Shown in pieces: positions 1 to 40,402 of a stretch of DNA of 40,402 bases. The notes below the pieces were generated by a model. The model did not search any database and was not told the DNA's origin. It saw only the letters and a program-made list of their open reading frames with translations. The DNA comes from Candidatus Scalindua sp. (GTDB lineage Bacteria > Planctomycetota > Brocadiia > Brocadiales > Scalinduaceae): NCBI GenBank assembly GCA_030748215.1, contig JASMMK010000027.1, positions 1 through 40,402 of the forward strand. Reading direction: 5' to 3'. The translations under genes were made by a program, and so were the position numbers. Each line of letters opens with the position of its first letter. The first letter of the stretch is position 1.

Positions 1-63
1 TTCTACTTCTGCAACTCGAAGCTTATGGATTATTTCTTCAGACTTGTATCGCTTTTGTGACAT
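1..63 (-). CDS. IS3-family transposase OrfA, N-terminal 21 residues (partial)
   Basis: The visible peptide starts MSQKRYKSEEIIHKLR, the standard opening of IS3-family OrfA proteins. OrfA is the helix-turn-helix DNA-binding part of the transposase and is normally joined to OrfB by programmed frameshifting. The start at 63 is preceded by a strong ribosome binding site (AAAGGGGG) about six bases upstream. The gene runs off the left edge, so whether the element is intact cannot be seen. Confidence 0.85.
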   Translation of the reverse strand, partial: MSQKRYKSEEIIHKLRVAEVE

Positions 64-140
64 GTTTTCCCCCTTTCTTAATCCAATTATATAGCTTTAT
101 ACTAACTTTACAACTGGATCAGTTTTTGGGGAGCAGGTCA
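1..140 (-). mobile_element. IS3-family insertion sequence, left end only
   Basis: The outer end is at base 140. Read on the minus strand the terminus begins TGACCTGCTCCCCAAAA, a typical IS3-family inverted repeat (TG start, C-rich run, A-rich run). About 77 bases further in lies the start codon of an orfA-type transposase, the usual spacing for such an element. The rest of the element, its orfB and the other terminal repeat lie beyond the left edge, so the target duplication cannot be checked. The insertion has interrupted a small membrane-protein gene (119-256). Confidence 0.8.
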
Positions 141-256
141 ATAGATTCAGTCCACTTAAAAGTGTCAGTACTAATCGATAAACCAAGATAAATTAAACTC
201 ATCACAAGAGATATAATGGTTGGAATCAAACCAACGCTTAACAGTGCTCTAATCAT
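119..256 (-). pseudogene. Small membrane-protein gene truncated by the IS
   Basis: An ATG at 256 follows a very good ribosome binding site (GAGAGGTGAT). It opens a 45-codon frame beginning MIRALLSVGLIPTIISLVMS, one long hydrophobic segment. The first 38 or so codons are host sequence. From base 140 the frame runs into the IS terminus and stops at 119-121 inside it. The strong ribosome site and clean hydrophobic start suggest a real gene whose 3' part was separated by the insertion. The missing part should lie on the far side of the IS. I do not recognise the family. The gene lies downstream of gatC on the same strand; the 229 bases between them hold nothing I can name beyond AT-rich sequence with short inverted repeats. 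Confidence 0.55.
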
Positions 257-485
257 TTATCACCTCTCTGCTTAAGAATGGAATATTTCGATTAAAATTC
301 ACTTCTGTATTATTCAAGGAGACATTGTTATGTTATATGAAACATTACAATAATTTATAATACACTAGTTTCATCCATTTAAACTGAACATTGTAATATT
401 ATTCAAAATATTATGATTGATCAAGAATGAAATGGCTACTAATAAGCTTCGCAAAGGAGTTATACGTGTAAATAGATCAGAAACT

Positions 486-773
486 TTATTCTAAAACCTT
501 CGGTACTTTAAAAAAACCGTTGGCACTTGAAGGCGAAAGTTCTAATATTTCTTGGCGTGGGAAAGAAGATTCTTGCTGATCTTCTCGAAAAACGTTTTTT
601 ATGGATGTTGCGTATGCCATTGGCTGGACATCATCTGTATCTAGTTCATTCAATTTTTCTATATAACCTAATATATCGGTTAACTGTTCTCGAAAAATAT
701 TTTTTTCATCATCTGCAAGCTTAATCCTGGAAAGAATAGCTATTTGTTCAATCTGTTTTATATCAATATCCAT
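486..773 (-). CDS. gatC: Asp-tRNA(Asn)/Glu-tRNA(Gln) amidotransferase subunit C
   Basis: The 95-residue protein has the usual GatC size and shape: an N-terminal helix with IEQIAILSRIKLADDE, the middle LGYIEKLNELDTDDVQPM segment, and a C-terminal FFKVPKVLE tail. GatC wraps around GatA and GatB and stabilises the enzyme that amidates Glu-tRNA(Gln) or Asp-tRNA(Asn) in the cytoplasm. It lies 42 bases downstream of rpmB on the same strand. gatA does not follow here: the downstream DNA holds only the IS-disrupted small gene, so gatA and gatB must be elsewhere or beyond the window. No clear ribosome binding site precedes the ATG. Confidence 0.93.
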   Translation of the reverse strand: MDIDIKQIEQIAILSRIKLADDEKNIFREQLTDILGYIEKLNELDTDDVQPMAYATSIKNVFREDQQESSFPRQEILELSPSSANGFFKVPKVLE

Positions 774-815
774 TGTAATCTGACAAAGAGAATTGAAATT
801 ATCTATTACAAATTG

Positions 816-1046
816 CTATACAACTTTAACAACTTTACCGGCATTCATACATCTAGTGCAGATCTTGATCCTTTTAATACTTCCATTAATATTTGCTCTC
901 ATAGTTTGAATATTCGGCTTAAATTTTCTCTTTGTTTTACCAGTAATTTTGAGGCCAACTCCACCCTTCTTTTTTGGCAAACCTCTACGCTCCAGCTTAT
1001 GTCCTACAGCCGTTTTTTTACCACATATTTCACAAACACGCGCCAT
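816..1046 (-). CDS. rpmB: 50S ribosomal protein L28 (zinc-binding form)
   Basis: The 76-residue protein starts MARVCEICGKKTAVGHK and has a second cysteine pair in ICTRCMNAGKV near the C-terminus. Two CxxC pairs mark the zinc-binding (C+) version of L28. It is a structural protein of the large ribosomal subunit. A ribosome binding site (GAGAGGAA) precedes the start. The gene sits between fur and gatC on the minus strand, 26 bases from fur, so the three may be co-transcribed. Confidence 0.96.
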   Translation of the reverse strand: MARVCEICGKKTAVGHKLERRGLPKKKGGVGLKITGKTKRKFKPNIQTMRANINGSIKRIKICTRCMNAGKVVKVV

Positions 1047-1072
1047 AACAAATTCCTCTCAAATAAAGTTAA

Positions 1073-1504
1073 TTACACTTCTTTACAATCTTCACAATAT
1101 CCCATAATCTGAAACTTGTGAGACTCTGCTTTAAATTTATTCTCGATACATACTTGTTCCTGAAATTCTTCAATTCTTTCGTCGGAAAACTCAATTATCT
1201 TGCCGCATCCGATACAAACAAGATGCTCATGATGCTCATGCCCATAAACATGTTCATAATGAGCGTGCTTTTCACCGAAAATTACTTCTCTAAGCAATCC
1301 ACTATTAACTAATAGTGCAAGAGTCCTATAAATAGTTGCTTTTGAGACTCTTTTGTTATTTTTCCTCATATCAATCAACAACTCTTCAGCCTCAAAGTGC
1401 CCGTGGCACTCAAAAACGTGATTTAATATGATTTGTCTCTCAGGCGTAAACTTTAACCCTTTTGATTGTACGTAATCTCTAAAAATCTTCTCAACTTCGT
1501 TCAT
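1073..1504 (-). CDS. Fur-family metal-dependent transcriptional regulator
   Basis: The protein (143 residues from the ATG at 1504) has the Fur layout: an N-terminal winged helix with ATIYRTLALLVNSGLL, then a histidine-rich metal site around HAHYEHVYGHEHHEHLVC. Two cysteine pairs (CIGCG and CEDC) form the usual structural zinc site. Fur proteins bind DNA with Fe(II), Zn(II) or Mn(II) as co-repressor and control metal uptake or peroxide defence; which metal applies here cannot be read from sequence alone. A TTG two codons upstream (1510) is an alternative start. It is the first gene of the fur-rpmB-gatC group. Confidence 0.92.
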   Translation of the reverse strand: MNEVEKIFRDYVQSKGLKFTPERQIILNHVFECHGHFEAEELLIDMRKNNKRVSKATIYRTLALLVNSGLLREVIFGEKHAHYEHVYGHEHHEHLVCIGCGKIIEFSDERIEEFQEQVCIENKFKAESHKFQIMGYCEDCKEV

Positions 1505-1604
1505 AAACAAACTTAATAATTCTAATAGAAGTTAATAAAAAAACGATTCTATATAAATTAAAGGAATATACAACTAGTATTTAGTGTATCCCCGCTGTTC
1601 AAGT

Positions 1605-1639
1605 AAAAAAACCCATCCCAAAAACTAATGGGATGGGTT
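1605..1639 (-). terminator. Rho-independent terminator of the rRNA operon
   Basis: A perfect 11-bp stem (TGGGATGGGTT at 1629-1639 with AACCCATCCCA at 1610-1620) encloses an 8-base loop. On the minus strand it is followed directly by a T-run at 1609-1605. It lies just past the 3' end of the 5S gene, in the direction of rRNA transcription, and separates the operon from fur. Confidence 0.9.
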
Positions 1640-1647
1640 ATTTAAGC

Positions 1648-1757
1648 CCCCAGCAATACCTACTCTCCCATCGTTGGATAGTACCATCGGCGTAAAAACC
1701 TTAACTACCGTGTTCGGAATGGGAACGGGTTTTTTATTTCTACTGTTGTCACTGGGG
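1648..1757 (-). rRNA. rrf: 5S ribosomal RNA
   Basis: On the minus strand the segment shows the conserved 5S core: CCCGTTCCCATTCCGAAC followed by GATGGTACT and GGGAGAGTAGG. The closing helix pairs the CCCCAGTGAC start with the GCTGGGG end. The ends are estimated from that helix and may be off by a few bases. It is the last gene of the linked operon, about 40 bases after the 23S gene. Confidence 0.93.
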
Positions 1758-1799
1758 AAAATCTCGCAATTTAGCAATGAAAAATAATTAAAAAAGGGT

Positions 1800-4836
<3,037 letters not shown>

Positions 4837-4869
4837 TCAATTATTTTACATCACTAAAATTGCGTCTAT

Positions 4870-4882
4870 TGCCAAAGAACAG
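4870..4882 (-). promoter_or_regulatory. boxA antitermination/processing site in the 23S leader
   Basis: On the minus strand this reads CTGTTCTTTGGC, matching the bacterial rRNA boxA pattern (TGTTCTTTGA-like) that loads the Nus antitermination complex. The same core, GTTCTTTGG, recurs in the 16S leader at 6931-6942. It lies between tRNA-Ala and the 23S start, a usual place for a second boxA. Confidence 0.7.
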
Positions 4883-4916
4883 TTACTACATACTTACAAC
4901 TTTACAAAAGAATTTG

Positions 4917-4989
4917 TGGAGATGAGCGGGATCGAACCGCTAACCTCGGCCTTGCAAGGGCCGCGCTCTCCCAGTTGAGCTACACCCCC
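4917..4989 (-). tRNA. tRNA-Ala (anticodon TGC)
   Basis: A full cloverleaf is seen on the minus strand. The acceptor pairs GGGGGTG with CATCTCC, the D-arm starts TAGCTCAACTGG, the anticodon loop in CCCTTGCAAGG gives TGC, and the T-arm reads GGTTCGATCC. The discriminator base is A and the CCA end is not encoded. It is the second spacer tRNA of the rRNA operon. Confidence 0.96.
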
Positions 4990-5031
4990 CAGTTAAATTC
5001 AACATACAAACATCATAATTTAACATGAGGA

Positions 5032-5109
5032 TGGTGGGCCTAAGTGGATTCGAACCACTGACCTTTCCCTTATCAGGGGAACGCTCTAAACCAACTGAGC
5101 TATAGGCCC
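5032..5109 (-). tRNA. tRNA-Ile (anticodon GAT), CCA encoded
   Basis: On the minus strand the acceptor pairs GGGCCTA with TAGGCCC. The anticodon loop in CCCCTGATAAGGG gives GAT and the T-arm reads GGTTCGAATCC. The discriminator A is followed by a genome-encoded CCA (5034-5032), unlike the neighbouring tRNA-Ala. It is the first spacer tRNA after 16S, the common bacterial Ile-Ala order. Confidence 0.96.
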
Positions 5110-5241
5110 TAGACCTCTTCCCAACCCTGAAAGGAACTCGCAATACTACCTGCCAGTGGTTCAGCACCCTCCCAACAATCCTAAAAAAACAAATAACAAC
5201 ATAAAAGACGCCGGATGTACCGACTTTGATTAACTCCATAG

Positions 5242-6813
<1,572 letters not shown>

Positions 6814-6930
6814 TTTAATAATGAACTCATTTTACTTTTTTTAACCACTCGCTACTTTCCCCGAACCGACCTAACGGCAACGAGCAAAGCAACTTATAAG
6901 CTATACACCCAACGCTTTTATGTTGTCAAT

Positions 6931-6942
6931 TTCCAAAGAACA
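6931..6942 (-). promoter_or_regulatory. boxA antitermination site in the 16S leader
   Basis: The minus strand reads TGTTCTTTGGAA, a close match to bacterial boxA. It lies only a few bases after the expected transcription start of the rrn promoter and about 120 bases before 16S. The matching core in the 23S leader (4870-4882) supports a real antitermination or processing role. Confidence 0.72.
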
Positions 6943-6951
6943 AGAACGGCG

Positions 6952-6979
6952 ATTGTAGACTAAAATAGAAAATTGTCAA
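6952..6979 (-). promoter_or_regulatory. Sigma-70 promoter of the rRNA operon
   Basis: The minus strand has a perfect -35 TTGACA (6979-6974), a 16-base spacer and a -10 TACAAT (6957-6952). Transcription would start near 6945, giving a leader of about 130 bases before the 16S gene. An AT-rich stretch lies directly upstream (6980-7020), as expected for an UP element. Confidence 0.8.
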
Positions 6980-7267
6980 TAGAAAATAAAAATTTTAAAA
7001 AAAAATATTATTTTTATACTTTTATAAGTATAGACAACGAAAGGCCATACACTCCTTTTGATCCAACCATATCGTATTTAAAACAGTTTTTTATCACCCA
7101 GAACAATAAAAACCTCTCTGAAAGGTGCCATTATGACAAAAAGCGACTTCTTTTTTTCTAAAAAATGCAAAAAGAATGCTTAAATACGCCTTTTTAGTTA
7201 AAATCCAGATAAATTACCTAACAACACCCAACAATCTTCCTACCACCAAAAATTTAATAAAAAACAC
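6980..7267. other. Intergenic region between divergent rrn and topVI-cluster promoters
   Basis: This AT-rich stretch lies between the rrn promoter (minus) and the 7268 promoter (plus). The only possible coding signal is a 16-codon plus-strand frame at 7133-7183 (MTKSDFFFSKKCKKNA) with an AAGGTG ribosome site just before the ATG. It is too short to call a gene. Nothing else is recognised. Confidence 0.5.
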
Positions 7268-7316
7268 TTGACTTCCTGCACAAATGTTGTATATTGCTAT
7301 TAAATTTCTACAACAT
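7268..7316 (+). promoter_or_regulatory. Promoter with overlapping inverted repeat (candidate operator)
   Basis: A -35 TTGACT (7268-7273), a 16-base spacer and a -10 TATATT (7290-7295) form a good sigma-70 promoter 38 bases before the next start codon. An exact 8-base inverted repeat, ATGTTGTA (7284-7291) and TACAACAT (7309-7316), brackets the -10 and the start site. That placement suits a repressor operator, though it could also form a hairpin in the leader RNA. Confidence 0.6.
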
Positions 7317-7333
7317 ATAGTAGGAGGAACTTT

Positions 7334-7435
7334 ATGCGCTTAGTAATACAAGAATTTAGACATGTAGGTATTCAATTCAGCCTGATTGCACTCTTAACAA
7401 TGGTTTATTTTCTACTTGTAAGGCTAGTTACATAA
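7334..7435 (+). CDS. 33-residue single-pass membrane peptide
   Basis: The ATG at 7334 follows an excellent ribosome binding site (TAGGAGGAAC). The peptide begins MRLVIQEFRHVGIQFSLIAL and has one hydrophobic segment from about residue 14 to 31 after a short charged start, so a single membrane span is likely. A strong promoter lies just upstream and the next gene starts two bases after its stop, consistent with translational coupling. I do not recognise a family. The promoter, ribosome site and spacing are the evidence that it is real. Confidence 0.6.
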   Translation: MRLVIQEFRHVGIQFSLIALLTMVYFLLVRLVT

Positions 7436-7437
7436 AT

Positions 7438-7665
7438 ATGGATGACAACCTAAGACGTCTAATGGCACAAATTGAGGCAGAACAGGGCCTGCGTCACTTA
7501 AACGAGATCCTACCTCAGTGCGTGGATCTACAAAAAACGCTGGCGATGCTTATGCATAATTTCTATACCTCTCTTTGCAAAGAAGGCTTTACGAAACCGC
7601 AAGCGCTTGAAATAATAAAAATGCACGGTACTGGCCTGGATACTAATTTAAATGACGATCTGTAA
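7438..7665 (+). CDS. 75-residue hypothetical protein
   Basis: It starts two bases after the stop of the 33-residue peptide gene, so it is probably coupled to it. The sequence is soluble, mostly helical in appearance, with two cysteines, a central MLMHNFYTSLCKEGFTKPQA segment and an acidic end. No signal peptide or membrane span is seen and I do not recognise a family. The KEGFTKPQALEII stretch looks like a helix-turn-helix-sized unit, but I would not call it DNA-binding. It precedes the archaemetzincin and topoisomerase VI genes on the same strand. Confidence 0.65.
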   Translation: MDDNLRRLMAQIEAEQGLRHLNEILPQCVDLQKTLAMLMHNFYTSLCKEGFTKPQALEIIKMHGTGLDTNLNDDL

Positions 7666-7697
7666 CTCTGGACAGCCTACTCCAGCGTAAATACAGA

Positions 7698-7859
7698 TTG
7701 TCAGTTAATATACCTACCCTCAAACACTTTTCAGTTATTCCACATCCAAAAGCAGATAAGTTGAAATTATCGCCAAAGCCTGTTGATGTAGCACTGTATC
7801 TTTTTGCACAGAATCAAGCTATATGCAATACACGTCGTTTTTTTATTTTCAAAATATGA
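7698..7859 (+). CDS. Possible 53-residue ORF overlapping the archaemetzincin start
   Basis: An open frame beginning at a TTG (7698) encodes LSVNIPTLKHFSVIPHPKA and continues to a TGA at 7857-7859. That TGA overlaps the ATG of the archaemetzincin gene as ATGA. The overlap and protein-like composition hint at translational coupling, but there is no ATG and no clear ribosome site. It could instead be non-coding or the frameshifted tail of an older, longer version of the preceding gene. Confidence 0.25.
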   Translation: MSVNIPTLKHFSVIPHPKADKLKLSPKPVDVALYLFAQNQAICNTRRFFIFKI

Positions 7860-8509
7860 TATCAGCTCTGAAATGCAATCACAAACTGGCCATCCTTGCC
7901 ACACTTACACTGCTATTAGCAAATAATGTATTCATAAAAACTAACTACGCTGCAAACACCGACATGAAGAAAATATTTTGTATAATCCCGATTGGAGACA
8001 TTGACAATAAGATCCTACAACACACACGAATGGAACTTGAAAAAAGGTTTAATGTTTCAGTAGAAATTGGAAGACAACTAGATGAGCCTGCTTATGCATA
8101 TCACAAACACAAAAAGCAGTATAACTCAACAAAGATACTGAAGAAAATATATAAATTAAAGTTAACGGGATATGACAGGATATTGGGAATAGTAGATGTT
8201 GATCTGTATGTACCCGAACGTACTTTTGTTTTCGGAGGAGCAGATGTGAAAAAGAAAGTATCCGTTATTTCCTTAACAAGGCTCAGGCAGGGGTTCTACA
8301 ATCAAACAGAGGATTCTGCGCTGTTTGAATACAGAACAATTATTGAAGCCGTTCACGAACTTGGACACACATACGGACTATACCACTGTAAAAATGATAA
8401 GTGTGTCATGTTCTTATCAAACACTATAGAAGACACAGATCACAAGGGAGCAGAGCTTTGCAGTAATTGCGAAAATATAATGGAAGAAAAAAGGGCATTA
8501 TTAAAATAA
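7856..8509 (+). CDS. Archaemetzincin-family zinc metalloprotease, secreted
   Basis: The protein has the archaemetzincin (M54) signature near its C-terminus: HELGHTYGLYHC with zinc ligands H167, H171 and H177 and catalytic E168. Cysteines follow at 178, 183, 202 and 205, as in the family's structural zinc site, with methionine after C183 (CVM). Residues 1-33 form a signal peptide (hydrophobic core around 11-25, likely cleavage near NYA-A), so it acts outside the cytoplasm, unlike many archaeal members. The start at 7856 keeps the signal peptide compact; an in-frame ATG at 7823 gives 11 more residues. The gene lies six bases before top6B. Its substrate is unknown. Confidence 0.85.
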   Translation: MISALKCNHKLAILATLTLLLANNVFIKTNYAANTDMKKIFCIIPIGDIDNKILQHTRMELEKRFNVSVEIGRQLDEPAYAYHKHKKQYNSTKILKKIYKLKLTGYDRILGIVDVDLYVPERTFVFGGADVKKKVSVISLTRLRQGFYNQTEDSALFEYRTIIEAVHELGHTYGLYHCKNDKCVMFLSNTIEDTDHKGAELCSNCENIMEEKRALLK

Positions 8510-8515
8510 AAACAA

Positions 8516-10111
8516 ATGGCATCTTCAAAAAGAACAAAAAAAGAAGCTAAGAACACTTCAAAGATAACCGCTAAAGATCTTGCAAAAAAGCAGAGAGAAA
8601 TTTCAGTCAGTGAGTTCTTCACAAAGAACAGACACTTACTTGGATTTGACAACCCCAGAAAAGCCTTACTCACAACAATCAAGGAAGGAATAGACAACTC
8701 TCTGGATGCATGCGAAGAAGCGAAAATCCTTCCTGACATAAAGGTACACATAAGCCATATAAAAAAATCTGAAGATAGATTCTTAGTAACCATTGAAGAC
8801 AATGGTCCCGGTATTTTAAAAACACACATACCAAAGATTTTCGGCAAACTACTTTATGGCTCAAAGTTCCACAGACTTAAAATGTCCAGAGGGCAGCAGG
8901 GAATTGGCATATCCGCAGCAGGCATGTATGGCCAGCTAACAACAGGCAAGCCGATACTGATAACGTCAAAAACTTCACCAAAAGCACCTGCTCACCATTA
9001 CAGCCTTGTCATAGACACACAAAAGAACGAACCTCGAATTGTAAAAGATGAGGTGGTCGATTACGAAGTCAAACGAGGAACAAAGGTGGTTATTGAACTG
9101 GAAGCAAAATACCAGAAAGGCAAACAATCTGTCGACGGATACATTGAACAAACTTCCATCGCCAACCCACATGCCGACATTACATACATCAACCCTGAAG
9201 AGAAGGAAATAAAATACCCCAGAGCTTCAAAGGAGTTACCCATAGAACCAAAAGAGATAAAACCACATCCCTATGGTATTGAACTGGGAATATTGATAAA
9301 GATGCTGCATGACACAAAATCTAAAAACCTCCGCTCCTGCCTTACTAATGATTTCTCCAGAGTAAGCACAAGAGTCGCAAATCAGATTTGCGAAAAAGCC
9401 GGATTACTCGGAAAGGCCCGGCCTTCAAGGATTGCAGTCCAGGAAGCAGATGCACTTTTCAAAGCTATCAAATTAACTAAGATCATGAACCCCCCTACAG
9501 ATTGCATCTCTCCAATTGGAGAAAGTGCCATAATCAAAGGACTAAAGAAACAGATCAATGCAGATTTCTTCACATCAAATACGAGACCACCGTCTGTATA
9601 TAGAGGCAACCCATTTCAGATTGAAGTTGGGCTGGCATACGGAGGAGACTTGCCGGAGGAGGGACTGATAAGGCTTATGAGATTTGCCAATAGAGTTCCG
9701 TTACTGTATCAGCAATCCGCATGCGTTGTTACTGAATCAACAGTAAACACTTCGTGGAGAAATTACGGACTGTCACAATCTACCGGCGCACTCCCATCCG
9801 GCCCGATACTCCTGATGGTACACCTCGCATCTGTCTGGGTACCTTTTACATCTGAAAGTAAAGAGGCAATCGCACATTACCCTGAGATTGAAAAAGAGAT
9901 CAAATTGGCCCTGCAGGAATGCGGTCGCCACGTATCTACATTTATTAAGAGAAAAAAGAGAGCGGCCGAAGAGTTCAAAAAGAAATCGTATATCAAGAAA
10001 TATATACCTCACATTGGAATAGCATTAAAGGAAATCTTAGATCTAAACGACAAACAGGAGCAAAAAATAATTAATAATCTGACAGATGTCCTTGAAAGGA
10101 GTAGATCATGA
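8516..10111 (+). CDS. top6B: DNA topoisomerase VI subunit B
   Basis: The 531-residue protein has the GHKL ATPase fold of topoisomerase VI B. It shows the N-box [13 protein letters not shown] (residues 58-70; E58 and N61 catalytic/Mg), DNGPG (95-99) and the long ATP-lid motif [17 protein letters not shown] (124-140). The transducer part follows, with a basic, helical C-terminus. With subunit A it makes transient double-strand breaks to relax or decatenate DNA using ATP. Its stop overlaps the top6A start as ATGA. Topo VI is mainly archaeal and plant, sporadic in bacteria, so lateral acquisition is plausible. The length matches archaeal subunits. Confidence 0.95.
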
Positions 10112-11190
10112 CAAAAACACTTAAGAAAATAGAAGAATCTGCTTCCTCTATTCACAACAAGATCACTAAGAAGAAAAAGCCCAGTATGGAATTTCCCATT
10201 CGCTCACTAAGTAACGTTAAATATATCGCGAAGAAAGGTTTCCTGGAACTTATCGGGCAGAAAAAATCACGCACTTTAACGGTAAATACCGTGAAAACAT
10301 TTGCCCAGACACTGAGAGTAATGTCCCTATCTAAAGAGCTCATTGAAAAAGATGATATAGCCACAAAAAGGGAAGCTTATTATGTATCAAAAAACTGGGA
10401 TGATGCACGCTTTGAAGAACAACCAGAATCAGATACCGTAATCGATGATGTCGAGGCAATGTTTGAAGTCAATAGAGAACAATTGGGTTTTATCCCGGAA
10501 GAGAAGGGAGGAGATGTTGCCGGAAAACTGGTTGTAATAGACAAGGACCAGGAGACCGGCAAGCAGCTCAAAATCGACTGCACTAAATTCGGATCAGGTG
10601 CATACTCCATTCCTATTTCAACAGAACATCTGAAATTCGAAACTAACGCTAAGTTTGTACTTGTGATAGAGACTGCCGGGATGTTCCAGCGACTTGTAAA
10701 ACACAATTACTGGAAGAAGGCAAACTGTATATTAATCTCTATGGGAGGTGTACCAACCAGAGCATGCAGAAGATTCATCAGGCGTTTATCAGAGGGCAAA
10801 AAGATTCCCGTTTATGTCTTTGTAGATGGAGACCCTTATGGCATAAGCAACATATACAGGACACTTAAGGTGGGTTCAGGAAATGCGGCACACATCAACC
10901 AATACTTTTGCGTACCAAATGCACGATACCTTGGCATAACACCGCAGGATATCATTGATTACAAACTCCCGACCCATCCATTAAAAGATGTAGACATTAA
11001 GAGAGCGAAAGATGCACTAAAAAATGATCCGTTTATAAAAGCGTATAAGGAGTGGCAAAAAGCAATTAACCAGATGCTGAAAATGGGCGTAAGGGCAGAG
11101 CAACAGGCACTGGCGAAACATGGCCTTAACTATGTCATTGAAAAATACCTTCCTCAAAAACTGAAGAAGGCTGACAGTTTTCTTCCCTAG
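10108..11190 (+). CDS. top6A: DNA topoisomerase VI subunit A (Spo11-like)
   Basis: The 360-residue protein has the winged-helix (5Y-CAP) motif [11 protein letters not shown] with the catalytic tyrosine at 91 or 92. A TOPRIM domain carries E188 (VLVIETAGM) and the DxD pair D240/D242 ([13 protein letters not shown]). It cleaves both DNA strands and is relative to the meiotic recombinase Spo11. It overlaps top6B by four bases, so the two subunits are translationally coupled. Its last 51 bases recur about 900 bp downstream (12037-12087) with only synonymous differences, which shows that the 3' end of this locus has been rearranged. Confidence 0.95.
11140..11190 (+). repeat. 51-bp repeat, copy 1 (3' end of top6A)
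   Basis: This stretch encodes the last 16 residues of Top6A plus its stop. It is repeated at 12037-12087 with three mismatches, all at third codon positions (AAA/AAG, CTT/CTC, AAG/AAA). The two copies flank the 846-bp segment that carries the membrane-protein gene at 11383-11940. Confidence 0.92.
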
Positions 11191-11302
11191 ATAAAACCTT
11201 GCTTATATGCGAGAGCTAACCGTTTTCCCATGACAATTTATCATGTGGTAATCTGAAAAGCGGTTTCATCAATGACAATTTTTCTAGTTTTTATAAATCC
11301 TG

Positions 11303-11348
11303 CTATACTAACCGAAACAGACTACAGTGGCTATCTCGATTAGTATAG
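11303..11348 (+). promoter_or_regulatory. Extended -10 promoter with inverted repeat
   Basis: TGCTATACT (11301-11309) is an extended -10 element about 75 bases before the next start codon. A perfect 9-base inverted repeat, CTATACTAA (11303-11311) and TTAGTATAG (11340-11348), overlaps the -10 and reaches past the likely start site, as a repressor operator would. No good -35 is visible. Confidence 0.45.
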
Positions 11349-11382
11349 ACGCAGTTCATTTACCTGTCAGGAACATCTAAAA

Positions 11383-11940
11383 ATGAAACAAATAGAATAT
11401 AATAGTGAGAACCTTAAGCAGATAATGTACGGTTTATTATTGCCTGCAGTGGCAGGAACAATTTTTTGGTACCTCATTCAACATGCTGTCTCAGGCAGGT
11501 ATTTATCAATAATTATAAGTTTTGTCCTAGTCTATTACTTTTGCCTCCACTTCCTTTCTGGTTCCCAAATCCCTGCAAAACATTATGGTATTGTTGGTTT
11601 CTTGCTTGATTTGATTATAATTCTTTCTATTGAAGTACTGTTTTATTCAGTGGATGGCCTTCCACAGCGAATTGATATCGGCCTTGTAGCTGTACTTGTT
11701 ATTTTTCTCGCTCTGTTTTTTTGGAACTTAAGATCAAAGAGATATAGAGAAACCTCCTCAAACAACACCATTTTAACCATAATAACAGGATCTATCCTAG
11801 TAATTTCATTTAGATCGCTAAGTTATATGATTGACATCCTAAGCGAACATCATGCAATGTTATTTCCTGCAATAACATTAGCTACAGTATCAACATACTA
11901 TCTATTACTACAGCAAAAACATCGAAAAAAAGGGGATTGA
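11383..11940 (+). CDS. Integral membrane protein, function unknown
   Basis: The 185-residue protein has about six hydrophobic segments (near 15-32, 40-58, 66-88, 100-116, 131-148 and 158-175) and a basic C-terminus (KHRKKGD). There is no signal peptide or recognisable catalytic motif, and I cannot assign a family. It has its own candidate promoter with an inverted repeat. It lies wholly inside the segment bounded by the two copies of the top6A 3' end, so it was probably brought in, or left behind, by the recombination that created that duplication. Confidence 0.7.
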   Translation: MKQIEYNSENLKQIMYGLLLPAVAGTIFWYLIQHAVSGRYLSIIISFVLVYYFCLHFLSGSQIPAKHYGIVGFLLDLIIILSIEVLFYSVDGLPQRIDIGLVAVLVIFLALFFWNLRSKRYRETSSNNTILTIITGSILVISFRSLSYMIDILSEHHAMLFPAITLATVSTYYLLLQQKHRKKGD

Positions 11941-12036
11941 ATTATTTATTTCCAGAAAAAGTATTGTGCCTGTCCAACAGTCTTTTGACGAGCATGCCCG
12001 ATGATTTACTTGACAGGTCCCCATAATTCAAGTAAT

Positions 12037-12087
12037 GAAAAGTACCTCCCTCAAAAACTGAAGAAAGCTGACAGTTTTCTTCCCTAG
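12037..12087 (+). repeat. 51-bp repeat, copy 2 (orphan copy of the top6A 3' end)
   Basis: It still spells the last 16 residues and stop of Top6A ([16 protein letters not shown]) but is not attached to a gene. All three differences from copy 1 are synonymous. It is followed by TTATAT-containing sequence that weakly resembles the DNA after copy 1, so the similarity may extend past the stop codon. Confidence 0.92.
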
Positions 12088-12191
12088 GCACTTATATATC
12101 ATCGAGGTGGTAAGGGAAAATTTTTCTGCGAAGGGATCAGGAAACTCATGAAAAGGTCTTTGGATTTAATCTCTACCTTTCCACAAAAAGC

Positions 12192-12350
12192 CTATCGGCG
12201 ATAGTAAATAAAAATTAACAACAAAACAAGGCAAAGACCAAAAGCGATTCCTTTACTAGGAAAAAAACTAATTGCGAATATTATCACACCAATTGTCAAT
12301 ATTCCTGTAAAAACGATAAGCATCCTATTCCATCCACTAAGCTTTTTCAC
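12192..12350 (-). CDS. 52-residue membrane peptide, last gene of the opp cluster
   Basis: A GTG at 12350 follows a strong ribosome site (GGAGAGG). The peptide begins MKKLSGWNRMLIVFTGILTI and shows two hydrophobic segments (about residues 10-29 and 34-50) ending YYRR. It lies 26 bases after the oppF stop on the same strand. The family is not recognised. A small two-span accessory protein of the permease is possible but only inferred from position. Confidence 0.6.
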   Translation of the reverse strand: MKKLSGWNRMLIVFTGILTIGVIIFAISFFPSKGIAFGLCLVLLLIFIYYRR

Positions 12351-12376
12351 ACTAACCTCTCCTTTAACTCAGCATA

Positions 12377-13342
12377 TTAAACATAAACCTCATGGCAGGC
12401 TATCTGATGCCCGCCTAAAATCTTCCTCAACTCCGGCACCTCCATACAGCACCTCTCTGTCTTAATCGGACAGCGGGTATGAAAACAGCAACCCGGCGGA
12501 GGTGATGATGGAGAGGGAATATCTCCCTGGAGCAATTCCCTCTCTTTACGTTTGCCCGGAGTGATTTCCGGAATGGCAGAGAACAGCGCTTTAGTATATG
12601 GATGTTTAGGGTCTGAGAATAGCGTATCCCTGTCCGTCAACTCCATTATCTTACCCAGATACATTACTGCGATCCTATCCGCAATATGCTCTACGACTGA
12701 AAGGTTGTGCGCAATGAAGAGGTAGCTCAGATTAAACTCTTTCTTTAGATCAGAAAGCAGATTCAACACCTGGGCCTGAACCGAAACGTCTAAAGCTGAC
12801 ACCGCCTCATCACAGACAATAAAGTCCGGATTAAGTGCTAAGGCACGGGCAATTCCAATTCGCTGGCGCTGTCCACCGGAGAATTCATGGGGATGACGTT
12901 TAGAGTAATCAGTAGACAACCCAACCTTCTCTAATAACTCCGCAGTCTTTTCACGCCTCTGCACAGACGTTCCAACACCATGAATTGTCAAGCCTTCAGA
13001 AATTAACTGTCCCACTGTCATACGAGGATTTAAAGAAGAGAAAGGATCCTGGAAAATAATCTGCATTCTCTTACGCAAGCCAAAAAGAGATTTCCTGTCA
13101 GCACCAAGAACATCCGTGCCATCAAAATGAACACTTCCCTCCGTGGCCGGAACTAACCGCAGAATTGTCCTGCCTATTGTCGTTTTGCCACAACCCGATT
13201 CACCTACCAGGGCCAGCACTTCTCCCCTGCCAATATCAAAGCTCACTCCATCAACCGCTTTTACATGGCTGGTAGTTTTGGAAAACATTCCTTTCTTCGA
13301 ACTGAAGTACGTTTTGAGTTCTTTAACTTCCAAAAGATTCAT
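12377..13342 (-). CDS. oppF: Oligopeptide/dipeptide ABC transporter ATP-binding protein OppF/DppF
   Basis: The 321-residue protein has all ABC ATPase motifs: Walker A GESGCGKTT, signature FSGGQRQRIGIARAL, Walker B FIVCDEAVSALD and the switch histidine in LFIAHNLSV. The C-terminal oligopeptide-transporter extension carries the cysteines of CCFHTRCP. Such cysteines bind an Fe-S cluster in some Opp/Dpp ATPases. It powers peptide import together with OppD. Its ATG overlaps the oppD stop (ATGA). It is the fifth gene of oppABCDF. Confidence 0.95.
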   Translation of the reverse strand: MNLLEVKELKTYFSSKKGMFSKTTSHVKAVDGVSFDIGRGEVLALVGESGCGKTTIGRTILRLVPATEGSVHFDGTDVLGADRKSLFGLRKRMQIIFQDPFSSLNPRMTVGQLISEGLTIHGVGTSVQRREKTAELLEKVGLSTDYSKRHPHEFSGGQRQRIGIARALALNPDFIVCDEAVSALDVSVQAQVLNLLSDLKKEFNLSYLFIAHNLSVVEHIADRIAVMYLGKIMELTDRDTLFSDPKHPYTKALFSAIPEITPGKRKERELLQGDIPSPSSPPPGCCFHTRCPIKTERCCMEVPELRKILGGHQIACHEVYV

Positions 13343-14316
13343 TTCCCCTCCTCATATAAAAAGCAGGAAACAAAATGATCACTAATTACTTCCGTCATTC
13401 CGGGATCCTTCTGGCTACAAACGTCCATGACGTGAGGACAACGGTCGGCAAAATGACAACCTTCAGGATAGTTCTGAGGCTTCGGAACCTGCCCAGGAAT
13501 CTCGTTCAATCTATCTACCCGATTTCCTAACTGCGGAATGGCCTTAATGAGACCCTGTGTATAGGGATGTTTGGGGTTTTGAAAGACTTCAATTACTCCG
13601 GCTTTTTCTACCACCTTTGATGCATACATTACCAACACTTCATCAGCTACTTCCGCAACCACAGCCAGATCGTGAGTGATCAATAAAATGGACATTCCTT
13701 CGGTTGATTGGAGCTGTTGCAAAAGGTCAAGTATCTGAGCCTGAATGGTCACATCTAGCGCAGTCGTCGGCTCATCTGCAATCAACACCTCCGGATTACA
13801 ACTCAAAGCCATTGCAATCATGACGCGTTGCTTCATTCCTCCTGACATCTGGTGTGGATACTCATCAATTCGTTTATCAGCATCAGGGATACCGACTTTT
13901 GTAAGCATCTTGATAGCACGCTGCCTGGCCTCTTTTGGATTAACCTCTTGATGGAGCACAATTGCTTCCACGATCTGATTACCAATCGTGTATACAGGAT
14001 TGAGTGAAGTCATAGGCTCCTGAAAGATCATAGCAATTTCGTTGCCGCGGATATCTCGCATTTCGTTTTCCGTCAGCTTAATGAGATTTTTTCCCTTGTA
14101 AAGAATCTCTCCACTTTCAACTTTTCCTGGCGGCATCGGGATCAGGCGCATGACTGTATATGCCGTCACTGATTTACCACAACCGGATTCACCAACAACA
14201 CAAAGTGTTTTCCCTTTCTTAAGAGCGAAATCGACTCCATCAACAGTCGGCACCACCCCTTCATCCGTATGAAAGTGGGTTTTCAGATTCCTGACTTCAA
14301 GAACGATATCGTTCAT
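13339..14316 (-). CDS. oppD: Oligopeptide/dipeptide ABC transporter ATP-binding protein OppD/DppD
   Basis: The start is placed at the ATG 14316 (MNDIVLEVRNLKTHF), giving 325 residues. This ATG overlaps the oppC stop as ATGA, and the longer open frame reaching 14481 only adds sequence that is oppC in another frame. Motifs are Walker A GESGCGKSV, signature MSGGMKQRVMIAMAL, Walker B VLIADEPTTALD and H-loop LLITHDLAV, with the CHFADRCP cysteines in the C-terminal extension. It pairs with OppF as the cytoplasmic motor of the importer. Confidence 0.95.
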   Translation of the reverse strand: MNDIVLEVRNLKTHFHTDEGVVPTVDGVDFALKKGKTLCVVGESGCGKSVTAYTVMRLIPMPPGKVESGEILYKGKNLIKLTENEMRDIRGNEIAMIFQEPMTSLNPVYTIGNQIVEAIVLHQEVNPKEARQRAIKMLTKVGIPDADKRIDEYPHQMSGGMKQRVMIAMALSCNPEVLIADEPTTALDVTIQAQILDLLQQLQSTEGMSILLITHDLAVVAEVADEVLVMYASKVVEKAGVIEVFQNPKHPYTQGLIKAIPQLGNRVDRLNEIPGQVPKPQNYPEGCHFADRCPHVMDVCSQKDPGMTEVISDHFVSCFLYEEGK

Positions 14317-15515
14317 TTCTGCCCCCTCATTTTCGGATCCAGGGCATCCCTGAGCGTATCGCCAAACAGATTCACCGGTAGCACCAATGCCATCATGAAT
14401 ATAAATGCCCCCAACAGGTTCCACCAGACTATCGGTTCGCGAGCCAGTTCCAGATTCGCCTGGTTTATCATATTGCCCCAACTATAAGTACTTTGACCTA
14501 CTCCAATCTTCAAATAGCTCAAGACCGCCTCTGCCAAAACTAAATGGCTGAAACCAAGAACACTCGTTATCAGAACAAGATGAAAAATATTTGGAACAAT
14601 ATGCCTGAAAAGTATCCGAATACGACCAGATCCCAACGCAATAGCTCCCTGGACATAATCCAGCTCCCTGGTCTTCAAGGTTTCACCTCTAAGGAGCCGG
14701 CAGAGAGAGGTCCAGCCGGTTATCCCCATAATCAAACAGAGGTTGAAAATACTTGCTCCCTGAATCAAAATATAAGCTGCGGCGATCAAAACAAATGGGA
14801 TAGACCCGATTGTTGAATAAACAAATTGTACCGATACGTCCGGCCATCTCCCGAAATACCCGGCGATAATGCCCAGAACCAAAGCGATCGGAATTGAGAT
14901 CATCGTAGTAAATCCACCAATGATCAAGGCCGTCCTGATCCCTTTAAGGCAGATATACAAGACGTCTCTACCAACAACGTCTGTGCCCAATACATGCCTT
15001 CCCGGATAATTAAGTTTCTCCTGACGCCAGACACTTTCCCCTTTTTCATTTTGAATAAGGTCTTTGGTAAATTGATGATCAGATACTGGTGCAGAATAGG
15101 TCTTCTCATTATTAGTACGAATACCGGTACAGACACGGTCCAATATAGAAAGAGCATCATTTTGATATATAATCTCACCTCTCAAATCTTTAGAAATATT
15201 GCCTGTTTCGTCAAGAAGTGGATCACGCCACTTAAAACTGTCTGCAATACCAACCATTACAAAGAAGCAGAGAATAAAAAAAGATATTGCTGCCAGCTTC
15301 CTCCTAAATATATATCGCCATATATCCCTCCCCCTCTCATTCTTCACTGAATTATAAACAAAATAAACGATTGCCAGGAAAACAACTGCTGCAATCGTAT
15401 TTTGCAGGGGGTAGTTATATTGAATAGATTCTGGCCATGTCTTAGCTGTTAATAGAAACATATTATCTGAAAGTTTAAAGTTAAAAGTACCTAAAATGCC
15501 TAAGTTAAAATACAC
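14313..15515 (-). CDS. oppC: Oligopeptide/dipeptide ABC transporter permease OppC/DppC
   Basis: The 400-residue membrane protein has the binding-protein-dependent permease layout. The coupling motif lies in the ...CRLLRGETLKTRELDYVQGA region, and DVVGRDVLYICLKGIRTAL marks the start of the permease domain. Hydrophobic segments lie near 41-60, 72-91 and then five in the C-terminal half. Compared with a typical OppC (about 300 residues) it has an extra N-terminal span and a longer first periplasmic loop. The predicted start is a GTG without a clear ribosome site; an internal ATG (MFLLTAKTW) is an alternative. The gene follows oppB by 23 bases. Confidence 0.92.
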   Translation of the reverse strand: MYFNLGILGTFNFKLSDNMFLLTAKTWPESIQYNYPLQNTIAAVVFLAIVYFVYNSVKNERGRDIWRYIFRRKLAAISFFILCFFVMVGIADSFKWRDPLLDETGNISKDLRGEIIYQNDALSILDRVCTGIRTNNEKTYSAPVSDHQFTKDLIQNEKGESVWRQEKLNYPGRHVLGTDVVGRDVLYICLKGIRTALIIGGFTTMISIPIALVLGIIAGYFGRWPDVSVQFVYSTIGSIPFVLIAAAYILIQGASIFNLCLIMGITGWTSLCRLLRGETLKTRELDYVQGAIALGSGRIRILFRHIVPNIFHLVLITSVLGFSHLVLAEAVLSYLKIGVGQSTYSWGNMINQANLELAREPIVWWNLLGAFIFMMALVLPVNLFGDTLRDALDPKMRGQK

Positions 15516-15538
15516 TTTGTCCGTTCTTCGTTCGCCTA

Positions 15539-16525
15539 CTACTTAAACCTTATCCTTGGGTCTACCAGTGTGTAGCTGATATCCGTTAAAATTAGACCTA
15601 CTATGTAGAGAAGAGATCCCAGAAAGACCATAGATCTGACTATCGCAAAATCCTGTGAGTCGATAGCTTCAATGGTGAAGTTCCCCAATCCCGGAATCCC
15701 AAAGAAAATCTCCAGTAGAAAAGAGCCCATGAACAGAAAAGGAATGCTCATAACAATATTTGTCAAGAGCGGGATCATTGCATTTTTCAGACAGTGCTTG
15801 AAAAGTATCACACGCTCTGATACCCCTTTTGATCGCGCTGTCCTGATATAGTCCTTGTTTATCTCTTCCAGAAAGATAGTCCGGTAAAACCTGACACTCG
15901 CTCCAATACCGGAGATCACCCCGACAACAACCGGCAGGAAAACAAACTTCCAGGAATAGATACCTGATTCATATCCGGATATCGGAAACAGCTTTAGTAA
16001 TTTCCCAAAGATAAACTGGCCTCCAATAATATAAAAGAGCATTGAGATTGACATCATAAAGACACAGAGAACTAAAGCCCACAAATCAACATATGTTGCC
16101 CGGTAAAAGGCAACTATCAATGCCGTGCTGATACAAACTATCAGACTCAAGAATAACATAGGAACGGTAATCGTCAGGGAAGGTACCATTCTGTGTCTGA
16201 TCTCTTTTCCGATATCAAGGTTGTTCCGGTCTGACTTACCAAAATCAAATTTCAAAAGCCTTGCCGATTTCTGAACAAAAATTGTCTGTGTTATCTTAGA
16301 GAATCCCTGTTCTTCAGAGTTGAAGACACGAGGCAGATGGTAACTGTGATCTCTCTTCCACTTTTCAATCGCTTCTGGTGTTACATTTTTATCCCCGAGG
16401 ATTTTCTTTGCCATCATATCGGGTGGATTGAGGACAAAAAACAGAAAGAACGTCAGCAGATTTACCAGTAGGATAACCGGCAGAAAATAGAGAACGCGCC
16501 TGAATGTAAAGGAGAATATATTCAT
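15539..16525 (-). CDS. oppB: Oligopeptide/dipeptide ABC transporter permease OppB/DppB
   Basis: The start is set at the ATG 16525 (MNIFSFTFRRVLYFLPVILL), giving 328 residues. It overlaps the oppA stop as ATGA, and the longer frame only reads through the end of oppA. The first membrane span and the long periplasmic loop are typical of OppB. The EAA-type coupling loop reads DYIRTARSKGVSERVILFKH. It forms the membrane channel with OppC and delivers peptides handed over by OppA. Confidence 0.94.
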   Translation of the reverse strand: MNIFSFTFRRVLYFLPVILLVNLLTFFLFFVLNPPDMMAKKILGDKNVTPEAIEKWKRDHSYHLPRVFNSEEQGFSKITQTIFVQKSARLLKFDFGKSDRNNLDIGKEIRHRMVPSLTITVPMLFLSLIVCISTALIVAFYRATYVDLWALVLCVFMMSISMLFYIIGGQFIFGKLLKLFPISGYESGIYSWKFVFLPVVVGVISGIGASVRFYRTIFLEEINKDYIRTARSKGVSERVILFKHCLKNAMIPLLTNIVMSIPFLFMGSFLLEIFFGIPGLGNFTIEAIDSQDFAIVRSMVFLGSLLYIVGLILTDISYTLVDPRIRFK

Positions 16526-18741
16526 GCCGTTGCCTTTCCGCGGCGGCGAATGGTAATAATAGCCGGCACCGTACCTAAACCCAACAAAATTACAACTAAA
16601 ACCACAGGCCAGAACCTGGGCTGGTTCCACTCTTTCCGCTTCTTCTCACGCAGAACATGGTCAACTCTTTTGAACTTTAAGGCGCCCCTGTACATCGCAT
16701 TTGGTTTCGCATTTGAGTACCACTCATGAAATAGTCCATATGCAACTGGATTAAGCCCCCCTACCCAGGGACTGTCCTTGTGTAGAATATTCTTCATTTT
16801 CCTGATAATTTCCAGGCGCTCCGGCCCACTAGGCATAGTCTCCATTTTTTTGAATAGCCTGTTGAACTCTGGATTGTCATAGTTTGAGGTATTCTCACCT
16901 TTATATTTCTCTCTGGAATTCGGACCGTAGAGAAGAAAGAGAAAGTTCTCAGGATCGGGATAATCCGCATTCCATCCCCACATGGTAAACTGATAACTCC
17001 CCTGGTCTATTTTTTCACGAAAACGATTGTAATCTGAAGTCTCATTTTTCATGACTACACCTAGCTTTTTAAACTGCTTCTCAAACCAGATTATTCGCGG
17101 CCCAAGCGCCGGTGAATACCAAGAATTAACAAAGGTGATCTCTAAAGGACGCCCGTCCTTGTACTTTCCATTCGGATACCCTGCTTCAGCCAGCAGCTTT
17201 CTGGCCTCATCTATTTCCCTACGCTTTGCATTTTGAGATTTTTCATCCCAATAGTAGGCAACCGGGTTCATACCGGCCTTTCCCTTCTCATATCCAAAAA
17301 TTCCGGGTGGCAAAGGACTTTGAGACGAAGTTCCGCGTCCATTAGCAAAGATTTGAATATACTCCTCCATATCAATCGCAATGGAAAAAGCCTGTCTCAG
17401 ATTCCTCTGTTCTTCAGTATACCCACCAACAACCGGATCACTCATATTGAATGCAACATACATGGTCGATGGGCTGACACTTGTTAGAAGACTAATATTT
17501 CGATCCTTTAAGAACTCCGAGGCTTCAACATTACCATGTGTAGATATCTGTATTGCCTGTCCAAAGCTGTCCTTGGAGATACCGGAAGTATCGTAATAGC
17601 CTTGCAGAAATTTATTCCACAAGGGTATCGACTCTTTCTCTTTCTTGAAAATAATTTTATCCAAAAAAGGAAGTTTTTTACCTGCGTCCACAAGTAACCC
17701 TTTCTCTCTATCACCCTCCTCCCCTGTTGAGGGATAATATTCATCATGAAAGTTTTCATTAGCCACAAAAACATATTCAAGGTTAGGATCGTATTTCTCA
17801 ATCCGATAAGGCCCTGTCCCCAAAGGATAACGATCGATCGTTATTCCCTTATCACGGAGAATTCCCTGCTCAAAGAAATCTATGGCCTCCTGGGGCATAG
17901 GCGCAAAAAAAGGCATTGCCAGCCAGTAAAGGATCTGAGGATATGGTCTTTTCAGAATAATCTGATAGGTATAATCATCTATCAATTTAACTCCGGGAAA
18001 AGGCTGAGCATTCAGATCCAGATGAATCGGATTTACCCTTTCGTCCTGTTCCCGGTTATAAGCAGCCCCCTGCTCTTCACTTCTACGCCTCCTCTCTGCC
18101 TCCAGATCTTTAACCAATGCACCGGCGAATGTATCCAGACCGTCAATGTACTTAGCCATGATGGGTAGTATCGGACAAGGCAGTCTCGAATCCGCCAGTC
18201 GTTTAATTTGATTGACGTAATCAATTGCTTTCAATTCCCGGGTTGCAACTTCATGAAAGTCCGTAATGCGATCAACACCGTTTAGTATCTCATCAGGCCA
18301 TTCTGTTTTGACAAAACATGGATGGTTCTGATATTTAATTCCTTCTTTAATTTTTATTGTATAGACTACTTTTTCAACCTGCTCCATATCAACATCAGCA
18401 GATAACAGTCTTCCTTCATCATCATAATACTCTGCAACAGGGATATTTGTCGCAGTTAACGGTTCTAATTCATATGGCCGTTTCAGGAAGTGATACTGAA
18501 AAGGAGGCTCATAAACCAATTCCAGAAACGCATATTCGTCCGAAGAGTAGGAGATCGCCGGATCCAGATGTTTGGGAGGTTCCGTATAAACCGAATAAAA
18601 GATCGGCTGAGCCCTCTCTGATTTCGGATATGGGTGATTAGGGGTACAGGAAGTTTGTCCAAATAACATCAATAACAAACTCAACATCAATGAATGTTTC
18701 AATGTACTCTTTAAAACTGAACAATCTGTCCTTTTTCTCAT
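16522..18741 (-). CDS. oppA: Oligopeptide-binding protein OppA/DppA, large, with C-terminal anchor
   Basis: This is a family-5 solute-binding protein of 739 residues, well above the usual 530-600. The N-terminus has a signal peptide ending near C32 (FGQTSC), a weak lipobox because glutamine stands where leucine is usual. Conserved family-5 blocks include YPLGTGPYRIEKYDPN and MWGWNADYPDPENF. Near the end (about 710-730) there is a hydrophobic span, WPVVLVVILLGLGTVPAII, followed by a basic tail, so it may be anchored at both ends. It starts six bases after the vapC stop with an AAAGAG ribosome site inside vapC. It captures peptides for the OppBCDF importer. Confidence 0.92.
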   Translation of the reverse strand: MRKRTDCSVLKSTLKHSLMLSLLLMLFGQTSCTPNHPYPKSERAQPIFYSVYTEPPKHLDPAISYSSDEYAFLELVYEPPFQYHFLKRPYELEPLTATNIPVAEYYDDEGRLLSADVDMEQVEKVVYTIKIKEGIKYQNHPCFVKTEWPDEILNGVDRITDFHEVATRELKAIDYVNQIKRLADSRLPCPILPIMAKYIDGLDTFAGALVKDLEAERRRRSEEQGAAYNREQDERVNPIHLDLNAQPFPGVKLIDDYTYQIILKRPYPQILYWLAMPFFAPMPQEAIDFFEQGILRDKGITIDRYPLGTGPYRIEKYDPNLEYVFVANENFHDEYYPSTGEEGDREKGLLVDAGKKLPFLDKIIFKKEKESIPLWNKFLQGYYDTSGISKDSFGQAIQISTHGNVEASEFLKDRNISLLTSVSPSTMYVAFNMSDPVVGGYTEEQRNLRQAFSIAIDMEEYIQIFANGRGTSSQSPLPPGIFGYEKGKAGMNPVAYYWDEKSQNAKRREIDEARKLLAEAGYPNGKYKDGRPLEITFVNSWYSPALGPRIIWFEKQFKKLGVVMKNETSDYNRFREKIDQGSYQFTMWGWNADYPDPENFLFLLYGPNSREKYKGENTSNYDNPEFNRLFKKMETMPSGPERLEIIRKMKNILHKDSPWVGGLNPVAYGLFHEWYSNAKPNAMYRGALKFKRVDHVLREKKRKEWNQPRFWPVVLVVILLGLGTVPAIITIRRRGKATA

Positions 18742-18747
18742 AACTCT

Positions 18748-19113
18748 TTATGTTTTAGTAATACCCAATCCAAGTTTTATAGATACTTCATTAAGTTTTT
18801 TGTCAAGCGTCCAGATAGGAGTTTGTGCCAATACGCCCGAAGCGAGCAGATGGATATCGATATATCCTAATCCTTTTCCCATCAATTTATTATTCTCAAT
18901 AAAAGGTAATACCTCTTCATGTTCTGCCTGAGTCACCATGGGTAGGGTTTGAAGGAGTGAAAGTATCTCATATCTGTTCCGGAGATACCCACAAGCAAGC
19001 TCGCCAATAATGAATGGATGACAGACAACACCACCATCGTTCAATGAGTTCGTAAGCCCGACATTACCTTCCCGAAGGTGGGATACCCACACTGACGTGT
19101 CAACTAGAAGCAT
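18748..19113 (-). CDS. vapC: VapC-type PIN-domain ribonuclease toxin
   Basis: The 121-residue PIN domain shows the four acidic residues of the active site: D5 (LLVDTSVWV), E38 (IIGELACG), D86 (YIDIHLL) and D104 (TLDKKL). VapC toxins cleave tRNA or rRNA when released from their antitoxin. The gene starts one base after the vapB stop. Its own stop is only six bases before oppA on the same strand, so the pair is placed as a head module on the peptide-transport operon. Confidence 0.93.
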   Translation of the reverse strand: MLLVDTSVWVSHLREGNVGLTNSLNDGGVVCHPFIIGELACGYLRNRYEILSLLQTLPMVTQAEHEEVLPFIENNKLMGKGLGYIDIHLLASGVLAQTPIWTLDKKLNEVSIKLGLGITKT

Positions 19114-19114
19114 T

Positions 19115-19312
19115 TTATACGTTTCCTGTTTTTCTTCTGGGCACCATTGTCAACTTCTTCTCAGTACCCCCCAATTTAGCAAGTCTCTTGCTGCTCTCTA
19201 TTGCAATCAAGGCTTCCAATCCCAATTTTACAAGAGTCGTCTTTTCCTTAACACCGGTCAATTTCGATGCTTTACTAATCAACTTGTCCTCAATATTTAA
19301 CGTTGTCCTCAT
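19115..19312 (-). CDS. vapB: VapB-type antitoxin
   Basis: The 65-residue protein starts MRTTLNIEDKLISKASKLTG, the ribbon-helix-helix type opening of VapB (DUF2191-like) antitoxins. Its C-terminal part (KKLTMVPRRK) would bind and block the toxin. The ATG has an AGGTGG ribosome site. The antitoxin-first order, one-base gap to vapC and the palindrome upstream all fit an autoregulated toxin-antitoxin pair. Confidence 0.9.
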   Translation of the reverse strand: MRTTLNIEDKLISKASKLTGVKEKTTLVKLGLEALIAIESSKRLAKLGGTEKKLTMVPRRKTGNV

Positions 19313-19327
19313 AATTTACCACCTTGC

Positions 19328-19378
19328 CATATGCTCAAGCATATGTATTAATATGCATTAATTATACATATATGTCAA
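19328..19378 (-). promoter_or_regulatory. vapBC promoter and palindromic operator
   Basis: The minus strand has a -35 TTGACA (19378-19373), a 17-base spacer and a -10 CATATT (19355-19350). Between the -10 and the vapB ATG lies an 8-2-8 palindrome, CATATGCTCAAGCATATG (19328-19345). This is where a VapB-VapC complex would bind to repress its own transcription. More ATATG/CATAT half-sites lie between the -10 and -35. Confidence 0.72.
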
Positions 19379-19435
19379 GTATATTTTCCCTTGAAATACA
19401 TCTCAGACTTTAAGCATCGAAATTTCAATGTGTTA

Positions 19436-19500
19436 ACGCTTCGACTCAGCTCAGCGTGACTCAATCCTTTGCGCCAACACGACGTCATCCTGAGCAAGGA
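19436..19500. repeat. REP-like imperfect inverted repeat
   Basis: CTTCGACTCAGCTCAGCGTGAC is followed, after about 25 bases, by GTCATCCTGAGCAAGG. The arms GCTCAGCGTGAC and GTCATCCTGAGC are reverse complements at 10 of 12 positions. The words resemble the CTTCGACTCCGCTCAG/GTCATCCTGAGC family of small repeats scattered in many bacterial genomes. Its right end abuts or overlaps the rubredoxin remnant. Confidence 0.45.
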
Positions 19501-19608
19501 GGTCCGGAGGCAGGAATAGGACTCAGAACAAAGTTTGAAGATCTGCCTGATGATTGGGTATGTCCGGAATGCGGTGCGATAAAAGATCATTTTGAAAAAG
19601 AAGAATAA
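19495..19608 (+). pseudogene. Rubredoxin remnant (C-terminal half)
   Basis: The plus strand reads [20 protein letters not shown], then [15 protein letters not shown] and a stop at 19606-19608. This is the second half of a rubredoxin, with the second CPxCG iron ligand pair and the [11 protein letters not shown] signature. The first CxxCG pair is absent in any frame, and no start codon or ribosome site is seen. Upstream sequence is repeat DNA, so the gene has lost its 5' half and cannot bind iron. Rubredoxins are small electron carriers. Confidence 0.75.
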
Positions 19609-19742
19609 GTATACCGTTTAATTAGTAGAGACTTTTTTGTCAATAGATTTAGGGTTTTCTGAACTTAGAAGTGGTACAATACAGTTGTTAACGAAGAGTT
19701 CGTCAAGAGTGCAATTCTAGCCTTTTTATGAGGAGTGAAAAA

Positions 19743-19946
19743 ATGAATGACAGTGACATGGAAAAACTTGAATTTCTTGTGGACGAGTATTATATACCGG
19801 AAATGGTTGCAAGCCTGAGCAGTATCTGCCGATTAAGGGCTGACGATATTAGAGGGACAGACAAGGAAGTTGCTAAAAAGTTTGAAACGTATTCAGACAT
19901 CCTGAATGATGCACGAGCTAAAATAGATGCTGCTTCACAGGGGTAA
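19743..19946 (+). CDS. 67-residue hypothetical acidic protein
   Basis: The start is set at ATG 19743 because the ribosome site GAGGAG lies just upstream of it; an ATG at 19728 would place that site inside the gene. The protein begins MNDSDMEKLEFLVDEYYIPE and is acidic and probably helical, with no signal peptide and no known motif. An extended -10 (TGGTACAAT, near 19672-19680) lies about 60 bases upstream. Promoter plus ribosome site support a real monocistronic gene. I do not recognise the family. Confidence 0.6.
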   Translation: MNDSDMEKLEFLVDEYYIPEMVASLSSICRLRADDIRGTDKEVAKKFETYSDILNDARAKIDAASQG

Positions 19947-20026
19947 TTCCGGGTGCAGAATGTCAGATACCGAGTTGTCATTCGTTATCTGGCAACGGCC
20001 GTTCGACATACAATAATTAATTCTTA

Positions 20027-20734
20027 TTATCCCATACTATTAGAGGTCTTATTCTTTCTCGTAATTACCTGCATGGAGAGAATTGAAAAAGTGCAGTATC
20101 CAAGGAAGAAGTAGAAACCAGGTTCAAACCTGGCATCCATATCCAACAATCCTCCCATATTGGAGGCGTTGGCTGCCATGAATGCAACAATAACGGCTAT
20201 TACGAGTACATCAGCCATTGACCACTTGCTTATCACACTGCTTATCAGGAATGCTGTCCTGCTATTCTGCGAGTTACGAAAACAGGCAGCCACCAACATC
20301 AGCAGGATTTTTGTAACCGGAATTACTATACTGAAGAGCATTACCAGAAAACCGACAAAACCGTTACCGGAGCGGAAAAGTTCTTTGACCGTCCCCGCTA
20401 TACTTCTTGTCTTGCTGTAGGCCTCAATTTCTCCTTCCAGCTTATCAAGCCCTAACATTCCGGTCATTATACCTATCGTCCGTTCGGCCTTACCTCTTTC
20501 GACTTCTTCTGATTTCGCGTTACTTCTCTTCATCGACTTTTCAACTATGGAATCGACAATGATGTCTATCCCCGTATCAGTCATCTCTTTTTTATCAATA
20601 GTCCCGGTCAGAGTAAGCATAGGCTGTGTAACTCCGGGGATCAGTAGAGCAAGGGAGATTATGGTAATAATTAAAACTGCAGTGAGTGTTGGAGTTTTCA
20701 TACTAAACAGTGCCTTTCGTAGAGCCAGGATCAA
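20027..20734 (-). CDS. PqiA-family (paraquat-inducible protein A-like) membrane protein
   Basis: The 235-residue protein has four hydrophobic segments (about 16-34, 126-149, 173-190 and 205-224). It carries the PqiA words KWSMADVLVIAVIVAF and PGFYFFLGYCTFSILSM. PqiA proteins sit in the inner membrane and work with MCE-type lipid-transfer proteins. The loop between spans 1 and 2 is unusually long and charged. The 20734 start is TTG with a weak AATAGG site, and an ATG at codon 12 is an alternative. A short 19-codon frame (from 20758) ends just before that ATG. No pqiB-like gene is adjacent. Confidence 0.78.
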   Translation of the reverse strand: MILALRKALFSMKTPTLTAVLIITIISLALLIPGVTQPMLTLTGTIDKKEMTDTGIDIIVDSIVEKSMKRSNAKSEEVERGKAERTIGIMTGMLGLDKLEGEIEAYSKTRSIAGTVKELFRSGNGFVGFLVMLFSIVIPVTKILLMLVAACFRNSQNSRTAFLISSVISKWSMADVLVIAVIVAFMAANASNMGGLLDMDARFEPGFYFFLGYCTFSILSMQVITRKNKTSNSMG

Positions 20735-20873
20735 ACCTATTCGGGTTGTCAGTCATTTCCATGTTGTATAAAATTTAACTATAATCACAAAACATATAAC
20801 CCAAAAGGATAATAGCGTCAAGGATTATAATTAAAGGGAGAGGAAAATTGGAATGTATCGGGAACAAGCCATC

Positions 20874-21212
20874 CTACCATTCTACCTTGGGGGCATCACC
20901 CCAGAGCAGTTCCAGGTCGTAGTAGCTTCGTATCTCTTTATCAAATATGTGAACTATAAAATCGCCGTAGTCGATAAGGACCCATTTTGCCTCGCGGTAT
21001 CCTTCCATTCCAAGTTTACTTATCGAAAGCTTCTTCATCTCTTTGTCCATGTCATCGGCGATGGCGTGAAGCTGACGTTCGTTAATTGCTGAACAGATTA
21101 CAAAATAGTCGGTTATAGCTGAAATCTTGTCGACATCAAGTATGACTATATCCTGTGCTTTTTTCTCATCAGCTATTTTTGCACATGTAATTGCGATCTC
21201 TTTTGAATCCAA
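20874..21212 (-). CDS. rsfS: Ribosome silencing factor RsfS (YbeB/iojap family)
   Basis: The 112-residue protein has the full iojap-family pattern: KKAQDIVILDVDKISAITDY, then SAINERQLHAIADD and YGDFIVHIFDKEIRSYYDLE. RsfS binds ribosomal protein uL14 on the 50S subunit and blocks joining with 30S in slow growth. The length is normal. It lies downstream of hppA, separated by a large hairpin (21253-21340). Confidence 0.95.
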   Translation of the reverse strand: MDSKEIAITCAKIADEKKAQDIVILDVDKISAITDYFVICSAINERQLHAIADDMDKEMKKLSISKLGMEGYREAKWVLIDYGDFIVHIFDKEIRSYYDLELLWGDAPKVEW

Positions 21213-21252
21213 TGTATTGAAAATTCCTATAGAAAAATTATTTTAAAAAAAA

Positions 21253-21340
21253 TCACCGCAGAGCCGCAAAGAGCGCAAAGAGAGTATAAAAACTTCATAC
21301 CATCAGAAAAAGCTTTGCGTCCTTTGCGGCTCTGCGGTGA
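21253..21340. repeat. Long inverted repeat (28-bp arms)
   Basis: The arms 21253-21280 and 21313-21340 match as reverse complements at 26 of 28 positions, beginning TCACCGCAGAGCCGCAAAG. The 32-base centre is AT-rich. The arm words (CTTTGCG, CTCTGCGGTGA) belong to a repeat type seen in many bacterial genomes. It lies between hppA and rsfS and could act as an RNA hairpin that ends or stabilises the hppA message. It has no T-run of its own. Confidence 0.8.
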
Positions 21341-21355
21341 ATAAAAGCCATACAT

Positions 21356-23728
21356 CTATTTAATCATAATATGTAACAGTTCTCCGATCTTCGGCGAGAA
21401 CTTTACAATAAGACCTGCAAAAACAACTGAAACAATTGACATCAACTTGATAAGAATGTTCAGCGCAGGGCCGGATGTATCCTTAAACGGATCTCCCACG
21501 GTATCACCAACAACGGCCGCTTTATGCGCATCAGAACCCTTACCTCCATGCTGTCCTGTTTCAATAAACTTTTTCGCATTGTCCCAGGCACCGCCGGCAT
21601 TTGCCATAAAGATAGCCAGGAGAAACCCTGTTGACAATCCACCTGCCAGCAGACCCATACTTCCGGGAACTCCTAAAATCAGGCCTACAACTATAGGAAT
21701 AAATATTGCCAGTAAAGACGGAAGCATCATTTCCTTCTGAGCACCCTTTGTACTAATGGCAACACATGACGCATAGTCAGGCTGACCGGTACCATCCAAT
21801 ATGCCGGTTATTTCCCTGAATTGTCTTCTCACCTCAGCTACCATCTGTGCCGCTGCTCTTCCAACGGCCTTCATAGTCAAAGCGCAGAAGACAAAAGAGA
21901 CCATAGAACCAATGAAAAATCCGATAAGAACTTTAGGGTTCATCAGCGTAACTTTGTAATAACTCATCAAGTCAGATATCTGCAGTGCTGTAGTATCTAC
22001 CATACGGCCGGCTACTTCCACAGCATGGACACCCGTTCTTTCCAGACCTATCTTAACCTCTTCAACAAATACAGCAAGTAGTGCCATAGCTGTTAAGGCA
22101 GCAGAACCGATTGCAAAACCTTTACCAGTCGCTGCTGTTGTATTTCCAAGAGAGTCAAGAGCATCAGTTCTCTCCCTGACTATTGGTTCCTGCTCACTCA
22201 TCTCAGCATTACCGCCGGCATTATCAGCAATCGGGCCATAAGCATCAGTGGCAAGTGTTATTCCGAGTGTTGACAACATACCCACAGCAGCAACAGCAAT
22301 ACCGTAAAGTCCCATAGAGGTACTTGAAAATCCACCGGCAAACATAAAGCTCAACATAATAGCAACAGCAATGGTAGTTACAGGAATTATGGTGGACATC
22401 ATACCTGTAGCAATACCGTCTATAATCAGTGTAGCAGAACCTGTTTCTGCCTGGTCGGCAATGCCTTTTGTCGGGCCATGATCGGCTGAGGTAAAGTATT
22501 CTGTACCTTTACCAATAATAATCCCGGCGATCAAACCGGTAACAATTGAACCCCAAATCCCAAAATGTCCGGGAAGAAGATACTTAATGATTACCGCAGA
22601 AGCTATCACAATCAAAATCGAGCTCAGGTTTACTCCCTTTGACAGAGACTTGAGAAGGTCCTTCTGAGATGCGCCCTCTTTTGTTTTGATAACTTTGATA
22701 CCAATAATGGAAAGAATAGTTCCAATACCAGCAATACACATAGGTAATATAAGTCCTGCAACTCCCAGTCCACAGGCAACACCCAGTGCCGCACTTGCAA
22801 GTATTGAAGAGTAGTAAGATTCATACAGATCAGCTCCCATCCCGGCTACATCACCAACGTTATCACCAACATTGTCAGCGATAGTTGCGGGATTTCTAGG
22901 ATCATCTTCAGGAATACCGGTTTCAACCTTTCCTACCAGGTCAGCACCAACATCGGCAGCCTTTGTGAAGATACCACCTCCAACTCTCGCAAAGAGCGCC
23001 TGAAAACTTGCACCCATACCAAAACATGGAAGTATTACTGCCATTTCAGTAAGAGAAACATCTGTATATTTTCGTAGAAAAAAGAACCAGACAGATACAT
23101 CTAAAAGAGCCAGTCCAACAACAATCAAACCCATCACCGCACCACTTCTGAAAGCGATCTTCAATCCCTGGTCCAGCGATTTCTTTGCCCCTTCAGTTGT
23201 CCTCGCACTCGCGTTCGTTGCCATCTTCATTCCCAGGTATCCGGCAAGCCCGGAGAGGAATCCACTTGTAAGAAAGGCAAACGGCACGAAACCTGATTGT
23301 ATCTTTAACCCGAAGGATAGTATCGCAAGAGCGATAAACACAAATATGAAAAAGATAGCTACAACCTTGTATTGCTGTTTTAAATATGCGTAAGCACCCT
23401 CCCGAACATGCCCCGCGATTTCTACCATCTTTTTGTCACCCTCGGGAAAACCCATCACTTCTTTGTAGAATTTACGACAATACATCAAAGCGAAAACTGC
23501 ACCAAGTGGTGCAAGCCACCAGAGTCTTGGTATTGATTTGTCGTGATATGATGCTGCTCTCTCCGCTTTTTTAGCCGCTACTGAGTCAGCACTGGTTTTT
23601 TCAAGCTGAGCTCTATCCGCATGAGCACTCGATGTTACAAATATTGCACCCTGCGAAATAAACATTGTAATAATAAATAATAAGATTACTTTACTCAGTA
23701 ACCTATGCTGGAAAAATTCTTTTACCAT
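21356..23728 (-). CDS. hppA: Membrane-bound ion-translocating pyrophosphatase, K+-dependent type
   Basis: The 790-residue protein has every M-PPase core motif: DVGADLVGKVETGIPEDD and NVGDNVGDVAGMGADLYES in the substrate site, and near the end GDTVGDPFKDTSGPALN. It couples PPi hydrolysis to H+ or Na+ pumping. GNTTAATGKG (528-537) has A532 and G535 at the positions known as A460/G463, so I assign the K+-dependent class. H+ versus Na+ pumping cannot be decided by eye. About 65 extra N-terminal residues include a hydrophobic stretch ending SSAHA, like a cleavable signal peptide. In anammox bacteria the enzyme may serve the anammoxosome membrane; this is inference. Confidence 0.96.
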   Translation of the reverse strand: MVKEFFQHRLLSKVILLFIITMFISQGAIFVTSSAHADRAQLEKTSADSVAAKKAERAASYHDKSIPRLWWLAPLGAVFALMYCRKFYKEVMGFPEGDKKMVEIAGHVREGAYAYLKQQYKVVAIFFIFVFIALAILSFGLKIQSGFVPFAFLTSGFLSGLAGYLGMKMATNASARTTEGAKKSLDQGLKIAFRSGAVMGLIVVGLALLDVSVWFFFLRKYTDVSLTEMAVILPCFGMGASFQALFARVGGGIFTKAADVGADLVGKVETGIPEDDPRNPATIADNVGDNVGDVAGMGADLYESYYSSILASAALGVACGLGVAGLILPMCIAGIGTILSIIGIKVIKTKEGASQKDLLKSLSKGVNLSSILIVIASAVIIKYLLPGHFGIWGSIVTGLIAGIIIGKGTEYFTSADHGPTKGIADQAETGSATLIIDGIATGMMSTIIPVTTIAVAIMLSFMFAGGFSSTSMGLYGIAVAAVGMLSTLGITLATDAYGPIADNAGGNAEMSEQEPIVRERTDALDSLGNTTAATGKGFAIGSAALTAMALLAVFVEEVKIGLERTGVHAVEVAGRMVDTTALQISDLMSYYKVTLMNPKVLIGFFIGSMVSFVFCALTMKAVGRAAAQMVAEVRRQFREITGILDGTGQPDYASCVAISTKGAQKEMMLPSLLAIFIPIVVGLILGVPGSMGLLAGGLSTGFLLAIFMANAGGAWDNAKKFIETGQHGGKGSDAHKAAVVGDTVGDPFKDTSGPALNILIKLMSIVSVVFAGLIVKFSPKIGELLHIMIK

Positions 23729-23733
23729 TTAAT

Positions 23734-24561
23734 TCACCTTTCTGAACTTTCTTGTTCAAGTTCTAACATCTTCTCATTAATCTTCTCTAAAAAACTCCCG
23801 GCTATTCCACCGGGATCGTCTGGATGCCTCTCCAGATAAGCATTCCATTCATTAATTGATTCAGTTGCATACTCGCAGGCTTCTTTCCGTTTACCATCTT
23901 TTTCAGCCTGTATAGATGCATGCCAAAGAATGTGGCAAACAGTTCGCTCAATTACAATTCTTTTACGAAGCAACGAATTGTAATTTAAAGACTTTTTTAC
24001 CCAGTAAAGCGACTGCCGGTAACTATTCTTGCCTGTCTCATCTTCAAGATGTTCTCTGTAGTAATCGGCATATTTAAAACTTTTTGAATCGAACTTGTGA
24101 AAGTATATATAACCAATCTCAAAGAGTAAATCACCATTTGTTGGATTCCTTACAGCACCTTTTTCCGCGAAGTCCAATCCGGCCTTTACCCATCTCCATT
24201 TATTCTCGGGAGAGTCCCACTCAAAAGCTATGTTGTAGCACATATTCCACGCCTGGAATATCCATACAGCCGGAAAATGCGGCTGCAATTTTGCTATCAT
24301 ATTATTTATGGCGAGCAACTCATAAAACTTTTTCTCTTCATGCCTGGCGATACCCCGAATCCACAGCAAATCGACCAGAACACCCCTGAAACTACCAAGA
24401 AGTACATTTGGAACAACCTCTAACGGGTCAAGGTTCGTATAGTTTGAATCAGGCCCCCTCCTTAAATAATCAATTTTGTATTGTAAAAAGAACAGTCCTG
24501 AGAGTACAAATATTATTATTAACGGTATTAGTGCAAATTTTGGCAATGAGTACTTTTTCAT
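23734..24561 (-). CDS. Membrane-anchored helical-repeat (TPR-like) protein
   Basis: The 275-residue protein has one N-terminal membrane span (about residues 9-27), then a conserved-looking segment with GSFRGVLVDLLWIRGI. Aromatic helix pairs follow (FPAVWIFQAWNMCYNIAFEW, NPTNGDLLFEIGYIYFHKF) that resemble tetratricopeptide repeats. It probably faces the outside of the membrane as a protein-binding scaffold. It lies five bases before hppA and 10 bases after the ABC permease remnant, all on one strand. ABC exporters and such TPR proteins are often neighbours in planctomycetes, to my recollection. Confidence 0.6.
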   Translation of the reverse strand: MKKYSLPKFALIPLIIIFVLSGLFFLQYKIDYLRRGPDSNYTNLDPLEVVPNVLLGSFRGVLVDLLWIRGIARHEEKKFYELLAINNMIAKLQPHFPAVWIFQAWNMCYNIAFEWDSPENKWRWVKAGLDFAEKGAVRNPTNGDLLFEIGYIYFHKFDSKSFKYADYYREHLEDETGKNSYRQSLYWVKKSLNYNSLLRKRIVIERTVCHILWHASIQAEKDGKRKEACEYATESINEWNAYLERHPDDPGGIAGSFLEKINEKMLELEQESSER

Positions 24562-24571
24562 ACCAAATTCT

Positions 24572-25857
24572 TCAAGCTATCTCTTTTCTCTTAAAAACTA
24601 GAAACGATATGGGCAAACATACTAAAGCATACAAAACCGCATAACCAAAGCTCATAAATATCCTTTTACATGGAATATTTATACCATCAACAAAGTATTT
24701 TCCAACACTGAAATATCTAAAATCAGGCAAGATATAACTTAATAATAGTATAGGTTTTTTTATAATATTATTAAGGTACACCAGGTAAACATTGGATTCC
24801 CGCATTACCCCGGATATTGCATGCTCATGTTCGCGCGTTTCAATAACATTGATAACTGTTGATAAGTCACGCATAAAGTCGGTTATATTACCACAAAAGA
24901 AAACAAATAAACAGAAGAGAATATTAACAGGAAGAGAAAGAAAAGTAGATCCTAATACTGCAATTACCACTATTAAAAGGAATTGAGTAGATATTATTGT
25001 CAATCCTTTCAGGTAATTGCACCCGAAATCTTTTCCCCCCAGAAAATCCTTAAGCTATCTGCGCGTATTCCTAAGAAATCACCAGAATTCTCTGGTGATA
25101 TGACTAGCGTCAATTCTTCACTTCCATCCAGCGATTTACCATTAAGCCTCAACAAAAGAGGCTTATTCTGCGATACCTCTATTGATTCGGTCAGCACTCT
25201 CGCTGAATATGGATTAATAACCTTAATTTTTACCGAAATTTTCCCGGTTGACCTTTTTTTGCCTTCTATAAGAAAATTGGCCTCAATCTCCAGGTCATCT
25301 TTTCTATCTTTAGACGATAATCCTCTAAATTTCCATACCGAGACACATTTTCCTCCTTCTATCCAGGAAACATTCCCAATCTTTCTTGCCGAATCCCCCG
25401 TTATCTGTAAATCAACAGGATCAAATTGTTCCCTGGCCAGTAGCCCGCGGCTATCTCGAGAGCTCTGTTTCAAGGCAGTATATCTGATCAACGCATAGCT
25501 TACACTGCCCATTATCAGCAGCAATACCCCGATTATGTATACAAAACCAATAATTTTCCCAAAAATAATATTGGCTCGCTGAACGGGTTTCACAGTTATC
25601 GTACAAAGAACCTTATTATCTATGTCAGTCGGAATAGACAAAGCGGAGAGCAGGATCGCCGCCAATGTACCAAAAAAGGTAATGGAACGGAAGCACATCG
25701 ACTCAACGATTTTTATTTTTTCTCTTCCATCACCAACAACCGGCATGAAAGCGGAACAGCAGATCGTAATTACACCAAGAGTAATAAGGACAAACAATAT
25801 CTTGTTTCTTACTGCTTCCTTAAACGTCTGTTTTGCTATTACCAGTATTTGCTGCAT
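24572..25857 (-). pseudogene. ABC-2 type permease, frameshifted
   Basis: Two frames make one permease. 25857-25009 encodes MQQILVIAKQTFKEAVRNKI, further spans and a large extracytoplasmic beta-type domain, then stops. 25003-24572 continues in the -1 frame with TIISTQFLLIVVIAVLGSTF and the remaining spans. Reading the second frame upstream gives FLGGKDFGCNYLKGLTII, a natural join, so one base is missing near the T4/G6 runs at about 25035-25046. The paired ATPase (25820-26660) is also broken, which favours true decay over a sequencing error. It would have been the membrane half of an exporter. Confidence 0.8.
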
Positions 25858-26660
25858 AGATTTTCAAGAACAAGTCTTCAAGCGTTCCGGAAAAATTTTT
25901 GATTGATACAACTTCGCCCTGTTTTTCCTGTATAAATCTCTCAACTTCCATTAGAGTCTCTTTTGAGAGGTTGCGAACCAGCAGTTCAACAATATCTTCA
26001 TTAGCAAGTAATTCGTCAATTGTACCTGATATCTGGAGTTCACCTTTATCGATTATTGCAACTCTATCACAGATATCCTGTACATCTGACAAAAGATGTG
26101 AACACAAAAGAACAGTTTTTCCCTGGGATTTTAACTCAAGGATCAAGTCCGCTGGTTGGTTCGTCAAGAATAATTAAGTCAGGATCATTTATCAGTGCCT
26201 GTGCAATGCCAATTCTCCGTAACATTCCTTTGGAATATTGTTTAAGATGCCTTTTTCTTGCGGATTCCAGCCCTACTCGCTTTAAGAGCCTGTTTGCCCT
26301 TAACTTCCTCTCTTTTCCCGGTATCCCAAATAATTGGCCATAAAAGTCTAGTATTTCATCTGCATTGAGAAACCGGTAAAAGCAGGACTCCTCCGGCAGA
26401 AAACCGATTCTGCTCTTTACAGCCACATCATCTGTTGCTTTTCCTAAAACATATGCCCTGCCTTCAGTTGGAAAGAGCAATCCCAGGAGAAGTTTTAACG
26501 TGGTTGTTTTGCCGGAACCATTTGGGCCAAGCAGGCCAAAGATTTCACCTTTCCGAATGACTATATTAAGTTTGTTAAGAGCTAATACCTTTTTGCGCCC
26601 AAAAAAGCTTCTATACGCCTTTGTCAAATCCTCCGTTTTTATGGCAATATCGTCACTCAA
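25820..26660 (-). pseudogene. ABC transporter ATPase, internal deletion and frameshift
   Basis: The first frame has Walker [16 protein letters not shown], signature [15 protein letters not shown] and Walker [14 protein letters not shown], then stops at once (26138-26136). The rest of the domain follows in another frame ([20 protein letters not shown], with the switch histidine) and ends at 25820. About eight residues normally present between SGLDP and the next helix are missing. The junction sequence GGACTTGATCC reads both as the end of SGLDP and as the start of DLIL, so a deletion between two such repeats explains it. The start is uncertain; TTG 26660 is most likely. The end overlaps the permease start by 38 bases. 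Confidence 0.82.
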
Positions 26661-26986
26661 TTTCCAGGCCCTTCCTGGTAATAAAACAGTTGTCTGCAGC
26701 AAATAACATTATTAATACAAAGAACACTCTCTTTTTTCGCTAAGTCTATAAAAATACACAATTTAGCACAAAAGTCAAGCGAAATATCACTGTATAATTG
26801 AAGGTGCCAGACGTATTAACTCAAAACGGATAAAACAATCGTAAACACTTGCTACTTAGGCACTAAGGCACTAATCACATGGGTTTTCAGCATGGACGCC
26901 TTTGTATGCACACAATTACTAAAACCCGGAGGACGGGAACTGTCTTCGCCAAATTATTGTATATAAGGGCAAGGAGGGATTAAACA
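26661..26986. other. Intergenic region between ABC ATPase remnant and zinc-ribbon gene
   Basis: This divergent gap should hold promoters for both neighbours. On the plus strand TTGTATATAAGG near 26955 is a possible -10 region about 20 bases before the ribosome site of the next gene, without a clear -35. GGCACTAAGGCACTAA near 26859-26874 is a short tandem repeat. Nothing else is recognised. Confidence 0.45.
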
Positions 26987-27259
26987 ATGAAGAGAGTTTC
27001 CAACTACTCAAAACCAAATAGGGAAAAAATGAAAATAAATGACACAAGCAAAGAAGCCAGCACTAAAGTGATCAGTTTGAAACAAAAGAGGGTTTGTTTA
27101 AAATGCGGGGAAAAGTTTCCAAGCAAAGGTCCTTATAACCGCGTATGTGATAAGTGTAGTTCAATGAACGAAAGAGTTGCAAACAGTACATACGCTGTAA
27201 GGGAGAGTCCTTCTCCTGAGTCGAGTGCTGCGGAAAAGCGATTTTATGGGTTTAACTGA
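26987..27259 (+). CDS. Small zinc-ribbon protein
   Basis: The 90-residue protein has a treble or ribbon-type zinc site, C37 and C40 (RVCLKCGEKF) with C54 and C57 (RVCDKC), spaced by 13 residues. The flanks are basic and disordered and there is no membrane segment. The ATG has a strong AGGAGGG ribosome site. Similar small CxxC...NRxCxxC proteins occur widely in bacteria with unknown roles. RNA or DNA binding is plausible but unproven. A large hairpin with a T-run follows (27298-27406). Confidence 0.7.
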   Translation: MKRVSNYSKPNREKMKINDTSKEASTKVISLKQKRVCLKCGEKFPSKGPYNRVCDKCSSMNERVANSTYAVRESPSPESSAAEKRFYGFN

Positions 27260-27297
27260 CTGTTAGCTTTTCGAATGTTTGACAAATACCAACCCGG

Positions 27298-27406
27298 CAG
27301 GTTGTTCGAGGGTAGATGAGTATGAAAAACTATGTATATCTATTAACCCCCTTTCTTTTCTTAATAGGTTAGTTTGAAATCTACCCTCCCGGGCAGCCTG
27401 TTTTTT
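27298..27406 (+). terminator. Long-range stem with T-run; terminator or structured RNA
   Basis: CAGGTTGTTCGAGGGTAGAT (27298-27317) pairs with ATCTACCCTCCCGGGCAGCCTG (27379-27400), with 10 exact bases at the inner end and few mismatches outside. A T6 run follows directly (27401-27406). The loop is 61 bases, far longer than in an ordinary terminator, and contains its own C-rich and AT-rich parts. It could end the zinc-ribbon transcript or be a small RNA with its own terminator. Confidence 0.5.
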
Positions 27407-27486
27407 CTTATCCATTCTTGACTTTTTGTACACTCTCCACCGAAACAGACAAAAGCCAAACCGTCGAGTTTCTCAACCTTCGTTTA

Positions 27487-27885
27487 TTAAATAATCTTGT
27501 TACTTACAAGGTCCCTGTTTTTCGAGTCATCCTTCACGCTACTGAAGCAAAGCAGGTAAGATACTTCATTGCCTATATTTTCTATGGCATGTGTAACATC
27601 TGGAGGAATAACAAACAATAATTTCTCATTATTCTCTAATATTCTCTCCTCTTTCTCTTTTGTATTATTATCTTCAACCAGCACCCTGCAAGTGCTTCCT
27701 ATGATAAGAATATTTTCAGTCTTGTTAACATGATAATGGTTTCCCCTTATCGCTCCCGGCTTCACACTCACCATATGAATATCACTTATTATACCGTTTT
27801 CTATGTCATCATCCGAAATCGGTTTTATGCACCAACCACGATCATCCTGATAAAACTCAATCTCCTTAACCTGAATAATCCCCAT
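27487..27885 (-). CDS. Cupin-fold protein (sugar isomerase/WbtG-WxcM-like)
   Basis: From the ATG at 27885, which has a GGGAGAGA ribosome site eight bases upstream, the protein has 132 residues. It is a single cupin barrel with the first motif GNHYHVNKTE (H50, H52, E57) and a second-motif histidine in IPPDVTHAIEN (H99), enough to bind one metal ion. Sequence flavour is that of the WxcM/FdtA-like cupins that act on nucleotide sugars, but the neighbours give no sugar context. It lies 27 bases after dinB and may be the last gene of the lexA transcript. Confidence 0.75.
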   Translation of the reverse strand: MGIIQVKEIEFYQDDRGWCIKPISDDDIENGIISDIHMVSVKPGAIRGNHYHVNKTENILIIGSTCRVLVEDNNTKEKEERILENNEKLLFVIPPDVTHAIENIGNEVSYLLCFSSVKDDSKNRDLVSNKII

Positions 27886-27912
27886 AAACAATCTCTCCCT
27901 TTTAGCCAACTA

Positions 27913-29136
27913 TTAATAGTTCACATTCCTGATACCTGCAGGTCTCCATGCGGGAGCGATAACCCCCTTATGTGAATACCTGTCAAGAAGCCTTGCCTGT
28001 GTTATACTGAACTCACCGTATCTGTCATTTATCTTATCCATAGCCTTCAAGACAGATATTCTATCCCTGTCCTTCTTGAAAAGGGGTATCTGACAGTAAT
28101 TCGTTACCAGGTTTGAAACACTTATACCCAGTAATCGTACCGTATATTTAAGCCTTATCATTTTTACTATATCTAGTGCGACAAGGTATATGTCAAATCC
28201 ATCATTCATATATCCTTTGACGGTGCATCTTTTTGTAAAGGTTTGAAAATTAGAATACCTCAATGTCATGGCTACTGTCCTGCCGAAATAGTGTCCACGG
28301 CGCAATCGCCTCCCCACCATTTCCGAAAGCTGCAACAGGTATCTTTCCATCTCTTCACCGTTACTTACATTCCTCTCAAGAGTCATACTATGGCCGACCG
28401 ATTTTGCATTCGGAGTATCCTCAATAGGGACCACAGGGTTTTCATCTATTCCCAGGCCCATCTGATGAAGCTTGTTACCAATAACACCAAATTTATTTAT
28501 CAACTCTTTTACCGGAAATCTCCCCAACTCCCCACACGTCTTGACACCCATCGCTTCAAGGTATCTCTCCAGTCGTGACCCTATTCCACAGAGCTCACCC
28601 ACCGGCAGTTCTTCAAGAATTTCAGAAACAGCCCCGGGATGTATTATCGTAAATCCATCTGGTTTCTGCATATTACTGGCCAGTTTTGCCAGCAACTTGT
28701 TAGGACCGACACCGATGGAGCAGGTAAGCCCGAAACCCTTCAGAATTTTCCTCTTAATCCGCATGGCAATATCTTCCGGTTTACCAAAAAGAGAGAGGGA
28801 TCCAGTTATATCGAGAAATGCCTCGTCAACTGAATATACCTCCACCAACGGTGTATAGTCCCCGTAGAGTTTGACAAGGCGTGTGCATGTATCTGTATAC
28901 TTTTTATTATTACCTGCAACAAATATTATCTCAGGACAGAGTATCTTTGCCTCCGGCACTGTCATACCAACCTTAACACCATAAGCCCTGGCCTCATATG
29001 AAGAAGTGGTAATGATAGTCCTTTGTTGTGCACCAATAACAGCAACAGGCTTACCCCTTAGTGATGGTTTAGACTGCTGCTCCACAGAGGCAAAAAAGGC
29101 ATTCATGTCTACGTGCATTATTGTTCTGTTATCCAT
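27913..29136 (-). CDS. dinB: DNA polymerase IV (Y-family translesion polymerase)
   Basis: The 407-residue protein has the Y-family palm residues D10 (HVDMNAFFASVEQ), D104 and E105 (YSVDEAFLDITG). SIGVGPNKLLAKLAS, the little-finger domain and a beta-clamp binding motif QIPLF near residue 353 complete it. It copies past damaged DNA with low fidelity. It lies behind lexA and a small orf on the same strand, so damage control through LexA is likely. Length and motifs look complete. Confidence 0.96.
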   Translation of the reverse strand: MDNRTIMHVDMNAFFASVEQQSKPSLRGKPVAVIGAQQRTIITTSSYEARAYGVKVGMTVPEAKILCPEIIFVAGNNKKYTDTCTRLVKLYGDYTPLVEVYSVDEAFLDITGSLSLFGKPEDIAMRIKRKILKGFGLTCSIGVGPNKLLAKLASNMQKPDGFTIIHPGAVSEILEELPVGELCGIGSRLERYLEAMGVKTCGELGRFPVKELINKFGVIGNKLHQMGLGIDENPVVPIEDTPNAKSVGHSMTLERNVSNGEEMERYLLQLSEMVGRRLRRGHYFGRTVAMTLRYSNFQTFTKRCTVKGYMNDGFDIYLVALDIVKMIRLKYTVRLLGISVSNLVTNYCQIPLFKKDRDRISVLKAMDKINDRYGEFSITQARLLDRYSHKGVIAPAWRPAGIRNVNY

Positions 29137-29182
29137 AACTTTAGTTCACTTTAAACTTTAGGCACTTTTAACTTGATTGTAA

Positions 29183-29446
29183 CTACCCTTCCACCTCCAC
29201 AGCCATAAGCATCCATACCATAGTTTCAGCATTGTAGGCAATTTCGTAGAGATCCTGACCGTCAGTAACAGAAAAATGGTGGACGGACGCGCTACCCTCT
29301 TTACCTGTCCATGTATACGTTACCTCCTTAATACGGTATTGTCTCTCTTTCCATATAAACCACACCGGTTTTATCTTCTTCCCGCCAATACAATCAGCGC
29401 CAAAAACCACTCCTGCTCTTATGGGTTCGCCTATCTCTGTAATCAT
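29183..29446 (-). CDS. Small conserved protein of the lexA-dinB cassette
   Basis: The 87-residue protein looks like a small beta-rich domain with several tryptophans (KPVWFIWKERQYRIKEVTYT, then HHFSVTDGQDLYEIAY). It starts two bases after the lexA stop and ends 46 bases before dinB. That position suggests co-expression in the damage response. It resembles DUF6504-type proteins found beside error-prone polymerases, from memory only. No catalytic motif is visible. Confidence 0.7.
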   Translation of the reverse strand: MITEIGEPIRAGVVFGADCIGGKKIKPVWFIWKERQYRIKEVTYTWTGKEGSASVHHFSVTDGQDLYEIAYNAETMVWMLMAVEVEG

Positions 29447-29448
29447 AT

Positions 29449-30069
29449 CTATTTAATCTGCCTTAATACTGTCACAACCTTCCCTGCTATCATCATCTCA
29501 TGGGCTTGATCTTCCCTGATAATTATTGGTTTCATAGTTGAATTAGCCGGTTCCAGATAAATACTATTGTCTCTCCTGAAAAATCTCTTAACCGTCGCCT
29601 CGTCATTTATGATGGCAACTACGATATCTCCATTCTCCGCAGCTTGCTGTGATTTAACCAATACGAAGTCACCGTTCTGAATGTGAGCATCTATCATACT
29701 GTCCCCTTCCACCCTGAGAAAAAAGGTATCATCCCAACGGGCTACCGATGCATCTATGGCCAGATGCCCTGTAATATCTTCAACTGCAAGGTGAGGGACA
29801 CCAGCCCTGACCCTTCCGGCTACGGGTATCAGCTTTGCCTGGCTTTCGGGTGATTCCGCACACACTTCGATTGCCCTCGGGCTGTTTGGTATTCTCTTTA
29901 TGTGGCCCTTACGTTCGAGTATATCCAGATACTTCTTCACACTGTTGGTACTTGCCAGTTTAAGGTGATATACCATCTCCCGAATAGTAGGCGGATACCC
30001 GTTCTCCCGGATGTACTTTGTCAAAAATGACAGAAAATTATGCTGTTTCTTTGTAAGTTTAGCTTTCAT
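29449..30069 (-). CDS. lexA: LexA repressor, SOS-response regulator
   Basis: From ATG 30069 the protein has 206 residues. The N-terminal winged helix (GYPPTIREMVYHLKLASTNS) is followed by the self-cleavage domain with scissile A89-G90 (RVRAGVP), catalytic S124 (EGDSMIDAHI) and K161 (EATVKRF). RecA filaments on single-stranded DNA trigger its cleavage and relieve repression. A GTG five codons upstream lies inside the operator and is unlikely as the start. It is the first gene of lexA-orf-dinB-cupin and carries a palindromic operator at its own promoter. Confidence 0.96.
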   Translation of the reverse strand: MKAKLTKKQHNFLSFLTKYIRENGYPPTIREMVYHLKLASTNSVKKYLDILERKGHIKRIPNSPRAIEVCAESPESQAKLIPVAGRVRAGVPHLAVEDITGHLAIDASVARWDDTFFLRVEGDSMIDAHIQNGDFVLVKSQQAAENGDIVVAIINDEATVKRFFRRDNSIYLEPANSTMKPIIIREDQAHEMMIAGKVVTVLRQIK

Positions 30070-30075
30070 AATAAA

Positions 30076-30124
30076 GGTAAACACCTGTTTACCTAATATA
30101 TTATCCAGCTATATTATCTGTCAA
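30076..30124 (-). promoter_or_regulatory. lexA promoter with palindromic LexA operator
   Basis: The minus strand has a -35 TTGACA (30124-30119), an 18-base spacer and a -10 TATATT (30100-30095). Directly after the -10 lies a perfect 8-2-8 palindrome, read on the plus strand as GGTAAACACCTGTTTACC (30076-30093). Its place over the start site, six bases from the lexA ATG, is what autorepression needs. It differs from the E. coli CTGT-N8-ACAG box and the Gram-positive GAAC-N4-GTTC box. Confidence 0.8.
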
Positions 30125-30182
30125 GAACAAATTTTTTACACTCTTACAAGTTTGTATAAAATAGCAGGAGGATTTTCTTGCT

Positions 30183-32345
30183 TTATTGAGATGTAGCGTT
30201 TTTGATATGAGAAAGAATTTTTAACAATTCTTCATTTTGCGTAGTTAACCTGGTTATTTCTTCTATATGACCCTCTTTCAACTCCGGTGATAATATTTCA
30301 CAACCAGGCCGGTTTGCACCTTTATCTTTAACTCCATATAGTTTGTCGGCAACAGTAATTTTGGTCTCAGCGGATAGATTCGAATTGATAATACCTGCCC
30401 TTAGATTGACGTCTTCTCTACTTTCTTTCGCTACCGTTTTCTGAAATAGCCTGTCTTCTCCACTCAACCTGCCGACGACCTCACCAATATCTATCGGAAC
30501 CACATCAACAAGACAGCCTGTGATCTCTGAAACTTTTCGTTCAAACACCGGGGCGTCTTCTCCGCTGGCAATGTAAGAAACTTTTCCTTTCTGCACAACT
30601 CTTAAAGACAATATCTTGTTCTGCTTTAGGAAAGTCAGGGCATAATCGGAAAGTTCTTTGGAAGAATCCACAATATGAATCTCCTTGCCCGTGCGGCTTT
30701 TCCAAATCTCAAGTATCATCTGCTTAAATATACCATAATGAGTACACCCGAGAATAAGGAGATCAATATTTTCATCCATAAGAGGCTTTAAATTTGCATC
30801 GATAATAGATAAGTTCCTTGGGCTTATTACTTGAGATCCCATTTTGTCAAACTCACTCATATCAACCATAGTAGCAAACAGAGGTGCAGCTATGCTGAAT
30901 ATCTTGACATCTTGACGGTGCTTCCTTATTTCATCTATGTAAGCACCGCTTTCTATCGTCGCTTTTGTCGCAACAATTCCAATATTTTTCACCTTCATCC
31001 CATTAGCTTTCTCAGCTCTAAGAATCGCTTCAACAGCAGGTACAATGGGGCCAAGGATATGTATCGAAAATTCTTTTTCCAGCATAGCTCTCGCATTGGC
31101 ATCCATGGTATTGCAGAGGAGTACAACCTTAGCACCCAGGTTGTAAGCAGCTTCCACATATGTTCGGCAAAGATGATCAATTCTTTCGGGAGAGCTGCCT
31201 CCAAGACGTTTTGAAAATACACTGGCAACAACAACGTCTTCACTGGAAAGGTCTTCCAGCTTTGATAAATGCTCATGTAAAATTACGGGCGCTATCCCTG
31301 TATCCATTATCACAATCTGCCCATTAGGCCTAAAGTCCCGGAATGGGGAATGCATTACGGTAAGAAGCCGTTTTACGGCAATAATATCTTTGGCAATGGA
31401 TGGCATTACATCATATTTTCGCTCAGTCCTGGATATCAGTTGTCTGTATTGCTTACTAACTTTAGACTCTTCGGAGTTTAGTTCTTCCATTGCTATTTTC
31501 CCTCGCCTCGTAGCCCTCCACTCCTTCAACCACATAATTGCGACATCATGATAAGGTGTCTCATGTATCATAGTTGCATTTTTCCTGCCCTGGATCTGTT
31601 GTTGCATATCCACCTGTTCATGAACTTTGCCTAACGTATCAATCAACTCTTTATCCTTAGGTGCCAGCAGTTGCTTTAACCGCAGTACATTTAGAGCCTC
31701 ATCCTCTATCCAGTTTACTATTTGCTCATCAGTAGTCTCATTATCCGGCTCCGGCCAGAAACCATCCGGACCCATAATACGATATTTAACAAGCCGGCTT
31801 CCTACCTCCCTTGCAAGTCTTATTGTCTCACTCTTTGTCAAGTTAATAGGCACTGCCTTTATTTCTCCCCTTATATCCTCAATCTCCAATAACATTATGG
31901 CGCTACTAGCACCTCCCAGTTTTACATTATGAAGGGCGTGAAACAAGCTCTTCTCCACGGCAGATGATTCAACTTCTTCAAGAACAATATTCTCTACGAT
32001 GTCTTTTATTTCTACCAACGAAACTTTCTTAATTTCTTCCGGAAGATCGACATGCGTAATAAACTTAAGCTCGCCCTGCCCGGGACCAAATGCCAGATTA
32101 TGTTGAACCAGAAACAGCTTAACTGTTTTTGTGGAACCATCGTCCATTTTCAGGTTAATCGTATCAATAAACTTTTGCCTGAGCCCTTCCAGCCGCTTAA
32201 ACAGATGGCAATGCTTATCGAAAAAGTCTACATCTTTATCCTGAATAATGAGCTTGACTTTATCTATCCGGCTATGTATTTTTCCTAAAGTAGATAGCTC
32301 TGGAAAATTCTCAATAGATTGCTGCTTTGTATGATCTATAGACAT
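30183..32345 (-). CDS. Fusion: degenerate glutamate-dehydrogenase N-domain + glutamate-racemase domain
   Basis: The ATG at 32345 has a GAGGTAGGA ribosome site and gives 720 residues. Residues about 15-220 align with the dimerisation/substrate domain of Glu/Leu dehydrogenases: MDDGSTKTVKLFLVQHNLAF, GPGQGELKF, and MGPDGFWPEPDNETTDEQIV matching the usual IGPD..PAPDV.T. The dehydrogenase lysines are lost (Q90 and S147 at their places) and no Rossmann domain follows. After a linker, residues 343-620 form an Asp/Glu racemase with MDTGIAP, SPERIDHL, C411 (VVLLCNT) and C534 (LGCTHYG), the two catalytic cysteines. A helical tail of about 100 residues ends it. The racemase part may be active; the N-part may sense an amino acid. 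Confidence 0.82.
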   Translation of the reverse strand: MSIDHTKQQSIENFPELSTLGKIHSRIDKVKLIIQDKDVDFFDKHCHLFKRLEGLRQKFIDTINLKMDDGSTKTVKLFLVQHNLAFGPGQGELKFITHVDLPEEIKKVSLVEIKDIVENIVLEEVESSAVEKSLFHALHNVKLGGASSAIMLLEIEDIRGEIKAVPINLTKSETIRLAREVGSRLVKYRIMGPDGFWPEPDNETTDEQIVNWIEDEALNVLRLKQLLAPKDKELIDTLGKVHEQVDMQQQIQGRKNATMIHETPYHDVAIMWLKEWRATRRGKIAMEELNSEESKVSKQYRQLISRTERKYDVMPSIAKDIIAVKRLLTVMHSPFRDFRPNGQIVIMDTGIAPVILHEHLSKLEDLSSEDVVVASVFSKRLGGSSPERIDHLCRTYVEAAYNLGAKVVLLCNTMDANARAMLEKEFSIHILGPIVPAVEAILRAEKANGMKVKNIGIVATKATIESGAYIDEIRKHRQDVKIFSIAAPLFATMVDMSEFDKMGSQVISPRNLSIIDANLKPLMDENIDLLILGCTHYGIFKQMILEIWKSRTGKEIHIVDSSKELSDYALTFLKQNKILSLRVVQKGKVSYIASGEDAPVFERKVSEITGCLVDVVPIDIGEVVGRLSGEDRLFQKTVAKESREDVNLRAGIINSNLSAETKITVADKLYGVKDKGANRPGCEILSPELKEGHIEEITRLTTQNEELLKILSHIKNATSQ

Positions 32346-32501
32346 TCCTACCTCTGTCCAAACAAACGACAACCTGGAATTCTGTAAGTTTCGTTTTTAT
32401 TTCGTACGTTTCTAAAATTAATTATAAGTTTATTAATGTAATATAAATAGATCAAAATTTCTATAACATATTGTTGAAGCAATGATTTCTCAAAGCGACA
32501 A

Positions 32502-33365
32502 ATGTCTATTACGTTTAAACAATTAAAAACGCTGGAAGATTTAATCCCTTGCGAGGATCTACAGGAAGCAGTATGGAAATTTAATAAGAACGATATAATA
32601 CCTCCAAGATTCATGCGGGTATTATGCAAACATGGCGGATTTGCAATGGGTGCCTTTGATGACGATACAATGATAGGCTTTGTTTTTGGCGTTTCGGCGA
32701 TTCATTATGGGCGGCCGTCACAACACTCACACATGCTGGCAGTGTTACCTGAATATCGCAACCACAACGTTGGATATAAATTAAAAACCGCCCAGCGAGA
32801 AGAGGCCCTGAACCGCAACATAGACCTCATAACATGGGCATTCGATCCGCTACAATCCAAGAATGCTCACCTGAATATAAACAAGCTGGGAGTCATTGCC
32901 TGTAGTTACGATGTAAATCTTTATGGAGAAGCCTCTTCAAGTAAATTACACAGTGGATTGGGTACAGACAGACTTCTTGCGGAATGGTGGCTTGCAAGTG
33001 ACAAAGTCAAAACTATTATTGACGGACATACTAATGATGCGGTGAAGCAGCCACCTCCAAAAGGATTGAGCATAAATGAAACCAGGCACGACAAAAAGGG
33101 ATTTCTCATTCCTGTTGACCCGGATTTATCACTGACAGATGACGTGTTGCTACTGGAGATACCGGCTGATATCGATGAAATGAAAATTGCCAATATTGAA
33201 ACTGCACTCAAGTGGCGTGATCTTGTCCAGAAAGCGTTCCTCCACTATTTTGATGCCGGATATTATGTGAATTCTTTGCAAGTAGAACGAGATGGTGATA
33301 CCCGACGAGTCTGCTATGTGTTGGAACGTCTGACAACGCCATACAAATCTATGACTTATGATTGA
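32502..33365 (+). CDS. COG3375-type GNAT N-acyltransferase
   Basis: The 287-residue protein has a GNAT core (MLAVLPEYRNHNVGYKLKTA, the acyl-CoA pyrophosphate loop). It also has the COG3375 signature ITWAFDPLQSKNAHLNINKLG followed by GLGTDRLLAEWWL. Members are found next to OSBS/NSAR enolases, where a GNAT enzyme succinylates D-amino acids for racemisation. An NSAR-like gene lies 4.2 kb downstream on the same strand. It is divergent from the racemase fusion with a 156-base gap. An alternative, AblB-type beta-lysine acetyltransferase beside the KamA-like gene, fits the sequence less well. Confidence 0.8.
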   Translation: MSITFKQLKTLEDLIPCEDLQEAVWKFNKNDIIPPRFMRVLCKHGGFAMGAFDDDTMIGFVFGVSAIHYGRPSQHSHMLAVLPEYRNHNVGYKLKTAQREEALNRNIDLITWAFDPLQSKNAHLNINKLGVIACSYDVNLYGEASSSKLHSGLGTDRLLAEWWLASDKVKTIIDGHTNDAVKQPPPKGLSINETRHDKKGFLIPVDPDLSLTDDVLLLEIPADIDEMKIANIETALKWRDLVQKAFLHYFDAGYYVNSLQVERDGDTRRVCYVLERLTTPYKSMTYD

Positions 33366-33774
33366 AAGAGCTTTTCAAATGATTTAAATCATGAAGAAGC
33401 TATGTACTTTATTAATAGTAGATTATAACATTAAAAGATATTATTTCTTACAAAACGTTAAGTATATATAAAGACTGAACATATAGAAACGGCATGTATT
33501 TTGAGGCAGGAAAAAGTCAATTTTCATGAGACATATGGGGGATATTTTGGTAGAATGCGACCTCAAATTAATTGAAAGAGGGTAAATAGGATAGAGAGTA
33601 GATAAAGCAAGAAGAGACTTGATATTTAATTGATCCCCTTAAATCTATTGGTTTTTTTGAAATCAAAAATTCCTTTAGATTTTTTTTCATTTATGGGCAT
33701 CTTCGTTTTTTATGTCATTTTATGCTTCAGAAGCTAGCAAGATTATTTTAACAAGAAAGATTTAAGAGAGACAA
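33366..33774. other. 409-base intergenic region
   Basis: No gene is seen. Just after the acyltransferase stop lies a 14-base palindrome, ATGATTTAAATCAT (33379-33392). Further on AAATCTA (33641-33647) can pair with TAGATTT (33676-33682), followed by a T-run to 33687, a weak AT-rich terminator candidate. The final 90 bases should contain the promoter of the KamA-like gene but no clear hexamers stand out; its ribosome site is AGAGAG. Confidence 0.45.
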
Positions 33775-34902
33775 ATGTACAAATTCAGAAAAGAACTCTG
33801 GCAAGAAGAAGGACAATGGCAGGAACAGATTAAAGATCAGGTAGATACACTAGAAAAGTTAAAACAATATATAAATATTACCCCTGACGAAGAAGAAGCT
33901 ATAAAAACGTTAAAAATGAGATGGGGAACAACGCCATACTATGCAGCACTTATGGATAGAGACAACCCTGATTGTCCTATCAGAAAAATGATTATCCCTT
34001 CGATGAAAGAAAGTGAAAATACATATGGAATACCAAATTACTTAGTGATTAAAGAAAATAGAGAGAAAACTGACAGGTTTGGAGAAGGCGAAAAAAGACC
34101 TGATAGTGTTGCAAGGCAGTATATTGACAGAGTCGCATTTACCATTACAGATGTATGTCCAAGCTATTGCAGGTATTGCTTCAGGAGAGAAGCTGTAATT
34201 GACAAGGATCTGCGCTTACGATTCGATGTTGATGAAGGATTAGAGTGGATTCGAAATCACGAAGAGATCCGTGATGTATTACTGACTGGAGGAGATCCAT
34301 TTATGTTGTCAGATGAGAACATAAAGTATCTAATTGAAAGTCTTCGAAGTATTCCACATCTTGAAATGATCCGGATACACACAAAGATGCCAATTACCTG
34401 CCCACATCGAATAACAGAAGGTCTTCTTGATATATTAGGGCAAGAACATGACATTCCAATCTGGATTAATGTCCATATTAATCACCCAAAAGAGATTACC
34501 GGTAAAATCAAGAAAGTGATCTGGGACCTACTCCATACCGGTATCAACGTCGGAAACCAAGGCGTAGTGCTGAAGGGCATAAATGATGATGTCGAAACAT
34601 TCCAAAAACTTCACCAGAAACTTTTATCTGTTCGAATAAGACCGTATTACATGTTCCACTGTCAACTGGCACCCGGAGTAGACCATTTCCGAGCCCCTGT
34701 GGAAAAAGGTGCGGAGTTGATCAGAGACGGAATTCGCGGTCACACAACCGGATTAGCACAGCCGATGTATGCTGTCTCTACGAAAGTTGGAAAGATACCA
34801 TTAATGCCTGATTACTATATACAGAGTAATGGTGGAGAACATTACAAACTACAGAGTTACAAGGGTGAGACACTTTACATCCCTTATATCCCTGAGGACT
34901 AA
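33775..34902 (+). CDS. KamA-family radical SAM aminomutase, substrate uncertain
   Basis: The 375-residue protein has the CPSYCRYCFRRE cluster motif (C128, C132, C135) for the 4Fe-4S/SAM centre and the KamA blocks TGGDPFMLSD, NVHINHPKEIT and GNQGVVLKGINDD. The PLP lysine is kept in VGKIPLMPDYY. The usual APGGGGK loop reads STKVGK, and the two aspartates that hold the lysine side chain in lysine 2,3-aminomutase (D293, D330) are replaced by Q (CQLAPG) and S/T. Lysine is therefore an unlikely substrate. Glutamate 2,3-aminomutase also changes these two sites, to K and N. The product would be a beta-amino acid. Confidence 0.82.
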   Translation: MYKFRKELWQEEGQWQEQIKDQVDTLEKLKQYINITPDEEEAIKTLKMRWGTTPYYAALMDRDNPDCPIRKMIIPSMKESENTYGIPNYLVIKENREKTDRFGEGEKRPDSVARQYIDRVAFTITDVCPSYCRYCFRREAVIDKDLRLRFDVDEGLEWIRNHEEIRDVLLTGGDPFMLSDENIKYLIESLRSIPHLEMIRIHTKMPITCPHRITEGLLDILGQEHDIPIWINVHINHPKEITGKIKKVIWDLLHTGINVGNQGVVLKGINDDVETFQKLHQKLLSVRIRPYYMFHCQLAPGVDHFRAPVEKGAELIRDGIRGHTTGLAQPMYAVSTKVGKIPLMPDYYIQSNGGEHYKLQSYKGETLYIPYIPED

Positions 34903-34969
34903 ACCACCCTTCCGTAATTTCCATTACCATATTTGTACACCTCGTATACACAATTACCACGAAAAGCAA

Positions 34970-35689
34970 TCAATGCTGATTCTCTGATGGTATGTAATAG
35001 GACAACTGCCCATCTCGGTAGATAATAACTCTATCCGGATTTTTATTATACAGCTGTTTTACCAGGTTATGGGGAAAAAAGACGGTATCCACCTCTACAA
35101 CATCTTCCGCGAAGCGATGCAGAAATCTGGCAACTGATAATCCGCATGTCAAGCCTATTGCTTTGGTAGTAAACTGCCCTTTGGGATGTGAACGCTTGGT
35201 ACCATAGTGAAGAATAGTATATAGTTCTTCCGCCTCACTATCTGTAAGATTAAACTCAAAAATCTCAACAGCATGTGTATTAATAGTTTCTCGCCAGTCT
35301 ATATATTGATTAAGGGTTGGAACCTTCTCGCTCATCACATCATCCGTACGCTTTGAATCCATATAGCGCTTGGTTGCAAACTCCCTGTGATGGCGTGCCG
35401 CCGGACCCAAATAACGGATTTGAGTGGCAAACGCGCCTGCCGGGTCCCAGAAAAGAGGACCTTTGGTCCGGCAGTACAATCGCAAAGCAGTATGCTTACA
35501 AGACGTTGTATGGTACATAACCATTACATGGAGTTTTGACTGTTCCGGTTTATCATCAAGACTTTTTGGATTACAATCATTGGCATTCCAGCTCACAGGC
35601 AACATGGGAGGATATGAATTATGAAAACAACAACCGGCACTAATACCGATTCCGGAAAGAAACAAAACAATTAAGTTTTTTTTTATCAC
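34970..35689 (-). CDS. Lipoprotein, possible permuted NlpC/P60 (papain-like) enzyme, paralogue 1
   Basis: The 239-residue protein starts at a GTG and has a lipoprotein signal ending ISAGC (C20). A conserved histidine segment (CKHTALRLYC, H66, then FWDPAG) precedes a conserved cysteine at the start of a helix (TCGLSVARFLHRF, C182). Histidine before cysteine is the order in circularly permuted NlpC/P60 enzymes, so I infer such a fold; this is not proven. It would act at the envelope, perhaps on peptide or lipid amide bonds. A tract of nine adenines covers codons 2-5. A close paralogue lies at 36623-37346. Confidence 0.65.
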   Translation of the reverse strand: MIKKNLIVLFLSGIGISAGCCFHNSYPPMLPVSWNANDCNPKSLDDKPEQSKLHVMVMYHTTSCKHTALRLYCRTKGPLFWDPAGAFATQIRYLGPAARHHREFATKRYMDSKRTDDVMSEKVPTLNQYIDWRETINTHAVEIFEFNLTDSEAEELYTILHYGTKRSHPKGQFTTKAIGLTCGLSVARFLHRFAEDVVEVDTVFFPHNLVKQLYNKNPDRVIIYRDGQLSYYIPSENQH

Positions 35690-35820
35690 AACGTTAAACT
35701 TTCTGTCTAAACGCTCCCATCCTCACAGGTTCCAAAAGATATAAAAGCGTATGTACATGATATGACTATTTCGATATGTGAGAAAAAGGATATTTTAAGA
35801 TAAATAAGCAAAAGTCACCA

Positions 35821-36468
35821 TTAGTTACCGTGGAATGTTGTTATATCAACAGTTTTCATCTCAATATCCGGAGGAATTGTAAACTTTTCCTCAGGAATAG
35901 AAACGTGTTCATCTATCTCTGTCGCAACCGTGGTCGTCTTTGAAAACCCATGATCAGATATTTTTTTCAGAACAATCCCATTCCAGGTACAGGTTTTGAT
36001 ACCGGTATTTTGCTTCTCCCAGACTACACATGGTTTACCAATAACCCTTTCGATCTCTACTTTCATTCCACCTGCGTCTATATTCTTATCTTCTTCATTT
36101 TTTTCTCTTTCTCTTCTAGATAGCCCAATAGACTCTTTATACCTGGGGTTCCTCATCCTTATTCCTGTTCTTGCGTTAAGATCAACGTTGTTTATCCATT
36201 GACCATTCTCCTCAAGAAGAACTAAGGTATTTCTTGTCACCGACAACCCTCCTAACTCCATGGTTGTTGTTATATATTTTGCCTCCCGGCTTCCCCAATC
36301 GTCATAGTAAAGAATTTCAGTCCCTGCTATGGTAGCACCGTAAACTTCGTATTTAACAATTCCGGTTTTTGACTTTGGATAACGGTTTGGAGTATTTGCA
36401 GCAAAACTGGCATTTACGCAAGTAACAACTAACACTAAAAAGAGAACGCAGGAATTCAGTTTCTTCAT
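35821..36468 (-). CDS. Exported protein, DUF4412-like, function unknown
   Basis: The 215-residue protein has a standard signal peptide with likely cleavage after SFAA (about residue 24). A beta-rich body follows, with KTGIVKYEVYGATIAGTEIL, YYDDWGSREAKY and GQWINNVDLNARTG. The pattern of strand, DDWG and W..N.DL resembles DUF4412-type periplasmic proteins, by memory. Two cysteines are present in the mature part (KPCVVW, KTCTW). It lies between the two paralogous lipoproteins on the same strand, so the three may be used together in the envelope. Confidence 0.6.
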   Translation of the reverse strand: MKKLNSCVLFLVLVVTCVNASFAANTPNRYPKSKTGIVKYEVYGATIAGTEILYYDDWGSREAKYITTTMELGGLSVTRNTLVLLEENGQWINNVDLNARTGIRMRNPRYKESIGLSRREREKNEEDKNIDAGGMKVEIERVIGKPCVVWEKQNTGIKTCTWNGIVLKKISDHGFSKTTTVATEIDEHVSIPEEKFTIPPDIEMKTVDITTFHGN

Positions 36469-36622
36469 ACAATTACACCTATTAATTTATTCGTAATCTA
36501 TTTTACAGGTATAAAAAACATAGCAGTTTCTTCTTAAGATTTCCAGTCTCAAATTTAGCTAATCTTCAACACTATCTACGTATTAAGCAAAAAAGGAATT
36601 TTCTGTCTCTTTCTTATTAGAG

Positions 36623-37346
36623 TTACTCAACATGATTTTCTGAAGGAATATAAAAACTCAAATGCCCATCTCTATAAATAATTACTCTATCCGGATTTTC
36701 TTTATAAAGTTGTTTTGCCAGGTTGTGAGGATGCCAGACTGTATCCACTTTAACAATATCCTCACCAAAACGATGAAGAAATTTAGCAACCGAGAACCCA
36801 CACAGCCCTCCCATTGCATTTGTACTAAATCTACCTTTCGGATGCGGACGCTTGGTACCGTATCTAAGAATAGTCCAGATCTCTTCAGCCTGCTTATCTG
36901 GAATATTGAACTCAAAGATCTCAACAGCATCTGTATCAATACGTTTTCTCCAATCCAGATATTGGTTAAGACCAGGAACTTTTTCGGCAAGCACATCATT
37001 CTCACGTACATACCCATCCTTGACAGGTGCATCATAACGCCTATGCCGCCGCACCTGTCCCGCATAATGGTGTTTAGCAGCAAAACTGCCTGCCGGATCC
37101 CAAAAAACCGGACCCTTCGCTTGACAATACACCCGCAAGGTAGTATGCACACAAGACGTTCCACGATACATAACCATTACGTGGAGTTTTGACTGTCCTG
37201 GATTGGCCTCCAGGATTGTTGTGTTACATTCTCTACCATACCAGGCTTTAGGTAACATAGGAGGATTTGGTTGGTAGTAACAACAGCCTGCTTGAAAACC
37301 AATTCCTAATACAAGCAAAGCAAATATAATATTTTTTTTTAAGCAT
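36623..37346 (-). CDS. Lipoprotein paralogue 2, frame interrupted at an A9 tract
   Basis: The body (to 37318) is a clear relative of 34970-35689, sharing SKLHVMVMY, FWDPAG, the CGFSVAKFLHRF cysteine helix and DRVIIYRDG. The true start is probably ATG 37346, which has an AGAGGA ribosome site. From there nine adenines throw the frame out by one. With eight, the gene would open MLKKNIIFALLVLGIGFQAG followed by C, a normal lipoprotein signal like that of its paralogue. The tract may be phase-variable, corrected by slippage, or miscounted in the assembly. Fold and function are as uncertain as in paralogue 1. Confidence 0.62.
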
Positions 37347-37566
37347 CAAATAAGTCCTCTTAATATCCCTCTTGTAAATGATACACTCTACTATTTGAAG
37401 GAAAAATATCTAGAAAAAAATATACTTAGATGATTAGATGTATCTGGCTTTATTAAGTATTCATTAAGAACACAAAATCCTTCCTTATTTCAATCGGGGT
37501 TGATATACTTGCGCCAATGCGACAATGTGATTTGTCTTGAAATTACAATTCTTACAGGAGAATAAT

Positions 37567-38676
37567 ATTAAGATTGAACGGCTTGAAATACGGGAAATTA
37601 ATCTGCCGCTTGTTCATTATTTTGAAACCAGCTTCGGAAAAACTGAAAAACGCCGCATACTCTTAACAAAGATTTTCTGTAACGGTGCCGTGGGTTATGG
37701 CGAATGCACAACCGGAGAAAAACCATTTTTCTCTCACGAGACTATTGATACTGCCTGGATTATCATAAAAGATGTGTTGTCACCAATCGTAATTGGAAAA
37801 GAGTGGACAGCACCATCGGAGGTCGGTCAATGGTTCAAGCAGATACGAGGTCATCAGATGGCACGCGCGGCAGTAGAGAACGCCTGTTGGGACATGACTG
37901 CCAGAATCGACAACATGGCCCTTCACGAATTACTGGGCGGAACACGCAACGACATTCCCTGTGGCGTATCTATCGGCATTCAGTATACCCCTGAACAATT
38001 GTTGGAAAAAATCAGAATTGAAGTCGAAGCCGGTTACCGACGAATAAAGATTAAAATCAAGCCTGGCTGGGATTATGACATTCTTAAACTTGTCCGTCAA
38101 ACTTTTCCTGATATCACTCTCTCTGTAGATGCTAACTCTGCTTATACACTCGCAGACATCAACCTGCTAAAAAGCTTAGACGAATTCAACCTCCTGATGA
38201 TCGAGCAACCACTAAGCCATGATGATATTGTTGACCACTCACATTTACAAAAACAGATTAACACTGACATCTGCCTCGATGAATCGATTACGTCTCTCGA
38301 TAAAACCCGCAAAGCTATTGAAATGAAAAGCGGCAGGATAATTAACTTAAAGCTGGGACGCGTGGGAGGCTTCAGTGAGGCTATTAAGATCCATAACTAC
38401 TGCGACGAACACAACATTCCGGTTTGGTGCGGAGGAATGCTGGAGGCCGGTATTGGACGTTCCCATAACATAGCAATGGCAACACTCCCGGGTTTCATCC
38501 TGCCCGGTGATGTATCCGCAAGCAAGAGATACTTTGAAGATGACATCATTGATCCACCAGTAACCGTCAACAAAGATGGATTTATCGAAATTTCTCAAAT
38601 GCCAGGCACAGGATATGAACCAAGGGAAGAATATATCGAAATAATTACCGTAAGGAAAGAAACGCTTCCTGCGTAG
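37567..38676 (+). CDS. o-Succinylbenzoate synthase / N-succinylamino-acid racemase (enolase superfamily), AUU start
   Basis: Catalytic residues of the OSBS/NSAR subgroup are present: K163 in KIKIKPGWD, metal ligands D188 (VDANSAY), E213 (MIEQPL) and D238 (LDES), and K262 (LKLGRVGG), followed by GGMLEAGIGRSHN. These numbers match Amycolatopsis NSAR/OSBS within one if translation starts at ATT 37567, six bases after a CAGGAG site. The in-frame TTG at 37537 would add ten atypical residues over that ribosome site. The enzyme either makes o-succinylbenzoate for menaquinone or racemises N-succinyl amino acids. The COG3375 gene upstream favours the racemase role. Confidence 0.85.
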   Translation: MKIERLEIREINLPLVHYFETSFGKTEKRRILLTKIFCNGAVGYGECTTGEKPFFSHETIDTAWIIIKDVLSPIVIGKEWTAPSEVGQWFKQIRGHQMARAAVENACWDMTARIDNMALHELLGGTRNDIPCGVSIGIQYTPEQLLEKIRIEVEAGYRRIKIKIKPGWDYDILKLVRQTFPDITLSVDANSAYTLADINLLKSLDEFNLLMIEQPLSHDDIVDHSHLQKQINTDICLDESITSLDKTRKAIEMKSGRIINLKLGRVGGFSEAIKIHNYCDEHNIPVWCGGMLEAGIGRSHNIAMATLPGFILPGDVSASKRYFEDDIIDPPVTVNKDGFIEISQMPGTGYEPREEYIEIITVRKETLPA

Positions 38677-38754
38677 GGGCACGATTTCATGCCTTAGACA
38701 GATCCGCCTTTGGCGTGACTTCGCACTCAATCATTGTGATTGTGACATTTGAAA

Positions 38755-39147
38755 ATGAATATTAAATTCCTTCATATTATAATCTTTGTCTCATTCCTGC
38801 TTCCGGCATGCCAACAAGACAAGGACTACCCTAACGCAACACCAAAAGTACATCACGTTGTGGTTTGCTGGCTAAACAAACCCGGCAATAAAGAAGCGCG
38901 TTGGAAAGTAATTGAAGTTTCCAGAGGGTTTTCTGAGATACCTGGTGTAATCAGCGTAAGAGCGGGTAGAGTGATTCCTAGTGAAAGAGAGATCGTAGAT
39001 AGCAGTTTTGACGTTGCAATATATTTGTCTTTTGAAAACGAGCAGAAGCTATTTGAATATCTCAATCATCCTATACATAAAAAAGCAGTTGAGGAAACGC
39101 TCAAACCACTTGTTAGAAAGGTTGTTGTTTATGACTTTATTGAATAA
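38755..39147 (+). CDS. Lipoprotein with a Dabb (stress-responsive A/B barrel) domain
   Basis: From ATG 38755 the protein has 130 residues, with a lipoprotein signal ending LLPAC (C19). The mature part is a dimeric alpha+beta barrel domain: VHHVVVCWLN, then IPGVISVRAGRVIPSEREIV and FEYLNHPIHKKAVEETLKPL. Dabb proteins occur as small stress or polyketide-cyclase-like proteins; an exported lipoprotein version is less common. It follows the NSAR-like gene by 78 bases; that gap holds small inverted repeats (CGCCTTTGGCG near 38706; CAATCA/TGATTG at 38728-38742). The ligand is unknown. Confidence 0.78.
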   Translation: MNIKFLHIIIFVSFLLPACQQDKDYPNATPKVHHVVVCWLNKPGNKEARWKVIEVSRGFSEIPGVISVRAGRVIPSEREIVDSSFDVAIYLSFENEQKLFEYLNHPIHKKAVEETLKPLVRKVVVYDFIE

Positions 39148-39216
39148 ACGGCATCTACTTGAATGGAAAATAATCGTTGTAATGTATTGACTCCATAACT
39201 ATATTATGAACTAATT

Positions 39217-40347
39217 ATGCAGAATACATCTTTTACAAATCCAAAAATGGTTAAGCTGGCCAGGATCCTGATTATTATAGTAATCGTATGGATAGTTGCC
39301 GATTTTTTTGGTATAAAGTCTACAAGTTTTTTCCAGCCAAAAATTGGAATGCGTCCGGTAACACAACCGATTGGGGATTTAGGATCAGATGAGAGAGCCA
39401 ATATTGAGGTCTTTGAACGGATTTCTCCTTCTGTCACGTACATAACCAACAAGAGACTCCAGAGAGATTATTTTTCGTTTAACGTTATGGAAGTACCCCA
39501 GGGAACAGGCTCAGGTTTCCTGTGGGATAGTAAAGGACATATAGTAACAAATTTCCATGTTGTCTATGAGGCTGACGAAATTGAGGTCAGATTGCAGGAC
39601 GGAAAAAGCTATGACGCTGATGTAGTGGGGGCAGACCCTGACCATGACCTGGTAGTATTACAAATCAATTCCACAAACCTTAATATTTCACCTGTGATGA
39701 TCGGGAGTTCCAGCGATTTGCGAGTAGGTCAAAAGGTGCTGGCAATCGGAAACCCATTTGGGCTGGATTCCACCTTGACTACTGGCGTCATTAGTGCACT
39801 AGGCAGAACAATCCAGTCAATGACCAAAAGATATATTCATGATGTAATCCAGACAGACGCAGCCATAAACCCAGGAAATTCAGGCGGCCCTCTTCTGGAT
39901 TCATTCGGCAGATTGATTGGTGTAAACACTGCGATTATAAGCCCAAGTGGCACATATTCCGGAGTTGGATTTGCGGTACCTGTGGATACGGTAAATCGGA
40001 TTGTCACAAAACTGATCAATCATGGAAAAGTAGGACGTCCGGGATTTGGCATTTCGCTTATACCGGAACATATTATGTCCAGAATAGGGGTTGAAGGCGT
40101 GGGAATACTTGAAGTGTTTAAGGGAAGCTCCGCTGAAGAAGCCGGACTGAGGGAAGTAAAGCGACTATCGAATGGACGAATAGAGATGGGAGATATAATA
40201 ATTGAAGTTGACGGCTCACTTGTAAAAAACAGTACCGATCTTGTTAGAATTCTGGACAGGCATGAAGTTGGGGATGAAATAGATATTGTCATTATCAGAA
40301 AGAACGTTAAGAAACCCGTAAGAATAACCATTCAGTCAGTTAATTAA
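39217..40347 (+). CDS. DegP/HtrA-family serine protease, membrane-anchored, one PDZ domain
   Basis: The 376-residue protein has one N-terminal membrane span (about residues 13-30) and a trypsin-like domain with H114 (VTNFHVV), D144 (PDHDLVVL) and S222 (PGNSGGPLL). A single PDZ domain (about 265-375) follows. That layout equals DegS or the HtrA group with a membrane anchor: the protease faces the periplasm and acts in protein quality control or stress signalling. The last gene in the window starts 23 bases downstream and may be co-transcribed. Confidence 0.93.
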   Translation: MQNTSFTNPKMVKLARILIIIVIVWIVADFFGIKSTSFFQPKIGMRPVTQPIGDLGSDERANIEVFERISPSVTYITNKRLQRDYFSFNVMEVPQGTGSGFLWDSKGHIVTNFHVVYEADEIEVRLQDGKSYDADVVGADPDHDLVVLQINSTNLNISPVMIGSSSDLRVGQKVLAIGNPFGLDSTLTTGVISALGRTIQSMTKRYIHDVIQTDAAINPGNSGGPLLDSFGRLIGVNTAIISPSGTYSGVGFAVPVDTVNRIVTKLINHGKVGRPGFGISLIPEHIMSRIGVEGVGILEVFKGSSAEEAGLREVKRLSNGRIEMGDIIIEVDGSLVKNSTDLVRILDRHEVGDEIDIVIIRKNVKKPVRITIQSVN

Positions 40348-40369
40348 TTTATCTTATAGGAGACACACT

Positions 40370-40402
40370 ATGCCTGATGTAAAAACGAAAACAAGAGATT
40401 AC
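40370..40402 (+). CDS. Start of an unidentified gene (11 codons visible)
   Basis: An ATG at 40370 follows a good ribosome site (ATAGGAG) 23 bases after the protease stop. The visible peptide is MPDVKTKTRDY and runs off the right edge. It is too short to name. Confidence 0.6.
   Translation, partial: MPDVKTKTRDY

Follow-up and report, generated by a model that had tools for sequence, protein, structure and literature searches.

A glutamate dehydrogenase-derived N-domain fused to a MurI-type racemase in Candidatus Scalindua, and its three-domain relatives in Kuenenia-type genomes

The window analyzed in this study is a stretch of 40,402 nucleotides from Candidatus Scalindua sp. (contig JASMMK010000027.1). 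An ORF for a 720-aa protein, a fusion of a pseudo-glutamate dehydrogenase (GDH) to a racemase, lies on its minus strand (30183..32345; ATG at 32343-32345, stop codon TAA at 30183-30185), the strand to which all coordinates within the fusion refer. A probable ribosome-binding site, the purine-rich AGAGGTAGGA (32346..32355, minus strand), abuts the ATG upstream. Residues 15-220 (31686..32303) were assigned to a GDH-derived N-domain by profile and tree. Residues 310-331 (31353..31418) resemble, by an ungapped profile test, the last helix of the GDH part in a second fusion form, called Kuenenia-type below. The racemase follows directly, as a MurI-fold domain at residues 341-590 (30576..31325) that was placed by Pfam, NCBIfam and PDB sequence and fold matches. 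The C-terminal part, residues 591-720 (30186..30575), is conserved across the family of the window (f1, the Scalindua family), as judged by alignment and dN/dS. The joining of a GDH N-domain to a racemase is real: among the 14 genomes with the fusion, 13 give a reading free of internal stops, and it is thus not a local assembly artefact. In two of these 13 genomes (G050 and G058) it is present as fragments at contig ends, and in G055 it is split into two ORFs, the sole such case among the 14.

Three neighbouring genes lie on the plus strand. A GNAT acetyltransferase gene (32502..33365) is the divergent neighbour, and ten of the 13 other f1 loci have a homologue of it close to the fusion; homologues of a KamA-type radical SAM aminomutase family gene (33775..34902) and of a MenC/N-acylamino-acid racemase-like enolase-superfamily gene (37537..38676) are found in five and seven of these loci, respectively, some of the 13 loci ending at contig ends. 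In five f1 loci a gene for a protein of 333-336 aa adjoins the fusion divergently, and the three that were searched are all 2,4-diaminopentanoate-dehydrogenase-like. Locus L049 carries an ammonium transporter gene instead, and the GNAT, MenC-like and KamA-like neighbours are all missing from it.

The initial annotation had read residues 15-220 as a dehydrogenase N-domain, and profile searches agree. PF02812, named a dimerisation domain in Pfam, matched residues 62-216 of the window protein with 34.1 bits against a cut-off of 25.3 (E 2.6e-8). A profile of 12 fusion N-domains matched 44 distinct PDB sequences at E <= 0.01 (best E 1.4e-12), all of which carry glutamate dehydrogenase names. When the whole window protein was compared with the PDB by phmmer, glutamate racemases led (best E 1.4e-16) and GDHs came next (best E 3e-4). 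The Rossmann NAD(P)-binding domain is missing, as had been noted: the window protein has no PF00208 match at E <= 1.

The catalytic-lysine position of GDHs is occupied by S147 (31905..31907), which stands after GGA and opens a 12-residue insertion common with the Kuenenia-type fusions. The lysine of the GGxK motif is gone in 13/13 aligned fusions (S/C or M/I in its place) and is absent from all 14 Scalindua-family sequences read; the lysine motif is found in 14/14 GDHs. The two substrate-lysine positions are Q90 (32076..32078) and F135 (31941..31943), each a lysine in 6/6 Kuenenia-type fusions and in 14/14 GDHs. Replacement of the lysines at Q90 and S147, as initially annotated, was confirmed at both positions, but the change at Q90 is not fixed: nine of the 14 Scalindua-family sequences have Q there, four have K and one has H. 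F135 is a lysine change beyond these two; the residue lost there, which we take to be K113 of the Clostridium enzyme, is replaced in all 14 (F/Y/H/R/N). To judge by its sequence, the GDH part is dead as a dehydrogenase.

Other residues of the old active site have stayed. H82-N83, G87-P88, the GG before S147 and P200 are invariant in the 17 aligned fusions (of 20; the partial or split L043, L047 and L048 were omitted), and D201 (31743..31745), by alignment the counterpart of the active-site aspartate of the GDH PAPD motif, is kept in all but one, L038, which has N. This conservation would suit a true sensor, an idea raised in the initial annotation, in which bound glutamate or 2-oxoglutarate switches the racemase, as would the Kuenenia-type rows, which keep two of the three GDH lysines (6/6) and the GFGxxG motif (5/6). 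Against a sensor stand the loss of the catalytic and of one carboxylate lysine in the 14 Scalindua-family sequences, with Q, K or H in the place of the other, and the fact that the window protein has no Rossmann domain, which makes up half of the active-site cleft in GDHs; we consider a sensor of this kind unlikely. The N-domain of GDHs doubles as their oligomerisation domain, and for this reason a role as scaffold is no less likely than sensing. A scaffold would be the minimal hypothesis and a ligand sensor the bolder one, the latter being more plausible for the Kuenenia-type form because of its retained lysines and GFGxxG.

For the racemase, PF01177 matched residues 395-544 of the window protein with 33.7 bits against a cut-off of 31 (E 4e-8), and alignment put both catalytic cysteines where they had been annotated, C411 (CNT; 31113..31115) and C534 (CTH; 30744..30746). 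TIGR00067 matched residues 395-582 (E 6.7e-27) with 94.5 bits, under its equivalog cut-off of 146.65 (NCBIfam). The racemase fold is borne out by an AF2 model of the window protein, made from a 32-row alignment (mean pLDDT 75.4; residues ~191-276 poorly defined). Among the best 50 PDB chains matched by the model, glutamate racemases took ranks 1-48, with TM-scores to the target of up to 0.91 (2gzm: 0.90, E 5.6e-17; rank 48: 2jfn, of E. coli MurI), and GDH-family chains took ranks 49 and 50 with TM-scores of 0.46 and 0.27.

The roles of the active-site residues are known from work on MurI. D348 (31302..31304), aligned with the active-site aspartate of the DSG motif (here DTG), C411, N412, T413, T460, T463, C534, T535 and H536 are identical in 7/7 Scalindua-family and 6/6 Kuenenia-type rows, and no family sequence read over these positions lacks either cysteine. 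Racemase activity of the fusion is thus likely. A dead GDH part next to a racemase raises the thought of a purely structural or signalling pseudoenzyme with neither activity; dead racemases do exist in the order, six Kuenenia-type genomes also holding a MurI homologue with Ser at both cysteine positions. The cysteines of the CNT and CTH motifs, conserved in all 13 fusion rows and every covering family sequence, make such a protein very improbable. Other racemase motifs differ between the two forms. In 7/7 Scalindua-family rows the Ser of DSG is T, the Asp of GDT is V (V376), PYG is RLG (R380-L381-G382) and the active-site Glu is D; the Kuenenia-type rows (6/6) keep S, D, PFG and E at the corresponding places. 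With the TIGR00067 score under its cut-off, these changes make another substrate possible, and glutamate is not certain to be the substrate of the Scalindua form.

Selection on the parts of the fusion was estimated from dN/dS (NG86) between the window and nine of its 13 f1 partners; several dS values exceed 1 and are rough. The ratios were 0.09-0.15 for the N-domain, 0.16-0.22 for the racemase, 0.12-0.30 for the linker and 0.11-0.18 for the C-terminal part. Four f1 pairs without the window gave 0.10-0.28 (N-domain), 0.11-0.21 (racemase), 0.19-0.49 (linker) and 0.11-0.25 (C-terminal part), and in three of these four pairs the N-domain ratio was above that of the racemase. Every ratio is well below 1, so both domains are under purifying selection and neither is decaying; the more constrained domain differs from pair to pair.

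The fusion recurs in other Brocadiales. Among the 62 genomes of the order that were searched, it was found whole, partial or split in 14 of the 17 genomes of the Scalindua family, two of the three without it (G046, G049 and G051) being at least 92% complete. The other form was found in 6 of the 33 genomes of a second family, f4 (G022, G030, G031, G032, G038 and G043), and no fusion was found in the remaining 12 genomes. A contig scan gave 13 f1 loci, of which eight bear the name Candidatus Scalindua, as well as fusions at four f4 loci, among them one named Candidatus Kuenenia hertensis; the scan relied on two racemase motifs only, and distant fusions elsewhere could escape it. Phylum surveys used a sample of 392 Planctomycetota genomes, in which the N-domain profile (E <= 1e-6) scored 298-374 bits in nine genomes with the fusion; ten other genomes gave no more than 33 bits. 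Five further long racemase frames of the phylum were inspected by eye and a GDH part was evident in none: L141-L144 (270-526 aa) are MurI-type ORFs, and L145 (570 aa) looks like tandem racemase domains. Viral contigs scanned with the window protein yielded no relative. Plasmids searched with the N-domain gave 10 records; eight were listed, and the seven annotated ones among them are all named Glu/Leu/Phe/Val dehydrogenase.

The Kuenenia-type protein of the second family (L031-L036, from the six genomes) has 916-926 aa and consists of a dehydrogenase N-domain, a Rossmann domain and a racemase. In L031 the Pfam E values were 5.6e-8 for PF02812, 6.9e-35 for PF00208 and 1.4e-8 for PF01177; the full Pfam run covered two of the six proteins, and PF00208 and TIGR00067 were each confirmed in all six. 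This form has the module order, N-domain grouping and insertions of the Scalindua fusion, and differs from it in keeping the Rossmann domain and two lysines and in a racemase insertion of ~37 residues. A complete GDH body within the same fusion was absent from the account of the initial annotation. The surroundings are of another kind: GltB-like, RidA and HDO-fold genes lie near the fusion on four of the six contigs, their domains having been searched in L031 and assigned in the other loci by clustering. Within the second family the HDO gene occurs in 6/33 genomes, exactly those with the fusion; elsewhere it occurs in 15/17 f1, 2/2 f2 and 9/9 f3 genomes, several of them without the fusion. These counts come from related genomes, and no probability was drawn from them.

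The origin of the fusion, as seen through these three-domain relatives, is the main new result. In a tree of N-domains (7 of 14 Scalindua-family rows, 6/6 Kuenenia-type rows and 14 ordinary GDHs chosen from search matches) the two fusion groups stood together against the GDHs with support of 100/98; both were on long branches (1.23 and 1.48), which drew a program warning of long branches meeting. Three insertions are common to both fusion groups and absent in 14/14 GDHs, the residue counts between anchors being 11 against 3, 23 against 11, and 29 or 38 against 8 (13 fusions against 14 GDHs). A fourth length difference, of two residues, is not confined to the fusions. A simple ungapped profile test, run after the similarity had been spotted by eye, gave residues 310-331 a score of 42.6 against the last helix of the Kuenenia-type GDH part (300 column shuffles: mean 18.4, maximum 33.0); the same test against ordinary GDHs gave nothing, 186 of 300 shuffles scoring as high. 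With hhalign, the linker matched the Kuenenia-type GDH part weakly (probability 7.3, P 0.0049), in a region other than the last helix, and P was 0.26 against ordinary GDHs. Homology of the C-terminal tails of the two forms was considered (hhalign probability 3.9, P 0.011) and is not claimed.

The racemase tree was set aside for the question of origin because long branches meet in it: the two fusion forms made one clade at just 65/54, and the data also allow the Kuenenia-type racemases to group with the Cys-to-Ser MurI homologues (p-AU 0.115). The tree thus neither favours nor contradicts a single fusion. Its 46 rows included 15 of 40 standalone racemase loci, 10 of 26 canonical MurI sequences of the second family and 4 of the 6 Cys-to-Ser homologues. 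Given the long branches in both trees, the insertions and the junction helix carry as much of the case for a single fusion event as the trees do. From these sequences we infer, as the simplest history, one fusion of a GDH to a racemase and loss of the catalytic lysine, after which the Scalindua family deleted the Rossmann domain. An AF2 model of the Kuenenia-type protein was left unused (mean pLDDT 62.7, with low values in the Rossmann part).

A fusion gene of the Kuenenia type may already carry a dehydrogenase name. K. stuttgartiensis MBR1 has two GDH genes, gdh_1 (KSMBR1_1085) and gdh_2 (KSMBR1_2236), according to PMC7438415. In the single-contig genome G032, PF00208 matched strongly at 1.167 Mb (the fusion) and at 2.445 Mb (a GDH of ordinary length) and weakly at 3.189 Mb, and the spacing of these places suggests that gdh_1 of MBR1 is the fusion.

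The supply of D-glutamate bears on the product of the racemase. MurD, the enzyme that adds D-Glu, is encoded in 17/17 f1 genomes, including the three without the fusion. A TIGR00067 match besides the fusion was found in one of the 17 (G057, on a 3-kb contig that is possibly foreign). For a D-amino-acid aminotransferase there were matches in 16/17 f1 genomes and none above the cut-off; two such matches, each from a different genome, were checked: the first is above the IlvE cut-off and the second above that of PabC (aminodeoxychorismate lyase) alone, the branched-chain and D-amino-acid models scoring higher on the second yet below their own cut-offs. A D-aminotransferase is thus an unlikely source of D-Glu in the family. 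Of the TIGR00067 matches in the three genomes of genus g17, one of which is Kuenenia hertensis by its contig, the fusion alone has the two cysteines, and the other match has Ser in both places. The fusion may be the supplier of cell-wall D-glutamate in Scalindua.

DapF is a serious rival source. It is encoded in 16/17 f1 genomes, including all three that lack the fusion. G046 and G049, for instance, have MurD and DapF, so that the family has members that do not need the fusion for D-Glu. DapF of Chlamydia is reported to racemise glutamate, and the same is proposed for other members of the superphylum (PMC5885031). If DapF supplied D-Glu, the racemase of the fusion could act on another amino acid, tied to the aminomutase, acetyltransferase, diaminopentanoate-dehydrogenase-like and N-acylamino-acid racemase-like neighbours. 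The recurrence of these neighbours and the substituted glutamate-binding motifs of the Scalindua family fit such a role, and the best profile and fold matches, which are glutamate racemases, argue against it, as do the absence of the neighbours from L049 and the different ones of the Kuenenia-type loci. On balance another substrate seems rather unlikely.

Our preferred explanation, a GDH-derived pseudoenzyme fused once to a MurI-type racemase that it scaffolds or controls, with peptidoglycan D-glutamate as the output in Scalindua, is given as a whole a probability of about 0.5. On this account a full GDH would have been fused once to the racemase in an ancestor of at least some anammox bacteria, and the catalytic lysine of the GDH part would have been lost before the Scalindua and Kuenenia-type forms parted. 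The Kuenenia-type form would have retained the Rossmann domain; the Scalindua form would have deleted it, with the N-domain and the last GDH helix left in place. The racemase domain, using Cys411 and Cys534 and no cofactor, would turn L-glutamate into D-glutamate and back, or do so with a close analogue, and the GDH-derived module would fix the enzyme in a defined oligomer and control the racemase via domain contacts. The GDH module of the Kuenenia-type form may still bind a nucleotide or 2-oxoglutarate. In Scalindua the likely product would be D-glutamate for peptidoglycan. A bolder version, in which the pseudoenzyme reads the state of nitrogen assimilation (glutamate, 2-oxoglutarate or NAD(H)) and sets the D-glutamate supply of the anammox cell wall, with Scalindua holding the device stripped to its N-domain, appears distinctly unlikely.

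Each half of the fusion departs from its known relatives. It shares with the MurI glutamate racemase the predicted fold, the CNT and CTH cysteines, the aspartate of the DSG motif and the order of motifs, and differs in a GDH-derived N-terminal part of 340 residues, in a longer C-terminal part and, in the Scalindua family, in the altered GDT, PYG and Glu motifs with a TIGR00067 score under the equivalog cut-off. With the Glu/Leu/Phe/Val dehydrogenases (PF02812 and PF00208) it shares an N-domain above the cut-off and the HN..GP.xG and PD motifs, and its last helix matches the Kuenenia-type GDH part, with no direct match to ordinary GDHs; the Scalindua fusion lacks their Rossmann domain and catalytic lysine and has three extra insertions. 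E. coli MurI is regulated via its extended N-terminus by UDP-MurNAc-Ala. This resembles the proposed control in that a racemase is regulated from outside its active site, and differs in that the extension is short and holds no dehydrogenase domain. Chlamydia DapF, described in PMC5885031 as an alternative source of D-Glu in MurI-less bacteria of the same superphylum, belongs to a family unrelated to the fusion, and its activity on glutamate in f1 is putative.

That no fusion of the two families had been described, as the initial annotation supposed, is in keeping with the open-licence literature, in which no description of a GDH-racemase fusion was found, as judged by titles and the openings of abstracts. 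There is a pitfall for annotation, since the three-domain form would be called a GDH from its dehydrogenase annotation alone. The protein would also be an example of an enzyme domain that lost its catalysis, and then its cofactor half, yet is under purifying selection within another enzyme. The source of D-glutamate in MurI-less bacteria of the Planctomycetes-Verrucomicrobiae-Chlamydiae group is a question to which DapF has been offered as an answer (PMC5885031). For some anammox bacteria the fusion would be a second, directly testable candidate.

The motif CNTxD was present at racemase residues 411-415 (window-protein numbering, C411 being the first catalytic cysteine) in 13/13 fusion rows, and most MurI rows carried T or S in place of the D. 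The D was also found in three Bacillota MurI rows (L095, L098 and L105), a biased sample since these rows were retrieved with a CNT[MV]D motif. Across the phylum survey, the cut-off of the glutamate racemase equivalog model TIGR00067 was exceeded in only 50 of the 392 sampled Planctomycetota genomes.

All six genomes with the Kuenenia-type fusion, a GDH-Rossmann-racemase protein, also held a standalone MurI homologue with serine at both catalytic-cysteine positions (motifs ASNT and SSTH). Its gene was located at L156:9344-10150 (-), L157:9261-10061 (+), L158:1383-2189 (-), L146:7379-8194 (-) and L159:2655-3461 (+), with a partial copy at L160:9668-10318 (-). All except the partial copy, which scored below it, passed the TIGR00067 cut-off (5/6), so automatic annotation would name these five glutamate racemase.

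Genes for an HDO-fold (CADD/BesC-like) protein, a GltB-like protein of 525 aa and RidA were found close to the Kuenenia-type fusion in four of the six contigs; the loci concerned are L031:5401-8495, L032, L035, L036 and L159. Within family f4, to which these genomes belong, the HDO-fold gene was restricted to the six fusion carriers.

Five of the Scalindua-family genomes searched carried an extra GDH-type ORF of very great length, its frames spanning 845-1140 aa (G000:C13:8232-8921; counterparts in G045, G046, G049 and G059). In one genome, G055, the fusion was broken into two ORFs between the N-domain and the racemase (L048:13111-15265), which may be either a sequencing error or a true split.

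Amino-acid genes recurred around the Scalindua-family fusion (window 32502-38676; also L042, L044, L045 and L047), encoding GNAT, KamA-type aminomutase, 2,4-diaminopentanoate-dehydrogenase-like and MenC/NSAR-like proteins; unlike the others, the 2,4-diaminopentanoate-dehydrogenase-like gene was not seen in the window. This neighbourhood could possibly represent a beta-amino-acid or a D-to-L amino-acid pathway.
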